Part shown: positions 1-64,000 of the stretch, piece after piece
Layout: every line of letters starts with the position of its first letter
Position numbering within the stretch: position 1 is the stretch's first letter
NCBI RefSeq assembly: GCF_003856495.1
Contig: NZ_CP034118.1
Coordinates: 2,392,182-2,456,181, forward strand
DNA from: Staphylospora marina
GTDB lineage: Bacteria > Bacillota > Bacilli > Thermoactinomycetales > Thermoactinomycetaceae
Reading direction: 5' to 3'
Length of the DNA: 64,000 nt
The notes under the pieces: generated by a model
What the model was told of the DNA's origin: nothing
The model's input: the letters and a program-made list of their open reading frames with translations, nothing else
The model's database searches: none
Program-made: the position numbers and the translations under genes

Positions 1-390
1 TGTTCCCGGCACCAAACGGGTGACGCGGAACCGGCCGTCCCGCCGTTTTTGTCCGTACAGGAACAGCGGTGCGGGAAAGAGCGTCTCACCCTTCCATTCG
101 AGAAAGGGGCCGGTGAGGCGAAGGGAACCGGTGTGATCCCAGCCGGCGGGAATGTCCGGATGAGCGGACGGATCGGAGGGTCCGCCCAGCCATTCCGGCC
201 AGCTGTCGGGTCGTTCCGGGTCCCAGCCTGCTTCCCGGGCCAGTGCGAAACGAACGGCCCCGAGCAGCGAGGAGGCGAACGGGGGAAAATGCGTGTCCGG
301 TGCCAGACCCCCGCTTTCCCCGGCGCTGAAGCGGGCGGGATCGCGGAAAAAGAGAGTGTCCAGTGGATCCCAGGACCACCATGTCGTCAT
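1..390 (-). CDS. cmr3: Cmr3, type III-B effector subunit (partial, C-terminus outside window)
   Basis: The frame begins MTTWWSWDPLDTLFFRD and continues with a GE-S-G-G segment and LAPDTHFPPF. This is the N-terminal signature of Cmr3, a Cas5-like RAMP that caps the crRNA 5' handle in the Cmr complex. Only about 130 codons are inside the window and the frame is open to the edge. The ATG at 388-390 overlaps the TGA of cmr2 (ATGA), so translation is probably coupled. Gene order cmr1-cmr2-cmr3 on one strand supports the call; the remaining cmr genes should lie to the left. Confidence 0.88.
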   Translation of the reverse strand, partial: MTTWWSWDPLDTLFFRDPARFSAGESGGLAPDTHFPPFASSLLGAVRFALAREAGWDPERPDSWPEWLGGPSDPSAHPDIPAGWDHTGSLRLTGPFLEWKGETLFPAPLFLYGQKRRDGRFRVTRLVPGT

Positions 391-2249
391 GAGGTTTTCA
401 CTCCTTTTGCCGGACGGAAAAACCGGATGAGTTGGGCGGCGCTGTCATCCAGCGGTCCTTCGGCCAACCGGACCCGGTCATCTTCCCGCCAGGAGCGGAA
501 GCTGACGCGGAACAAATCTTCCAGCAGTTCTTCCGTTTGCGGGTTCCGCTGGCCGGTGATGCGATAATGATCTTCACGGATGAGCCGCTTCAGCATGTAG
601 CGGTGCTGATCGTCGTCGTCGAGAAACTGCGGAAACCGTTTGTACGCGGTTTGCAGTTTGTCCAGAAACCGGTTGGACAACAGACGGTCCGGTGCGTTCA
701 GCAGGCGGATCAGGCTGTCCACGGCCGACGGTTGTCCGTCCGTTCCTTCCCAGGGAGCCGACCAGATCAGTTCCGCTCCCGTCCGTTTCCAGATCCCGAT
801 GGCCAGACTGTCTCTTCCCGTGGTTTCCTTCGCCTGAACATCCAGCATGTCACGGGTGAACTCCAGCACGCTTTGCAGCGGGGACGAGCAGTAACCGAAC
901 ACGACGGCGGTGGAGCAGGTGGCCTTGATCCGGTCGCCGGCCGTTTCCCGGAAAGCGTTCATGTAGTCCTCCCGCAGCAAGCGTGCCGCCCGGAGGGCTT
1001 GATCCATGGGGAAGATGGCCATGACGTCATCGCCGCCGGCGTAAATGACGATCCCTTGGTGACCATTGATGGTCGTGAGGATGCGTTCGGAGAATTCGTT
1101 CAGCGCCTGGCTGATCAACCGGCCGTTTTCCGGACTGGCCTGCAGATGCCGTCCCAACCGGTCGCCATCCATCATGAGGAGGGCGTAGTAAGGAATCGGA
1201 TCTTCGCCGACCGCCTTTCTGAGGCGCTCATAGGCATCCCGGAGCGAAGCGCCGTCCATGGACGAATCATCCCATACCCGCTGAAGCAGGTGAGGGATCA
1301 CCCAGCTTCCGTCCAGTTTGTAAAATTTCTCGATTCTTGGATCCGGTTTTTTCCCGTCCGGTGAAAGGATGTGGGAAGGAGGAGTGATCAGGACATCGTC
1401 CGGAACGGTGCGGGCATACTCCCTCACGGCGTGCGAGGCTTTTATCTTCGCCTTTTCCATCCACGACAGCGCCGCCATGTAGTTGAAGGAGGGAATGCCC
1501 ACCGCCTCGGAGGGAAACTTCCAACCGATCGCTTCCTCGGCCACGTAGGGAAGCAGCCGTTTGATCAGGGCGATGGCCGAGAGTCGTTCGTCATCCGCCA
1601 GATCATTGGACCTGAGGCTGTCGTCAATCATCTTCCAGAATGCACGGTCGTTGCAGCCGGACACCTCTTCCAACCGATTCATCACCGTGCATTTCTCTCC
1701 GCCTTCCACCGGTGGCAGATGATGGCGCCAGTTTTTTCGGCGATCGATGGCGTTGTCCGCTTCATCCACCACCCAGAAAGTCTCCCAGTACCCGTTCACC
1801 TGCCGCTTCCAGATCGCCTGTGTTCGCTCGTCGTCCCAGCGTCTGAGGTTTTCCGGGTCTGACTGCTTTTTCTGAATCTCGTTCCGAATGTACCTGTTCA
1901 CCGCGTCGGCGATTCGCTTCCACGCCGCGTCCACTGCCTCGCAACATCCGCGGGGATCGAAGTCTTTCGGCACTTCTGCCTTGAACCGGTTGGGCAACGT
2001 GCCAAGCCCCGGACCGAACCTCGGTTTCCGGTCCGGAGGCTGGAGAATGGCGCCCAGCAGGGAATCGGGCTTGTCGAGATTCACGAAAGGAAACACGATT
2101 CGGCCGCCGCTATGGATCACGTGGGCCATCGCGTGTCCGGTCAGATAGGAAACAAGAAACGAACTGACCAACAGATCACGCGTTCGACGTGAACGGGCCA
2201 CGAAATCCTGGACGGGTCCCAGCATGAAATGAACGGTTTTCACGCTCAT
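387..2249 (-). CDS. cmr2: Cmr2/Cas10, cyclic oligoadenylate synthase subunit of type III-B complex
   Basis: The 620-residue protein opens with the Cmr2 N-terminal pattern GPVQDFVARSRRTRDL followed by SSFLVSYLTG. It has two palm signatures: MDGDRLGRHL near residue 360, and IVIYAGGDDVMAIFP with the catalytic GGDD near residues 405-408. The GGDD motif makes cyclic oligoadenylates in this family. No N-terminal HD nuclease motif precedes the conserved start, so the single-strand DNase activity of some Cas10 proteins is probably absent. I chose the ATG at 2249 because it overlaps the cmr1 stop as ATGA and has GGGG six bases upstream; an in-frame ATG at 2255 is less well placed. Confidence 0.93.
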   Translation of the reverse strand: MSVKTVHFMLGPVQDFVARSRRTRDLLVSSFLVSYLTGHAMAHVIHSGGRIVFPFVNLDKPDSLLGAILQPPDRKPRFGPGLGTLPNRFKAEVPKDFDPRGCCEAVDAAWKRIADAVNRYIRNEIQKKQSDPENLRRWDDERTQAIWKRQVNGYWETFWVVDEADNAIDRRKNWRHHLPPVEGGEKCTVMNRLEEVSGCNDRAFWKMIDDSLRSNDLADDERLSAIALIKRLLPYVAEEAIGWKFPSEAVGIPSFNYMAALSWMEKAKIKASHAVREYARTVPDDVLITPPSHILSPDGKKPDPRIEKFYKLDGSWVIPHLLQRVWDDSSMDGASLRDAYERLRKAVGEDPIPYYALLMMDGDRLGRHLQASPENGRLISQALNEFSERILTTINGHQGIVIYAGGDDVMAIFPMDQALRAARLLREDYMNAFRETAGDRIKATCSTAVVFGYCSSPLQSVLEFTRDMLDVQAKETTGRDSLAIGIWKRTGAELIWSAPWEGTDGQPSAVDSLIRLLNAPDRLLSNRFLDKLQTAYKRFPQFLDDDDQHRYMLKRLIREDHYRITGQRNPQTEELLEDLFRVSFRSWREDDRVRLAEGPLDDSAAQLIRFFRPAKGVKTS

Positions 2250-3385
2250 TCCCATCCCCTTCTCAAAAACTTTCTGAATGCAAGTTCTCCGGTGAAGCTT
2301 TTCAAGGCTTGTTGAAGATGATCTTCATTCCAATCACGCCACCAGACTTTCCGGTTTCCCTCTTTGGATGCCAATTTCGGAAACGGCACGGATTGGATGG
2401 TGAATTGGGGAACGTATCCCTCAGCCGTGCGGGCGATGCGCAGCCGAACCGGGGACGGCATCCGTCCTTCTCTCCAGGGCTGTTCATATTTCTCCTCATC
2501 CACGGCAATAATCTGTTTGCCTTTGACTCGGGCAGGAAGTCCGAACAAAATGCGGTGTTCAGGGTAATGTTGATAAAAACGGTTCATCAGGTCATGGGCA
2601 TCCCGAAGTGCTTCAAAACAGTCGGAGTGGGGAGTCGGTCCCAACCAGACACTGGTGTTTCGGTCCAGGCGGGTATGTTTGCCGGGGGGAAACGGGGTGT
2701 CGGTCGCATGCAGCCAGCTTCGGATCATTTTGGCCCCATCGCAGAACCGATTCAACCACATTTCAGGTGTTTCTGCTCCGTCCGGCAGCGGCAAGGCTTC
2801 TTTCAAGCGAGCTGCTTCCGGGGCATGTTCCACCTTCCATGATTCCAGCGTAATCGAGCCCAATCCCCGACGGGTCCTCGTTCCGAGGCCGCCCACATGG
2901 GCCAGCAGCCAGACGGACGCCAATAATCCGGGCCAATCCTGGGGATCTTCCCGGTGGCGGTGTCGCATGGCGAATTGAAGCTCAAAGGACTGGTCCTCTT
3001 TCAGGTAATTCCGCTTGCTCAGGGAATGGGTGAAATGATGGAGCGAGGCCAACGTCGAATTGAAGGCCGAATGCTCCAAATGGGTGAGCAGGCGAATGAT
3101 CACCCGGGACTGCCCTGTATGTGAACCGGCTCCTCCGAACAGCACCTCCTCCCGGGTGCCCTTGATTTTGTGGTTGTGGGTTGACCTTTTCCGGTCCAAT
3201 TCCAGCCAGTCGGCAAATCCCGGATGAACGGCCCGGTACCAGTGGCGCAAGCTTCCCTTGATGGAAGGGACCCGCAGCACGGATTGCTGCTGGTTTGCGT
3301 CTCCGAGGAACATCGGGGTCACGATCCGGAAGCGGACGTGCAAGTGAGGAATGTCGGGGGATGTGTCGATGCGGGTTTCGTCCAC
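2246..3385 (-). CDS. cmr1: Cmr1, type III-B RAMP protein
   Basis: The 379-residue protein contains VTPMFLGDANQ near residue 23, then LRVPSIKGSLRHWYRA and EEVLFGG. This is the characteristic Cmr1 layout of a RAMP fold with a G-rich loop. Cmr1 sits at the 3' end of the crRNA in the Cmr complex. The start is a GTG with GGAGGG six bases upstream. It is first in the leftward cmr operon and overlaps cmr2 by 4 bases. Confidence 0.92.
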   Translation of the reverse strand: MDETRIDTSPDIPHLHVRFRIVTPMFLGDANQQQSVLRVPSIKGSLRHWYRAVHPGFADWLELDRKRSTHNHKIKGTREEVLFGGAGSHTGQSRVIIRLLTHLEHSAFNSTLASLHHFTHSLSKRNYLKEDQSFELQFAMRHRHREDPQDWPGLLASVWLLAHVGGLGTRTRRGLGSITLESWKVEHAPEAARLKEALPLPDGAETPEMWLNRFCDGAKMIRSWLHATDTPFPPGKHTRLDRNTSVWLGPTPHSDCFEALRDAHDLMNRFYQHYPEHRILFGLPARVKGKQIIAVDEEKYEQPWREGRMPSPVRLRIARTAEGYVPQFTIQSVPFPKLASKEGNRKVWWRDWNEDHLQQALKSFTGELAFRKFLRRGWE

Positions 3386-3489
3386 TCCTTGCCCTCCTTC
3401 TTGAGAGAAAATATCGAAGGATCATATGAAGAAAATTGGATGAATATGATGCCTATTCCTTTCGGATGGTTTGTTTTCTAAACATTCAG

Positions 3490-3498
3490 ATTATAACA
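3490..3498 (-). promoter_or_regulatory. Candidate promoter of the cmr operon
   Basis: On the minus strand the sequence reads TGTTATAAT, an extended -10 element about 105 bases before the cmr1 GTG. No good -35 box is visible 16-18 bases further up. This is the only strong -10 match in the gap between cmr1 and the next gene. Confidence 0.45.
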
Positions 3499-3570
3499 AA
3501 CGCGCTTTTTCCTGGATTTTTATCCCATGTGTTCACGGACGCTCTTCGGCAACGGCCGGTGAAACGGACA

Positions 3571-3604
3571 AAAAAACCGCTTGCCGGCTAAGCAAGCGAT
3601 TTTT
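3571..3604 (-). terminator. Rho-independent terminator
   Basis: A 7-bp stem (CGCTTGC with GCAAGCG) has a 7-base loop. It is flanked by six A on the left and four T on the right, so on the minus strand it ends in a T run. It lies just after the small minus-strand gene ending at 3629. Confidence 0.75.
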
Positions 3605-3628
3605 CGTTCGTCCGCCTTTCAGTGCCTC

Positions 3629-4021
3629 TCAAAGCTTGTCCACCAAGGTCAGCATGAACTTCAGCGCGGGCTCCTCTTCGGCTTTGACGGCTTCCCGTGC
3701 CTCTGTTTCCCCGAGGCTTCCGGATCTTGCTGCAGCCTTGACCCGGATGAGTTCATCCATTTTTTCTTCAATCGCAGCCTTCAGGATCCACTTCATCTTT
3801 CGGGACAAACAGGGAACCCACTGTACAAGGGCGGTCATGACCTCATATTCGTTTTTGAATGTCAAAAGAGAGTCATCCTCGTCCGAAAATGAAATGATCC
3901 ATTCATTTTCTTCCGCATCATACCAAGCCACGCACTCGGTGCCGTTCACGGTTTCATACTCGACATAGTCGGCTTCCGGATGCGGAAAGATCAGGTGGCG
4001 TGGTCCGATTCGTTCCTTCAT
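3629..4021 (-). CDS. Hypothetical protein in the CRISPR-Cas neighbourhood
   Basis: I do not recognise this 130-residue protein. It is acidic in the first half (VEYETVNGTECVAWYDAEE, then a DEDDSLL segment) and helical and charged in the second half, with no membrane segment or signal peptide. The ATG at 4021 was chosen because AAAGGA lies ten bases upstream; the frame stays open upstream to 4132 without a better signal. It is followed by its own terminator and lies downstream of the membrane protein gene, so the two may be co-transcribed. A link to the type III system is positional only. Confidence 0.6.
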   Translation of the reverse strand: MKERIGPRHLIFPHPEADYVEYETVNGTECVAWYDAEENEWIISFSDEDDSLLTFKNEYEVMTALVQWVPCLSRKMKWILKAAIEEKMDELIRVKAAARSGSLGETEAREAVKAEEEPALKFMLTLVDKL

Positions 4022-4128
4022 CGAGGGTCGGTCCTTTCGCAGCGGGGTTCCGCTGTTTTCCAGTGCTTGCGCGAAACCGCTCCCCGCCCGGACGCGGCCG
4101 GAACACCGTCGGGGAATGGTCGTGCCCG

Positions 4129-5322
4129 TCATGCCGTTCGGGTTTCGTCCAACTCCATCTCTTCGGGAAGGAGATGTCTTCTCATCCAGATTGCCGGGTC
4201 CTGGATCCGTTCGAGGAGCTCCTGATCGAGTTCGAGGTCCGGGTTGGTGTGCATTCGTTCGAGCAGGGCTTCCAACTTGGTCGGAACGTCCGGATTGCGG
4301 AATTCGTGCAGGCGCTTTTCCATTTCGTAGATCCGTTTCTCCGCGCGGAAGAGGCTGCGGTTGCGGTCACGGACCGAATCGGGGTCTCCGTACCATTCGA
4401 TCAGGCTGAGCAACTGTTCTTCGTAACAGATGTACGGATCATGGTCGAGCAAATCCACCAGGGTGAGATGGGCTTCTTTGAGGGCTCCTTCGGTGAGATA
4501 CCAGCAAATCAGGAAGACATGGGCGCGCACGTGGCCGGGATGTTCTCTCAGGTGCTGCTTCATGATCTTGAAGGCTTCCCACTTTTCTTCATCCGTCTCG
4601 GCCTCGTAATATTGGAAGATGGCGTTGTAGTAATGAACGCCCCACAGCTCCCCGTACCGCTCCAGCACATCGAGCACATCCTGTTTTCTGGTCACCTTGA
4701 CCACCCGTTCGTGGTACGGGTCGATCAGGGCGTTTTCCAGCAGGATCTCGAGGGACTGCATGTACTCCTTGATCTGCTCATCCATCTCTTCCTTGTGTTC
4801 CTCCAGCTGTTCTTCCAGCTGTTCTTCCACTTCTTTCTCGATCAATTCGGGAAGTTTCATCGCTTGATAATACCCGTATACCGTAAAGCCGATCCCGCCG
4901 ATCGTCCCGATGAGGGCCAGCGTGGTCATGAGGTAGTTCATGTATTCATAGCGCAGTTCCATGTCGTCTTTTCCCGCTCCGCCCGGGTCGCCCCCCTGCG
5001 GTTCGGCATGAACCGCATCCCCGAACGTCCCCGGTCCCCACACCAGCGCGACGGTCAGAAACACCACGTAAATCAACACAATGACCAGCGTGAACCGGGA
5101 AGCTTTCGCCCGGAGCCGCTGTCTGACTTTCTTTTGAGTTGCCCCAACCACTTTGATCACCTGCCGCCAGTCTCTTAAGTCATGTCCATCCTTGGAATGT
5201 TGCTCCCGTGTTTCCGGTGGAATGTGAATCCTCGCAACGGGGTTTCCGGGGAACAACGCCGCCGGAAAAGCCGATTCCGTCTCCGATCCATCAAATCCAA
5301 TCATTTCATTCGTGCGCATCAT
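4129..5322 (-). CDS. Unrecognised two-TM coiled-coil membrane protein next to type III-B cas genes
   Basis: This 397-residue protein has a roughly 70-residue N-terminal region and a first hydrophobic helix (TLVIVLIYVVFLTVALVWG). A short Gly/Asp-rich loop follows, then a second helix (LMTTLALIGTIGGIGFTVYG). Next come a Glu/Lys-rich coiled coil (EKEVEEQLEEQLEEHKEEMD) and about 230 helical residues that look TPR-like. The ATG at 5322 has GGAGGA seven bases upstream; a TTG at 5385 in the same frame lacks one. It is divergent from the CARF gene and sits between it and cmr1. Membrane proteins are frequent type III accessories, so an accessory role is possible, but I see no recognised catalytic motif. 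Confidence 0.7.
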   Translation of the reverse strand: MMRTNEMIGFDGSETESAFPAALFPGNPVARIHIPPETREQHSKDGHDLRDWRQVIKVVGATQKKVRQRLRAKASRFTLVIVLIYVVFLTVALVWGPGTFGDAVHAEPQGGDPGGAGKDDMELRYEYMNYLMTTLALIGTIGGIGFTVYGYYQAMKLPELIEKEVEEQLEEQLEEHKEEMDEQIKEYMQSLEILLENALIDPYHERVVKVTRKQDVLDVLERYGELWGVHYYNAIFQYYEAETDEEKWEAFKIMKQHLREHPGHVRAHVFLICWYLTEGALKEAHLTLVDLLDHDPYICYEEQLLSLIEWYGDPDSVRDRNRSLFRAEKRIYEMEKRLHEFRNPDVPTKLEALLERMHTNPDLELDQELLERIQDPAIWMRRHLLPEEMELDETRTA

Positions 5323-5491
5323 CCGGATTTCCTCCGCCGGATGATGAACATTCCGAAACAAGAAGTACCGGAAGGATTTTTTCAACAGGCCCCGAAACCT
5401 ATTCTTTCGTATAAAATTAATTTAATCAATCGATTCATACAAAATCTCCAACCGCGAGTGGCGGCAACAATCGCTCAAGAGGTGAAACGGC

Positions 5492-6313
5492 GTGAAAGTG
5501 ATTTTTTCCACCGTGGGAACATCGATGGTGAAGGGGGAATGGCGGGAACGGTTCAACCGGCTGGAAGGCAAATCGCGGAAGGAGCGGGATGCAAACCGGA
5601 AGCTGTTTGACGAACTGGTGAACGAGATGGCGAAGGCGGCCGATGCCCCGAACTTCGATCCGATTGTCTTTTCGGCGGAGACACACAGCCTGCACCGAAT
5701 GAACGTGGCCCCGGAGGACGTGCTCTATTTCCTGGTGTCCGACACCTTGCAAGGCGAATTGTGCGGTGAAGCGCTGGTACGGATTTCACAGAAGCTGTGG
5801 AAAGCGAAAGCGGAAATACGTGTGCTGGAAGGATTGCAGGTGTCCGATCCCGAGTTGTTCCGCCGAAAAGGGGTCTACTCGCTGGTCCGGACGGTGAAGG
5901 AGCGCATCGATCATCACGGGCGCAAAAACACGAAGTTCATCCTGAACGCCACCGGCGGCTTCAAGGCCACGATTCCGTACATGACGATGGTCGGTCTGAT
6001 CGAGGGCATTCCGGTCCAATACATTTACGAAAGAGCGAGTGCGCTGATCGAGCTGCCGGCCGCGCCGCTTCGCTTCGACAAACCCGCGCTGGAAGAACTC
6101 CACCGGCTGATGGGCGGAGATCTTTCCCCGCTGCTCAAGGGCATGTCGGAGCAGGAGCTGTCCAAAAAGTTGCGCATGCCCCGCGATCTGGTCCGAAACC
6201 GCTTCAAGGAGATCCTTTCCTTCGAAGGCGGACGCGTGGTTCTGACGACGCTGGCGCAAATGTACCATGAACGGGATCACCGGCCGTCGTCCGGGCGGTT
6301 CCGTCTGAAATGA
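5492..6313 (+). CDS. CARF-domain protein, APE2256/Crn1-like (probable ring nuclease)
   Basis: The protein is 273 residues. Its N-terminus IFSTVGTS and the segment LNATGGFKATIPYMTMVG (from about residue 151) are hallmarks of the APE2256-type CARF family, which includes the Sulfolobus ring nucleases that cleave cyclic tetra-adenylate. Ser11 and Lys158 occupy the places of the Ser and Lys important in Crn1 enzymes. The last 60 residues contain a possible helix-turn-helix, so a regulator is the alternative. The GTG start has AGAGGTG seven bases upstream. It is divergent from the membrane protein and probably forms an operon with cas6. Confidence 0.82.
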   Translation: MKVIFSTVGTSMVKGEWRERFNRLEGKSRKERDANRKLFDELVNEMAKAADAPNFDPIVFSAETHSLHRMNVAPEDVLYFLVSDTLQGELCGEALVRISQKLWKAKAEIRVLEGLQVSDPELFRRKGVYSLVRTVKERIDHHGRKNTKFILNATGGFKATIPYMTMVGLIEGIPVQYIYERASALIELPAAPLRFDKPALEELHRLMGGDLSPLLKGMSEQELSKKLRMPRDLVRNRFKEILSFEGGRVVLTTLAQMYHERDHRPSSGRFRLK

Positions 6314-6382
6314 CGCCGATGTTCCGCCGCTCCGGGCGGAGCATCCCGCCTCGTGCGGGCATTCCCCGAAAGGACGGAGACC

Positions 6383-7156
6383 ATGCGCATCGAAGCCACC
6401 TTTGACTTACCGGGGACCATCCGTCTCCCTTATGACCTGAACTATCCCCTGATGAGCTGGATTTACCGCTGCCTCAGTCAGGCCGACCCTGCGTTGGGCT
6501 CCTTCATCCACTCGGAAGGGCTCCGGCTTCGCGGGCGATCGTACAAACCGTTCGTCTTCTCGCTTCCCCGCTTTACCCGTCGACACAATCTGCCGGGGGA
6601 AATGGAGGTGAGCGGCCGCCTCTCGCTGAAGATCGGATCCATCCGGACGGACGTGATCCGCTCGATTCATGCGGGAATCCGCAAGCAAGGGGCTCTGAAA
6701 CTGCGCGAACACGTGTTTCCGCTGGTGAATCTCCGGGTGGAAGAGCCGGTGCGGTTCACCGAACGCATGGCGTATCGCCCCCTCTCCCCGATCGTCGTGC
6801 CGGTGTCCGTCAACGGGAAGGTCCGCTTTTGCCACCCGCTGGAAAGCGATTTTTACGACTCCCTGCGACTGTCCGTGCGAAACTGGTATCACCTTCGCTG
6901 GAACGAACCGCTTCCGCCGGACGTCCCCGTTCGCATCCGGCTGATGCAGCCGGAGCGCTTCTCGCTGGAGCGGGCGGCCGTGCTGCTCACCGTGAAAGAG
7001 AAGAAGATCAAGGGCTATCAGGTGCCTCTGGAAGTGGAAGCCCCTCCCCGGGTCCAGCAGGTGATCCACGACTCCGGCCTGGGCAGCTACGGAAGCCAGG
7101 GATTCGGCATGGTGGACGTGTGGAGAGATCCGGGCGAAAAGCGTTCGCCGAAATGA
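6383..7156 (+). CDS. cas6: Cas6 CRISPR repeat endoribonuclease
   Basis: The 257-residue protein ends with the Cas6 glycine-rich loop (GLGSYGSQGFGMVDVW). It has an N-terminal ferredoxin-like region with FIHSEG, where His43 is a candidate catalytic residue. Cas6 cuts CRISPR transcripts within repeats, leaving an 8-nt handle. The repeats in this window end in ATTGAAAG on the transcribed strand, the classic handle. The ATG at 6383 has AAAGGA eight bases upstream. It lies 69 bases after the CARF gene on the same strand and before a strong hairpin. Confidence 0.9.
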   Translation: MRIEATFDLPGTIRLPYDLNYPLMSWIYRCLSQADPALGSFIHSEGLRLRGRSYKPFVFSLPRFTRRHNLPGEMEVSGRLSLKIGSIRTDVIRSIHAGIRKQGALKLREHVFPLVNLRVEEPVRFTERMAYRPLSPIVVPVSVNGKVRFCHPLESDFYDSLRLSVRNWYHLRWNEPLPPDVPVRIRLMQPERFSLERAAVLLTVKEKKIKGYQVPLEVEAPPRVQQVIHDSGLGSYGSQGFGMVDVWRDPGEKRSPK

Positions 7157-7193
7157 AACATCCCCCCGCATCCGAGATGCAGGGGGATGTTTC
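7155..7193. terminator. Bidirectional terminator between cas6 and the Sel1 gene
   Basis: A long perfect stem (GAAACATCCCCC with its complement) has GC-rich inner bases and T-rich flanks on the plus strand. It lies directly at the cas6 stop and 14 bases from the stop of the convergent Sel1 gene. Confidence 0.8.
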
Positions 7194-7206
7194 GGTTTTG
7201 ATCCGC

Positions 7207-9378
7207 TCAACCGGCCGGATCCGGGTCCTGGCCGGCGTTTTCTTCCCGTGCTTTCAGCCAACGAATGGCGTTTTGTTCGCCCCGTTCGGCGGCGCGGCGG
7301 ATGAGGGTGAGGCCCTCCTCCACATCCTGCTCGATCCAATCCCCGTCGACGAGGTGGGTGCCGAGAATGAACATGGCCGTCGGTTGTTCTTCCGACACCG
7401 CCCGGGACAGCCAATGAAAACCGTCTTCCAGATCCCTTTTCATCCCGTCGGCGTACAGAAGCCGGCCTCCCAGCTCGAGCATGGCTTCCGCGTTCCCCAG
7501 CACGGCGGCGCGGCGCAGTAACACCTCGCCTTCCAGCGGGAGGCGGCGCAGCCCCTTTCCTTCCAGCAGGCGGTTGCCCAGTTCGTGCAGGGCCGGCGGG
7601 TAGTCGGCTTCGGCGGCGCGACGCAGCCACTGTTCTCCTTCTTCCGGACATTCCTTGCCGAGCGTTCCGTTCATCAGGTACGACCCGAGCGAATGCATGG
7701 CGGACAGAAGGCCGGCTTCCGCCGCGCGGCGCAGCCACGTCTCTCCCTCGGCGGCCTTTTCCGGTCCGTACACGCCCGACAGATAGAGGTGCGCCAACGT
7801 GTCCATGGCCTGTCCGTCCCCTTTGTCGGCCGCGCGAAGCAACCATCTTTCCGCTTCGGCGGGATCCGGGTGGCAGCCGAGTCCGGCGAGCAGGCAGCGG
7901 GCCAAATGGAACATGGCGGGAACCTCTTCCAGCTCGGCGGCCTGCCGAAGCAGTCGGACCCCTTCCACCGGATCCGGTTCCACGGGACCTCCGGAGATCA
8001 AGTACCAGCCGAGCACCGTGATCGAAGGCCCGTGGCCGGATGCCACGTTTTCGCGTAGCAGGGCCAGCCCCTCCTGCGGATTTTCCCCTTCTTCCACCAG
8101 ACGATGTACTTCGAACAGGCGGGCATCCAGGTGGCCGGCTTCCGCGGCGCGGCGGATCCATTCGTTTCCTTCGTCCTGTTCGCCCGGAATGTCACCCGCC
8201 AGCATGCCGAGTCCCAGCGAGAACATGGCCGTCGCATCTCCGCTCTCCGCCCTCGCCACAAGGTCGCCCCACTCCTCGCCGACGGAGGCCGACTCCGGTT
8301 CTTGTTCGGTTGCCTCCCGCTCCCTGCGGAAGGAATCCCACTCCTTCTCCAACTCGGAAAGGAGCCGACGATGCCGGTCGATGTTGCCGCGGAAATGATC
8401 ATTGCCGTTTCGCCGGTCAAAGGCGTCGGCCAGCTGCATGACTTGCTCCTGCAGCCACTCTTTCGTCGCCGGTTCGGGCAGATTCACGTCTTCCCCCGCC
8501 GCCTCCGACCGTTCCGCCAGCAACAGTCCGGCGAGCAGGAAGTGGAAGCACACTCCCTGTTCCCTGCATGCCATCGCCTCGGAAAAACGCCCGGAAAAGA
8601 GTTCCCTCGCCCGCTTCCGGTCCGTGACGGTCAGGTACAGGACGTGGTCCGAAACGGTGCTCAGAAATCCTTGCTCCGCGCCGATCGCGGCCAATCCTTG
8701 GCGATGAAATTCCTCCGCCGTCTCCCACCGGCCGGCCTTGGCCAGCGGAATCAGAAATTGCCCCCAGGTGTTGGCCGGAACATGTTTGCAGGTGTGGTCC
8801 CCGTTCAACAGCGGCCGGGCGAGTCGCAACGCTTCGTCCAACCGGTCCTGTTTCAGCAGGAACGTCACATGCGTGTCCAGTTCGCAGGCAAGGCAATCGG
8901 AGAGATCGTCCCGGGGCTCGTCCAGCCAGCGCTCGAACCACTCGGCCGCTTCTTCCATGTCCCCGCGCCGGAGCGCGATGCGGTGCCGGATCATGGCGTA
9001 CACCCGCTCTCCCATGCCCAATTGCCGATAACGGTTCCTCAAGTCTTCCAGCGTTTCCCGGATTTTCTCCAGGGACAATTGCGGAAATTCATCCAGGTCG
9101 TTGGCGATCCACTTGTATTGCCACATCAGGGTGTACGGACTGCACAACTCCGGATTTTTGTCAAACCGGGCCAGGCACCAGGCGAAGGAAACCAGCGCTT
9201 TGTCCGCCCGTCCGGCAAAATTGGCCGCTCCGGTCAGTTCCAAACGGGCCGCGAACGCGGCTTTCTCGTCCCCTTCCATGTCCGCCAACCGGACCGCTTT
9301 CTCCAGCAACTCGATCTTTTGATCACCGTCGGGCAACGTCTCGGCTTTTCTCAGCCATTCATCGATGGTCGGGTTCAT
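7207..9378 (-). CDS. TPR/Sel1-like repeat protein, partner of HSP90-family gene
   Basis: This 723-residue protein has no signal peptide. Residues up to about 350 form TPR-like helices (GRADKALVSFAWCLARFD, EEAAEWFERW). From about residue 365 to the end there are roughly nine Sel1 repeats with the typical pattern A-E-x-G-x-x-x-A-M-x-x-L-G and EGxxWLRRAAE. Such solenoids are protein-protein scaffolds. The ATG at 9378 has GGGGGA seven bases upstream, and the gene overlaps the end of the HSP90-like gene by 20 bases, so the two are translationally linked. The pairing suggests a co-chaperone-like role, which is inference. Confidence 0.85.
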   Translation of the reverse strand: MNPTIDEWLRKAETLPDGDQKIELLEKAVRLADMEGDEKAAFAARLELTGAANFAGRADKALVSFAWCLARFDKNPELCSPYTLMWQYKWIANDLDEFPQLSLEKIRETLEDLRNRYRQLGMGERVYAMIRHRIALRRGDMEEAAEWFERWLDEPRDDLSDCLACELDTHVTFLLKQDRLDEALRLARPLLNGDHTCKHVPANTWGQFLIPLAKAGRWETAEEFHRQGLAAIGAEQGFLSTVSDHVLYLTVTDRKRARELFSGRFSEAMACREQGVCFHFLLAGLLLAERSEAAGEDVNLPEPATKEWLQEQVMQLADAFDRRNGNDHFRGNIDRHRRLLSELEKEWDSFRREREATEQEPESASVGEEWGDLVARAESGDATAMFSLGLGMLAGDIPGEQDEGNEWIRRAAEAGHLDARLFEVHRLVEEGENPQEGLALLRENVASGHGPSITVLGWYLISGGPVEPDPVEGVRLLRQAAELEEVPAMFHLARCLLAGLGCHPDPAEAERWLLRAADKGDGQAMDTLAHLYLSGVYGPEKAAEGETWLRRAAEAGLLSAMHSLGSYLMNGTLGKECPEEGEQWLRRAAEADYPPALHELGNRLLEGKGLRRLPLEGEVLLRRAAVLGNAEAMLELGGRLLYADGMKRDLEDGFHWLSRAVSEEQPTAMFILGTHLVDGDWIEQDVEEGLTLIRRAAERGEQNAIRWLKAREENAGQDPDPAG

Positions 9379-11152
9379 CCCTGTTTCCCCCCAATTCAAG
9401 TCCCCGGTCCAAAAGATGGATGATTCCGTGATTCAGAAGATCCATTTCCTGTTTGCGAAGCGGATGGTGCCCCAGCAGCAGGGCTTGCACATACAACATG
9501 GCGACGGCCGCCTTGCGCAGATCCAGATCACGCGTGAGAATCGCCTTGCGCACGACCGGATTGGCGAAATTGAAGCAGAGGCGTCCCAGGCTCTTGTCTC
9601 CGTTTTGGCCGGTCACCTGACCAATGAGGGAGGAAAAGAGTTCGTTTGCCTCTTCCCGTGTCTGTTCGGCCGCACGGAGGAATTGGGCTTCTTCTCCCGT
9701 GATGTACAGGGCGGACAACTCCGGCGGGGCGAACTTGCGGATCTCCGGCACGCAGGCAAACGGGCGCAGCATCCGGCCCGCCAGATCGAGGAAATCCTCC
9801 GTCACCGCGCGTTCCCGCTCATCCAACTGGGAAAAACGGTTGGTCAGTTCGGCCGGATCCAGTCTGCGAACCTGTATCTCCGGAAAAACCTTGCCCAGTT
9901 TCTGCACCAGTTCGGCATCATGCACATACCCGCCGTTGACCACGCAGATCGATTGGGCTTTGGCCACGCGGGCGATCTGGCGGAATTCATCCACCGTCGT
10001 GGTGTAGAGAACCATCGGTTCCCGCCGGCGAAGCTCACCCATCGTCAACATGCCGAACGACGTTTCAAACGGCAACCAGTCGATGAACAGGCGGAACAGC
10101 TCGTCGTCTTCCAGGGACAACATCTTGATCGACATGTAATGGATGCGGATGATTTCTTTCAAAAGTTTGGGCCGCGTGGAAGCCAGGTTCACCAGATACC
10201 GCTTGATGCACGCTCCCAGCTCGGCCCGTGTCAGATCCAGCAGCGCGTCTTCATAAAATTCCTCCCGCGAAGCCGTCGGCCGAAGCTTGTTCACATTCAG
10301 CACCGCCGTGACGAAAAACGCCCAGTCCGGCAGCACCTTCTCCGACCGTTCCGACAGCAGCATGCGCTTCACGTACACCCGGTGCGTCTTGCGTGCGCTC
10401 ACCGCCACCGGATGGGGCAGCACGAACGCCACTCCCTTTGCCTCGCCCACCGACGACGACAGCGGAATCACGTCCAGAGCCGCGAGGTCCAGCTTCTCCC
10501 GGGCCCACACCAGTGCGTCCGAAGCGGACATTTCCCACGGCGCCTTATCCGCATTCAACCGCTCTTCCCGTTCCCCGTAAAACACGATCGGCACCGGCAG
10601 GCATTCGGCGTACCGGCGAATGTGACTCTTCACCCGTTCCGGCTCAAACCAGCGCTCGAATCCCTCTTTGGCCTGCAGGTAGATCCGCGTGCCGGGCGCC
10701 ATCTCCGACTCCAGCCGCCGCAGCGTGTAACTGCCGTCCGGACGGCCCCGCCACTCCACCGCATCCCCGCCCTTCGCCGAGCGCGTCAGGAGCACGATTT
10801 CGTCGCTCACGATGAAACAGGACAGCAGTCCCACGCCGAATCTTCCGATGAAATCCTCTTCATCCGTTCCCTGTTTGGACGTGTGCCCGATCTGAGACAA
10901 AAACCGGTGGACTTCCTCCTCCGTCAGTCCGATTCCGTTATCCTCAATGAACAGCGTCGGGCGCGGACCGGACTCATACAACTCCACGCCGATCCGTCCC
11001 GCGTGCTCCGGATCCAGCTTTTTCCTTGCCGTGATCGCATCGGCCGCGTTTTGCACCAGCTCCCGCAAATACACATGCGGCGTGCTGTACAAATGGTTGG
11101 ACAACAAATCGATCATGCCTTTGAGGTTGACCTTGAAATGAAAACTTTCCAT
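9359..11152 (-). CDS. HSP90-family (HtpG-like) ATPase
   Basis: The 597-residue protein carries the GHKL ATP-binding motifs of HSP90: YLRELVQNAADA near residue 28, DNGIGL near 73, and GRFGVGLLSCF near 102. A middle domain follows with the region around RVYVKRMLLSERSEKVLPDW. It is somewhat shorter and more divergent than canonical HtpG, fitting the group usually named HSP90 family protein. The ATG has GGGAG about eleven bases upstream. It is the first gene of a two-gene unit with the TPR/Sel1 protein and divergent from ung. Confidence 0.9.
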   Translation of the reverse strand: MESFHFKVNLKGMIDLLSNHLYSTPHVYLRELVQNAADAITARKKLDPEHAGRIGVELYESGPRPTLFIEDNGIGLTEEEVHRFLSQIGHTSKQGTDEEDFIGRFGVGLLSCFIVSDEIVLLTRSAKGGDAVEWRGRPDGSYTLRRLESEMAPGTRIYLQAKEGFERWFEPERVKSHIRRYAECLPVPIVFYGEREERLNADKAPWEMSASDALVWAREKLDLAALDVIPLSSSVGEAKGVAFVLPHPVAVSARKTHRVYVKRMLLSERSEKVLPDWAFFVTAVLNVNKLRPTASREEFYEDALLDLTRAELGACIKRYLVNLASTRPKLLKEIIRIHYMSIKMLSLEDDELFRLFIDWLPFETSFGMLTMGELRRREPMVLYTTTVDEFRQIARVAKAQSICVVNGGYVHDAELVQKLGKVFPEIQVRRLDPAELTNRFSQLDERERAVTEDFLDLAGRMLRPFACVPEIRKFAPPELSALYITGEEAQFLRAAEQTREEANELFSSLIGQVTGQNGDKSLGRLCFNFANPVVRKAILTRDLDLRKAAVAMLYVQALLLGHHPLRKQEMDLLNHGIIHLLDRGLELGGNRDEPDHR

Positions 11153-11336
11153 GCTGAATCATACTCCCGGGTGAAAAAAGATTGATCAATTTCCACTATT
11201 CATTGTAAAGGGAAATGGACAAACGAACCAGTGCCGCGGACGGGGGAATTGGCTTGAAAGCTTTACACCTCTGATGAAATATGACACAATTTTTCTGAAC
11301 ACGACAGACATCGACGGAGAGGAGAGCCCGAAAAAT

Positions 11337-12014
11337 ATGGGAGCCATCCTGAAAAACGACTGGGCCGACCTGCTGAACGCGGAATTCGAAAAGCCCTACT
11401 ATCTCAAACTCCGCCAGTTTCTGATCGAAGAGTACAGCACCCGCACCATCTACCCGGACAAGTACGACATCTTCAACGCCCTGCATTACACTTCGTACGC
11501 CGACACCAAAGTGGTCATCCTCGGGCAGGATCCCTACCACGGTCCGGGACAGGCGCACGGACTCAGCTTCTCCGTCAAGCCCGGTGTCCGCATCCCGCCG
11601 TCCCTGGTCAACATCTACAAGGAGCTGCACGCGGATCTCGGCTGCACCATTCCCAACCACGGCCATCTGACCAAATGGGCCGAACAGGGCGTGCTGCTTT
11701 TGAACAACGTGCTCACCGTCCGGGCCGGACAAGCCAACTCCCACCGGGGCAAAGGCTGGGAACAATTCACCGCCGAGGTGATCCGGACGCTGAACGAACG
11801 GGAAGAGCCGGTCGTCTTCATTCTGTGGGGCCGCAACGCGCAGGAAAAAAAGAAACTGATCACCCGGGATCACCACCTGATCATCGAATCGGCCCACCCC
11901 AGCCCGCTGTCCGCCAGCAACGGTTTCTTCGGCAGCCGTCCGTTTTCGCGCACCAACGAATTCCTGGAGAAACACGGCATCCGGCCGATCGACTGGCAAA
12001 TCGACAACCTGTGA
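11337..12014 (+). CDS. ung: Uracil-DNA glycosylase, family 1
   Basis: The 225-residue enzyme removes uracil from DNA. It contains [18 protein letters not shown] with the catalytic Asp, and [18 protein letters not shown], the minor-groove loop with the catalytic His. The length matches family 1 enzymes if translation starts at the ATG at 11337, which follows GGAGAGGAG. An upstream in-frame ATG at 11274 would add 21 residues that the family lacks. A terminator follows the stop at once. Confidence 0.96.
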
Positions 12015-12020
12015 CCGAAA

Positions 12021-12053
12021 AAAACCCCCGACCGCATCCCGCGCCGGGGGTTT
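12021..12053. terminator. Bidirectional terminator between ung and the oxidoreductase
   Basis: A 9-bp stem (AAACCCCCG with CGGGGGTTT) closes a 14-base loop between convergent stop codons. On the minus strand it is followed by seven T. Confidence 0.8.
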
Positions 12054-12058
12054 CTTGA

Positions 12059-13219
12059 TCAGGCGTCCGGCACGCTCACCCAACGTCCGGACCGGTGGCT
12101 GCTCAAAATGGCTTCGACCAGAAGCACCAACCGGCAGCCGTCTTCGAACGTGGCAAAGTCGGGACGGGTCGCCGGCTCCTTGCCCGACCGGTTCGCCCGA
12201 ACCCGTTCGTAAAAACGGAGGAACAGGTTTTTCAGTCCGTCCGGCCATCCCTCCTGATGACCTCCGGGATAATGCGCCTCGCGGGCGGCTGCTTGCGACA
12301 GGAGCCCGGGATCTTTCAGCAGTTCGCCGTTGGATGCTCCCCGCCGTCCGATCCACAGGCGGTTCGGCTGCTCCTGGTCCCAAGCCAGCGATTCCTTCGC
12401 GCCCGACACTTCAAAGAACAACCGGTTTTTTCGGCCGGCACTCACCTGCGATACGGTGAACACGCCGTGCGCTCCGTTTTCAAAGCGGATGAGCACGTTG
12501 CCGCAGTCTTCCGTCGTGATGTTCACCGGCTCCCGCTCCACCTCGCCGGAGGAGGAGAACGTGCCCGACGCCTTCGCCGGTTTCTGCCGGACCGGATGCA
12601 CCGTTTTCAGGTCGGCCAGCACTTCCGTGATCCGCAGACCCGTCACGTGCTGCACCGTGTCACACCAGTGCGAACCGATGTCGGCCATCGCCCGGGACGG
12701 GCCGTTCACGTCCGTCTCCAGCCGCCAATTGTAGTCGGTGGGCTCCAGCAGCCAGTCCTGGAAGTATCCTCCGGTCACCAGATGCACCGCTCCTGTCTGT
12801 CCGGCGGCAATCCGCTCCCGGGCCTCGACCACCATCGGGTAGTGCCGGTAATTGAAACAAACCCCGGTCACCACATTCCGTTCGCGGGCCAGCTTCACCA
12901 GCTCCACGGCATCCTTGCCGTCCGTGGCCAGCGGCTTCTCCGACAACAGATGCTTTCCGTGCTCAAGCGCCAGCCGGTTGAGACTTGCATGCAGCTCGTT
13001 GGACGTGCAATTGTGGATCACATCCACTTCCGGATCCCGCACCAGTTCTTCATACGTTCCGTATGCCTTCGGGATGCCGAATTCCTCCGCCAACTCCCGG
13101 GCTCTGGCTTCGTTCCGTGAGGCGATGCACACCACCGTGACCCCCGGCACTCTGGCCAACGCCTCCAGATGCGAACGGGCGGAAAAACCCGTCCCCCAGA
13201 TTCCCACTCCCAGCTTCAA
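12059..13219 (-). CDS. Gfo/Idh/MocA-family NAD(P)-dependent oxidoreductase
   Basis: This is a protein of about 386 residues. The N-terminal Rossmann fold has GIWGTGFSARSHLEAL, and the family lysine motif is LLSEKPLA near residue 97. DIGSHWCDTVQHVTG near residue 183 supplies the conserved His. These enzymes oxidise or epimerise sugars and cyclitols; the substrate here cannot be told. Two adjacent TTG codons can serve as start. I prefer 13219 because GGAGG is seven bases upstream, while 13222 is only four away. The gene is monocistronic with a terminator after its stop. Confidence 0.88.
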   Translation of the reverse strand: MKLGVGIWGTGFSARSHLEALARVPGVTVVCIASRNEARARELAEEFGIPKAYGTYEELVRDPEVDVIHNCTSNELHASLNRLALEHGKHLLSEKPLATDGKDAVELVKLARERNVVTGVCFNYRHYPMVVEARERIAAGQTGAVHLVTGGYFQDWLLEPTDYNWRLETDVNGPSRAMADIGSHWCDTVQHVTGLRITEVLADLKTVHPVRQKPAKASGTFSSSGEVEREPVNITTEDCGNVLIRFENGAHGVFTVSQVSAGRKNRLFFEVSGAKESLAWDQEQPNRLWIGRRGASNGELLKDPGLLSQAAAREAHYPGGHQEGWPDGLKNLFLRFYERVRANRSGKEPATRPDFATFEDGCRLVLLVEAILSSHRSGRWVSVPDA

Positions 13220-13273
13220 CAATCATCCTCCTTCCCACCTAAGAGAAATTGTTAAAATACCAAAGAAAATCAG

Positions 13274-13302
13274 AATAAACTTACAGGTTTATTGTAATAA
13301 AC
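13274..13302 (-). promoter_or_regulatory. Palindromic candidate operator upstream of the oxidoreductase
   Basis: GTTTATT-GT-AATAAAC at 13287-13302 is a perfect palindrome, and a further AATAAAC half-site starts at 13274. It lies about 55-80 bases upstream of the oxidoreductase start in an AT-rich stretch, where a regulator of that gene would be expected. No regulator is assigned. Confidence 0.4.
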
Positions 13303-13362
13303 ATCAGGCTTCTTGACAAAGTGTCCTCCCAGCTCCCGGATCGCCGCCGCCTGAATAATAAG

Positions 13363-13391
13363 TGCCGGCAAGGAAAGGATCCCTGCCGGCT
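13363..13391. other. GC-rich hairpin left of the first CRISPR array
   Basis: GCCGGCA and TGCCGGC form a 7-bp stem around a 13-base loop. The T runs on either side are poor. It lies just past the distal end of array 1 on the transcribed strand and might end that transcript. The stretch 13223-13473 otherwise holds no gene. Confidence 0.4.
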
Positions 13392-13473
13392 GTTGTTATG
13401 CCGCGTAAAGGCAAATGATTCAATTGCACAAACAAGAGACCCTGCTGCAGTGCAAAGCGGGAAAGCAGTTCGA

Positions 13474-13704
13474 AGGATGTTCCAGTATGGATGCAACTGA
13501 AACCAACCCTTCCCGATTCCCTACCACCATCCAGTTAACTTTCAATTCCACCATGGATCCAACTCAAACGATCCCATGGGAACGAGTGAAGGTGGCTTCA
13601 TTCGGGCTTTCAATTCCACTATGGATCCAACTCAAACGAGCGTCATAGTCTTAGTCGGCGTGTTCTTCCTAATCTTTCAATTCCACTATGGCTCCAACTC
13701 AAAC
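13474..13704 (-). CRISPR. CRISPR array 1 (3 full repeats plus degenerate terminal repeat)
   Basis: Repeats of 31 bases start at 13539, 13607 and 13674, with a decayed copy ending at 13503. On the plus strand the repeat reads CTTTCAATTCCAC then N, ATGGAT, N and CAACTCAAAC. Read on the minus strand it ends ATTGAAAG, the Cas6 handle, so transcription is leftward from the leader at 13705. The leader-proximal repeat has a GGCTCC variant instead of GGATCC. Spacers are about 36-38 bases. Confidence 0.95.
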
Positions 13705-13880
13705 CCTATTGTGAACACCAGACAAATCAAGACCTTTTCATTATACCAAACCCCAAAAAAGTCTGTGAACCGGGAATCCTGCAAAAACCCCGGGAGGTTC
13801 ACAGAACTCGATTCATTATTCAGAAAAGATACCCTTCCGTCACTGCTCTGTTAAGCCAGTTGGTATATTTCACGCCAATA
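13705..13880 (-). promoter_or_regulatory. Leader of array 1 with sigma-A promoter
   Basis: The minus-strand promoter is TTCACA (13764-13769), 18 bases, TATAAT (13740-13745), about 35 bases before the first repeat. The -35 box is inside an inverted repeat whose arms read GTCTGTGAACC and GGTTCACAGA here. This leader recurs almost unchanged at every array in the cluster. Confidence 0.85.
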
Positions 13881-13944
13881 AAAAAGCCAGAGCCATCCCC
13901 TGCGAGTGCCTTTGCCATCGCAACGAAACGAACAGGGGATGGCT
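13881..13944 (-). terminator. Array-trailer hairpin 1
   Basis: AGCCATCCCCTG (13891-13902) pairs perfectly with CAGGGGATGGCT (13933-13944). The 30-base loop contains the invariant plus-strand segments GAGTGCCTTTGCCATCG and CAACGAAACGA. On the minus strand the stem is followed by GGCTTTTTT, typical of a terminator for array 2. In this copy both arms changed relative to AGCCCTCCCC, keeping pairing. Confidence 0.75.
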
Positions 13945-13958
13945 GCCGGCGGGCTCCC

Positions 13959-14532
13959 TCACCTATTCCACCATGGATACAACTCAAACTAACCCTACCA
14001 ATGAAGTCGTTTTTATGGTCGGACCGCCCTTTCAATTCCACTATGGATCCAACTCAAACAATGGCGAAGTGCAAAGCTTGAACATGAGACAATTTATCTT
14101 TCAATTCCACCATGGATCCATCTCAAACGTGAACCGACTGTCGCGGCATACATCAAGAAGCTCACTTTCAATTCCACCATGGATTCAATTCAAACAATTA
14201 AGATTGCCACCAAAGGTCGCGCTGCCGGCGTTCCTTTCAATTCCACTATGGATACAACTCAAACCATCAAGGCGAGGGACTTCCTCGACCTCCATCTCAC
14301 CTTTCAATTCCACTATGGATCCAACTCAAACCTGGAAGCCCAAGAGAAACAACGGGGCGGCGGGACTTTCAATTCCACTATGGATCCAACTCAAACTCGA
14401 ATACGGGATCCGGCAAGGTTGGTGGGAACCGGCTTTCAATTCCACTATGGATCCAACTCAAACTTAGACGAACAATCCGGGATCACGGTCCCGGAGATCA
14501 ACTTTCAATTTCACTATGGATCCAACTCAAAC
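13959..14532 (-). CRISPR. CRISPR array 2 (9 repeats, 8 spacers)
   Basis: Repeats start at 13959 (degenerate, distal), 14029, 14098, 14165, 14234, 14301, 14366, 14433 and 14502. Most leader-side copies carry TATGGATCC in the middle. The copies at 14098 and 14165 have extra substitutions (CCATCTC and TTCAATTC), and the leader-proximal one reads AATTTCAC. Spacers are 35-40 bases. Confidence 0.97.
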
Positions 14533-14703
14533 CCCATTGTGAACATCAGATAAATCAAGGCTTCTCCATTATACCAAACCCTCAAAAAGTCTGTGAACCG
14601 GGAATCCCGCAAAAACCCCGGGAGGTTCACAGACTTCGATTCACTATTCAGAAAAGATACCCTTCCGTCACTGTCCTGGTGTCTCCTCACACCAATATAA
14701 GCC
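14533..14703 (-). promoter_or_regulatory. Leader of array 2 with sigma-A promoter
   Basis: Same organisation as leader 1: TATAAT at 14568-14573 on the minus strand and TTCACA 18 bases upstream. The -35 lies within the arm of the AAGTCTGTGAACC / GGTTCACAGACTT inverted repeat. Confidence 0.85.
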
Positions 14704-14762
14704 GGATCCCTCCCCTGTGAGTGCCTTTGCCATCGCAACGAAACGAACAGGGGAGGGATTCC
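14704..14762 (-). terminator. Array-trailer hairpin 2
   Basis: ATCCCTCCCCTG (14706-14717) pairs perfectly with CAGGGGAGGGAT (14748-14759) around the invariant loop. The outer pair changed from G-C to T-A compared with other copies, so the stem covaries. The T run after the stem is weak here. Confidence 0.7.
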
Positions 14763-14774
14763 AGCGAGCTCCCT

Positions 14775-15407
14775 CACACAATTCCACGATGGATCCAACT
14801 CAAACACGAGGATCTCGTCAAAGTCCAATCGGTGATGACCATCTTTCAATTCCACGATGGATACAACTCAAACACGAGGATCTCGTCAAAGTCCAATCGG
14901 TGATGACCATCTTTCAATTCCACGATGGATACAACTCAAACGGAAAGACCGCATCCAGGAAGACAACGAAAAAATCACTTTCAATTCCACGATGGATACA
15001 ACTCAAACCACCAGCCGATCAGCATTGGTCATCCAGGGCATTTCACTTTCAATTCCACGATGGATACAACTCAAACTAGTGGACATTTTCTCCATTCTCT
15101 CCTCTCTGTCGACTTTCAATTCCACGATGGATACAACTCAAACTTCGGGAATGCTTCCGCCCCGCCGTTGTTCGTGACCTTTCAATTCCACGATGGATAC
15201 AACTCAAACCAAGAGCAACAGCACCCCACTTCCACTCCAGAGCAGAAACCGAAGGTACCACCCGCCCCGATCGTTGTTAAGCCGATCAGAATTGACTTGA
15301 AGTGAGTGCTTTCAATTCCACGATGGATACAACTCAAACGAGCCTGTTCGGAAATGGTTGGTTTGATGGAGACCCGCTTTCAATTCCACGATGGATACAA
15401 CTCAAAC
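14775..15407 (-). CRISPR. CRISPR array 3 (9 repeats, 8 spacers, duplicated terminal spacer)
   Basis: Repeats start at 14775 (degenerate), 14843, 14911, 14978, 15046, 15113, 15179, 15309 and 15377. All internal copies carry GATGGATAC. The two most distal spacers (14806-14842 and 14874-14910) are identical. One spacer (15210-15308) is 99 bases long, almost three times normal. Confidence 0.97.
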
Positions 15408-15590
15408 CCCATTGTGAACACCAGACAAATCAAGGCCTTTCCATTATACCAACCCCCTAAAAAGTCTGTGAACCTCCAATCCTGCAAAAACCCCGGGAGG
15501 TTCACAGACTTCGATTCATTATTCAGAAAAGATACCATCCCGTCACTACTTTGTTATTCAAGGTGGTTTCTCGCACACGAATAAAAAGGA
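15408..15590 (-). promoter_or_regulatory. Leader of array 3 with sigma-A promoter
   Basis: TATAAT lies at 15443-15448 on the minus strand. The inverted repeat is at its longest in this copy: AAGTCTGTGAACCTCC (15462-15477) with GGAGGTTCACAGACTT (15496-15511), a 16-bp perfect match. Confidence 0.85.
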
Positions 15591-15649
15591 GGAACCCTCC
15601 CCTGCGAGTGCCTTTGCCATCGCAACGAAACGAGCAGGAGAGGGGTTCC
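15591..15649 (-). terminator. Array-trailer hairpin 3
   Basis: GGAACCCTCCCCTGC (15591-15605) pairs with GCAGGAGAGGGGTTCC (15634-15649) with one bulge. The GGAGCC/GGCTCC pair of other copies became GGAACC/GGTTCC, a compensated change. CTCCTTTTTATTC follows on the minus strand. Confidence 0.75.
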
Positions 15650-15661
15650 GGCACACTCCCT

Positions 15662-16292
15662 CACACAATCCCAACAAGGATACAACTCAAACGTTCCCGT
15701 TCCTTGTCATCATACTACTCATTGATGACCTTTCAATCCCACCATGGATACAACTCATACATGGATGAGTTCAACTATTATCTTGAAATCAGTATGATCT
15801 TTCAATTCCACTATGGATTCAAACCAGATGATTGAGAAGGCCATGGATCGTTTGAAGCCGGCTTTCAATTCCACGATGGATCCAACTCAAACTGCCGATA
15901 TCGAAGAAGTGGCCGCGTACATTCGGAAGGCTTTCAATTCCACTATGGATACAACTCAAACTCCCAGTATACGTGGGTAATCGCAGTTCCGAGGGCTTTC
16001 AATTCCACTATGGATACAACTCAAACGAGGAGGTGAACCATGTTCCGGATCAAGTTGGTCCAACTTTCAATTCCACTATGGATACAACTCAAACTCCTCC
16101 GAATATGGTGAATGAACTCAACCAAATCCCTTTCAATTCCACTATGGATACAACTCAAACGCGGCTGAAAAACGGCTGAAGGGGAAGAAGGACACTTTCA
16201 ATTCCACTATGGATACAACTCAAACCACTGATCAGTACACACAGAAGTACAGTTTAATGGACTTTCAATTCCACTATGGATACAACTCAAAC
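15662..16292 (-). CRISPR. CRISPR array 4 (10 repeats, 9 spacers)
   Basis: Repeats start at 15662 (strongly degenerate), 15730, 15799, 15862, 15931, 15996, 16064, 16130, 16195 and 16262. The six leader-proximal copies are TATGGATAC. The copy at 15799 has lost five bases near its right end, and that at 15730 ends CTCATAC. Decay thus increases away from the leader, as expected for old repeats. Confidence 0.97.
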
Positions 16293-16475
16293 CCTATTGT
16301 GAACATCAGATAAATCAAGGCCTTTTCATTATACCAAACCCTCAAAAAGTCTGTGAACCGGGAGTCCTGCAAAAACCCCTGGAGGTTCACAGACTTCGAT
16401 TCATTATTCAGAAAAGATACTCTTCCGTCACTGCTCTGTTAAGCCAGGTGGTTTCTCGCACATGAATAAAAAGGA
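16293..16475 (-). promoter_or_regulatory. Leader of array 4 with sigma-A promoter
   Basis: TATAAT at 16328-16333 on the minus strand, TTCACA 18 bases upstream, and the AAGTCTGTGAACC inverted repeat are all intact. Confidence 0.85.
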
Positions 16476-16534
16476 GGAACCCTCCCCTGCGAGTGCCTTT
16501 GCCATCGCAACGAAACGAGCAGGAGAGGGGTTCC
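16468..16534 (-). terminator. Array-trailer hairpin 4
   Basis: GGAACCCTCCCCTGC (16476-16490) pairs with GCAGGAGAGGGGTTCC (16519-16534). The hairpin together with the following degenerate repeat is nearly identical to the copy at 15584-15692, differing by about one base, which points to a recent segmental duplication. Confidence 0.75.
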
Positions 16535-16546
16535 GGTACACTCCCT

Positions 16547-16643
16547 CACACAATCCCAACAAGGATACAACTCAAACTCCGGCATGTCGGCGCGTTGCCG
16601 CGAAAACAGCGTCTTTCAATTCCACCATGGATCCAACTCAAAC
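16547..16643 (-). CRISPR. CRISPR array 5 (2 repeats, 1 spacer)
   Basis: A degenerate terminal repeat (16547-16577, same degenerate form as array 4) and one intact repeat (16613-16643, CATGGATCC) enclose a 35-base spacer. Confidence 0.9.
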
Positions 16644-16832
16644 CCTATTGTGAACATCAGATAAATCAAGGCTTCTCCATTATACCAAACCCTCAAAAAG
16701 TCTGTGAACCGAAAATTCTGCAAAAACCCCGGGAGGTTCACAGACTTCGTTTCATTCTTCAGAAAAAATACCTCCTGTTACAACTCCGTTAAGCCAGTTG
16801 GTTAATCTCACACCAATAAAAGCCGGAACCCT
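16644..16832 (-). promoter_or_regulatory. Leader of array 5; hairpin missing on its far side
   Basis: TATAAT at 16679-16684 and the inverted repeat are present, with an altered centre (ACCGAAAATTCTGC). Beyond the leader the usual trailer hairpin is deleted: AAAGCCGGAACCCTC runs directly into CACACAATTCC of the next degenerate repeat. Confidence 0.8.
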
Positions 16833-16929
16833 CACACAATTCCACCATGGATACAACCCAAACGATGCAAAAGATGTTGTATTTGAGGACTACACAAACT
16901 TTCAATTCCACCATGGATACAACCCAAAC
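16833..16929 (-). CRISPR. CRISPR array 6 (2 repeats, 1 spacer)
   Basis: A degenerate repeat ending at 16863 and one repeat at 16899-16929 enclose a 35-base spacer. Both have the CATGGATACAACCCAAAC variant ending. No trailer hairpin follows on the transcribed strand. Confidence 0.9.
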
Positions 16930-17110
16930 CCCATTGTGAACACCAGATAAATCAAGGCTTCTCCATTATACCAAACCCCTAAAAAGTCTGTGAACCGGGA
17001 GTCCTGCAAACCCCGGGAGGTTCACAGACCTCGTTTCATCATTCAGAAAAGATACCCTTCCATCACTACTCTGTTATTCCAGGTGGTTTCTCGCACACCA
17101 ATGGTAAAAG
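16930..17110 (-). promoter_or_regulatory. Leader of array 6 with sigma-A promoter
   Basis: TATAAT at 16965-16970 with TTCACA 18 bases upstream on the minus strand. The loop between the inverted repeat arms has lost three A residues. Confidence 0.82.
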
Positions 17111-17172
17111 CCGGAGCCCTCCCCTGTGAGTGCCTTTGCCATCGCAACGAAACGAGCAGGGGAGGGCTCCCG
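17105..17172 (-). terminator. Array-trailer hairpin 6
   Basis: GGAGCCCTCCCCTG (17113-17126) pairs perfectly over 14 bp with CAGGGGAGGGCTCC (17157-17170). GGCTTTTACC follows on the minus strand. This is the best-paired copy. Confidence 0.8.
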
Positions 17173-17183
17173 ACGGGCTCCCT

Positions 17184-17418
17184 CACACAATTCCACCATG
17201 GATACAACTCAAACGAAACGGGTGGAGGCCGAGGGGTCGCCAGAGTTCTTCACTTTCAATTCCACTATGGATGCAACTCAAACGCTTCCTTTCTCACGAT
17301 GGTGGGACGTATGAGTTGGCTTTCAATTCCACTATGGATGCAACTCAAACCCCCAACGCCTCCACGCGGATTCCTTCAGCATGTGCCCTTTCAATTCCAC
17401 CATGGATACAACCCAAAC
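17184..17418 (-). CRISPR. CRISPR array 7 (4 repeats, 3 spacers)
   Basis: Repeats start at 17184 (degenerate), 17253, 17320 and 17388. The two middle ones are TATGGATGC, while the leader-proximal copy is CATGGATAC with ACCCAAAC, as in array 6. The newest repeat therefore does not match its neighbours, suggesting recombination between units. Confidence 0.95.
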
Positions 17419-17601
17419 CCCATTGTGAACATCAGATAAATCAAGGTCTTTTCATTATACCAAATCCCAAAAAAGTCTGTGAACCGGGAATCCTGCAAAA
17501 ACCCCGGGAGGTTCACAGACCTCGTTTCATTATTCAGAAAAGATACCCTTCCGTCACTGCTCTGTCAAGCCAGGCGATCTCTCGCACACCAATGGTAATA
17601 G
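17419..17601 (-). promoter_or_regulatory. Leader of array 7 with sigma-A promoter
   Basis: TATAAT at 17454-17459 on the minus strand and the AAGTCTGTGAACC inverted repeat are intact. Confidence 0.85.
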
Positions 17602-17662
17602 CCGGAGCTTCCCCCTGCGAGTGCCTTTGCCATTGCAACGAAACGAGCAGGGGAGGGCTGCC
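17602..17662 (-). terminator. Array-trailer hairpin 7
   Basis: GGAGCTTCCCCCTGC pairs with GCAGGGGAGGGCTGCC with two G-T wobbles and one mismatch. The loop is conserved except for CCATTGCAAC in place of CCATCGCAAC. There is no T run after the stem. Confidence 0.6.
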
Positions 17663-17674
17663 GGCCGGCTCCTT

Positions 17675-18112
17675 CACACAATTCCATCTTGGGATCCAAC
17701 TCAAACGATGTAAGGAAAAGACAAATTCTAAGGAGGTTTTTCCACTTTCAATTCCACCATGGATGCAACTAAAACAAAAGCGAAAGGCCCACAGCAGCGG
17801 CAACTGTTGTGCTTTCAATTCCACTATGGATGCAACTAAAACGACAGTGGTTCAGTGCAAACGATTCAGAGGGTATGTCTTTCAATTCCACTATGGATGC
17901 AACTCAAACTCCGGAAGTTCGGCAAACAATGGGTGGTGACTGAACACCTTTCAATTCCACTATGGATGCAACTCAAACTTACACCCTGAAAAAGTTCTTC
18001 CCTCGGCTATACAACCTTTCAATTCCACTATGGATGCAACTCAAACATGGAATCCTTCACCCCCAGCGATCCCGAACCACTCTTTCAATTCCACTATGGA
18101 TGCAACTCAAAC
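17675..18112 (-). CRISPR. CRISPR array 8 (7 repeats, 6 spacers)
   Basis: Repeats start near 17675 (degenerate, one base longer), 17745, 17812, 17879, 17948, 18016 and 18082. They carry TATGGATGC apart from the 17745 copy (CATGGATGC). The 17745 and 17812 copies share an ACTAAAAC ending, evidence that one was copied from the other. Confidence 0.97.
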
Positions 18113-18295
18113 CCCATTGTGAACACCAGACAAATCAAGGCTTCTCCATTATACCAAACCCTCAAAAAGTCTGTGAACCGGGAGTCCTGCAAAAACCCCG
18201 GGAGGTTCACAGACCTCGATTCAATTTTCAGAAAATATCCCCCTCTGTCACAACTCTGTTAAGACAGGTGGCTTCTCGCACACCAATGGAAAGCC
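18113..18295 (-). promoter_or_regulatory. Leader of array 8 with sigma-A promoter
   Basis: TATAAT at 18148-18153 on the minus strand, TTCACA 18 bases upstream, and the inverted repeat are intact. Confidence 0.85.
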
Positions 18296-18354
18296 GGAAC
18301 CCTCCCCTGCGAGTGCCTTTGCCATTGCAACGAAACGAGCAGGGGAGGGCTGCC
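18290..18354 (-). terminator. Array-trailer hairpin 8
   Basis: GGAACCCTCCCCTGC (18296-18310) faces GCAGGGGAGGGCTGCC (18339-18354) around the conserved loop. The outer pairs are imperfect. CCGGCTTTCC follows on the minus strand. Confidence 0.65.
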
Positions 18355-18366
18355 GGCCGGATCCCT

Positions 18367-18859
18367 CACACAATTCCACCATGGATCCAACTCAAACTTC
18401 CGGATTAACCGTCCGGATGTGATTAGAATCGCCTTTCAATTCCACGATGGATCCAACTCAAACACGCAATCAATCGAATTCTGAACCCGCCGAAACGGCT
18501 TTCAATTCCACGATGGATTCAACTCAAACGGGCAAGAAGACCACGGAGGAGATGCAAAGGAAATGGCTTTCAATTCCACGATGGATTCAACTCAAACTGA
18601 TTGCCCCCGTGCGAGTGCCCATGCTCGGTTTCTCTTTCAATTCCACGATGGATTCAACTCAAACCGGCGCCACGTCCACCTCATACGAAAGCTGTCTTTC
18701 AATTCCACGATGGATCCAACTCAAACGCTCAGACACTCATACGGACACCACCGTCCGGACAGTCTTTCAATTCCACGATGGATCCAACTCAAACCTCCCT
18801 GTTTCATTATTTCACACATTTTGATATCCTTTCAATTCCACGATGGATCCAACTCAAAC
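18367..18859 (-). CRISPR. CRISPR array 9 (8 repeats, 7 spacers)
   Basis: Repeats start at 18367 (degenerate), 18433, 18499, 18567, 18634, 18696, 18764 and 18829. All internal copies have G at the first variable position. The second is C in the outer copies and T in three consecutive copies (18499, 18567, 18634), showing blockwise copying. Confidence 0.97.
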
Positions 18860-19040
18860 CCCATTGTGAACACCAGACAAATCAAGGCCTTTCCATTATA
18901 CCAATCCCCAAAAAAAACTGTGAACCTCCAATCCTGCAAAAACCCCGGGAGGTTCACAGACTTCGATTCATTATTCAGAAAAGATACCCTACCGTCACTG
19001 CTCTGTCAAGCCAGGCGACCTCTCGCACACCAATGAAAAG
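18860..19040 (-). promoter_or_regulatory. Leader of array 9 with sigma-A promoter
   Basis: TATAAT lies at 18895-18900 on the minus strand. The inverted repeat arms are CTGTGAACCTCC and GGAGGTTCACAG, resembling leader 3. Confidence 0.85.
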
Positions 19041-19101
19041 CCGGAGCCCTCCTCTGTGAGTGCCTTTGCCATCGCAACGAAACGAACAGGGGAGGGCTGC
19101 C
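19035..19101 (-). terminator. Array-trailer hairpin 9
   Basis: GGAGCCCTCCTCTG (19043-19056) pairs with CAGGGGAGGGCTGCC (19087-19101), with one T-G wobble. GGCTTTTCATTGG follows on the minus strand. Confidence 0.7.
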
Positions 19102-19114
19102 GGCGGACTCCCTC

Positions 19115-19212
19115 ACCCCAATTCCACGATGGATACAACTCAAACCAGACAGAAAGATGTCATCGAATTCATGAATGATTGCTTTCAATTCCACGATGGA
19201 TCCAACTCAAAC
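19115..19212 (-). CRISPR. CRISPR array 10 (2 repeats, 1 spacer)
   Basis: A degenerate repeat ending at 19145 and one intact repeat (19182-19212, GATGGATCC) enclose a 36-base spacer. This is the right-hand end of the cluster. Confidence 0.9.
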
Positions 19213-19300
19213 CCCATTGTGAACACCAGACAAATCAAGGCCTTTTCATTATACCAAACCCTCAAAAAGTCTGTGAACCAAGAATCCTGCGATGATCAAA
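19213..19300 (-). promoter_or_regulatory. Truncated leader of array 10
   Basis: The promoter (TATAAT at 19248-19253, TTCACA upstream) survives, but the sequence breaks off in the loop after AATCCTGC. The upstream arm of the inverted repeat and the leader's outer part are missing. Confidence 0.8.
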
Positions 19301-19362
19301 GCCGGAGCCTTTCCCCGCGAGTGCCTTTGCCATTGTAACGAAACGAGCGGGGAATGGCTTCC
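19298..19362 (-). terminator. Array-trailer hairpin 10a (no array attached)
   Basis: GGAGCCTTTCCCCGC (19304-19318) pairs with GCGGGGAATGGCTTCC (19347-19362). The stem sequence differs at several positions from other copies on both arms, while the loop (GAGTGCCTTTGCCATTG and ACGAAACGA) is kept. Confidence 0.7.
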
Positions 19363-19381
19363 GACAACTCCCACGCACAGT

Positions 19382-19449
19382 GAAAAATCCGGAGCCCTCC
19401 CCTGCGAGTGCCTTTGCCATTGCAACGAAACGAACAGGGGAGGGCTGCC
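19382..19449 (-). terminator. Array-trailer hairpin 10b (no array attached)
   Basis: GGAGCCCTCCCCTGC (19391-19405) pairs with CAGGGGAGGGCTGCC (19435-19449). GGATTTTTCAC follows on the minus strand. No CRISPR repeat lies to its right; instead ATGGTTCACATC occurs twice in tandem at about 19468-19495. Confidence 0.7.
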
Positions 19450-19493
19450 GGCGCACTCCCTCACACAATGGTTCACATCCAATGGTTCACATC

Positions 19494-19898
19494 TCACAGG
19501 CGAAAAGACACATTCGGCCCCGGAACATACCGGCTGAAGATCACCATGGTGCCCTCCCGGAGAACTTCCCAGACGGAATTGTCCAAAGCGGAGACCCGTT
19601 CGAAAAAGGCGTGGATTTTCCGGCATGTGACGTCGACGTTTCTTCGGGTCACCTGGAATTTGAACCACAGGATTCCCTGGTGAACCACATCCGGCAGGCG
19701 GGGAGGAACCAGAAGGATGAAATCTTTTCCGTTGTGGGTGAGCAGGATTCTTCCCGAATCCACGGCAGCCTCGAGCACGCGCGAGTCGCTCATGCCGCGC
19801 AGACCGAGCGAATGGACGCTTTCCACGTCATACCCCAGCTCCCGGAAGATTTCCGCGGCTTTGGGCGTGACGTTTTCATCCAGCAGCAGTTTCCGCAT
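19494..19898 (-). CDS. DUF5615 PIN-like toxin
   Basis: The 134-residue protein begins MRKLLLDENVTPKAAEIF and contains GLRGMSDSRVLEAA and ILLTHNGKDF. This is the usual DUF5615 layout of a PIN-like nuclease fold with acidic residues near the N-terminus (Asp7, Glu8) and an Asp after TH. DUF5615 proteins are regularly encoded with DUF433 proteins as toxin-antitoxin pairs. The ATG lies 3 bases after the stop of the upstream DUF433 gene. Confidence 0.82.
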   Translation of the reverse strand: MRKLLLDENVTPKAAEIFRELGYDVESVHSLGLRGMSDSRVLEAAVDSGRILLTHNGKDFILLVPPRLPDVVHQGILWFKFQVTRRNVDVTCRKIHAFFERVSALDNSVWEVLREGTMVIFSRYVPGPNVSFRL

Positions 19899-19901
19899 GG
19901 A

Positions 19902-20360
19902 TCAGCTCCCCAGAAACGGGTCATCCAGAACCTCGATGGCATAATCAAGGGCGGCTTTCACCTGGTCCGGATTCAACCGGTAGTCTTCGCAAATCTCTTC
20001 CACGGTCATGCCGTCGCGAAAACAGGCCAGAATGAGCGAAACCTGGATGCGGGTGCCGGCGATCACCGGCATGCCTCCGACCACTTCGGGCGTCAGGGAC
20101 ACGCCCTCATGGTGATGAGCCACGCGTTTCAGATAAGCGTATCCGCTTTTGTCGATCTTTCGCTTCCACGTCGGAATGGCGGGAAGATGGACAATCCGCG
20201 CTTCAAGGGGGCCGGCCTCCTGAATCCGGAGCGTGCCCGATTCTTCTCCCGGATCTTTCTCCGGGGCTTTGCGGGGAAGTTTCCCGTCCCCGTTTGTGTC
20301 CGGCTGATGGCCGGATGCATTCCGCGCTTCGCGCTCCCGGTCGTCCCCGGAATGTTTCAT
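19902..20360 (-). CDS. DUF433 antitoxin
   Basis: The C-terminal 75 residues match DUF433: GVSLTPEVVGGMPVIAGTRI followed by MTVEEICEDYRLNPDQVKAAL, a winged-helix-like DNA-binding fold. The first 55 residues are polar and unconserved-looking, so the true start might be internal. The ATG at 20360 follows GGGGAGG with a short gap. It is upstream of and coupled to the DUF5615 gene. Confidence 0.78.
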   Translation of the reverse strand: MKHSGDDREREARNASGHQPDTNGDGKLPRKAPEKDPGEESGTLRIQEAGPLEARIVHLPAIPTWKRKIDKSGYAYLKRVAHHHEGVSLTPEVVGGMPVIAGTRIQVSLILACFRDGMTVEEICEDYRLNPDQVKAALDYAIEVLDDPFLGS

Positions 20361-20411
20361 GCTCCTCCCCCGCTTTCATGACATATTCGGAATGATCAGA
20401 CAAAAACAATG

Positions 20412-20448
20412 AAAAAACAAGCCTTCGGATTCGTTGGTCCGAAGGCTT
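20412..20448 (-). terminator. Terminator of the ssrA/tRNA-Thr unit
   Basis: AAGCCTTCGGA pairs with TCCGAAGGCTT over 11 bp. On the minus strand the stem is followed by a T-rich run (GTTTTTTC). It lies just past the tRNA 3' end. Confidence 0.85.
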
Positions 20449-20454
20449 CTTGTC

Positions 20455-20530
20455 TGGTGCTGATGGAGGGATTCGAACCCCCGACCCCTTCATTACGAGT
20501 GAAGTGCTCTGCCAGCTGAGCTACATCAGC
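20455..20530 (-). tRNA. tRNA-Thr (anticodon CGT)
   Basis: The minus strand reads GCTGATGTAGCTCAGC at the 5' end and GGTTCGAATCCCTCC in the T arm, ending ATCAGCACCA. The anticodon stem CTTCA/TGAAG encloses CTCGTAA, giving anticodon CGT for ACG codons. CCA is encoded. It lies ten bases downstream of ssrA. Confidence 0.95.
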
Positions 20531-20540
20531 ATGTCGGTTT

Positions 20541-20897
20541 TGGTGGAGGCGAGCGGAGTCGAACCGCTGTCCGAAGACCTCGCCACGTCAGGTTCTCCGA
20601 GCGCAGTCACCGCACTTGGATCTCGTCTTCAGGCCGCCCGGTGACAGGCTGCCGGGAAGACCAGCCGCAAAGATCTCGCCTCACGACCTGCGGCAAGTCG
20701 ATCGGCCAGCCCGCTGAATGTGAGACCCGTTCTCTCCTCACGGGCGAAGGAGAGGCGGATCCTGGCTGAACAATTAAGCAGCCAGAGCGTATTCTTGTTT
20801 GCCAGTTACATTTGGCCTTGCGTGTTTAACGAGAAGCGCAACCCCTCGGCTCGCTGCTGACGCTCGATCAATCCCCGTCGAATCCCAGAACGCCCCC
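20541..20897 (-). ncRNA. ssrA: tmRNA (ssrA)
   Basis: The minus strand starts GGGGGCGTTCTGGGATTCGA, the usual tmRNA 5' end, and finishes with GAACCGCTCGCCTCCACCA-like sequence whose CGCCTCC pairs with the 5' GGGGGCG. The tag reading frame at 20775-20804 reads GKQEYALAA then TAA, so the tag is (A)GKQEYALAA, with the ALAA ending recognised by ClpXP. The smpB gene is next door. Confidence 0.96.
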
Positions 20898-20938
20898 GAG
20901 ATTCAACTTTTCGCTCGTATCGAGCGGCCACATCTTGC

Positions 20939-20967
20939 ATTATAGCAGGGTCTTTAAAATCATGCAA
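20939..20967 (-). promoter_or_regulatory. ssrA promoter
   Basis: On the minus strand TTGCAT, 17 bases, TATAAT lies about 42 bases before the tmRNA 5' end. Confidence 0.8.
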
Positions 20968-20981
20968 GGGTTTTTTTGCGT

Positions 20982-21449
20982 TCAGCGCAAATTTCTTTCC
21001 TTCAGTTCGCGCCGGATCATTCTCTCCGCTTCCCGCTTGGCTTCGGTGGCCCGTTTGTCATGCAACTTTTTCCCCTTGGCCAACCCCAGCTCCACCTTGG
21101 CAAACCCGTTTCGCAGGTGCACGTCGAGCGGTACCAGCGTATAGCCTTCGCGCTGGACGAGACCGTGCAACTTGTCGATTTCCCGGCGGTGCATCAGGAG
21201 TTTGCGCGTGCGGGTCGGATCCACGTTGAAGCGGTTGCCTTGTTCATACGGGCTGATGTGCATGCCGATGATGAACAGTTCGCCCTTGTCGATGCGGGCA
21301 TAGCTGTCCTTCAAGTTCACACGCCCCTGACGGATCGACTTGATCTCCGTCCCGGTGAGAACGATGCCGGCCTCGTAACGCTCTTCGATCTGATAATCAT
21401 GAAAGGCCTTTTTGTTTTTGGCGATCACTTTGACGCCTTTGTTGCCCAC
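20982..21449 (-). CDS. smpB: SsrA-binding protein SmpB
   Basis: The 155-residue protein carries the SmpB motifs [40 protein letters not shown] and the basic C-terminal tail. SmpB delivers alanyl-tmRNA to stalled ribosomes. The start is GTG preceded by GAGGTG. It lies downstream of rnr and directly upstream of ssrA, so both trans-translation partners and RNase R are clustered. Confidence 0.97.
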
Positions 21450-21687
21450 CGGTGTTCACCTCGCCCGCATAAAGTGTGACGCGAGCATCATTATACCAAT
21501 CGAACGGACGGCGGGTCAACAGATTTTTCACGGATTATTCAAACTTCATGCGCACGGGCCGGAACGGACCGGGGGAAGGAACCCCCCTTCCGCCCGGTCA
21601 CGTGCACCGGTTTGGAACGCCCCTGCGGCGAAGCTCCGCGGAGGCATGGTTGCCCCCTCCTTCGTGAATGCGGTGAAGGATGCGGCT

Positions 21688-24009
21688 TTACTTCCGCTTC
21701 CGGGTTTTGCGATCTTTTTTCTTTTTGATTTTCTTTGCTTTGATTTTTTTGGTTTTGCCGGATTTCGGAGGCTCGACGGCATGCAGCTTGCCTTTTTTGC
21801 CGCGTCTTCTTTTCCCGGTCTCCGCTTCGGCGGGCGCTTTTGCTTTTCTCCCTTTTTTCCGGATCCGCTCCAAGCCTTCCCCGCCGAAGTGATCCAGCAG
21901 TTCAAAGTCGATCTTGCGTTCTTCGACGTTGACGCCGGAGACGCGGATGCGCACCTTGTCCCCGATGCGGAGCACGCGTCCGGAGCGCTCGCCGATCAGG
22001 CAGTAGTGCCGTTCGTCATACCGGTAGTAGTCGTCGGTGAGGAAGCTGATGTGCACCATGCCTTCCAGCGTGTTTTCCAGTTGGACGAACAGGCCGAAGG
22101 AAGTGACGCTGGAGATGATGCCTTCGTACTCCTCGCCGATCCGTTCCATCATGTATTCGGCGGCCTTGAGAGCCTGCGTTTCCCGCTCCGCGTCGACGGC
22201 GATCCGCTCGCGGATGGAGGATTGCTGTGCGGCGTCGGGCAGATACGCATTCAACCGGTCGATCCGCTCCACCGACAAGGCGCCGTTTTCGTGCACTTCG
22301 CGGATGATCCGGTGGATCAACAGGTCCGGATAACGCCGGATCGGTGACGTGAAGTGCGAATAGTACCGCGCGGCCAGACCGAAATGCCCCAAGCATTCCG
22401 CGGCGTATTTGGCCTGTTTCATCGAGCGGAGCATCACGGTGCTGATGATGAGCTCTTCCGGCTTGCCCGCCACTTTTTCCAGCAGCTGCTGCAAGGCGTG
22501 CGGTTTCACCTGATCCGCTTTTCCCTTGACCGAATGGCCGAACGTGGCGACAAGCTGGTAAAACGACTGCAATTTCTCCGCATCCGGATTTTCGTGGATC
22601 CGGTAGACGAAGGGAACGTTCAGATTGAAATAGTGCTCCGCCACCGTTTCATTGGCTTTGAGCATGAACTCCTCGATCAGTTGCTCGGCGATGGTCCGGG
22701 GCCTGCGCACCACATCGACCGGCCGTCCCTTTTCATCCACGATGATCTTGGCTTCGGGGAAATTGAAATCGATCGCCCCGCGGGCCATCCGCTTCCGGCG
22801 CAAGGTCATGGCCAGATCGGCCATCAGGCGGAAGTCTCCCACCAGCGGTTTGTACCGTTCGATCAGCTCCGGATCGTTGTCCAGGAGGATTTTCTTCACA
22901 TTGGTGTAGGTCATGCGCTCGTTGGTACGGATCACGCTGGGATAGATGTCGTACCGCACCACGTTTCCGGCGGGATCGATCTCCATGTCGCAGGTCATGG
23001 TGAGCCGGTCCACCCGCGGATTGAGGGAACAAATGCCGTTGGACAGACGCTTGGGCAGCATGGGAATGACCCGGTCCACCAGGTAGACGCTGCAGCCGCG
23101 CCGGTAGGCTTCCCGGTCGAGCGCCGATCCTTCCTTCACGTAATAACTGACGTCGGCGATATGTACGCCGAGCCGGATGTTTCCGTTGTCCAGCCGCTCC
23201 ACGGACACGGCGTCGTCCAGGTCTTTGGCGTCTTCCCCGTCGATGGTCACCATGTCCCAATCCCGGAGATCGCGCCGGCCCTTCAATTCTTCCTCCCGGA
23301 TTTCCTCCGGAACGCGTTCCGCCTCCGCCAACACTTCTTCGGGGAACTGTTCGGGCAGGCCGTGCTTGCGGATGACGGACAGAATGTCCACGCCGGGATC
23401 GTTTTTGTGCCCGAGGATTTCGATGATTTCCCCTTCGGCACTGAACCGGCCGGTGATCTGATGCAGTTTCACGACCACCTTCTGCCCGTCCCGCGCATTC
23501 ATCTGATGCTCGGCGGCGATGAAGATGTCCGCGCCAATCCGTTTGTCATCCGGAATCACGAAACCGAAATGGGAAGACAGCCGGTTGAACGTGCCCACGA
23601 TCTTGTCCCGCCCGCGTTTCAGCACGCGGACGATTTCCCCCTCCGGTCTGCGGCTTTCCGATTTGGCCCTGTGGATGCGAACCAGCACCAGATCGCCGTC
23701 GATCGCCCCGTTCATGTCGCTGGTGTGCACATACACATCCGGCTTGCCGGGGGTGTCGGGAATGACGAATCCGAATCCCTTGGCGGTTCCCTGCAGAGTT
23801 CCCCGAACCAGGTTGAACCGCTCCGGCACCCCGTAGCGGCGGGCACGGGTTTGGACGATCCAACCGTTCGCCTCCATTTCATCCAGCAGCAGTTCAAAGG
23901 GGCCCATCTCTTCTTCCGGCACCTGGAACACCTGGGCCAACTCTTCCCGGGTCATCGGTTTGTACGCACTTTCCTGCATGAATCGCCTGATATCCTGTTC
24001 TTTCACCAT
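21688..24009 (-). CDS. rnr: Ribonuclease R
   Basis: The enzyme has about 773 residues with an N-terminal helix-turn-helix (MVKEQDIRRFMQ), two cold-shock domains, an RNB domain (DGEDAKDLDDAVSVER with the catalytic Asp cluster, then HIADVSYYVKEGSALDREAYRRG), an S1 domain, and a Lys/Arg-rich tail (KKIKAKKIKKKKDRKTRKRK). RNase R is the 3'-5' exonuclease that degrades structured RNA and assists trans-translation. I chose the ATG at 24009 by family length. A GTG at 24060, overlapping the esterase stop as GTGA, is a real alternative and would add 17 residues. Confidence 0.96.
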   Translation of the reverse strand: MVKEQDIRRFMQESAYKPMTREELAQVFQVPEEEMGPFELLLDEMEANGWIVQTRARRYGVPERFNLVRGTLQGTAKGFGFVIPDTPGKPDVYVHTSDMNGAIDGDLVLVRIHRAKSESRRPEGEIVRVLKRGRDKIVGTFNRLSSHFGFVIPDDKRIGADIFIAAEHQMNARDGQKVVVKLHQITGRFSAEGEIIEILGHKNDPGVDILSVIRKHGLPEQFPEEVLAEAERVPEEIREEELKGRRDLRDWDMVTIDGEDAKDLDDAVSVERLDNGNIRLGVHIADVSYYVKEGSALDREAYRRGCSVYLVDRVIPMLPKRLSNGICSLNPRVDRLTMTCDMEIDPAGNVVRYDIYPSVIRTNERMTYTNVKKILLDNDPELIERYKPLVGDFRLMADLAMTLRRKRMARGAIDFNFPEAKIIVDEKGRPVDVVRRPRTIAEQLIEEFMLKANETVAEHYFNLNVPFVYRIHENPDAEKLQSFYQLVATFGHSVKGKADQVKPHALQQLLEKVAGKPEELIISTVMLRSMKQAKYAAECLGHFGLAARYYSHFTSPIRRYPDLLIHRIIREVHENGALSVERIDRLNAYLPDAAQQSSIRERIAVDAERETQALKAAEYMMERIGEEYEGIISSVTSFGLFVQLENTLEGMVHISFLTDDYYRYDERHYCLIGERSGRVLRIGDKVRIRVSGVNVEERKIDFELLDHFGGEGLERIRKKGRKAKAPAEAETGKRRRGKKGKLHAVEPPKSGKTKKIKAKKIKKKKDRKTRKRK

Positions 24010-24056
24010 ATGGTTTGCGCCGCCGCAAGAACGCATGGGATCATGGCGGCGAACCG

Positions 24057-24842
24057 TCACCTCTCTTTCACGTTCAGACCGATCCGCGGCTCACCGCTGC
24101 CGGTCACCGTCCGCACAAACGCTTCCACGTCACGGAACAGTTTCATTCGTTCTTTGTCCACCGTGATGATATGCGTCGACTTTTCGTACCACTTGAGCCG
24201 CTTCTCCGACGATCCGAGATGATCCAGGATATAGTGTGCACTCTTCTCCAAAATCAACTCATCCCGTGCCGCCTGAACCACCAGGGCCGGAACCTTCACT
24301 TCCGGAAGTTTCTTCTTCATCCGGCGAATCAGGCGAAGCAGCTCTCCCACGCATTTGACCGGCGTCCGGTCGTACGGAACCAGATGCGCCTCGATTTCCG
24401 GATCCCGGTGCACGGAGCGCGGTTTGAAGCGATACACATACTTGACGAGGTCGGCCAGAAACGCCCTCCGGTCCCGGATCCACACCGGCGCGCACATGGA
24501 AATCACCCCGTGTACGGGTCTTTCCGCCGCAAGCATCAGGGAAAGCACGCCGCCCATCGACAGACCCGCGACGAACAGATGATCCAGGTCCTCCCGCATC
24601 ATGCGGTCATGGGCGTCGAGCACCGCTTGCCACCAATCCTTCCACCCGGTTTTCTCCATGTCCTCGGGACTGGTCCCGTGTCCCGGCAGGAGGGGCGCAT
24701 ACACCGTGAATCCGCGGCTTTTGAAATACTCTCCCATCGGGCGAAGTTCCGACGGGGTTCCCGAAAACCCGTGTATCAACAGGATTCCCGTTTTTCCTTC
24801 CGGATAAAAAAAGGGCTCGGGAGAACGTACAACGGTTTTCAT
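24057..24842 (-). CDS. Carboxylesterase, Est30/YvaK family
   Basis: The alpha/beta-hydrolase has about 261 residues. It has the oxyanion motif LLIHGFSGTPSE, the nucleophile elbow GLSMGG, the Asp in ARDELI and the His in STHIITVD, the same arrangement as Geobacillus Est30. Such enzymes hydrolyse short-chain monoesters in the cytosol. The ATG at 24842 fits the family N-terminus; an upstream ATG at 24908 has no ribosome binding site. Its place between secG and rnr matches the B. subtilis secG-yvaK-rnr-smpB order. Confidence 0.92.
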   Translation of the reverse strand: MKTVVRSPEPFFYPEGKTGILLIHGFSGTPSELRPMGEYFKSRGFTVYAPLLPGHGTSPEDMEKTGWKDWWQAVLDAHDRMMREDLDHLFVAGLSMGGVLSLMLAAERPVHGVISMCAPVWIRDRRAFLADLVKYVYRFKPRSVHRDPEIEAHLVPYDRTPVKCVGELLRLIRRMKKKLPEVKVPALVVQAARDELILEKSAHYILDHLGSSEKRLKWYEKSTHIITVDKERMKLFRDVEAFVRTVTGSGEPRIGLNVKER

Positions 24843-24970
24843 CTCTCCATCCACTTCCTGAACCAGTGTCAAAAGGGTTTTTTCCCTCAGGGAAAATTTT
24901 CTATGCATTCACCATAGCACAACCGCGGGGGAAAAGAAATCGGGGAAACGAGGGGGGAGTTGGACAAAAG

Positions 24971-25000
24971 AAAAAGCCACCCGAAATCGGGTGGCTTTCG
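24971..25000 (-). terminator. Terminator of the 5S rRNA gene
   Basis: AGCCACCCG pairs with CGGGTGGCT, and on the minus strand TTTTTCTTTT follows. It begins right after the 5S 3' end. Confidence 0.88.
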
Positions 25001-25003
25001 GTT

Positions 25004-25118
<115 letters not shown>

Positions 25119-25126
25119 CGAAAATT

Positions 25127-25155
25127 ATATTAGCATGGATTGATGATCCTGACAA
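25127..25155 (-). promoter_or_regulatory. Promoter of the 5S rRNA gene
   Basis: On the minus strand TTGTCA, exactly 17 bases, TAATAT, placed about 8 bases before the 5S 5' end. Confidence 0.8.
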
Positions 25156-25277
25156 GAGGGGCACGCAAAAAATTTTCCCCGGCAAGAAAACGGCCGATGT
25201 CGGACGAGACCGGATGAACAGGGCAAACCGTCACTCCCGTCATCCGTTCACATCCCATCGGCACCACGAATCCATCG

Positions 25278-25511
25278 TCACTTGACGAAATAACCCACCA
25301 GCAGGGCCGCGATCATGAACAGGGTCGCCAAAACCCCGGTCAGCTTGCCGAGCAGCGCGTCGATTCCGCGGGCTTTCGCCTTGCCCATCAGGTGTTCGGC
25401 ACCGCCTGCGATCGCTCCGGACAGACCGGCGCTTTTGCCCGACTGCAGCAAGACGACAAGAATGAGACCGACGCTGATGACCGCAAGGATAATTTTGGAT
25501 GCCAGTACCAA
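25278..25511 (-). CDS. secG: Preprotein translocase subunit SecG
   Basis: The 77-residue protein has two membrane helices (IILAVISVGLILVVLLQ and LTGVLATLFMIAALLVGYFV) joined by a Gly/Ala-rich loop with SGKSAGLSGAIAGGAEHL, typical of SecG. It supports the SecYE channel. The TTG start at 25511 has GAGGAGG eight bases upstream and gives the normal length. It follows eno at the end of the glycolytic cluster. Confidence 0.94.
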   Translation of the reverse strand: MVLASKIILAVISVGLILVVLLQSGKSAGLSGAIAGGAEHLMGKAKARGIDALLGKLTGVLATLFMIAALLVGYFVK

Positions 25512-25640
25512 GGCAGAAACCTCCTCGCTCTGTTCACTGTTATGACAGTACCACATTCCCCCCCGCTTTTCAACGGGACAAGAGGCAAGAAAGCCTGTGT
25601 TCTTCAAATATTTTGTGAGATGCCCGTCTCGAAAGGCCAA

Positions 25641-25676
25641 AAAACCGGCCTCCCCCGCCGGGGGAAAGCCGGTTTG
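25641..25676 (-). terminator. Terminator after eno
   Basis: AAACCGGC pairs with GCCGGTTT around an inner CCCCCG/CGGGGG stem. Six T follow on the minus strand, 15 bases past the eno stop. Confidence 0.85.
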
Positions 25677-25688
25677 CGGATGAATTCG

Positions 25689-27056
<1,368 letters not shown>

Positions 27057-28595
27057 TCAACCTTCGACGATCAGAGACTGACCGTTCATCTCTTCCGGTT
27101 TCTCCACGCCCAGAAGGTGCAGGAGCGTCGGTGAAATATCGGCCAGAATGCCACCGTCCCGCAGCTTGACCGATTCGTCCGTGACGATCAGCGGCACTGG
27201 GAATGTGGTGTGGGCCGTGTGGGGACGACCCTGCTCGTCGATCACCATGTCCGCGTTGCCGTGATCGGCGGTGATGACGGCCACGCCGCCTTTCTCCAGC
27301 ACGAGATCGACGATGCGGCCGAGGCATTCGTCGACGGCTTCCACCGCCCGGATGGTCGGCTCCAGCTTGCCGGAATGTCCCACCATGTCCGGGTTGGCGA
27401 AATTGAGGATGATGGCGTCATGTTTGTCCGCTTCGATCTCCTTCAGCAAGGCATCGGTCACTTCATAGGCGCTCATTTCCGGTTTCAGGTCGTAGGTGGG
27501 CACCTTGGGCGAAGCGATCAGGATGCGCTCCTCTCCCGGGAACGTCGCTTCGCGCCCTCCGCTGAAGAAGAACGTGACGTGCGGATATTTCTCCGTTTCG
27601 GCGATGCGCAGCTGCTTCAGTCCGTGGCGGGAAACCACTTCCCCGAACGTGTTGACCAAATCGACCGACGGGAAGGCGATCTCGCCGCGGACGGTTTCGC
27701 TGTAGTGCGTCATGCAGACGTAATGAAGCCGCCGTGGCTGTTCCGGACCGCGGTCGAACCCGTCGAAATCCGGATTGGACAGGGCCTGCGACAGTTGAAT
27801 CGCCCGGTCCGGCCGGAAGTTGAAGAAGATGATCGCATCGTCGGAGCGGATGGTGGTCACCGGTTGTCCGTGTTCGGTGATCACGGTCGGCAGGACGAAT
27901 TCGTCAAAGGTGCCGCTTTCGTGCGACTCCCTGACGGCGGTCAGTGCATCCTCCGTCCGGATTCCCTCGCCGAGGACCATCGCCCGGTACGATTTTTCCG
28001 TCCGATCCCAACGACGGTCCCGGTCCATCGCGTAGTAACGGCCGTGCACGGTGGCCAGTTTTCCGGTCCCCAGCTCCTTCATCCTGGCCAAGAGGTCCTC
28101 CAGATAGCCCGGAGCACTGTCCGGAGCCGTGTCCCGGCCGTCGAGGAACGCATGCACATACACCCGGTCCAGCCCCTCGCGGCGGGCCAGTTCCAGGAGG
28201 GCGAACAGGTGCGCGATGTGGCTGTGCACACCGCCGTCGGACAACAGCCCCATCAGATGCAGGGAAGAACCCCGCTCCTTCGCGTGCCGGACGGCGCCCA
28301 GCAGCACCTCGTTTCCGAAGAACTCCCCGTCCTTGATCGATTTGGTGATGCGGGTCAGGTCCTGGTACACGATGCGGCCCGCTCCGATGTTCAGATGCCC
28401 CACCTCGGAGTTGCCCATCTGTCCGTCCGGAAGTCCCACCGCCTCTCCGCTCGCCTGGAGGGTGGTGTGGGGAAACCGGTTCCAGTACCGGTCAAAATTC
28501 GGTTTCTTTGCCTGGGCGACGGCGTTTCCTTCCGTTTCTTCCCGCAGGGCGAATCCGTCGAGGATGCAGAGGAGGACCGGCTTTTTCCGCGTCAC
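27057..28595 (-). CDS. gpmI: 2,3-bisphosphoglycerate-independent phosphoglycerate mutase
   Basis: The 512-residue enzyme has the alkaline-phosphatase-fold motifs [11 protein letters not shown], the catalytic Ser in [15 protein letters not shown], and the metal-binding [13 protein letters not shown] near the C-terminus. Mn-dependent GpmI is the mutase normal for spore-formers. The GTG start overlaps the tpiA stop as GTGA and has GGGGG seven bases upstream. Confidence 0.97.
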
Positions 28596-29359
28596 CGGTC
28601 ATCCCCCGCTTCCGCCGCTTGCACCAGCTTGATGAACGAAGCGGGATCCAGGCTGGCGCCTCCCACCAAGGCACCGTCGATGTTGGGCATGTCCAGCAGT
28701 TCCCGAATGTTGTCCGGCTTGACGCTGCCGCCGTACTGGATGCGCACCGCCGCGGCCGTCGAGGCATCGGTGAGCGAAGCGACCGTGTCACGGATGAAGG
28801 CGATCACTTCTTCCGCATCCTGGGCCGTGGCCGCCCGTCCCGTTCCGATCGCCCAAACGGGTTCGTAGGCGATGATGACGCGAGCCGCGTCTTCCGCGGA
28901 AATTCCTTGCAGCGCCTTCTCCACCTGTTGCCGGACGACCTCTTTGGTCCGTCCCTGTTCCCGCTCTTCCAGCGTCTCGCCCACACAGACGATCGGCACG
29001 AGCCCGCCGGCCAGCGCCGCTTTCAACTTGCGGTGAACCGTTTCGTCCGTTTCCGCGAAGTACGCGCGCCGCTCGGAATGCCCGATGATCGCGTATTTCA
29101 CGCCGATCGCCCGGAGCATCGGCACGCTGATCTCTCCGGTGAAGGCCCCTTCCCGTTCCCAATGCACGTTTTGGGCACCGAGACCCACTCCGGTGCCTTC
29201 CAGCGCCTTTCTCAGTGCCGGAAGCGCGACGAACGGGGCGCAGATGACCGCTTCCACCCCGTCCGGCAGCCGCGTGTCATGAAGCGCGGCCGCGAACGCT
29301 TCGGCTTCTTCCGGCGTTTTGTACATCTTCCAGTTTCCCGCGATGACAGGGGTACGCAA
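28592..29359 (-). CDS. tpiA: Triosephosphate isomerase
   Basis: The 255-residue TIM barrel has GNWKMYKT at the N-terminus, IIGHSERR (electrophilic His), the catalytic Glu in [15 protein letters not shown], and the phosphate loop YGGSVKPDN. Start is TTG with GAGGAGG eight bases upstream. It sits 12 bases after pgk and overlaps gpmI by 4 bases. Confidence 0.98.
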
Positions 29360-29371
29360 GGTGTTACCTCC

Positions 29372-30556
29372 TCACTCTTTGTCCTGCAGAACGGCCACGC
29401 CGGGAAGCTCCTTGCCTTCCAGGAATTCCAGGGATGCGCCGCCGCCGGTGGAAATGTGGTCGACGCTGTCCGCCAGGCCCGATTTCTCGATGGCCGCCGC
29501 CGAATCGCCGCCGCCCACGATGGTCATGGCGTCCGATTCGGCCAGTGCCCGGGCAACCGCGTTGGTTCCCTCGGCAAACCGGTCGAATTCAAACACGCCC
29601 ATCGGTCCGTTCCAGACGACCAGCTTGGACTGTTTCACCGCTTCCGCGAAAAGCTCGCGGGTTTTCGGTCCGATATCCAGCGCCATCCGGTCTTCCGGAA
29701 TCTTGTCGATGTCCACCACTTCCGCTTCCGCATCCGGGGCGAACCGGTCGGCCACCACGGCATCGACGGGCAGCAGCATGCGGACGCCTTTTTCTTCCGC
29801 CTTTTTGATGAACCCTTTGGCCAGTTCCACTTTGTCCTCTTCCAGCAAAGACTTGCCGATTCCGTATCCTTGCGCATGGACGAACGTGAAGGAGAGACCT
29901 CCGCCGATGATCAGGTTGTCCACCTTGTCCAGCAGGTTCTCGATCACGCCGATTTTGTCTTTCACCTTGGCACCGCCGATGATGGCCGTGAACGGACGGG
30001 CCGGATCGGACAGCGCCTTGCCCAGCATGTCGATTTCCTTCTGCATCAGGAATCCGGACACCGCCGGCAAATGTTGCGCGATTCCCGCAGTCGTGGCGTG
30101 AGCCCGGTGCGCGGTGCCGAACGCGTCGTTCACGTACAGGTCGGCCAGCCCGGCAAACGCCTTGGCCAATTCCGAATCATTTTTCTCCTCGCCGGGATGG
30201 AAGCGGACGTTTTCCAGAAGGAGCACGTCACCGTCCCGAAGAGCGGCCGCTTTGCTTCTCACTTCATCGCCGATCACGTCGTCCGTCTTGACCACGGGCT
30301 TGCCGAGCAGCTCGGACAAACGCTTGGCGACGGGAGTCAGGCGCATCTCTTCCACGACTTTGCCCTTGGGACGCCCCAAATGGCTGGCCAGAATGACGCG
30401 CGCTCCGTGATCGATGAGGTGACGGATCGTCGGAAGCGCCGCGCGGATCCTCGTGTCATCCATGATGACGCCGTCTTTGATCGGCACGTTGAAATCGACG
30501 CGGCAGAAGACCCGTTTGCCGCGGACATCCACATCAATGACCGATTTTTTGTTCAT
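29372..30556 (-). CDS. pgk: Phosphoglycerate kinase
   Basis: The 394-residue enzyme transfers phosphate from 1,3-bisphosphoglycerate to ADP. It has [11 protein letters not shown], the substrate-binding SHLGRPKG, and the nucleotide-binding [11 protein letters not shown] with the C-terminal [19 protein letters not shown]. The ATG at 30556 has GAGGAGG upstream. Confidence 0.98.
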
Positions 30557-30802
30557 CGGGGTTCCTCCTCGCATGGCAGACGAAAGAGGAGACAACCATC
30601 TCCTTCAAGCGGTCGGCAACGTCCCGGACGCCCTCCTCCGGTGACCCCCGGTCCCGCCGGCAGGCCGGTCCCGGAACACGCCTCCCGTTCCGGAGAGGGG
30701 TTGAATCTCCTCCCTGCAGCCATCGTCCGTTTTTCCCGAAACGAGTATAGCATATTTTCATTTAGTATGGCACTTTTCACGGACGAAATTGTGACGAAGC
30801 GC
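30557..30802 (-). promoter_or_regulatory. gapA-pgk intergenic region with candidate promoter and hairpins
   Basis: The 246-base gap is long for this operon. On the minus strand it starts with AT-rich sequence containing ATGCTATACTCG, a candidate -10 without a clear -35. GC-rich inverted repeats follow (for example CCGGAAC with GTTCCGG). It may hold an internal pgk promoter or an RNA processing or attenuation site. No open frame with a ribosome binding site is seen. Confidence 0.35.
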
Positions 30803-31816
<1,014 letters not shown>

Positions 31817-31896
31817 TCATTCCTCCTGGTTAAAGTCTCTTTCTGCAATTCTTCGTCACCGATCGAATCCGGTGCGATCCTCTTTGGGAGGTGCAC

Positions 31897-32937
31897 TCAA
31901 CATTCACGGACCGGTTCTTCCATTTTCAAAACGGCACGCGCGGCACCTTCGTCCGTCACCAGCACATCGCGCGACACGTGACCGCAAACGGCGCGGATCG
32001 CTTCCGCCTTGCCGGATCCGCCGGCCACCGCGACGATCCGCTTCACATGTATCAAATCCTCCAACCGGAGTCCGATGGTGCGGACCCGATGAACGATGTC
32101 CCCGTTTTGGTTGAAATAGTAGCCGAACGATTCACCGACGGCTCCTTCGCGCACGAGTTTTTCCACCACTTCTTCCGGTGATCCCCGTCTTCTGGCCATC
32201 GCCCGGGCATCTCCGATCCCGTGAACCACGATGCGGGCCTGGCGGATTTTCTCCAACACTTCCCGTACTCTCGGCTCGCGGATCATCGTCTGGTAAGCTT
32301 CATCCCCCAGCTCCTCCGGGACGTGCAGGAGCCGGTATGAACTTCCCGTCCGCATGGCCATCCGCGACACGATCCAGTTGGCTTCCAGCTCCACCCGCTC
32401 GCCCATGCCTCCCCGGGTCGGCACGAAGGTGACGGTTTTCAACACCGGATGGGCGGGCAACTCCTCCGCCAGCTCCAACACGCTGCTGCCTCCCGACACC
32501 GCGATGACGCCATCCGGTTCGGCCAGCTCCGCGAGCAGCCTGGCCGCCGCGCGTCCCATCTCTTTCTTCACCCAGGCGCTGTGGTCGGAATCACCGGGAA
32601 CGATGATCGCCCGCCGGATCCCGAGAACGGACGCCAACCTCTCTTCCAATCCGCGAAGTCCGGCCATTTCCCGGATGAACGGCTCCGCATCCGTCAGAAT
32701 GGACTGACCGGCCTCCGTCAGTTTCATGCCTGCGGAGTCCACCCGGATCAAGCCTTGTTCCCTCAGAAAATCGGTCTCCGCCCGGAGAACCCGTTCCGTC
32801 ATGTCCAGGGCGCCCGCCAGCGCTCTTCGGCCCACCGGCTGCATCCATTGAATCTGCCTCAGGATCCGGTAGCGCCTGTGCATGTCGTTCAACAGCTCCG
32901 GCACGAGCCGTTTTTGAATCTCCAGCAATTGCTCCAT
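31897..32937 (-). CDS. cggR: Central glycolytic gene regulator CggR (SorC family)
   Basis: The 346-residue repressor has an N-terminal winged-helix (RYRILRQIQWMQPVGRRALA, then MTERVLRAETDFLREQGLI) and a sugar-phosphate-binding SorC domain with VIAVSGGSSVLE and FVPTRGGMGE. CggR represses the glycolytic operon until fructose-1,6-bisphosphate rises. The ATG at 32937 has GGAGG seven bases upstream. It is immediately upstream of gapA, and a matching operator lies at 33055-33091. Confidence 0.96.
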   Translation of the reverse strand: MEQLLEIQKRLVPELLNDMHRRYRILRQIQWMQPVGRRALAGALDMTERVLRAETDFLREQGLIRVDSAGMKLTEAGQSILTDAEPFIREMAGLRGLEERLASVLGIRRAIIVPGDSDHSAWVKKEMGRAAARLLAELAEPDGVIAVSGGSSVLELAEELPAHPVLKTVTFVPTRGGMGERVELEANWIVSRMAMRTGSSYRLLHVPEELGDEAYQTMIREPRVREVLEKIRQARIVVHGIGDARAMARRRGSPEEVVEKLVREGAVGESFGYYFNQNGDIVHRVRTIGLRLEDLIHVKRIVAVAGGSGKAEAIRAVCGHVSRDVLVTDEGAARAVLKMEEPVREC

Positions 32938-33054
32938 TCGACTTCCTCCATCCCGACCGGACGAAACACGCATGGTCATCCACAGGATGTCCACCGCAGC
33001 GGAAATGATCACACCGAACGCAACATGTTTCGCTTCCGTCAGGAATCTCTGATA

Positions 33055-33091
33055 GGGACAAAACAAGTCCCGGATGTCTCATTTTTGTCCC
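33055..33091 (-). promoter_or_regulatory. CggR operator
   Basis: The minus strand reads GGGACAAAAATGAGAC then ATC and CGGGACTTGTTTTGTCCC. Two direct repeats of the GGGAC-N6-7-GTC type match the known B. subtilis CggR operator layout. The site is about 120 bases upstream of cggR, so the whole operon should be self-regulated. Confidence 0.8.
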
Positions 33092-33189
33092 ATGCACCCC
33101 AAAAAAAGATCCCCGCCTGCACAGAGGGATTGCAACCTTATTTTATCAAACCCTGCAGCGGAGAGGAAAGGGGGTTCTTTTTGGAACAT

Positions 33190-34533
33190 TCAAAGAAAGC
33201 GCTTCCGTCCGTTCGAAGACGGAATCCCCATCTCTTCCCGGTATTTCGCCACGGTTCTGCGGGAGATCCGGATCCCTTCTCCGGAAAGCATTTCGGCGAT
33301 TTGCCGGTCGGACAGCGGCTGTTGTCTGTTTTCGCCGTCGATGATGCTGCGGATCTTCTCTTTCACCGTTCCCGAAGCCAGATCATCCCCGGCCGTCGTG
33401 GACAGCCCGGACGGGAAGAAGAAGCGGAACGGATACAAGCCGCGCGGCGTTTGCATGTACTTGCCCCGGGTCACCCGGCTGACCGTCGACTCGTGGACGC
33501 CCACTTCTTCGGCGATTTGCTTGAGCGTGAGCGGCTTCAAATACTCCATGCCTCCGTCGAGAAACTCCCGCTGCCGGTTCACGATCGCTTCGGCCACCCG
33601 GTGAATCGTGTCGCGCCGCTGCTCGATGCCGCGGATCAGCCAGAGGGCGGATTGCATCCAGTTTTTCACGTAGCGCACCGTTTCTTCATCGGAGGTTCTG
33701 CCGCGAAGGAGCGCCTTGTAACTGTTGTTGACCACCAGCCCGGGCATCTCGCTTTCGCTGAGCCGGACCGCATATTCCCCGTCCACTTTTTCCACGATCA
33801 CGTCCGGCACGACATAGCGCGGGGCTTCCGCCGTGTATGCCGCTCCCGGCTTGGGATTGCAGGAGCGGATCTCGTCCACCGCCTCCTGCACGTCCGCCAC
33901 GTCCGCCCCGAGCGCCGCGGCGATCTTTCGCCATTTCCCTTCCGCCACGTCCCACAGGTGATCGCGAGCGATCGGGATGGCGAGCGGATGGCAACGTTCC
34001 CGCCGCCTGAGCTGAATCTCCACGCATTCCGCCAGAGAACGGGCCCCCACGCCGGCCGGGTCCATCGATTGAATCACGCCGAGGCACTCTTCGGCCACTT
34101 CGTCGGAAACGAGAAAGCGCTTACATACCGAAACCCACTCAGGGTCGATGTATCCCTTTTCATCCAGCAGGTGGATCAGCTCGCGGCACACTCTCTTGCG
34201 CACCGGATCCAGGTCGTATTCGAACAGTTGCGCTTCCAGCACTTCCGCCAGCGTCTCCGGTCCCGCGGTCTGAGGTTCCGGCTCCGGCATCTCCACGCTC
34301 CGGTCCGCGCGAAAAGCCGGTCGGCCGGGCCGGTCCAGATATTCCAGCCATCTGAGCAGATCTGCCCCGTCTTCCAGTTCGAGCAGCGGATTTTCCGCCA
34401 ATTGTTCTTCAAGATGTTCCATCAGATCCAAAGCGGAACCCTGCAGAAGCTGGATGGCTTGGCGCAATTCCGGAGTGAGCACCATTTTCATCCGTTGTTC
34501 CTGGAACAAGCCAAGATTCATCTGGAGAGCCAT
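33190..34533 (-). CDS. rpoN: RNA polymerase sigma-54 factor
   Basis: The 447-residue protein has the Gln/Leu-rich activator region (MNLGLFQEQRMKMVLTPELR), the core-binding domain, a helix-turn-helix (LKQIAEEVGVHESTVSRVTR) and the RpoN box (SRRTVAKYREEMGIPSS). It recognises -24/-12 promoters together with enhancer-binding activators, none of which is encoded in this window. It lies just upstream of cggR, as in several Bacillales. Confidence 0.97.
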   Translation of the reverse strand: MALQMNLGLFQEQRMKMVLTPELRQAIQLLQGSALDLMEHLEEQLAENPLLELEDGADLLRWLEYLDRPGRPAFRADRSVEMPEPEPQTAGPETLAEVLEAQLFEYDLDPVRKRVCRELIHLLDEKGYIDPEWVSVCKRFLVSDEVAEECLGVIQSMDPAGVGARSLAECVEIQLRRRERCHPLAIPIARDHLWDVAEGKWRKIAAALGADVADVQEAVDEIRSCNPKPGAAYTAEAPRYVVPDVIVEKVDGEYAVRLSESEMPGLVVNNSYKALLRGRTSDEETVRYVKNWMQSALWLIRGIEQRRDTIHRVAEAIVNRQREFLDGGMEYLKPLTLKQIAEEVGVHESTVSRVTRGKYMQTPRGLYPFRFFFPSGLSTTAGDDLASGTVKEKIRSIIDGENRQQPLSDRQIAEMLSGEGIRISRRTVAKYREEMGIPSSNGRKRFL

Positions 34534-34953
34534 TTGCCGTCACCTCCGTCCGATCACAATGGATCCGGCCCCTCAAGTCACACACAATTGTTCACCAAGT
34601 AAAAGAATCAATTCCATTTTATCATAAAAGAATTCTACATCCGGGCCCTTTTTCTGGCATTCTGCCCGGATCGGCAAAGACGCAACATTTTGAAGAACGG
34701 CACATCACCGGTGATCGACGAAACCGGTCCTTTGGATGCATGTCCTCCGCCTGTCTCCTTGGAGGAAAAACGGACGTTTGTTTGCCCGTCTCCGGCGGGA
34801 GCCTTTCGGACCTGAGGGCGACGTTTGAACGCGCGTCGGGCACCGGACACGAGACACACGGCTCCATCCGTCCCCCGCCCTCTTCCGAATGCGCGAATCG
34901 GTTTTCGCGGTGCAGGCAAAAATGAAGAAGAAAATTTTTTTCCGGAATCCCAC
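34534..34953. other. Intergenic region between rpoN and tRNA-Arg
   Basis: About 420 bases without a convincing gene. On the minus strand TGATAAAAT near 34616-34624 could be an extended -10 for rpoN. The rest is GC-rich, with open frames that lack ribosome binding sites and protein-like composition. Confidence 0.4.
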
Positions 34954-34982
34954 TTGCATGACTCAAATGCGCGTGCTATAAT
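34954..34982 (+). promoter_or_regulatory. tRNA-Arg promoter
   Basis: TTGCAT, exactly 17 bases, TATAAT, about 24 bases before the tRNA. Confidence 0.85.
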
Positions 34983-35005
34983 GTGATTTGTCAGCTCAAG
35001 GATAC

Positions 35006-35080
35006 GCGCCTATAGCTCAGGGGATAGAGCACTGGTCTCCGGAACCAGGTGCCCAGGTTCGAATCCTGGTAGGCGCACCA
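35006..35080 (+). tRNA. tRNA-Arg (anticodon CCG)
   Basis: GCGCCTA pairs with TAGGCGC in the acceptor stem, followed by encoded ACCA. The D arm reads TAGCTCAGGGGATAGAGCA and the T arm GGTTCGAATCC. CTGGT/ACCAG encloses CTCCGGA, giving anticodon CCG for CGG codons. Confidence 0.96.
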
Positions 35081-35088
35081 ACAGGAAG

Positions 35089-35128
35089 GCACCCCTTTCC
35101 GATACGGAAACGGGGTGTCTGTTTTTTT
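35089..35128 (+). terminator. Terminator of tRNA-Arg
   Basis: CACCCCTTTCCG pairs with CGGAAACGGGGTG with one bulge, followed by TCTGTTTTTTT. Confidence 0.85.
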
Positions 35129-35138
35129 CGGTTTTTTG

Positions 35139-35168
35139 TTTGACCTTTTTTGACCTTTGCAGTATCAT
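35139..35168 (+). promoter_or_regulatory. clpP promoter overlapping a CtsR operator
   Basis: TTTGACC-TTT-TTTGACC (35139-35155) is, on the opposite strand, GGTCAAA-AAA-GGTCAAA, a full CtsR heptad repeat. The first TTGACC also serves as -35, with TATCAT 17 bases downstream (35163-35168). CtsR bound here would block the polymerase. Confidence 0.87.
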
Positions 35169-35224
35169 GGAATCAGAAACCATCTTTTGGCTGAGACCCT
35201 ATATATCCAAAAGGAGGGGCGGGT

Positions 35225-35833
35225 ATGAACGAAAAACACCCGTCAATGAACTTGGTCCCCTTTGTGGTCGAACAGACGAGTCGCGGCGAACGTTCGTATG
35301 ACATTTATTCGCGTCTGTTGAAAGACCGGATCATCCTGCTGGGCAGCCCCGTCACGGACGAAGTGGCCAACCTGATCGTCGCCCAACTTCTGTTCCTGGC
35401 GGCGGAAGACCCGGAAAAAGACATTTACCTCTACATCAACTCTCCGGGCGGATCGATCACGGCCGGCATGGCCATTTACGACACGATGCAGTTTGTCAAG
35501 CCGGACGTTTCCACCATCTGCGTCGGCTGGGCCGCCTCGATGGGCGCCTTCCTGCTGGCGGCCGGAGCCAAAGGCAAACGCTACGCCCTGCCCAACAGCG
35601 AAGTGATGATTCACCAACCGCTCGGCGGCGCACAAGGACAGGCGACCGACATCGAGATTCGCGCACGCCGCATTCTCCGCATGCGGGAAAACATCAACCG
35701 GATGCTGTCCGAGTTCACCGGCCAACCGCTGGAGAGGATCGAGCAGGATACCGACCGCGACTATTTCATGACCGCCCAGGAAGCGCTCGAATACGGTTTG
35801 ATCGACAAGATCATGACCACCCACAAGAAATGA
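35225..35833 (+). CDS. clpP: ATP-dependent Clp protease proteolytic subunit
   Basis: The 202-residue serine protease has the catalytic Ser in [16 protein letters not shown], the His in [16 protein letters not shown], and the Asp in [13 protein letters not shown]. It forms the tetradecameric chamber used with ClpX and ClpC. The ATG at 35225 has AAAGGAGG upstream; the family-standard Met8 is a possible but poorly signalled alternative. The CtsR operator places it in the class III heat-shock regulon. Confidence 0.98.
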
Positions 35834-35835
35834 CG

Positions 35836-35879
35836 AAAAAAAGCCCTGAATGCGCGCGTGGCGCATCAGGGCTTTTTTA
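35836..35879. terminator. Bidirectional terminator between clpP and the nuclease gene
   Basis: AAAAAAGCCCTGA and TCAGGGCTTTTTT arms enclose a GCGC-rich inner stem, with T runs on both strands. Confidence 0.88.
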
Positions 35880-35882
35880 CAA

Positions 35883-36602
35883 TCATTCGGCCTTGCACAC
35901 CTGACTGAGCCTGCGTCCGCTCGCCTTGGCGTCGCCCTCCGTGGCGAACGGCACCCGGTTATCCTGATGAATCTGTTTGACGACTTCCTTGCATTCCACG
36001 GGGTGATACACATCGCTCCGTTTGGAAGCGACAAACCGCGCCACCCGCTCAACGGCTTTCGGGTTAAACCCTTTCTCGTGCACGTACCCGTCGACCGACC
36101 AGATGCGCAGCCGCTTTTTCCGGGCTTCCTCTTCCGCTTTCCGGTACCGCTTTTCCATCTCCTCATCTTCGTGGAAGAGATAAGCCACACGTGCCAAGCC
36201 TTCCTTCAGCAACTTTTCCTGAAGGGTTTCTTTGTCCTTTTCCAGTTGGACATGAGCGAGCAATCGCCCGTACTTGTCGTGTTTCTCCGGTCCGAACTCC
36301 AGCGTGACTTTCGAACCGGGAGAAACCAGTTCTTCCAAGTGCAGCTTCGCTTCCATTCCGAACGGCTGCTCTCCCAGTTCGGGATCATTGGTTTCCGGAG
36401 AGTCGATGAACAGCATGCGTACCGTTTCCGTCTTCTTTCCGACCTTCACTTTCAACGTATCCCCGTCCACGACCTGAACAACTTCGCCGGAAGCGGTTTC
36501 TTTTTTATCCGCGCAAGAAACCGTGAAAACCACAATCGAAATCAAAATGAGTGCAGAAACCAAACGCGCGATCGGACTGATTTGCCGGGGGGAACGGAAC
36601 AT
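35883..36602 (-). CDS. Thermonuclease-family lipoprotein with C-terminal Cys domain
   Basis: The 239-residue protein has an N-terminal membrane helix ending in the lipobox VVFTVSC, so it is probably a surface lipoprotein. Residues 37-170 form an SNase domain: VVQVVDGDTLKV, RMLFIDSPETNDP and KYGRLLAHV carry the Asp, Arg and Glu positions of staphylococcal nuclease. The tail (FVASKRSDVYHPVECK...VPFATEGDAKASGRRLSQVC) resembles the Ada-type metal-binding Cys motif found after SNase domains in YncB-like proteins. It probably degrades extracellular nucleic acid. Confidence 0.88.
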   Translation of the reverse strand: MFRSPRQISPIARLVSALILISIVVFTVSCADKKETASGEVVQVVDGDTLKVKVGKKTETVRMLFIDSPETNDPELGEQPFGMEAKLHLEELVSPGSKVTLEFGPEKHDKYGRLLAHVQLEKDKETLQEKLLKEGLARVAYLFHEDEEMEKRYRKAEEEARKKRLRIWSVDGYVHEKGFNPKAVERVARFVASKRSDVYHPVECKEVVKQIHQDNRVPFATEGDAKASGRRLSQVCKAE

Positions 36603-36690
36603 CTCTGTGTCTCTCTCCTTTCCGTGATGAAGGGCCCCGACCCGCCGAGAACTCTCTCGCTTCGCGCAAGAATTCTCTCATGAAACCGGA

Positions 36691-37071
36691 TCAGTACCCC
36701 GGATCCCCGTCAAACCGTGGATTCGGCTTGAGTATGCGGACATGAAACGGTGTAATGGGCGTTGTCTGGCTCACTTTTTTGTGAACCTGGTTGGCCAGAT
36801 GATGATAGTGTTCCGGTTTCACCGTCTTTTCCGGAATGATGTACATCATCACATGTTTTCCGTTGTATTCCATTCGGACATCCTCCACTCCGGGGACGTC
36901 CAAGGCCACCTGTTTCATTCTGGCCTCGTCATAACTGACATAGCTGTACGAATGGGAGTCTTTGTCAAGCCCTTCCTGTTCCTCCGGTTTTTCATGCCGC
37001 TGACATCCCATGAAAACCGAAATGCCGACGACCAACAGGCTGACAAAGGCCTTGAGTCTGTAACCATTCAT
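36691..37071 (-). CDS. Small lipoprotein, possibly YhcN/YlaJ-like
   Basis: The 126-residue protein has a signal with lipobox (VGISVFMGC). The mature part has a conserved-looking beta-alpha-beta pattern (KQVALDVPGVEDVRMEYNGK, then VMMYIIPEKTV), resembling YhcN/YlaJ sporulation lipoproteins, though similarity is weak to the eye. GGAGGG lies ten bases before the ATG at 37071; a GTG at 37074 is equally possible. Confidence 0.6.
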   Translation of the reverse strand: MNGYRLKAFVSLLVVGISVFMGCQRHEKPEEQEGLDKDSHSYSYVSYDEARMKQVALDVPGVEDVRMEYNGKHVMMYIIPEKTVKPEHYHHLANQVHKKVSQTTPITPFHVRILKPNPRFDGDPGY

Positions 37072-37163
37072 CACTGACAATCCCTCCAGTCAGCCGTTAG
37101 TTTGCTCGGAGGGATGTTCCGCTTATGCAAACACCGACCAAGCGCCCGGAGGTCCGTGCATGC

Positions 37164-37195
37164 CAAAGCCCCGCCAACTACGTTTCCCGGCGGGG
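37164..37195 (-). terminator. Possible terminator after the six-TM gene
   Basis: CCCCGCC pairs with GGCGGGG around a 13-base loop, but only CTTTGG follows on the minus strand. It lies 26 bases past the stop of the membrane protein gene. Confidence 0.45.
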
Positions 37196-37220
37196 AACTG
37201 ATTTTCATGTTTATCGGATG

Positions 37221-37889
37221 TCAGGACTTCCAACCGGAGTGATACTCTTCCGGTGACAATCGCTGCTCCGTGACGACCAATGTCCACATCAACAACCATT
37301 GTCCCAATGAGGAAACGTACCAGACGTCGGCACTGATGCCCACCGCTCCCGCAAGAAGAGCCACCGCCACTCCGAACAGCAAAACGGGCCAGCGATGCCT
37401 CACCCACATCATCCACCCGCACAGAAAAAGCGGTACAAGCGGAAGGATCATGACAACCGGAACATGTCCGTCATGCGGCACGTAACGAACAATGCCGCCC
37501 ACTTCAACGGGGACCAACTCAATCCAAATAATTTCCGTAAAAATGCCCATGACGGTCAACACAAACGTATACAAATTGAACACTGCGCCGGTACTGAGAT
37601 CATGCGACCATTCCACATGAAGCCTGCGAAGAATATCCAACGAGATAAAGACAAGGGTGGGAGTCAACAGAACGTGGAGGAGGTAACGCACAAGACTGAG
37701 CATTTCCAGGAGATATCCCTGTCCGATCCAGGCTCCGGCGGACAGGACAATGCTGCTGTAGATGTTGGCCACAATGAGAAACAGGGTCCATGACGTTCCC
37801 CAAAACGATGATTCGCGGAACGTACGGAAACTCCAGACAAAGAGGACCAAATACATGAAAGTGATGACGGGGTAAAAATATGCGTCCAT
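37221..37889 (-). CDS. Hypothetical multi-pass membrane protein
   Basis: I do not recognise this 222-residue protein. It has about six hydrophobic helices, among them YPVITFMYLVLFVWSF, VVMILPLVPLFLCGWMMW and PVLLFGVAVALLAGAVG, and a short polar tail. GGAGGG precedes the ATG at 37889. It stands alone between the small lipoprotein gene and the HPr-like gene. Confidence 0.7.
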   Translation of the reverse strand: MDAYFYPVITFMYLVLFVWSFRTFRESSFWGTSWTLFLIVANIYSSIVLSAGAWIGQGYLLEMLSLVRYLLHVLLTPTLVFISLDILRRLHVEWSHDLSTGAVFNLYTFVLTVMGIFTEIIWIELVPVEVGGIVRYVPHDGHVPVVMILPLVPLFLCGWMMWVRHRWPVLLFGVAVALLAGAVGISADVWYVSSLGQWLLMWTLVVTEQRLSPEEYHSGWKS

Positions 37890-38117
37890 AAATCCCTCCA
37901 CGGACGGTCACGCACAGACTAGATGTACATGTTATCCCCTCCATTCTATCTTAATCATATCGGAAAGGGAGGGGAGGAAACCAAACAAAATGTGACGATA
38001 TTTTTTCGGTTGTTTGACCGGACGGCCATTCAGGGGTTGTCCCGGTTTTGTCGCCCAAGATTCCGGGAACTTTCCGAAGCCGCCCGGTCTTCCCCCGCCG
38101 ACGGGGTCCAGGTCCGT

Positions 38118-38375
38118 TTACTCCTTCCTGGAGACCATCTCCGAAAGGGTGTTGACCGCTTCTTGTTCGTCGGGTCCTTCGGCGATGATGGTGATTTCGG
38201 TTCCGCGGGAGACGGCGAGGCTCATGATGCCCATGATGCTTTTCGCGTTCACCTTTTTGGTTCCTTTGACGACCCAGATTTCCGAGGAGTAACGGTTGGC
38301 TTCCTGAACAAACAACGCAGCCGGACGGGCATGAAGTCCGGTTTCCAGTTCCACGGTGACTTTCTTTTCCACCAT
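38118..38375 (-). CDS. HPr-family phosphocarrier protein at the crh locus
   Basis: The 85-residue protein has TGLHARPAALFVQEAN with His15, the PTS phosphorylation site, and KSIMGIMSL with Ser46, the HPr kinase site. In B. subtilis the gene in this position is crh, whose product has Gln15 and cannot carry PTS phosphate. Here both sites are present, so it could act as HPr, as a CcpA corepressor, or as both. GAGGAGG lies nine bases before the ATG at 38375. It is 14 bases after whiA in the rapZ-yvcK-whiA operon. Confidence 0.9.
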   Translation of the reverse strand: MVEKKVTVELETGLHARPAALFVQEANRYSSEIWVVKGTKKVNAKSIMGIMSLAVSRGTEITIIAEGPDEQEAVNTLSEMVSRKE

Positions 38376-38389
38376 CGGTTCGTACCTCC

Positions 38390-39352
38390 TCACGTGGATG
38401 ACGGTTCATCCGATGTTTTCCCGTTTTCGCGCAGCTTTTCGGCCATTTCGTTCAGCTTCCGGATTCGGTGGTTGACGGCCGATTTGCTCACTTTTTCCGG
38501 CAACAACTGGCCCAGTTCGGCCAGATTGACGTCGGGATGACGGAGTCGGGTTTCCGCCACTTCCCGGAGACGGGGCGGCAGGTTTTCGAGGCCGATCTCG
38601 CTTTCGATCAGGCGGATGTTCTCGATCTGTCGCATGGCGGCCTGAATCGTTTTGTTGAGATTGGCGGTTTCGCAATTGACCAGCCGGTTGACGGAGTTGC
38701 GCATGTCTTTCATGATCCGGATGTTTTCGAAACGGAGCAGGGACGGGTGCGCACCGATGATGTTGAGGAATTCTCCGATCTTGTCGCCTTCCTTGATGTA
38801 AACCACGTACCCCTTTTTGCGTTCGATCATGCGGGCATGCAGGTGAAAATGGTTCATCAGATCAAGAAGGCCCTGGCTGTGATCATGGTACGTCGAGAGA
38901 ATCTCCATGTGATACGAGCCGCTGTCGGGTGAATTGACCGAACCGGCGGCCAGGAACGCCCCACGCAGATAGGCTCGTTTGCAGCACGGCTTCTTCAGGA
39001 GATCCGGCAGGATCCCTTCGACCCGTTCCCAGGAACCTTTCCGGAAAATTCCGAGCATGGACAGAATCCAAGCGGTCTTTTCGGAAAGGCGGATCATGTA
39101 GACATTGTTTTTTTTCAGCCGGATTTTTCGGCGAACCAGAATTTCCGGCTGCACTTGAAAGAGCTGTTTCAGCAAGGTGAACACATGCCGGGCCGTCGAC
39201 GGATTTTCGGTGGTGATCTCCACCACCGGGCCGCCGGGCTTCGGCTGAACGCTGCCGTTCATGCGAACCAGAGCCGACAGCTCGGCACGCCGGCAGCAGG
39301 GCTTCGCTTCCAGCTGCGTCAGCTCTTTCTTGATGGTTGCACTGAAAGACAT
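38390..39352 (-). CDS. whiA: WhiA, sporulation/cell division regulator
   Basis: The 320-residue protein has the LAGLIDADG-like N-terminal domain typical of WhiA (KPCCRRAELSALVRMNGSV, KKPCCKRAYLRGAFLAAGSV) and a C-terminal helix-turn-helix (NLAELGQLLPEKVSKSAVNHRIRKL, given in parts). The ATG at 39352 has AGAAGGGA upstream. It is third in the rapZ-yvcK-whiA-HPr operon. Confidence 0.96.
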   Translation of the reverse strand: MSFSATIKKELTQLEAKPCCRRAELSALVRMNGSVQPKPGGPVVEITTENPSTARHVFTLLKQLFQVQPEILVRRKIRLKKNNVYMIRLSEKTAWILSMLGIFRKGSWERVEGILPDLLKKPCCKRAYLRGAFLAAGSVNSPDSGSYHMEILSTYHDHSQGLLDLMNHFHLHARMIERKKGYVVYIKEGDKIGEFLNIIGAHPSLLRFENIRIMKDMRNSVNRLVNCETANLNKTIQAAMRQIENIRLIESEIGLENLPPRLREVAETRLRHPDVNLAELGQLLPEKVSKSAVNHRIRKLNEMAEKLRENGKTSDEPSST

Positions 39353-39371
39353 GGGACTTCCCTTCTTTGCC

Positions 39372-40376
39372 TCATCCGCTTTGGAGGCGCTTGGTCCTTT
39401 CGCGCAGCAAGCGGAGAATGTGTGCGCCGATCCGCTCCGCATCGTGCCTGAGCAGATTCTGATACTGAAGCAGGTTGTCGGCGACCACGCGGATGCCCAT
39501 GCGATGGATCCGGTCCACGTCCGGGACCACCATGCGCTGATTCTTGTCCGCGTATTTCTTCTGGACGGAAAGAGGAGGGACTTCGTTGTTGATCACCGCC
39601 ACGTCAATCATGCGATCCCCCACGTGTTCATCAATGGCGCGAATGTGATCGCTGGCGGTGAATCCGTCCGTCTCGCCCGGCTGGGTCATCACGTTGCACA
39701 CGTAGATTTTCTGTGCCGGGGATGTGCGAATGGCTTCACACATGTCTTTGACCAAAAGGTTGGGCAAGATGCTCGTGTACAGGCTGCCCGGACCGATGAT
39801 GATTCCGTCCGCTTCCCGAATGGCCTCCAGAGCCTCTTCCAGCGGTTCGGGTTCCGGCGGGCTGAGAAACACGCGCCGGATCCGTTTTCCGCTTTCCGGG
39901 ATTCGGGATTCCCCCTTGACGATGGTTCCGTCGGTCATCTCGGCCATGAGAACGACATCCTCGGCACTGGCCGGCAACACCCGGCCACGTACCGCCAATA
40001 CGCGGCTCAATTCCTTGACGGCCTGCGTGAAATCTCCGGTGATCTCCGTCATGGCGGCCAACATCAGGTTTCCCAGCGTGTGTCCCGCCAATCCCTCCCC
40101 GCCCGTGAAACGGTATTGGAGCACCCGTTCCAGAAGCGGCTCCGTGTCCGCAAGCGCGACCAGCACGTTGCGGATGTCGCCCGGCGGGGGCATATGAAGA
40201 TCGGCGCGAAGTCTGCCGGAACTTCCTCCGTCATCCGCGACGGTGACGATGGCGGTGATGTCCAGGGGAAGGCGCTTGAGGCCCCTCAGGATGTTGGAGA
40301 GACCCGTCCCTCCCCCGATGCAGACCACTCGGGGAAAGCCGCGGGAATCCTTCTCGAATCTCCTGCTGTGCGCCAC
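39372..40376 (-). CDS. yvcK: YvcK, CofD-like UDP-sugar-binding regulator of carbon flux and cell wall
   Basis: The 334-residue protein has the nucleotide-binding VVCIGGGTGLSNILRGLK, the DDGGSSGRLR motif, and GPGSLYTSILPNLLV, all typical of YvcK/MgfK proteins. It is needed for growth on gluconeogenic substrates and influences peptidoglycan synthesis. The GTG start follows the rapZ stop by a few bases, with AAAGGCGG upstream. Confidence 0.95.
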   Translation of the reverse strand: MAHSRRFEKDSRGFPRVVCIGGGTGLSNILRGLKRLPLDITAIVTVADDGGSSGRLRADLHMPPPGDIRNVLVALADTEPLLERVLQYRFTGGEGLAGHTLGNLMLAAMTEITGDFTQAVKELSRVLAVRGRVLPASAEDVVLMAEMTDGTIVKGESRIPESGKRIRRVFLSPPEPEPLEEALEAIREADGIIIGPGSLYTSILPNLLVKDMCEAIRTSPAQKIYVCNVMTQPGETDGFTASDHIRAIDEHVGDRMIDVAVINNEVPPLSVQKKYADKNQRMVVPDVDRIHRMGIRVVADNLLQYQNLLRHDAERIGAHILRLLRERTKRLQSG

Positions 40377-40379
40377 TTC

Positions 40380-41279
40380 TTATCCGCCTTTCTCGATGTC
40401 TCTGTGCGTGACCCGACAACGATGCTGTTCCATGAAGTGGTGATACAGCGCTTCGGTGATGGCCACCGAGCGATGCTTTCCTCCGGTGCAGCCGATCCCC
40501 ACCACCAGCGAGGATTTTCCCTCACGGCTGTACTGGGGCAGAAGAAATTGGAACAGATCGAACAATTTTTCCACAAATTGCTTCGTCTCCGCCCGCTCCA
40601 TCACGTATTTGGCCACCTCGGGATCCTTGCCCGTCAGCGGTCTCAGATGGTCCACGTAGTGCGGATTGGGCAAAAAACGGACATCAAACACGAGATCGGC
40701 GTCAATCGGGAGGCCGTGTTTGAATCCGAATGACATGAACGTGACCGTCATGGCCGGGTCGTCCCCCCGCGAAAAGCGGGAAGCGATCTTTTCCTTCAGC
40801 TCGGCCGGTTTCATGCTGCTTGTATCGATGATCTGGTGCGCGCGCCCCTTGATTTCCGCAAGAAGTTTCCGTTCCTGCAGGATTCCGTCAAGCGGGGTGC
40901 CGTCCGGAGACAGGGGATGGCGGCGCCTTGTCTCCTTGTAACGTCGCACCAAGGTTTGGTCATCGGCGTCGAGAAAGAGAATCTGACAGCGAACCCCGTG
41001 CTGGGTTTCCAGCCGGTCCAGCGATTCAAACAGGGAAGTGAAGAATTCCCTGCCGCGAAGGTCGATCACCAGCGCCACCTGCCGCGGAGCTCCGCCGGAC
41101 TGGCGAAGGAGCTCGGCAAACTTGGGCAGCAGAACGGGCGGCAAGTTGTCCATGCAAAAATACCCGAGATCTTCCAAACTCTGCATGGCCACGGTTTTTC
41201 CTGCGCCGGACATCCCGGTGATGACGACGAGATCCAATGATTGTTCCGTTTTCAATGCCATCACCCCGTTCGAGTCCAT
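40380..41279 (-). CDS. rapZ: RapZ-family nucleotide-binding protein (YvcJ)
   Basis: The protein has 299 residues with a Walker A motif [24 protein letters not shown], the Walker B-like LFLDADD, and the C-terminal [20 protein letters not shown] and [14 protein letters not shown]. YvcJ binds and hydrolyses ATP/GTP. On the minus strand GGTATAATGG lies only 11 bases before the ATG at 41279, so the mRNA may be leaderless or start translation at the internal ATG at 41261. Confidence 0.94.
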
Positions 41280-41326
41280 TTGCTCACCATTATACCTGAT
41301 CTCCGGTCCGGTCGCAGGTCACCGGT

Positions 41327-42280
41327 TCAACCCCCGGCGTTTCTCGCATGGAGTCCGGCCGCTCCGACCAATCCGGCGCGGTTGCCCAGCGTGGCTCCGA
41401 CGATTTCCACTTCCTCCCGCACATGCGCCTGGCTGTGGCGGGCATACGCTTCGCGAAGCGGAGTCAGCAGGCTCTCCCCGGCCTTGGACACACCGCCACC
41501 GATGACAAAGCGCTGCGGATTGAGCACCACCGACAGCATCGCCATCGCGCGTGCGAGCGCATCGACGGCCTGATGGATCACTTCCCGCGCCACGGCATCC
41601 CCCTGTTCTTTCGCTTCGAACAGGTCACGCGTGGAAAGCGCCCCTTTCTTGGCGGCGAGCACGGTTTCTTTTCCTTCCCGGATGGCTTCTTCGGCGAGCC
41701 GCACCATCCCGGTCGCGGAAGCGATCGTTTCCAGACAGCCCGTCTGCCCGCAATTGCAGGCGACCCCGCCATCCTGAACGCGAATGTGTCCCACTTCGCC
41801 GGCAAACCCCTTGAATCCGTGGATCAATTGCCCGCTTGAGACAATGCCGCCTCCGACACCGGTTCCGAGCGTGAAACAGACCAGATCGTCAACGCCCCTG
41901 CCGGCCCCGCACCAGGCTTCTCCCAAGGCGGCGGCGTTGGCATCGTTTTCGATCATGACCGGAACCTGCCAAGCCTCCTCCAGAAGAGCCCGGATGGGAA
42001 CATCTTTCCATCCCAGGTTGGTCAGGTGCTTGACAACTCCCCCGGGAATGTCGAGAAATCCGGGCAAGCCCACACCCACGCCTTTGACCGCCTTCCAGGG
42101 AACGCCCGCCTCTTCGGCCAGTTCACGCGCGTGACGAACCATCCGGCCGAGCACGCCGTCCGGCCCTTCTTCCCCCAAGGTGGGATGTTCCGCTTCGGCG
42201 ATCACCCGGCCCTCCCGGTCCACCAATCCCAGTTTCATGGCGGTTCCCCCGAGATCCACTCCAATCCACCGTGATTCCAT
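41327..42280 (-). CDS. glcK: ROK-family glucokinase
   Basis: The 317-residue kinase has the ATP-binding IGVDLGGTAMKLGLVD, the catalytic IENDANAAALGEAW, and the ROK zinc-binding signature GHIRVQDGGVACNCGQTGCLE (in two parts), followed by GGGVSKAG. It phosphorylates glucose with ATP. The ATG at 42280 has GGGAGG nine bases upstream. It is separated from the rapZ operon by 47 bases and may read into it. Confidence 0.94.
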   Translation of the reverse strand: MESRWIGVDLGGTAMKLGLVDREGRVIAEAEHPTLGEEGPDGVLGRMVRHARELAEEAGVPWKAVKGVGVGLPGFLDIPGGVVKHLTNLGWKDVPIRALLEEAWQVPVMIENDANAAALGEAWCGAGRGVDDLVCFTLGTGVGGGIVSSGQLIHGFKGFAGEVGHIRVQDGGVACNCGQTGCLETIASATGMVRLAEEAIREGKETVLAAKKGALSTRDLFEAKEQGDAVAREVIHQAVDALARAMAMLSVVLNPQRFVIGGGVSKAGESLLTPLREAYARHSQAHVREEVEIVGATLGNRAGLVGAAGLHARNAGG

Positions 42281-42400
42281 GCTTCGTTTCCTCCCCGATT
42301 CCCTGTTGATGTTGATTTCGGACAATGTTCGAAATCTTGAATATGTTTTTCTTCTCGTTTAGAATAACACGCCGCATCCCCACCGACAACGAGTGAGTGA

Positions 42401-42436
42401 CAAAAAAGACCGGCACGTCCCATGACGACCGGTCCT
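42401..42436 (-). terminator. Terminator of the thioredoxin-like gene
   Basis: GACCGG (42408-42413) pairs with CCGGTC (42429-42434), with six T following on the minus strand. Confidence 0.65.
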
Positions 42437-42532
42437 GCGATCCTCCTTCCGCCGTCGTGCCCAAGCGTCCTTTCCCGTCCGCCGGTTTGGGACGGACGGG
42501 AACCGTCATGGCCACACGGGCGACCCGGCGGT

Positions 42533-42853
42533 TCAATCATCACCGATGCCGGCGAGAAACGCTTCGATCTGTTCCCGGGTTTTGGCATCCCGGGATGGAA
42601 GGCGGCCGATCTCCTCCCCTTCCCTGAACACGATGAAAGTGGGAATCCCCCTGACCTGGTATGCCTCGGCCACGGAACGCGCCTCATCCACATCCAGCAC
42701 GGCAAATTCAAACCGGTCGGCAAATTTTTCGGCAAGCTCAGGCATGAAGGGCGCCACCCTTTTGCAGTCGATGCACCACTCGGCGCTGAATTCGACCACC
42801 TTGTTGCCGGTTCGGACAAATTCATCAAAGGTTTCTTTGGTCAGCGTTTGCAA
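42533..42853 (-). CDS. Thioredoxin-like protein with CIDC active site
   Basis: The 106-residue thioredoxin fold has FSAEWCIDCKRVAPFMPELA at the active site and the cis-Pro loop RGIPTFIVFREG. The motif is Cys-Ile-Asp-Cys rather than the standard Cys-Gly-Pro-Cys, so redox potential and partners may differ from TrxA. The TTG start has AAAGGAGG eight bases upstream. It is downstream of the TPR gene, 21 bases apart. Confidence 0.9.
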   Translation of the reverse strand: MQTLTKETFDEFVRTGNKVVEFSAEWCIDCKRVAPFMPELAEKFADRFEFAVLDVDEARSVAEAYQVRGIPTFIVFREGEEIGRLPSRDAKTREQIEAFLAGIGDD

Positions 42854-42874
42854 CGAAAAGACCTCCTTTGAGCG

Positions 42875-44560
42875 TCAGGTGAAGCAGCGTTCCGCGACGG
42901 AAGCGAGCAACTTGACGGCACGGGCCACGCTGGAAACGGAAACGCCGTAATGTTCGGCCACCTCTTTCTGCGTCAAGGGCTCATCGTGATACTTGGCGAC
43001 GAGATAGTGGACGGCCGCCGCCCAGATCTCCGGCTTCCGCACGGAAGACAGTTCGCTCGGTCCCCGGATGACCCATGCGGTCCACAGCACCTGTCCGGCC
43101 ACTTTCATCTCTTCGGAACGGTCGGACATGTGCTCCATCAGGCAGGTGATCACCTGCTCCCAGCGCCGGTTCGGGGTGATCGGCGACCGTTCTTCGAAAG
43201 GTTCATCGGGTTCATCCCCCCGTTTTTCGGGTGTCTCCTCGCCGATCCGGATCAGGATGGCGCGCGCCTCTTCTTTCAGTTCCGGATCTTCCGCCGGATC
43301 TTCGATGACACGCCGAAGCAGCTGAACCACCTCTTCATCGGCGATCCAGGACAGCAATTGAAGCACGTGCCGCTTCGTTTCCTTGTCACCGTGTTTCAGC
43401 GCCCAGATGAACGAAGAACGGAGCAGGGGGTTGGCGCGAATGCGGTCCAGGGACTGAATGTCGGGACCGTCCGGATTCATTTCCAGAAGCTGCTCTTCGA
43501 ACGGCAACTGGTAATGATAGGGCAAAACGGGCGTTTCGCCGCGGCGGATCCATTCTTCGCTGCGTTCCAGGTAAAACCGGGCCACATCCGAATCTTCCAT
43601 CTCCAGCAACCATTTCCACCAGCGTCGGGCCCGGTCGGTTCTCCCGGTGTTCCATGCGGCCACGGCGGCGTAGTGGCACAGCCCCGGCTCCGGAAATCCC
43701 TGCAATCTCGCCAGTCTGGCAAACAGTTGGAACGCCGTCTCATGTTCCCCCAGGATGCCCATGGTGGTGGCCAGTTTGCAGATTTGGTCCGGTTGGACCG
43801 GAACCAGTTTCCGGAGCATCCGCACCAGCTTGTCGCCGGTTTCCGCTTTGCCCACATGATGCGAGAGGACGGCCAAATTGCACAGGGCATGCAGATTGGC
43901 CGGATCCTCTTCGAGCACTTCGGAGATATATTTCAACGATAGATCGAGGCTTCCGGTGTAATAGAAGGCGAGAGCCAAATTGTTGCGTGCCGGCAGGAAG
44001 TCGGGCTTGTCCCGCAAGATTTTTTCCAGCAGGTCGATCGCGAGAAGGAAACGCCCTTCTTCCAGATGGCGACGGGCTTCTTCGTGCGCCTGCACATGGG
44101 CGGGCACCTGAAGCGGCATCGGTTCGCGCGGAGCCCGTCCCAACTCTCCGGCGATCATTCCGAGCATTTCTTCCGCCTCGGCGGCAAATTCGCCGTCGGG
44201 ATCCAGCGAAAGGTATTCGAGCAAATAGTCTTCCGCCAGCTCGAAGTCTCCCATGTTGGCGGAGTTGTTGGCCATGTAGAACAGGCACTCGTAGAGTTCG
44301 GGATCCACTTCGTCGAGAACCCGTTCCAACACTTCGTTGGACTCTTCGTAGCGCCCCAGTTCGGACAGAACGCCCGCCAGGTTGCAATGATTGACCGCAT
44401 TGTCCGGTTCTTTTTCCACGGCCAGTCTGAAATACTTGACGGCTTTTTCATATTGGCGCCGTTCCAGGGACCTCACGGCTCTGTCGTAAAAAAATCCCGC
44501 GTCCAGTCTGAGCCGCACCACTTTTTGGTTGGTCTCCCGGTCCGCTTGGGGCCGTTTCAT
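42875..44560 (-). CDS. TPR-repeat protein with C-terminal helix-turn-helix (YvcD-like)
   Basis: The 561-residue cytosolic protein has two blocks of tetratricopeptide repeats (EKAVKYFRLAVEKEPDNAV near residue 38; LDLSLKYISEVLEEDPANLH near 205). A long helical middle follows, with a C-terminal DNA-binding-like segment (TQKEVAEHYGVSVSSVARAV). It resembles B. subtilis YvcD, which lies near the same genes. The ATG has GGGGGGAGGG upstream. The function is not established. Confidence 0.82.
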   Translation of the reverse strand: MKRPQADRETNQKVVRLRLDAGFFYDRAVRSLERRQYEKAVKYFRLAVEKEPDNAVNHCNLAGVLSELGRYEESNEVLERVLDEVDPELYECLFYMANNSANMGDFELAEDYLLEYLSLDPDGEFAAEAEEMLGMIAGELGRAPREPMPLQVPAHVQAHEEARRHLEEGRFLLAIDLLEKILRDKPDFLPARNNLALAFYYTGSLDLSLKYISEVLEEDPANLHALCNLAVLSHHVGKAETGDKLVRMLRKLVPVQPDQICKLATTMGILGEHETAFQLFARLARLQGFPEPGLCHYAAVAAWNTGRTDRARRWWKWLLEMEDSDVARFYLERSEEWIRRGETPVLPYHYQLPFEEQLLEMNPDGPDIQSLDRIRANPLLRSSFIWALKHGDKETKRHVLQLLSWIADEEVVQLLRRVIEDPAEDPELKEEARAILIRIGEETPEKRGDEPDEPFEERSPITPNRRWEQVITCLMEHMSDRSEEMKVAGQVLWTAWVIRGPSELSSVRKPEIWAAAVHYLVAKYHDEPLTQKEVAEHYGVSVSSVARAVKLLASVAERCFT

Positions 44561-44890
44561 CGTTATTCCCTCCCCCCGGCGTCAGAATGGCCGGCGGACA
44601 TGGTGCTTCCAGAAAGTATAACATAATTTCGCCGCGTGACGCATGTCCCGGCATCTCTTTCACAAACTTGTCCGGAAACGGGATGTTTCGGGCCAAGAAT
44701 CTTGCGTGCGGTCTCTCGTGTTTACTATTCGGATGATTGCGACATTTTTTGTCCATATCCGGCGAGAGCGTCCCCGGGACAAGATTCCGTTTATCCCATC
44801 AGACGCACGGGAGGGCAAATGGTTTCACCCGTGAAAAAAATTTTGGGATCAGCGGGCCATCCGAACCGGAAGATTGTCCCGCGAGGAGCG
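44561..44890. other. Intergenic region between the TPR gene and the his operon
   Basis: About 330 bases without a gene. On the minus strand TGTTATACT near 44617-44625 is an extended -10 that could serve the TPR gene. Nothing else stands out. Confidence 0.45.
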
Positions 44891-44930
44891 AAAAAACAAA
44901 ATCCCCCGCCGTCCGGCATCGGCGAGGGAT
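44891..44930 (-). terminator. Terminator of the histidine operon
   Basis: CCCTCGCC and GGCGGGGG form the stem on the minus strand, followed by ATTTTGTTTTTT, 26 bases past the hisIE stop. Confidence 0.85.
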
Positions 44931-44955
44931 GTGCCGTTGGTCCCTTCATGAGGAC

Positions 44956-45593
44956 TCAAGATCCCGTTTTTCCGCCGGCGGCCCGACGATCGAGCTCTGC
45001 CAGCACGTCATCCAGCGGCAGCTTCCGCTCCCGCAACAAGACCAGCAAATGATAGAGAAGATCGGCGGTTTCCATGCGCAGTTCGTCGTCGGATCCGTTC
45101 TTGGCGGCGATGATGGTCTCGGCTGCTTCTTCGCCCACTTTCTTGAGGATTTTGTCCAATCCCCGTTCGAACAGATAGGTGGTGTAGGACCCCTCCGGGC
45201 GCTCCGCCTCGCGTCGGGCGATCACGCGTTCCAACCGCTCCAGCGGAAAAAATCTTCCCGATACCGCGGAGGGTGGTTCATCGCCGAAACAGCTGAACGT
45301 TCCGTTGTGACAGGCGGGACCGGCAGGCAGGACGCGAACGAGCAACGTGTCCGCATCGCAGTCGACGGCGACGGAGACCACTTTCTGGGTGTTTCCGGAG
45401 GTGGCACCCTTGTGCCAAAGCTCCCGGCGGGAACGGCTGTAAAACCACGTTTCGCCGCTCTCGACGGTGCGTCTGAGCGCTTCTTCGTTCATCCAGGCCA
45501 CCATGAGCACATCCTTGCTCACGGCGTCCTGCACCACGGCGGGAACGAGACCGTCCGGACCGAATTTGACACGGCCCGGGTCAAACCCGATTT

Positions 45594-45597
<4 letters not shown>
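44956..45597 (-). CDS. hisIE: Bifunctional phosphoribosyl-AMP cyclohydrolase / phosphoribosyl-ATP pyrophosphatase
   Basis: The 213-residue fusion has an N-terminal HisI domain ([20 protein letters not shown] and [20 protein letters not shown], metal ligands) and a C-terminal HisE domain ([20 protein letters not shown]). It catalyses steps two and three of histidine synthesis. The GTG start overlaps the hisF stop as GTGA. It is the last gene of the operon. Confidence 0.96.
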
Positions 45598-46348
<751 letters not shown>

Positions 46349-46352
<4 letters not shown>

Positions 46353-47092
46353 GCCGCATCCCCCCCGACGGCCCGCAGCGCTTCATCCATCCGGACGGCA
46401 CCCGTGTACAGGGCCTTTCCGATGATGGCTCCCGCAATGCCGCGATCTTTCAAGGCGGCCAGATTCCGGAGGTCTTCCACCGAACGGACGCCGCCGGAGG
46501 CAATCACCGGTTTCCCGCAGGCTTCGGCCAACCGGACGGTGGATTCCAGCGAGACGCCGGAGAGCGTCCCGTCCCGGGAAATGTCGGTGTACACGAACCG
46601 TTCCGCTCCCAGGCGGGCCATTTCCAAGGCCAGGACTTCCGCCGGAACATCGGTCACTTCGAGCCAGCCGTGCGTGGCCACGCGGCCGTCTTTGGCATCG
46701 ATGCCGACCGCGATCCGGTCTTTGTACCTCTTCAGGGCCTCCGCCATGACATCGGGGCGGTCCACGGCGGCCGAGCCCATGATGACCCGACTCACCCCGG
46801 CTTCGAGGAGCGCCTCGATCCGGGCGATGTCGCGAACGCCTCCCCCCACTTGCACCGGGACGGGCACGCGCGCACAGATGTCCCGGATGATCCGGTCATT
46901 GACGGGGGTTCCGCTTTTGGCCGCGTCCAAATCGACCACGTGAAGCCAGGCGGCTCCCTGTTCCACCCAGCGGAGCGCCATGTCGACGGGATTTTCCGCG
47001 TACACCGTTTCCCGGGTGTAATCTCCCCGGACGAGGCGGACGCATTTGCCGCCGAGGATGTCGATGGCGGGATACAGGTCAAACCCGTTCAT
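46349..47092 (-). CDS. hisA: ProFAR isomerase
   Basis: The 247-residue barrel has [20 protein letters not shown] with the catalytic Asp, [20 protein letters not shown], and [16 protein letters not shown] with the second Asp. It isomerises ProFAR to PRFAR. The ATG at 47092 overlaps the hisH stop as ATGA. Confidence 0.97.
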
Positions 47093-47706
47093 GCGCTCAC
47101 CCCCGCATGGGCCATCCGGACACACCGGTCCAACAGATCCAGCCCCAGCTGCCCGCTTTTTTCCGGGTGAAACTGCATCCCGACGATGTTTCCGCGCGCC
47201 ACGATGGCGGCGATCGGTCCGTGGTAGTCGGTGACGGCGATCACGTCTTCCTCGTTGGCGGCCCGGACGTGATAGGAGTGCACAAAGTAGACGTGTCCCT
47301 CGTCCAGTCCCCGGAACAACTTGTGCGGATGCCGGAACGACAGCCAGTTCCAGCCCATGTGCGGAACGGGAAAATCCCCTTCCAGCCGCACGACGTGACC
47401 CGGGAGCAGATGGAGCCCCTGGTGGAAACCGTGTTCGTCGCTGCCGGTGAACAGAAGCTGCATGCCCAGACAGATCCCCAACAGGGGTCTGCCGGCCAGC
47501 GCTTCCCGGCGAATGGCCCCGGCCAGTTCCCGCTGTTCCAGTTCCCGCATGGCGTCCCCGAACGCTCCCACTCCGGGCAGGATCATCAGATCGGCGTGGC
47601 GGAGCACGTCCGGATCGGAAGTGACGACGGAAGAATGCCCGAGCCGCTCCAAGGCCTTTTCCAAGCTGTAGAGATTGCCCATTCCGTAATCGATGATGGC
47701 GATCAT
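47089..47706 (-). CDS. hisH: Imidazole glycerol phosphate synthase, glutaminase subunit
   Basis: The 205-residue class I amidotransferase has IIDYGMGNL, the nucleophile in [12 protein letters not shown], and the His/Glu dyad in [10 protein letters not shown]. It supplies ammonia to HisF. The ATG overlaps the hisB stop by 4 bases. Confidence 0.97.
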
Positions 47707-48305
47707 TCCAGTACCCCTTTCGACGACGGAACCCCCTGTATCCGCGGATCGAGGGCCGTGGCCTCGTCAAGGGCGCGTCCCAGCGCCTTGAAACAGGCTT
47801 CGATCATGTGATGGGTGTTTCGTCCGTAATGAAGGATGACATGCAGGGTCATCCGGCCTTCCAGCGCCAGTTTCCAGAAGAACTCGTGAACCAGCTCCAC
47901 ATCGAAGGTACCGACCTGGCTCCGGGGGAATTCCCCGCGGAATTCGAAGTGGGGTCGGCCGGAGATGTCGACCGCCGCCTGGGCGAGAGCCTCGTCCATG
48001 GGGACGAACGCGTTTCCGTACCGGCGGATGCCCCGTTTGTCCCCGAGCGCTTCCCGGAAAGCCCGCCCGAGGCAAATCGCCACGTCTTCCACCGTGTGAT
48101 GATCGTCGATCTCGATGTCCCCCTTGGCGCGAACGGTCAGATCGAATCGACCGTGCCGGGCAACCTGCTCCAGCATGTGCTCGAGAAACGGCACGCCGGT
48201 GTTCAGGTCCGTTTGCCCCGTTCCGTCCAGTACCAGTTCCAGCGACACGTCGGTTTCCGCGGTCTGTCGCTGCACGCGGGATGCGCGAAGAGGCTGATTC
48301 ATCAT
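47703..48305 (-). CDS. hisB: Imidazoleglycerol-phosphate dehydratase
   Basis: The 200-residue enzyme has the two Mn-binding motifs [11 protein letters not shown] and [12 protein letters not shown] and GVPFLEHML. It is the monofunctional form, without a phosphatase domain. Two consecutive ATG codons begin the gene; the first overlaps the hisD stop. Confidence 0.97.
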
Positions 48306-49582
48306 CCATTCTCTCCTTCCGTCAGCCGAATGCGGACGGCTTCCGCGTGGCCGGTGAGGCCTTCCGCTTCCGCCAGCCGGATCACGTCCGGTCCCAGCCG
48401 CTTCAAGGCCTCGCGGCTGAACGAGATGACGCTGGTCCGCTTGAGGAAATCCCCGACGCCGAGCGGGGAAAAGAACCGCGCCGTCCCGCTCGTCGGCAAC
48501 ACGTGGTTGGGACCGGCCAGGTAATCCCCCACCGGCTCGGAACTCCATGGTCCGAGGAACACCGCTCCGGCATGTTTCACCTTGCCGAGCCACTCCCAGG
48601 GGTGGCGGACCATGATCTCCAGATGTTCGGGAGCGATCCGGTTGACCGTCTCAAACGCTTCCTCCAGGTCGTTCACCAGGATGATCGCGCCCTGTTCACG
48701 GATCGATCGTTCGGCGATCTCCCGGCGCGGCAGGTTTTCGCACTGCTTTTGCAGCTCCTCCCGGACCTTCCGGGCCAATGTTTCATCGGGAGTGATCAGG
48801 ACGGATGAAGCGAGCGGATCATGTTCCGCCTGGGAAAGCAGATCGGCCGCCACGAACGCAGGCCGGGCCGAATCGTCCGCCACCACGGCGATTTCGGACG
48901 GACCGGCGATGCTGTCGATGTCCACCTGTCCGAACACGGCCCGTTTGGCGAGGGCCACGTACAGATTCCCCGGCCCCACGATCTTGTCCACCCGCGGAAC
49001 GCTTTCCGTTCCGTAGGCGAGGGCGGCCACCGCCTGCGCACCCCCCGCCTTGAACACCGCCGTCACTCCCGCCACCCGGGCGGCGGCCAGGACCACGTCG
49101 GGCACCGATCCGTCCGGACCGGGCGGCGTCATCATGATGATGTCGCGGACACCCGCCACCTTTGCGGGAATGACGTTCATGAGCACGGAGGAAGGATAGG
49201 CGGCCCGACCTCCCGGCACGTAGACCCCCACGCGCTCCAACGGGCGCACCAGCTGACCGAGCACGGTCCCGTCCGGTTCGGGTTCAAACCAGGATCGTTC
49301 CCGCTGCTTTTCGTGATACGCCCGGATCCGGTCCGCCGCCAGCTCCAGGGCGCGGAGAATCTCGGGGTCGACGCGGCGCCATGCCTCGTCCGTTTCCCTC
49401 TCCTCCACCCTGATTGATTCCAACCGGGCACCGTCAAAGCGGGCGGTCAGCTCCTTGAGGGCCTCATCCCCGCGCCGCCTGACGACTTGAATGATCCCGT
49501 TCACCGCTTCCCAGGCTTTCCGGGCATGTTCCGGCCCGTCGATGGACCGGTTCCATTCGTCGGGACGAATGATGCGAATCAT
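48302..49582 (-). CDS. hisD: Histidinol dehydrogenase
   Basis: The 426-residue enzyme has [35 protein letters not shown], the signature [10 protein letters not shown] with zinc ligands, and [20 protein letters not shown]. It carries out the last two oxidations. The ATG overlaps the hisG stop as ATGA. Confidence 0.97.
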
Positions 49583-50217
49583 CGGGGCACCTCCTCGCGA
49601 ACCGTTTCAGCCAACCGATCCACCCAGTGACCGATCTCCCGGCTTTTCATCCGGTAGCTGGCCCGGTTGGCGATCAGCCTGGCCGTGATTTCCCGGATGA
49701 TTTCCAGTTCCGTCAATCCGTTCTCACGGAGCGTGGTGCCGGTGGACACGATGTCGACGATCCGGTCGGCCAAACCGGCGGCCGGAGCCAGCTCCACCGA
49801 CCCGCTCAAGGTGATCACCTCGACCTGCTCGCCCCGCTCCCGGAAATACCGCCTGGCAACGGACGGATATTTGGTGGCCACGCGGGATCTGAGACCCGGA
49901 ACCCAGCCGGGGCGTCCCGCCACGGACAAGCGGCAGCGTCCGACGCCCAGATCCAGGAGCTCATACACATCCCGGGATTCTTCAAGCAAAACGTCTTTCC
50001 CTGCCACCCCCAGATCGGCCGCTCCGTACTCCACATAGACCGAAACGTCGGACGGTTTCACCAGGAGAAATTCCGCCTCTCCTCCGGGTGACGGCACGGT
50101 GAGCCGGCGGGAAGACAAGTCGTCCGGTGCGGGAACGGGAAGTCCGGCAGCCCTGAACAAACCGAACGTCTCCTCCATCAATCTTCCTTTGGGCATGGCC
50201 ACGATCAGTTTTTTCAT
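49579..50217 (-). CDS. hisG: ATP phosphoribosyltransferase, short form
   Basis: The 212-residue enzyme has VAMPKGRLMEETF and the PRPP-binding DIVSTGTTLRENGL. It lacks the C-terminal regulatory domain of long HisG, so it needs HisZ, encoded just upstream. The ATG at 50217 overlaps the hisZ stop as ATGA, with GAGGAGG upstream. Confidence 0.97.
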   Translation of the reverse strand: MKKLIVAMPKGRLMEETFGLFRAAGLPVPAPDDLSSRRLTVPSPGGEAEFLLVKPSDVSVYVEYGAADLGVAGKDVLLEESRDVYELLDLGVGRCRLSVAGRPGWVPGLRSRVATKYPSVARRYFRERGEQVEVITLSGSVELAPAAGLADRIVDIVSTGTTLRENGLTELEIIREITARLIANRASYRMKSREIGHWVDRLAETVREEVPR

Positions 50218-51362
50218 GCGGACTCCTCCTCTCCCGCCTTCGTCACGAGCACCGTTCCTTCCGCGAGCGACGGATCCGGACGCAACACCGCGACGCTTCC
50301 CCGCTCCCGAAGCAACCGGGCCTCCCGGCAGGCTTCTCCCCACATCTCCGGTGAAAAGCGAACCGACACCCGCGTCGGCTCATCCGAGACCAGCGGGGAA
50401 ACCTCCATCACCCGGTCCGTCTTCAGGGCAAATCCCGTCGCCGGCAACTCCCTGCCGAAGCGGACGTACAACCCGTCGTAGCGCCCGCCTCCCAGCAGGG
50501 GGAATCCGTTTCCTTCCGCATATCCCTCGAAATACACCCCGGTGTAATAACCGAGGCTGCCGGTCAGGCAGGGATCAAACACCAGGCGATCGGCATCCCC
50601 GGCGGTCCGGAGATGATTCCACAGCGTTCCGAGGTCGGCCGCCGCGCCGGCCGCTTCCGGGGCGGCGGACAACTCCCGGAGCCGCCGGTCCACTTCTTCC
50701 CCTTCGGCGGGGCGCAAGACCGCCAACAAACGCTCTCTCTTCGAAGCGGACGGCACTTCCCGCCCGAGGGCTTGCAAAAACCCCGCCCAATCCCGCCGCA
50801 CCAGCCGCTTTTTCAGCACGGAACTCCCGGAATCCCCGGCCGCTTCCCGAAGCCACGCGTCCAAAAGCCCCACGTGGCCGAGCACGATCCGGAACGCATC
50901 GAGGCCGCACGCGTTCAGCGCTTCCATCGCGAGCAAAATCACCTCGGCATCCGCTTCCGGTCCCGAAGCGCCGACCAACTCCACGCCGGACTGAAAAAAT
51001 TCCGCATCCCTTCCCGCTTCCCGTTCCTGCGCGCGGAACACGCCCGCGTGATAATACAGCCGGAGCGGAAGCGGTTCATGCTTCAGTGAGGAACAAACCA
51101 TCCGGGCGATCGGAGTCGTCTGGTCGGGGCGAAGAACCAGCGTCCGCCCGTCCCGGTCCATGCATTTGAACATCCGGCTCTCGTCGATGGCACTCGCTTC
51201 CCCCACCGTATCCAGAAACTCCAGGGAAGGAGTGGCGATTTCCCGGTATCCCCACAGACGGAATCGCTCTTCCACGTTCCGTTCCAACCATCGCTTTCGG
51301 GCGATCCATGCCGGCGGGTAATCCCTGAATCCCACCGGCTTTTCAAACATCTCCGGTCTCAT
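50214..51362 (-). CDS. hisZ: ATP phosphoribosyltransferase regulatory subunit
   Basis: The 382-residue HisRS paralogue has KPVGFRDYPPAWIARKRWLE, motif-2-like LRPDQTTPIARMV and RLYYHAGVFRAQ, and GGGRYDGLYVRFGRELPATG. It lacks the anticodon-binding domain. In the HisZ-HisG complex it allows feedback inhibition by histidine. First gene of the operon; GGAAGGGAA precedes the ATG. Confidence 0.95.
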   Translation of the reverse strand: MRPEMFEKPVGFRDYPPAWIARKRWLERNVEERFRLWGYREIATPSLEFLDTVGEASAIDESRMFKCMDRDGRTLVLRPDQTTPIARMVCSSLKHEPLPLRLYYHAGVFRAQEREAGRDAEFFQSGVELVGASGPEADAEVILLAMEALNACGLDAFRIVLGHVGLLDAWLREAAGDSGSSVLKKRLVRRDWAGFLQALGREVPSASKRERLLAVLRPAEGEEVDRRLRELSAAPEAAGAAADLGTLWNHLRTAGDADRLVFDPCLTGSLGYYTGVYFEGYAEGNGFPLLGGGRYDGLYVRFGRELPATGFALKTDRVMEVSPLVSDEPTRVSVRFSPEMWGEACREARLLRERGSVAVLRPDPSLAEGTVLVTKAGEEESA

Positions 51363-51390
51363 CGGTTGTTTCCCTTCCGGTTTACTTTAA

Positions 51391-51409
51391 TTCGCTAATA
51401 TGTTAGCAA
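51391..51409 (-). promoter_or_regulatory. Palindromic candidate operator of the his operon
   Basis: On the minus strand TTGCTAA-CATA-TTAGCGA is a near-perfect palindrome 30-50 bases upstream of hisZ, overlapping the likely promoter (TTGCTA as -35). A TrpR-type regulator (YerC/HisR) has been proposed for his genes in Bacilli, but I cannot confirm the motif from memory. No T-box features are present. Confidence 0.5.
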
Positions 51410-51532
51410 GAGAAAGGATCCTTGTCCAGCCCGCTTTGCAGAAAGCTCGAGCCGGCTTCATTTCCATCATCTGCCGGAGGGAATCCTTCCATGCACCGAT
51501 GAACCGGAGACCATTCCCATGCTTGTCCGAAA

Positions 51533-52114
51533 TCACTTCACGGCGGTATCTTTGCCCGTCTTGGTCAAGATCCAGTCCGCCAACTGCTCCAGGGCTTTTC
51601 GCCGGTAGGAATGAACCAGCCGCTCCTCTTCGGACAGCTCCGCCAGCGGACGGGATTCCCCTTCCGGCACGAACACCGGATCAAACGGAAAGCCGGGCAC
51701 GGGCTTCAGCGAATCCTTCAATTCCGCAATCATCCCGGCAGTCACTCCCGTAAAGACACGAACATCCCCGTCCCAGCACACGGCAACGGCTCCTTCGAAC
51801 CAGGCCTCCCGGGATTCCCCGTCGAGCAGTTTGGCGAATCCCCGATATCCCAGCTTGTCAAAGATCCGTTTGGTCAGGACCCCGGGAAATCCCGGCCATG
51901 CCTTGAAGAAGAGTCCCGCATCATCCACCATCACGTGATCCATTCCCAGCTTCCGCACTTGCTCCAGCTTGAACCGCGCCACTTCCGACACGGTGCCTCC
52001 GTCCGGTTCCGCCAGTTTGAGCGGGATGCCTTCCACCTCGATGCCGTGACGTGACAACGCTTGACGCGCTTCCTCCAACTTGGCTCTGTTTTCCGTCGCG
52101 AACCGAATTTTCAT
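51533..52114 (-). CDS. Non-canonical purine NTP pyrophosphatase, RdgB/HAM1 family
   Basis: The 193-residue protein has the N-terminal KIRFATENRAKLEEA, MVDDAGLFFKAWPGFPGVL (the D-D-S/A-G-L motif), and FPFDPVFVPEG with a Leu-rich helix after it. The family hydrolyses ITP, dITP and XTP to keep them out of nucleic acids. The ATG at 52114 has GGAGGG upstream. The motif DDAGL rather than DDSGL and the moderate similarity suggest a divergent member. Confidence 0.86.
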   Translation of the reverse strand: MKIRFATENRAKLEEARQALSRHGIEVEGIPLKLAEPDGGTVSEVARFKLEQVRKLGMDHVMVDDAGLFFKAWPGFPGVLTKRIFDKLGYRGFAKLLDGESREAWFEGAVAVCWDGDVRVFTGVTAGMIAELKDSLKPVPGFPFDPVFVPEGESRPLAELSEEERLVHSYRRKALEQLADWILTKTGKDTAVK

Positions 52115-52367
52115 CTGTTTCCCTCCAACCTGTCCCGTCGCTTCAAGACAACGGGAGATCCCCCTTGAGAAAAAAAGTACCATTACTAATCTACACGATT
52201 TCCCGCGGGAACACGTCAGGCACGGCCAAAACATTTCCGAAAGAACGGAACCGATTGTTTGTCGGAATCGTGAACATTCCGGAAATGAAAGAAAATCGGG
52301 ACAAAAAAACAGACCAGCCTTCGAACATATATAGACAGGAGGAGTTTGGCGAAAGGGGGACACAGCG

Positions 52368-52514
52368 ATGGCCACGGTCGGTCATGTTCTGTTGGCTGCC
52401 GGAGTCATTCTGGAACTCCTGGGTCTTTGGCTGATCTACAGGGGAAAGAACACCTCGCTGGAGGCCTTGATCCTGGGGTTGTTGTGTCTCCTGAGCGGTA
52501 TCCTGACCCTGTGA
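52368..52514 (+). CDS. Small two-helix membrane protein
   Basis: This 48-residue reading frame begins MATVGHVLLAAG and ends LLCLLSGILTL. Two hydrophobic helices are joined by a short polar turn (YRGKNTSLE). AAAGGGGG lies upstream of the ATG and a terminator follows at 52580. No family is recognised. Confidence 0.65.
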   Translation: MATVGHVLLAAGVILELLGLWLIYRGKNTSLEALILGLLCLLSGILTL

Positions 52515-52579
52515 ATGAATCCTTGAGCCAAACCCCTTCACGGTGACTATCTCCCACCCTCGCAAACTCATGTTCACGA

Positions 52580-52622
52580 AAACAGGCACTCGCCCGAATC
52601 GGAGGCAGAGTGCCTGTTTTCG
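52580..52622 (+). terminator. Terminator
   Basis: AAACAGGCACTC (52580-52591) pairs perfectly with GAGTGCCTGTTT (52608-52619), followed by a T-rich stretch. It ends the small membrane protein transcript. Confidence 0.85.
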
Positions 52623-52736
52623 CGTTTTTCACACAAAGTTGGCAAGCATATCTGTCCGTATCGAAAAAAATCGTTACAATAAAAGATAAAGATTCAATAA
52701 ACAAAAGACATTGATTCCATACATCCGGAGGTACAC

Positions 52737-53063
52737 ATGTACAAAACGATCGGATTGTACAAGCAGATGGAGAATCCCGAAGAATTCATTGATTTTTATG
52801 AACAGGTCATCACCCCCCGACTTCTTTGTCTGCCGGGAGTCGTCAAAGTGGAAATGACGCGACTGATGGCGTCGCCGTTTCGTGAAAGTCAAGATGAATC
52901 CGCTTACTTTCTCATGGTGGAAACCTCCTTTGAAAGCCCCGAAGCGCTTCAACAGGTCCTGCAATCTCCGGAAGGAATGGAGACGGTCCGCCTGCTGGTG
53001 GAAAGAGCGGGCGAGAGCATGACCGCTTTCGTGGGCAAATCCACGGAATGGATCAGCGACTGA
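52737..53063 (+). CDS. EthD-family protein
   Basis: The 108-residue protein has the dimeric ferredoxin-like pattern of EthD proteins: IGLYKQMENPEEFIDFYEQV near the N-terminus, LPGVVKVEMTRL, and a C-terminal VGKSTEWISD. Members are small monooxygenase-like or binding proteins of varied role. GGAGG precedes the ATG by five bases. Confidence 0.75.
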   Translation: MYKTIGLYKQMENPEEFIDFYEQVITPRLLCLPGVVKVEMTRLMASPFRESQDESAYFLMVETSFESPEALQQVLQSPEGMETVRLLVERAGESMTAFVGKSTEWISD

Positions 53064-53275
53064 TCCGCCCGTCCGACCGGTTTCCGTCATTGCCTCTCCG
53101 CGGAACATGAATGTTCCCACCGTCCGGTTCTCCGAACGGAAACGGTCCGTCGAAGAAACCGGCAAACCCCCGCGACCGCTTCCGGGCCATTGTCTTTTCC
53201 CGCAAACGCCGCCCCGTTTTTGTGGTATCCTATTGAACGAATGAAACCAAAACGTGGGTGGAAAGGAATCATTCC

Positions 53276-54364
53276 ATGAATTATTCGTCGATTCGTTCCC
53301 TGCTGTTTCGGATGGACCCGGAAGCGGCGCATGATCTCACCGTTCGGCTGCTGTCCTGGATGCAATCCGTTCCTCCCCTGATGAGCGCCGTCCGGCGGCG
53401 AATGAGCGTGCGGGACGAACGCCTCCGCTCCCGGGTCTTCGGGCTGGACTTCCCCAATCCGGTCGGGTTGGCCGCCGGCTTCGACAAACACGCTTCGGTC
53501 TATCCTGCCGTGGCCGCTCTCGGCTTCGGGTTTGTGGAAACGGGCACGTTGACTCCCCGCCCGCAACCGGGGAATCCCAAGCCCCGCCTGTTCCGTCTCC
53601 CCGACGACCAAGCGGTGATCAACCGAATGGGCTTCAACAACCACGGGGTGGAAGCGGCCCGTCGCTCCTTCGAAACGCTGCCCCGTCCGCCGGTGCCGGT
53701 GGGAATCAACCTCGGGAAAAACAAGGACACGCCCAACGAACGGGCGGTGGATGACTACCTGACGGGTCTGGAGCGCCTGTATGCATACGGCGACTATTTC
53801 GTGATCAACATCAGTTCGCCCAACACACAAGGACTGAGGGACCTGCAACAGGCCGAAGCGCTGGACGGGCTGGTGGGTCCGGTGATGAACCGGCGCAACC
53901 GGCTGTCGGAAGAAACCGGCCTTCACCGCCCGGTCCTGGTGAAGATCGCCCCCGATCTGGATCCCGCTTCGCTCGACGAGATCCTGGCGGTCATCACCAA
54001 ACAGCGGGTGGACGGGATCATCGCCACCAACACCACCCTGTCCCGGGAAGGACTGCGTTCCGCGGCGCGAACGGAAACCGGGGGACTCAGCGGCCGTCCG
54101 CTGACCCGGCTCTCCACGGAGTGGATCCGACGCATTTACGCCTCCACCGGAGGCAACCTCCCGATCATCGGGGTGGGCGGCATCTTCCATGCCGCGGATG
54201 CCTACGAAAAAATCCGCGCCGGGGCCTCTCTGGTCCAGGTGTATACCGGCATGATCTATCACGGTCCGTCCATCGCGGCGGACATCAACCGGGAGCTTGC
54301 CGCCCTGCTGGAGCGGGACGGTTTCCCCTCGATCCGGGAAGCGGTGGGAGCCGACCATCGCTGA
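53276..54364 (+). CDS. pyrD: Dihydroorotate dehydrogenase (quinone), class 2
   Basis: The 362-residue protein has an N-terminal helical extension (LLFRMDPEAAHDLTVRLL), FGLDFPNPVGLAAGFDKHA, the catalytic Ser in FVINISSPNTQGLRDL, and VGVGGIFHAADAYEK. The extension and the Ser base define class 2, the membrane-associated, quinone-linked enzyme. It stands alone, not within a pyr operon. The ATG at 53276 follows AAAGGAA. Confidence 0.95.
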   Translation: MNYSSIRSLLFRMDPEAAHDLTVRLLSWMQSVPPLMSAVRRRMSVRDERLRSRVFGLDFPNPVGLAAGFDKHASVYPAVAALGFGFVETGTLTPRPQPGNPKPRLFRLPDDQAVINRMGFNNHGVEAARRSFETLPRPPVPVGINLGKNKDTPNERAVDDYLTGLERLYAYGDYFVINISSPNTQGLRDLQQAEALDGLVGPVMNRRNRLSEETGLHRPVLVKIAPDLDPASLDEILAVITKQRVDGIIATNTTLSREGLRSAARTETGGLSGRPLTRLSTEWIRRIYASTGGNLPIIGVGGIFHAADAYEKIRAGASLVQVYTGMIYHGPSIAADINRELAALLERDGFPSIREAVGADHR

Positions 54365-54432
54365 ACATCAGTGCCGGATCCGTTCATCGCTTTGCGAGGA
54401 ACCGTCACAACACGGACCGGTCCACACGAATC

Positions 54433-54467
54433 ACGGCCGCCTTCGCGGAATCACGGGCGGCCGTTTT
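54433..54467. terminator. Terminator between pyrD and hfq
   Basis: ACGGCCGCC pairs with GGCGGCCGT over 9 bp and is followed by TTTT on the plus strand. Confidence 0.75.
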
Positions 54468-54489
54468 ACGTGAAATCGATCCTCACGGA

Positions 54490-54702
54490 CTAAAACTCCA
54501 GCGAAAGCGGTCGGGAAGCCTGCACGGTGCTGATCATTTTTTTGAAGATCAGAAACGACTGCCCGTCCGCTTCGATGGACACGGTGAATTTGTCAAAATC
54601 CCGAACGGTTCCCCGATACTGAAACCCGTTCACCAGATAAAGCGTGATCGGGATCCGGTTGTCCCGGAGTTCCCCCAGAAACGCATCTTGCAACTCGTTC
54701 AT
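54490..54702 (-). CDS. hfq: RNA-binding protein Hfq
   Basis: The 70-residue Sm-fold protein has LRDNRIPITLYLVNGFQYRG (Sm1) and IFKKMISTV (the variable KH-type Sm2), near-standard for Bacillota. It forms a hexamer that binds small RNAs. It is transcribed alone on the minus strand, convergent with pyrD. Confidence 0.94.
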   Translation of the reverse strand: MNELQDAFLGELRDNRIPITLYLVNGFQYRGTVRDFDKFTVSIEADGQSFLIFKKMISTVQASRPLSLEF

Positions 54703-54894
54703 CGGATCACTCCCGTCTGTTTCCGTTTCCCCTCAATATTCATCCGATCCGCTGAAAAACCCTGCTTTTGGACCGTTTTTCGGAGAAACAACCTTTTTTT
54801 CCCGGCAATCTGTCACCGCAAATCATAGGATTCCCGAAATAATAATGTTATAATTATTAATATACAGAATATTTTTCAACGAAGGAGGCATTTC

Positions 54895-56421
54895 ATGAAC
54901 AGACACGCTTGGCTGTGGGCTGCCCTGTTCGCCCTGTTGGCTCAGGTCTTCTTCGCGGTTCCGGGATTGGCCGCTCCGGAACGATCCGAAGTGAAGCCGG
55001 CAACCAATGAAGGCGTGCTCCTTATGAGCTTCCGGGAAGCCGCGGCCGAGTCCGGAGTTCCGGTGGAAATCCTGATGGCCGTCGGATACGCGGAAAGCCG
55101 TTGGAAGGATCATGAAGGAAAGCCCAGCCAGATGAACGGCTACGGGATCATGCATCTGGCGGACAACCCTGCCAACCGCTCGCTGGAAAGAGCCGAACAA
55201 CTCCTCGGTGTACCGAGGGAAAAACTGAAGACGGACATTCCGCTCAACATCCGGGGAGCCGCCGCCGTGCTCCGGGAGATCGCCCTGCGTGAAAACAACG
55301 GCCGCCTCCCGAAGGATTTGGGTGACTGGTACGTTCCCGTCGCCAAATACAGCGGACTCTCCGACCTGCCGGCCAAATGGTACGCCGATGAAGTGTTCAA
55401 GATCATCGAGCGGGGAGCGCAACGCACCCTCGACGGCGAAACCGTGATCTTGCCTCCCACCCCCGTCACTCCTCGCCGCGGAATCTATGAAAACGTCGAA
55501 GATCCTCTTTCTCTCGCCACTCCGGATTATCCCGGTGCCCGTTGGGTCCCCGCTTCCTCCTCCAACTATACGGTTGCCAACCGCGAGGCGGACGGCAATT
55601 CCATCGATTACGTCATCATTCACGTCACGCAAGGCTCCTACTCCTCCGCCATCAACTGGTTCCAGAATCCCTCCGCCAAAGTGAGCGCCCATTACGTGAT
55701 CCGTTCCAGTGACGGCCAGATCACGCAAATGGTGCAGAACAAGGACATCGCCTGGCATGCCGGCAACTGGAACTACAACGTCCATTCCATCGGCATCGAA
55801 CACGAAGGATATGTCAGCGATCCCGCCTGGTTCACCGATGCCATGTACCGCGCCTCGGCCAACCTGACCCGTTGGCTCTGCGACCGGTACGGCATTCCCA
55901 AAACGCGGTCCCGCATCATCGGGCACAATGAAGTTCCGGGAGCCACCCACACCGACCCCGGCACCCATTGGGACTGGAACTACTACATGTCCCTGGTGAA
56001 CCAGTCGGCATCCTCGGAGATCATCGTGGACAATGCCACCTCCGGCCGGTTCTCCGCCAGTGCCAACTGGCAAACCGCCACTTGGAACACCCAGAAATAC
56101 GGAGCCGACTACCGCTTCACCAATCCGGAACCGGTGAGCGATCCCGCCTGGTGGAAAGTGAACGTGCCGGCTTCCGGTGCCTACGACATCTACGCCTGGT
56201 GGCCGGCCAACAGCGGGTACAATTCCAACGTTCCCTACGTGATCAAAACCACATCCGGCTTTCAGTACGTCCACGTCAATCAGCAGCAGAACGGAGGCAA
56301 GTGGAATTTCCTCGGCACCTTCAACCTTAATGCCGGCGATGACTGGGTGGTGGGAGTGTCCCGCTGGACAAGCGCCTCCGGTTACATCATGGCTGACGCG
56401 GTGAAGCTGGTCCGACGATGA
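54895..56421 (+). CDS. Secreted N-acetylmuramoyl-L-alanine amidase with lysozyme-like and golvesin-type domains
   Basis: The 508-residue protein has a signal peptide (WLWAALFALLAQVFFAVPGLA). Residues 45-160 look like a transglycosylase-like domain (ILMAVGYAESRWKDHEG, GYGIMHLAD). An amidase_2 domain follows, with zinc and catalytic residues in YVIIHVTQGS, HSIGIEHEGY and GHNEVPGATHTDPG. The C-terminal 130 residues (FSASANWQTATWNTQKYGADY, then MADAVKLV) form a golvesin/Xly-type beta-sandwich. It should cleave peptidoglycan outside the cell. GGAGG precedes the ATG. Confidence 0.92.
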   Translation: MNRHAWLWAALFALLAQVFFAVPGLAAPERSEVKPATNEGVLLMSFREAAAESGVPVEILMAVGYAESRWKDHEGKPSQMNGYGIMHLADNPANRSLERAEQLLGVPREKLKTDIPLNIRGAAAVLREIALRENNGRLPKDLGDWYVPVAKYSGLSDLPAKWYADEVFKIIERGAQRTLDGETVILPPTPVTPRRGIYENVEDPLSLATPDYPGARWVPASSSNYTVANREADGNSIDYVIIHVTQGSYSSAINWFQNPSAKVSAHYVIRSSDGQITQMVQNKDIAWHAGNWNYNVHSIGIEHEGYVSDPAWFTDAMYRASANLTRWLCDRYGIPKTRSRIIGHNEVPGATHTDPGTHWDWNYYMSLVNQSASSEIIVDNATSGRFSASANWQTATWNTQKYGADYRFTNPEPVSDPAWWKVNVPASGAYDIYAWWPANSGYNSNVPYVIKTTSGFQYVHVNQQQNGGKWNFLGTFNLNAGDDWVVGVSRWTSASGYIMADAVKLVRR

Positions 56422-56584
56422 AGGTCACCGGGCCGCAGAGCAGGCGGCCCGGTCGCTCGTCTTCGCCACGCGCGGCCATCGCCCGGACATCGGCGTTGCG
56501 GCCCCCTTGTAACCCATGATGGTTTCCTTGCTCTTTTGTTCAACTCCTCGACAAAATCAGCCAAAGTTTTCGTCATTGCCTCCC

Positions 56585-56613
56585 TTGATTGCGAACACTT
56601 GTTCGTGTAAGAT
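56585..56613 (+). promoter_or_regulatory. Promoter with LexA (DinR) box
   Basis: CGAACACTTGTTCG (56592-56605) matches the Gram-positive LexA/DinR box CGAAC-N4-GTTCG. It lies inside the 17-base spacer between TTGATT (-35) and TAAGAT (-10), the ideal place for repression. Confidence 0.85.
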
Positions 56614-56638
56614 CGATAGCAAGAGGAGGCGATGTCCC

Positions 56639-56962
56639 ATGTCATGGCACCATGAAAGCCGCTGGCTGGAAGAAAACCGGCTGTTTCTCCCGTTGTTGCT
56701 GGAGTCCGGGAACAAGCGGAAGTCTTCGTGGCGTCCGCCCCGGCTGAGCGACGGGCAGCTTGAATACCTGAGCTTCCTGCTGGAAGAAGCCCATGAACTG
56801 AACCGCCCCGTGATCGTCACGTTCGCCGGACGAAGATCCCCGCTGCAGTTCTGCGGACGGGTGACCCGCATACAGCCGTACGAAGGCTGGTTTGTCATCG
56901 CCAACGGCGAACTGAAAAAACTGATTCACTACCGGCAATTGATCGACGTGTATTGGATGTGA
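56639..56962 (+). CDS. YolD-like protein, SOS-regulated
   Basis: The 107-residue protein ends in the YolD pattern: LSDGQLEYLSFLLEEAHELN, PVIVTF, GRVTRIQPYEGWFVIANG and a final YRQLIDVYW. YolD-like proteins are often encoded with Y-family DNA polymerases in Bacillota; none is adjacent here. GAGGAGG lies nine bases before the ATG at 56639. The LexA box upstream implies induction by DNA damage. Confidence 0.82.
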   Translation: MSWHHESRWLEENRLFLPLLLESGNKRKSSWRPPRLSDGQLEYLSFLLEEAHELNRPVIVTFAGRRSPLQFCGRVTRIQPYEGWFVIANGELKKLIHYRQLIDVYWM

Positions 56963-57011
56963 TCCGTGGCGGGATCCCCGGGAAACCACCGGACGGATTC
57001 CCGCATGAAAC

Positions 57012-57040
57012 AAGGCTCCTCCGGAATGGAGGAGCCTTTT
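57012..57040. terminator. Bidirectional terminator
   Basis: AAGGCTCCTCC pairs perfectly with GGAGGAGCCTT around five bases, followed by TT on the plus strand. It lies between the convergent YolD-like and acetyltransferase genes. Confidence 0.85.
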
Positions 57041-57065
57041 GCACGTGGCGCGAAAACCGCGATCC

Positions 57066-57632
57066 TCAAAAATTCGCTTCTTCCTTCAACAGAGAAAACA
57101 TGAGATGGTCTTCCCATCGTCCTTGGATCAGGATGTTTTTGCGGGCCACACCTTCCCGGACAAAACCCGCTCGTTCCAGCACCCGGACGGACGCGGTGTT
57201 GCGGGGCATCACGCCCGCTTCGATCCGGTGAATGCCCAGTTCGTCAAACGCATACCGGCAAGCCAGCCGGACCGCTTCCGACACGAGCCCCCGGCCCGTC
57301 TGACGTTCATCGAGATAATAGCCCAGAATGCAGGAGGAAAAAGGAATCCCCCGAATGTTGGCCAGCATGAGGCAACCGGCCAAGGTTCCTTCCTCCCGGA
57401 GGAAGATCCCGAATTGCAACCGCTTTCCCTGCTTCTGCTCTTCTTCGATCCGTTGCAGAATCTCCGTTTGCTTCTCCAGGGTGAAGTACGAATCGTCCGG
57501 CTGCGGCATCGTCGGGATGAAAAAGTCCCGGTTGCGCACGAGCAACTCCCACACGTCCCGGGCATCCTCCACGCCGAGGGGACGCATGATGATCCTGGTT
57601 CCCTCCAGGACCGGTTCCCGGGTTGGCGTCAC
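57066..57632 (-). CDS. GNAT N-acetyltransferase, RimJ/RimL type
   Basis: The 188-residue enzyme has GTRIIMRPLGVEDARDVWEL, the acetyl-CoA loop region YLDERQTGRGLVSEAVRLAC, and NTASVRVLERAGFVREGVAR, the RimJ/RimL layout. The substrate is probably a ribosomal or other protein N-terminus, or a small amine. It overlaps the upstream gene by 4 bases. Confidence 0.9.
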   Translation of the reverse strand: MTPTREPVLEGTRIIMRPLGVEDARDVWELLVRNRDFFIPTMPQPDDSYFTLEKQTEILQRIEEEQKQGKRLQFGIFLREEGTLAGCLMLANIRGIPFSSCILGYYLDERQTGRGLVSEAVRLACRYAFDELGIHRIEAGVMPRNTASVRVLERAGFVREGVARKNILIQGRWEDHLMFSLLKEEANF

Positions 57633-58189
57633 AGCTCCGCACCTCCGTCATCTTCGCCGGCCATCACGAGGAATTCCGTCTCCCCGTCCTCCCCGTCTTC
57701 GGAGGGACGGTCCGTCCGGACGCGCGTCCAGTACCGTTCCTCTTCCGGCACTTGTTCCAGGAAATCACAGTACTCGCCGATCCAGCGGTCGGGGACATAC
57801 CGCTCGAAAAAATGACGCTCCGGATGCCGGGAGATGAGCACTTGCCGGTCGAAATCAATGAGCAGCGACGGCTCCCATCCGGACAGGTCCTGCCAACCGG
57901 AAGCCAACGCCTCTTCCATCCACAACGTCAGTTCTTCGCCGTTGATTTGCTGTTCCCGGACGTACTCCAGGAACAGATCCACCGTCTCCTCGTCCAGCAC
58001 GGGGATGCCGAACCGGTCCACCTCCGCATCGGGAGCCATGTGTTCAAACTCGGAATCCACGTATGCCTGAGCCCATTTGGGATAATCCATCACCCACAGC
58101 TCTTTTTCCGTCACATACCACTGCCATTCTCCACTCCGAATCACGCCGACCACGATGTGTCTACGGACCTCTTCCATGTTGCATCGCAT
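57629..58189 (-). CDS. Hypothetical acidic protein
   Basis: I do not recognise this 186-residue protein. It is rich in Glu, Asp and Trp (EWQWYVTEKELWVMDYPKWA, WMEEALASGWQDLSGWE), has no membrane segment and ends in an acidic tail. The start may be the ATG at 58189 or one four codons later. The 4-base overlap with the acetyltransferase gene suggests the two work together. Confidence 0.65.
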   Translation of the reverse strand: MRCNMEEVRRHIVVGVIRSGEWQWYVTEKELWVMDYPKWAQAYVDSEFEHMAPDAEVDRFGIPVLDEETVDLFLEYVREQQINGEELTLWMEEALASGWQDLSGWEPSLLIDFDRQVLISRHPERHFFERYVPDRWIGEYCDFLEQVPEEERYWTRVRTDRPSEDGEDGETEFLVMAGEDDGGAEL

Positions 58190-58500
58190 CCATTCTTTCT
58201 GTCACCGACTCCTTTGGGAGCCGGGAGTGATTGCCCACGCGAAACAAAGATTGGCGGAAAGCGATTCCCGAAAAGGCCGGCGGCCTCCTCGGGAAGAACC
58301 CTCTTGATTCGCTGCATCTTCAACCATTATACAAAAAAGATTCCCCGGCGAACCAGGAACGGGAACTTCGACAACGTACGGGTCCGCCGGAAGGATCCGC
58401 GGTGAATCCATCGGAATTCCTTGTGCGTTCCGAATCGCTTGTCACGGTTCCCATTCCCCGAATCACCGGGGAACACACCTGTTTTTCCTTGACGATTCCG
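58190..58500. other. Intergenic region between the hypothetical gene and the RND exporter
   Basis: About 310 bases. The only visible structure is a TTCCCCG / CGGGGAA stem at about 58453-58473 just past the exporter stop, without a T run. I see no gene. Confidence 0.4.
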
Positions 58501-61500
58501 TTACACGTGGTTGGGAATGTTCGCCTTTCCTGTCACTTTCTCCTGAATCCGGACCATGATGGCGTACATGATCGGGACGATGAACAGGGTCAGCAGGGTG
58601 GAAGAGGCGAGACCCCCGATCACCACGACGGCCAGTCCTTGGGAAATCAGGGTCCCTTCACCGTATCCCAATCCCAGCGGCAGCAGGGCGAAAATGGTGG
58701 CGAGCGCCGTCATGAGAATCGGACGCAAACGGGTTCCGGCCGCCTCGATGAGCGCCTCGCGCACGGTCATGCCCCGCGCACGCATCTGCTGGACACGGTC
58801 GATCAGCACGATCGCGTTCGTCACGACGATTCCGATCAGCATCAGGAATCCGATCATGGAAGAGACGCTGATCGGCTGTCCTGCGATCAACAGTCCCACC
58901 AGTCCCCCGATCAGCGCGAACGGCAGGGAGAACATGATGGTAAACGGTGCGGTCGCTTCCCCGAACGCGATGATCATCACGATGTACACCGCCGCCACGG
59001 CCACCACCATGGCCACTCCCAGCTGCTCGAAGCTCTTGTTCATCTCTTCGGTGTCACCGCCCATGGTGACCTCGATGCCCTCGGGAATGTCCATGGCGTC
59101 AATGACTTTGCGGACTTTGGCGGACACGGCACCGGTGTCTTTGACGGTGATCGCGGCGGTCACGTTGGCGTACGGACGGGCATTCTCCTTCTGGATGGTG
59201 ACCGGTCCTTTCTCCTGTTTGACCGTGGCAATGTCACCCAGCTTCACCATCTTGCCGGTCGCCGTGAGAATGTCCACTTTTTTCAGAGCCTCGACGGTGT
59301 TCAGGTTGAGATCGTCTTCCGCCAGCCCCAGTTTCACTTCCTGGGTACGGTTGCCGTGGTCGATCTCCAAAATCTTGTCGGCTTCCAGCAAACCGCGGAC
59401 GGTGAATGCCACCTGTTGCGCCACCAGCCCGTGACGGGCCGCTTTGGCATCATCCACCGTAATGGTCACCTTGTCCTTCTGGGCGCTCAGGTTGTTGCTG
59501 ACGTTGGTCAGACCCTCCACGGTTTTCACCTTTTCGGTGAGCTCTTCGGTGACCCGTTTGACGTCTTCCCGCTTCTCTCCTTTGATGATGACGGAGATGC
59601 CGCTGGTGGGCGGTCCCACGCTGGTCACTTCATTGACCGCCACTTCCCCTTCTTTGCCGATCGGTGCCAGTTCCCGACGGAAATCTTCCAGGATGCGTTC
59701 CATGTCCGTCGACGGGGAGAGACCCACGAAAATCGTGGCGCGGTTGGAACTTCCGATGCTTCCGTCATTCATCAGCTGGCCGCGCAGGTTGCCGACCGAG
59801 GAAGAGATCACTTCCACTTCCTTGTGTTTTCTGACGATGTCCTCGATTTTCTTCGTCACTTCATCCGTTTTCGACAACTCGGTGCCGGAAGGCATCTTCA
59901 GGCTGATGCGCACCGCTTTGTCCTTTTCCGCCGGCAGGAAGCTGGTTCCCACGAGCGGAATCAAGCCCAGGCTGCCCACCAAGAGCAGCACGGATGCCGT
60001 CAACACCAAGCCTTTTCTGTCCAGTGCCCAGGCCAGCGCCTTGCGGTACCGCTGACCCATGCGGCTTTCGTTGTGCTCCGCCCGCATCGGCGTTTTTCTC
60101 AGGAGCATCAGGCGGGCCAACACGGGAACAATGGTGACGGCGACGACCAGCGAGCACAGCAGGGAAACGGCCACGGTCAGGGCGAACGGCGTGAACACTT
60201 TGCCCACGATGCCGTCCACGAAGGCCAGCGGCACGAAGACGGCCACGGTGGTCAGCGTGGACGACGTGATGGCCGAAGCCACTTCTTTGGTGGCCATCCG
60301 GATCAGTTCGCTGTCCCGCTTCGGATTTTTCATCAGATGGCGGTAAATGTTCTCAATGACCACGATGCTGTCGTCCACCACGCGACCGATCGCCACGGCC
60401 AAGCCGCCCAGCGTCATCACGTTCAGGGTGATGTCCGTTTGTCCCAGAATGGCCAGGGTCGCCATCACCGACACCGGGATGGACACGATCGAAATCAGCG
60501 TGGTCCGGAAATTGCGCAGGAACAGCAGGATGATCACCGAGGCGAACAGCGCTCCCAGCGCACCCTCACGCACCATGGAATGCACGGACGCTTTCACGCT
60601 CTTGGACGAGTCGAACAGGGTGAGAATGTTCACAAGCGAAGCGTGGTCCTTCTCAAGAGCGGCCACTTTTTCCCGCACCTTGTCCGCCACTTCCACGAGG
60701 TTGGCATCCGGATCCTTCACGATGTCAATGTTCACGGACGTCTTGCCGTCCGTCCGGGTCACCAGCGTGCCTTCCCCCGCCGATTCGGTGATGGAGGCCA
60801 GCTCGGACAGCTTCACCGTCTGGATCTCCACTTCCTTCACTTTGGGGGCCGGAGCTTTGGCCGCCCCGGATTTCGGCGCAGGCGCCGAAGGCATTTTCAT
60901 CGAATTTCCGGCCGAGCCTTTCGGCAACTTGCTCTGCATTTTCCGCAGTTCATCCGCCATGACTTTCAACACTTGCTGCTTGGCGGCGATGCTTCCCTTC
61001 AGCTTGGCCGCTTCCGCCTGCAAGGCCGGATCATCCGGATTTTGCTGCAGTTTGGCGGTCACTTCGTTCAGCGCCAGCAGTTCCCCGACCAACTGGGCCT
61101 GAATCAACTGCGCCTGCTGGAGGGCTTGCCCCAGGCCTCCGACCGCCTGGCCGAGTCCTCCCATGGCCTGCCCCATGCCGCTGACCGCCTGACCGAGACC
61201 CCCGACGGCCTGCCCGAGTCCGCCGACGGCTTCACCCAATCCCTGGAATCCCTTGCCGATTTCCTTGAAGGCATCTTCAAAGCCCTCGGCCGGATTCACG
61301 GGAACCGTGATCTCATAATTTTTCAGATCATCCACGTTGCGAATTTTCTGCTCGATGCGAACCGGCATATCCACCCGGTCCACCGTCAGATCTCCCACCG
61401 GCAGCGAGAGATTGGCGCTCATCAGCGCCTGTTGGACCTGTTGGGCGGAGAGATTGTACTTTTTCAGCTTGTCGGGTTTCAGGCGAATGTAGACTGCCTT

Positions 61501-62040
61501 GTCGCCTTCCCCCTTGATCTGCACTTCCCCCACACCGTTCACGGACTCCAGCGCGGGCCGTGCCACGTCTTCCGCCCAGCGCTCCAGCTCGGACGGTCCC
61601 ATCTTGGAGCTGGTGACGGCCATGCTCACCACGGGAAGCGTATTGAACCCGAACCGGTTAAACATGGGATCCATGGCGCCTTCCGGCAGATTCAACCGGT
61701 TGATGGCATCCTCCATCTCCTGTTGCGCCTTGTCAAGATCCGTATCAAATTCCATCTCGGCCACAATCACCGACGTGCTGTCGGCCGAAATCGAAGTGAC
61801 CTTTTTCATGCCCTTGATCCCCTGGATCGCCTTTTCAATGGGCTGGGTCACCTTGTCGTCAATGTCTTCCGGCGATGCCCCCGGATACGGCGTGATGGCA
61901 ACCACCACCGGGAAACTGATGTCCGGCATGGCTTCCATCTTCAACTGCGACGCAGTGTACACCCCTCCCCCCGTCACCAGAATGACGAGGATCAGAATGG
62001 CCGCCACGTTGCGCAGCGAAAAACGGGTCAACCAGTTCAA
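58501..62040 (-). CDS. RND-family efflux transporter, SwrC/AcrB type
   Basis: The 1179-residue transporter has the N-terminal LTRFSLRNVAAILILVILVTGG helix (in part), proton-relay segment GLAVAIGRVVDDSIVVIENI with the Asp pair, and about twelve membrane helices in two halves. A Gly-rich insert near residues 280-325 repeats GGLGQAV several times, followed by a coiled coil and a Pro/Ala/Lys linker. SwrC-type exporters of Bacilli pump surfactin-like compounds and drugs. The TTG at 62040 has AAGGAGG nine bases upstream. Confidence 0.95.
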   Translation of the reverse strand: MNWLTRFSLRNVAAILILVILVTGGGVYTASQLKMEAMPDISFPVVVAITPYPGASPEDIDDKVTQPIEKAIQGIKGMKKVTSISADSTSVIVAEMEFDTDLDKAQQEMEDAINRLNLPEGAMDPMFNRFGFNTLPVVSMAVTSSKMGPSELERWAEDVARPALESVNGVGEVQIKGEGDKAVYIRLKPDKLKKYNLSAQQVQQALMSANLSLPVGDLTVDRVDMPVRIEQKIRNVDDLKNYEITVPVNPAEGFEDAFKEIGKGFQGLGEAVGGLGQAVGGLGQAVSGMGQAMGGLGQAVGGLGQALQQAQLIQAQLVGELLALNEVTAKLQQNPDDPALQAEAAKLKGSIAAKQQVLKVMADELRKMQSKLPKGSAGNSMKMPSAPAPKSGAAKAPAPKVKEVEIQTVKLSELASITESAGEGTLVTRTDGKTSVNIDIVKDPDANLVEVADKVREKVAALEKDHASLVNILTLFDSSKSVKASVHSMVREGALGALFASVIILLFLRNFRTTLISIVSIPVSVMATLAILGQTDITLNVMTLGGLAVAIGRVVDDSIVVIENIYRHLMKNPKRDSELIRMATKEVASAITSSTLTTVAVFVPLAFVDGIVGKVFTPFALTVAVSLLCSLVVAVTIVPVLARLMLLRKTPMRAEHNESRMGQRYRKALAWALDRKGLVLTASVLLLVGSLGLIPLVGTSFLPAEKDKAVRISLKMPSGTELSKTDEVTKKIEDIVRKHKEVEVISSSVGNLRGQLMNDGSIGSSNRATIFVGLSPSTDMERILEDFRRELAPIGKEGEVAVNEVTSVGPPTSGISVIIKGEKREDVKRVTEELTEKVKTVEGLTNVSNNLSAQKDKVTITVDDAKAARHGLVAQQVAFTVRGLLEADKILEIDHGNRTQEVKLGLAEDDLNLNTVEALKKVDILTATGKMVKLGDIATVKQEKGPVTIQKENARPYANVTAAITVKDTGAVSAKVRKVIDAMDIPEGIEVTMGGDTEEMNKSFEQLGVAMVVAVAAVYIVMIIAFGEATAPFTIMFSLPFALIGGLVGLLIAGQPISVSSMIGFLMLIGIVVTNAIVLIDRVQQMRARGMTVREALIEAAGTRLRPILMTALATIFALLPLGLGYGEGTLISQGLAVVVIGGLASSTLLTLFIVPIMYAIMVRIQEKVTGKANIPNHV

Positions 62041-62206
62041 TGGCCGCAACCTCCTTTACGCAACGGAAAATTTGCAGCACCGTCTCCCGAAAGATCCCCG
62101 AGAAACCAATATATGGACGATCCGACCCAAAAAAGGGATTCACCCCTCCCGAACCGGATCCGCCATCGCTGTGCCCTTCACATGCAAATCCCCGTTTTTC
62201 CCAACA

Positions 62207-62245
62207 CAAACCAAGTGTATGAAAAATAGTTAATCACATCAACTA
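62207..62245 (-). promoter_or_regulatory. Exporter promoter with palindromic operator
   Basis: On the minus strand TTGATG (-35), 17 bases, TACACT (-10). A palindrome TAGTT-N9-AACTA (62227-62245) overlaps the -35 box, as expected for a MarR- or TetR-type repressor of an efflux gene. The leader to the TTG start is about 165 bases. Confidence 0.5.
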
Positions 62246-62345
62246 ATTGGCTGTGACGTCTTTATGGACAAAACATGACCAACCGTTCAGCAGGTGGGGG
62301 GCATGTGCACAAAAAAAGCGCTGAGTCCGGTGGATTTACATGTAC

Positions 62346-62371
62346 AAAAAAGCCTCTCCGCTTTGGAGAGG
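62346..62371 (-). terminator. Terminator of detached CRISPR array 11
   Basis: CCTCTCC pairs with GGAGAGG around five bases, with six T on the minus strand. It differs in sequence from the trailer hairpins of the main cluster. Confidence 0.7.
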
Positions 62372-62432
62372 GTTTTGCTGGAAAAGGGAGATGCAGGGAT
62401 TTTGATGATTCCAATAGCAGGGTTTCGATTTG

Positions 62433-62527
62433 CATTCAGTTCCACCATGGATGCAACCCAAACTTTCAACATGCTCTACCTTCAAGTCATGTTCGGCTTT
62501 CAATTCCACCATGGATGCAACCCAAAC
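62433..62527 (-). CRISPR. CRISPR array 11 (2 repeats, 1 spacer; detached locus)
   Basis: A degenerate repeat ending at 62463 and an intact repeat at 62497-62527 (CATGGATGCAACCCAAAC form) enclose a 33-base spacer. Same repeat family as the cluster 43 kb to the left, same orientation. Confidence 0.9.
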
Positions 62528-62694
62528 CCCATTGTGAACACCAGACAAATCAAGACTTTTTCATTATACCAAACCCCCAAAAAGTCTGTGAACCGGGAGT
62601 CCTGCAAAAACCCCGGGAGGTTCACAGACTTAGATTCACTATTCAGAAAAAATACCCTTCTGTCACTGACCTGGTGCTCCTCACACCAATAAAA
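62528..62694 (-). promoter_or_regulatory. Leader of array 11 with sigma-A promoter
   Basis: TATAAT at 62563-62568 on the minus strand and the AAGTCTGTGAACC / GGTTCACAGACTT inverted repeat are intact and nearly identical to the leaders at 13.7-18.9 kb. Confidence 0.85.
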
Positions 62695-62757
62695 GCCGGT
62701 GCCCTCCCCTGTGAGTGCCTTTGCCATTGCAACGAAATGAGCGGGGAATGGCTTCCG
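62685..62757 (-). terminator. Array-trailer hairpin 11
   Basis: The invariant loop (GTGAGTGCCTTTGCCATTG and CAACGAAATGA, one change) is kept. The stem (GCCCTCCCC with GGGGAATGGC) is partly mispaired. GGCTTTTATTGG follows on the minus strand. Confidence 0.6.
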
Positions 62758-62768
62758 GCGGTCTCCCT

Positions 62769-62867
62769 CACACAATACCCGCCATGGATCCAACTCAACC
62801 GTGGACCCCAACGACGAAATGGCCGCGTTTTTCTGACACACAATACCACCATGGATCCAACTCAACC
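62769..62867 (-). CRISPR. Eroded CRISPR array 12 (2 degenerate repeats)
   Basis: Two decayed repeats end near 62799 and 62867. Both read ATGGATCCAACTCAACC, having lost the final AAAC form and the CTTTC start. One spacer of about 38 bases lies between. It is probably inactive. Confidence 0.65.
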
Positions 62868-63000
62868 CCCATTGTGAACACCAGGTAAATCAAGGCTTCT
62901 TCGTTATATCAAACCTCAAAAAAGTCTGTGAACCGGGAGTCCTGCACAAACTCCGGGAGATTCACAGACTTCGGGTCAAACTCACCACTTTGTTCAGCCA
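62868..63000 (-). promoter_or_regulatory. Degenerate leader of array 12
   Basis: CCCATTGTGAACACCAG and AAGTCTGTGAACC are recognisable, but the -10 has become TATAAC and the opposite arm reads GAGATTCACAGACTT. Decay matches that of the repeats. Confidence 0.65.
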
Positions 63001-63053
63001 GACATCTTCATACACAACAAAACAAATAAAACTATGCGTGCTTCTCACCTGTG

Positions 63054-63401
63054 TTAAAACAACTTGTCCAACAAGGTTTTGATTTTCTCCCAGTCAGAAG
63101 GGTGACACTTGCCCATATACCTGTGAAATGCTCTGATCGGAGCATAATCAATTTTGGAAACACGTGCGGTCGTGGGAACGATCAGTCCATATTCTTCCCA
63201 CCCTTCGAGAACGAAATCAAACTTGTTCCTTGGCGGGCGTGAGGTGCAATGAACGATGATCGCGGAGTTGTCGATATACTTTCCCACAATAATGGCCGGC
63301 CGCACTTTCATTTCCCATTTTTCCTGCCCATTTCCCGATCCTTTCGAATTTTCAAACGCGACGCGAACCAACCAAATGGCCCCTTGAGAGAATTTGCTCA
63401 T
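63054..63401 (-). CDS. PemK/MazF-like toxin
   Basis: The 115-residue protein begins MSKFSQGAIWLVRVAFEN and contains KVRPAIIVGKYIDNSAIIVH and KFDFVLEGWEEYGLIVPTTA. This is the type II PemK-like fold of endoribonucleases (the RPAIIV and Pro-rich turn). GGAAG lies nine bases before the ATG at 63401. It overlaps the upstream small gene by 50 bases in another frame. Confidence 0.75.
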   Translation of the reverse strand: MSKFSQGAIWLVRVAFENSKGSGNGQEKWEMKVRPAIIVGKYIDNSAIIVHCTSRPPRNKFDFVLEGWEEYGLIVPTTARVSKIDYAPIRAFHRYMGKCHPSDWEKIKTLLDKLF

Positions 63402-63540
63402 AGATGTCGTCTTCCGGATACCATTCGTCTTCTGTGATGTGAATCGCGTCTTTCGGCTGTTGGTCATTCGGGAGAAATTTGGTTTGATCCAAACGGCGTC
63501 CTTCAAGCCAATCATCCATACGCCGTTTCAATATTTTCAT
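63352..63540 (-). CDS. Probable antitoxin of the PemK-like toxin
   Basis: The 62-residue protein (MKILKRRMDDWLEG, then DAIHITEDEWYPEDDIYEQI) is small and acidic in its second half, like many toxin-binding tails. GGGAG lies eight bases before the ATG at 63540. I do not recognise a DNA-binding motif; the call rests on size, overlap and order. Confidence 0.55.
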   Translation of the reverse strand: MKILKRRMDDWLEGRRLDQTKFLPNDQQPKDAIHITEDEWYPEDDIYEQILSRGHLVGSRRV

Positions 63541-63709
63541 TGTACCAGCTCCCGGAGCTGACGGAATTCTTATTTCTATTATAAAGCATCCGGATTGATT
63601 TTTACACCTCCTGTCCGCTTTTTTACAGAAAAGAAAAGGCCCGACAGGCCTCTGTGGCAATCCATTTTTCAGTGATTCGCTTCAATTATGTAATGATCTC
63701 GTCAGCAAG

Positions 63710-63742
63710 AGACGGGACCCGTCGCCACGGGTCCCGTCTTGA
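63710..63742. other. Strong hairpin downstream of the last small gene
   Basis: AGACGGGACCCGT pairs perfectly with ACGGGTCCCGTCT around four bases. No T run follows on either strand, so termination is uncertain. Confidence 0.5.
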
Positions 63743-63749
63743 CCGAATA

Positions 63750-63965
63750 TTACTTGGGGCCGTTCCGATCTCCGTGGTTGCGGTCGGACTTTCCTTTTTC
63801 CAGCCAGTACACCAGCAGGACTTGACTCAGGATTTCAAACCAGTCTTTGGCCTCCTGGTATACCTCCAGAATCAGGTCCCACACAATCCTCACTCCCTTT
63901 CCTGTCACTGCTTGAACAGCAGCTACTTCGCTCATGCACATTTCGGGACAAAGCCTGATGTGCAT
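63750..63965 (-). CDS. Small hypothetical protein
   Basis: A frame of about 71 residues with an amphipathic or hydrophobic centre (VRIVWDLILEVYQEAKDW, ILSQVLLVYWLEKG) and a charged tail. GGTGG lies ten bases before the ATG at 63965; an internal ATG at 63935 is possible. No family is recognised. Confidence 0.45.
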   Translation of the reverse strand: MHIRLCPEMCMSEVAAVQAVTGKGVRIVWDLILEVYQEAKDWFEILSQVLLVYWLEKGKSDRNHGDRNGPK

Positions 63966-64000
63966 AAGCAATCACCCACCGGATAAGCGAAAGTAGCGAT

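Follow-up and report, generated by a model that had tools for sequence, protein, structure and literature searches.

A dispersed palindromic repeat with a structured core at and beyond the CRISPR arrays of Staphylospora marina

Palindromic repeats of the REP and MITE kind usually keep either their ends or their stem. REP/BIME elements have been characterized as GC-rich extragenic palindromes that form alternating clusters, carry a GT(A/G)G head and are associated with RAYT transposases (PMC2817692). Here, we analyzed a hairpin that accompanies CRISPR arrays in a 64,000-nt stretch of the 2.75-Mb genome of S. marina (C1:2392182-2456181; hereafter, the window). A sequence-only reading of this DNA had proposed that eleven hairpins with an invariant loop and compensated stems represent a CRISPR-related functional RNA.

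Hairpins and CRISPR arrays in the window

We found 11 exact copies of GAGTGCCTTTGCCAT in the window, all on the (+) strand, with 10 located at 13904-19420 and one at 62713, which agrees with the number and places given in the earlier reading. This count is far above chance, as shuffles yielded a mean of 2.0 and a maximum of 5 matches with up to three mismatches allowed. The hairpins and the CRISPR features that surround them are listed in Table 1.

Table 1. Hairpin copies and CRISPR features, in window coordinates.
Feature	Position	Strand	Remarks
Hairpin copy 1	13887..13949	+	Core 13904-13931; pattern and covariance-model match
Hairpin copy 2	14702..14764	+	Pattern and covariance-model match
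Hairpin copy 3	15589..15651	+	Pattern and covariance-model match
Hairpin copy 4	16474..16536	+	Pattern and covariance-model match
Hairpin copy 5	17111..17173	+	Pattern and covariance-model match
Hairpin copy 6	17602..17664	+	Pattern and covariance-model match
Hairpin copy 7	18294..18356	+	Pattern and covariance-model match
Hairpin copy 8	19041..19103	+	Pattern and covariance-model match
Hairpin copy 9	19302..19364	+	Tandem with copy 10
Hairpin copy 10	19389..19451	+	Tandem with copy 9
Hairpin copy 11	62696..62758	+	Lies in a small, degenerate CRISPR module whose leader matches that of the main arrays
Tandem CRISPR arrays	13541..19201	− (crRNA strand)	44 of the 45 repeats in the window, found by pattern
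Module lacking its hairpin	16679-16840		Leader and promoter 16679-16745; AAGCCGGAACC/CTCACACAA left at 16820..16839 (+); direct reading

Ten short CRISPR arrays lie in tandem (13541-19277), each with one leader, and all ten leaders carry an identical TTCACA-18-TATAAT promoter with a TG (i.e., a near-perfect extended −10) on the minus strand, so the arrays are most likely transcribed from that strand. The promoter is positioned next to or inside a leader inverted repeat, GTCTGTGAACC...GGTTCACAGAC, which overlaps the −35 box. Read along the array strand, each hairpin follows the end of an array and precedes the promoter of the following one. Nine modules consisting of leader, hairpin and shortened repeat, including the one at 62.7 kb, proved 77-86% identical over 360 nt; judged from this alignment, the CRISPR-linked hairpins were copied together with the array module, i.e., with its leader and promoter. 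Throughout the window, the arrays are transcribed antisense to the core strand, and at arrays with a second type of CRISPR repeat (2010k, 2012k and 2388k) the core strand is sense, the direction of these arrays being judged from repeat ends only. The orientation of the core thus shows no fixed relation to crRNA, and nothing ties the one to the other.

Several genes adjoin or accompany these arrays. Type III CRISPR genes for Cas10/Cmr2 and a Cmr1-like RAMP protein are present at 387-3382 (−), and an HSP90/HATPase-domain protein with a weak match to the PADLOC TmtA family is encoded near the CRISPR locus at 9359-11149 (−). A DUF5615 and DUF433 gene pair, which we take to be a likely toxin-antitoxin-type module, adjoins the arrays at 19494-20357 (−). 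Elsewhere in the genome, at 2010-2014k, cas1- and cas2-like genes (by sequence reading) lie between two small arrays, both of which end in a hairpin copy.

Stem covariation and the structured core

An alignment of 22 copies from this genome revealed that 94.5% of the paired cells are complementary and that 9 of the 19 stem pairs changed on both sides. Two-sided changes occupied 51 cells compared with 14.5 in shuffled alignments, with a covariation score of 0.358 (0.149 when shuffled), which bears out the compensated stem changes read from the window. Control structures slid by 1-3 columns paired in just 37-49% of cells. RNA folding recovered the same hairpin (z = −8.7 and −9.4), with a typical copy reaching −43.5 kcal/mol (z −8.7), and DNA folding gave the same shape.

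The core spans 28 nt and reads GA-RY-GC-C-T-TTGC-NNNN-GCAA-Y-G-AA-RY-GA on the (+) strand. In a position-by-position alignment, its outer positions form G-A and A-G mismatches (44/47 each), followed inward by a G-C or A-U pair, a U-A or C-G pair, a G-A mismatch (43/47) and a C-A mismatch (44/47), and then by a C-G pair, a U-C or U-U mismatch and the UUGC/GCAA hairpin. Two inner pairs covary, as in GAGTGCC..GAAACGA, GAACGCC..GAAGTGA and GAGCGCC..GAAGCGA, and in some copies the C-A mismatch is replaced by A-G (GAGTGAC..GGAACG). The supposed loop is a structured internal-loop stack with mismatches among its conserved features. The earlier description of a loop with a small TTGC/GCAA inner pairing was correct in that the UUGC/GCAA hairpin exists, but the 28-nt stretch turned out to be structured in its own right; the invariance ascribed to the loop applies to the CRISPR-linked copies, in which it is nearly complete, whereas other copies in the same genome vary, partly in a compensated way. 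A kink-turn interpretation of the core was dropped by reasoning only, because its internal loops are symmetrical and have no 3-nt bulge.

Distribution in the genome and in related genera

A covariance-model search of the S. marina genome identified 74 matches at E≤0.001, rising to 86 at E≤0.01. Of the 74, 21 have a CRISPR repeat of either type no more than 400 bp away, a share above the expectation for chance placement, and the other 53 lie farther off. The repeat thus occurs mainly outside CRISPR loci, largely in the manner of an ordinary REP-like element, an outcome that the earlier reading had itself named as counting against its proposal. A CRISPR-related RNA family is therefore not supported, given these 53 copies, the alternating clusters and MITE-like elements described below, the mixed orientation relative to crRNA and the module without a hairpin.

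Further analysis of the dispersed copies revealed clusters in which hairpins alternate head-to-head (922k, 1996k, 2512k and 2518k), the first of them built from a 176-bp tandem unit with two opposed hairpins, as well as further clusters at 566k, 706k and 1767k and singletons. Neither terminal inverted repeats nor target duplications were seen for the window copies, and the copies in this genome do not have the MITE ends described below, so mobility of the repeat within S. marina is only inferred. Two copies located 1.7 kb apart, at 2630232 and 2631948, have one-side flanks that are identical over at least 110 bp, which suggests a local duplication.

The same core with other stems was found in genomes G031 (n = 7), G027 (n = 1), G037 (n = 33), G039 (n = 7) and G041 (n = 46), the last being Paludifilum halophilum (Thermoactinomycetaceae). 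Matches in G015, G011 and G001 were weak, and their sequences display the same G-A layout. Arms pair at 9.6 of 10 positions inside a hairpin, and left arms agree at 4.4 of 10 across lineages. Outside the order, a class-wide search returned one match per genome, close to a reversed-pattern control. Three further matches, one in a virus and two on Rhizobium plasmids, appeared chance-like and were rejected as evidence for viral, phage or plasmid presence; the viral match and one of the plasmid matches fall inside coding sequence.

In Paludifilum (37 copies), the core is central in an element of ~131 bp with 11-bp inverted ends, AAGCGTTGTGA. Identical 4-bp flanks, mostly CTAG/CTAG, border 32 of the 37 copies; nine copies are not CTAG/CTAG, and four of these are still matched (TTAG/TTAG twice, TTAA/TTAA and GTAG/GTAG), which favors a 4-bp target duplication and led us to reject a duplication of TA. 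By its structure, as read from these ends and flanks, the Paludifilum element is a MITE. In one of its copies, core and inner stem are flipped with respect to the outer flanks. In G037, the core resides in a different MITE-like element of ~139 bp with other ends and mostly CTAG or near-variant flanks; an empty-site comparison with G024, tried at a single locus, found that locus not syntenic. Searched on its own, the Paludifilum end sequence occurs ~300 times in G039, in several cases with other hairpin cargo, as at four loci where elements with the same ends enclose tandem hairpins of another kind, AAGTCTCGCCAGGG...GGTCTCGCTATGCACTCACCAGTAC. A related element in G029 has the GA core replaced.

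A preference for CTAG/YTAR targets is known for IS701- and IS630-type elements. We searched two transposase families in five or six genomes: no DDE_3 (IS630-type) transposase with the Paludifilum ends was found, and DDE_5 transposases were absent or fragmentary. We rejected a REP transposase as the mobilizer, given that no RAYT (Y1 transposase) was detected in S. marina and that Y1 presence across the order does not track hairpin number.

Possible roles and comparison with known systems

The sequence-only reading had noted T runs on the crRNA strand after many copies and had made termination part of the role. T runs do follow the stem on the array (minus) strand at 42 of the 74 copies in this genome, compared with 22 on the other strand, and several copies could plausibly terminate transcription at the arrays. 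However, no T run adjoining the stem was seen in other genera and, therefore, termination is not general to the family. The remark that the conserved loop is not needed for termination was supported. It has to be considered whether the hairpin is primarily a transcription terminator or insulator of tandem CRISPR arrays that is kept by selection for that role. The position of each hairpin between an array end and the next promoter, the excess of T runs on the array strand and the presence of the hairpin at the distal end of arrays with a different repeat would all fit, but a strict terminator scan was positive at only a few copies, one array module does without a hairpin, the majority of copies lie away from arrays, the stem-adjacent T run is missing from other genera, and the conserved core would be superfluous; we consider this explanation unlikely, though the most credible of the alternatives. 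To the proposal that the covariation is mutational, with template switching during replication perfecting the palindromes and no selection involved, we give little credence. Perfect arms occur in many lineages, and the flipped Paludifilum copy is what arm recombination is expected to produce; yet such a process would turn the core mismatches into pairs too, when they rank among the best conserved positions, and many single-sided changes persist in Paludifilum.

A host factor that binds RNA or single-stranded DNA could instead recognize the GA-rich core, making the hairpin a portable 3′ UTR regulatory motif, which we regard as doubtful, ranking it behind the terminator and ahead of the mutational explanation. 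From genus to genus the core is kept although stems and element ends differ, and the inner pairs of the core covary with the mismatches retained. In other genera, the gene 5′ of the core strand lies in sense at 59 of 82 loci (59:23; p ~1e-4, a nominal value given the simple codon-bias gene caller and the related copies behind the orientation counts), with 40:12 sense:antisense at codirectional loci. In Paludifilum, the bias is stronger for the adjacent gene (26:5 sense:antisense) than for its neighbors in the 8-kb locus (20:11), and an effect of the replication strand alone therefore explains it poorly. By contrast, no sense bias of the neighboring gene was found in S. marina, no positional conservation was seen, and the related G029 element dispenses with the GA core. 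RNA-level selection predicts a wobble asymmetry (G-U over A-C), but the G-U:A-C counts were inconsistent (14:2 in G037, 24:19 in this genome and 6:14 in Paludifilum), and we rejected this asymmetry as proof of RNA. Since the tests of RNA selection disagree, an RNA role of the core is no more than a hint. Least probable among the readings considered is that unrelated small mobile elements of one order have each acquired a portable stacked G-A hairpin core as the target of a host RNA-binding factor that works in 3′ UTRs and where CRISPR array transcripts end.

The dispersal of the hairpin, its covarying stems, the core common to several genera, the copying of the CRISPR-linked hairpins along with the array module and, in Paludifilum, the MITE ends with their target duplications are all shown by the data. 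In our view, the hairpin is probably a palindromic repeat that multiplies and disperses while its structured core is conserved, that is REP/BIME-like in S. marina and MITE-borne in related genera, and that was captured once at the end of a CRISPR array. If it is such a captured repeat, the leader-distal end of an ancestral array would have received one copy, which then spread as the array module was duplicated. Together with the T's on the array strand, the hairpin would probably serve as a weak terminator or insulator before the promoter of the next array, and its role at the arrays would be that of an insulator at most. The core may be kept because the folded element, with stacked G-A mismatches in a rigid hairpin, is recognized or tolerated as a single strand, RNA being the likeliest form given the tendency, in other genera, for copies to follow the upstream gene in the sense orientation. 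No Rfam family matched the hairpin, in line with the earlier reading, which knew of no family with this loop, and no description of the repeat was found in the literature within our reach, which mostly excluded subscription papers. The repeat family is genuine and, with its unusually conserved structured core, apparently undescribed; on present evidence it does not qualify as a CRISPR-associated functional RNA family. As a caution, a hairpin that covaries and lies next to CRISPR arrays may simply have been carried along when the array was copied. The repeat also provides a clean test case for what maintains a palindromic repeat over evolution, with mutation bias, a transposase and an RNA-binding factor as the candidates.

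Like the intrinsic terminators found at CRISPR array ends, the hairpin is GC-rich and leader-distal, and T's often come after it on the array strand; unlike them, it encloses a structured core of 28 nt in a long stem, lies mostly away from arrays and shows no conservation of the T run. It shares with REP/BIME elements the form of a short, GC-rich, imperfect palindrome that is extragenic, present in many copies and alternating in orientation within clusters. However, no GT(A/G)G head stands beside the palindrome, whose 5′ side typically reads AAAGCCGG..., the genome has no Y1 transposase, and it is the core, common to many genera, rather than the stem that is conserved. The Paludifilum and G037 elements resemble bacterial MITEs in their inverted ends, their length of ~130-140 bp, too short to encode a transposase, and their CTAG-type flanks, whereas the hairpin core is common to elements with unrelated ends and occurs in S. 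marina without such ends. Unlike the usual palindromic repeats, this one has kept its inside while stem and ends were swapped between lineages.
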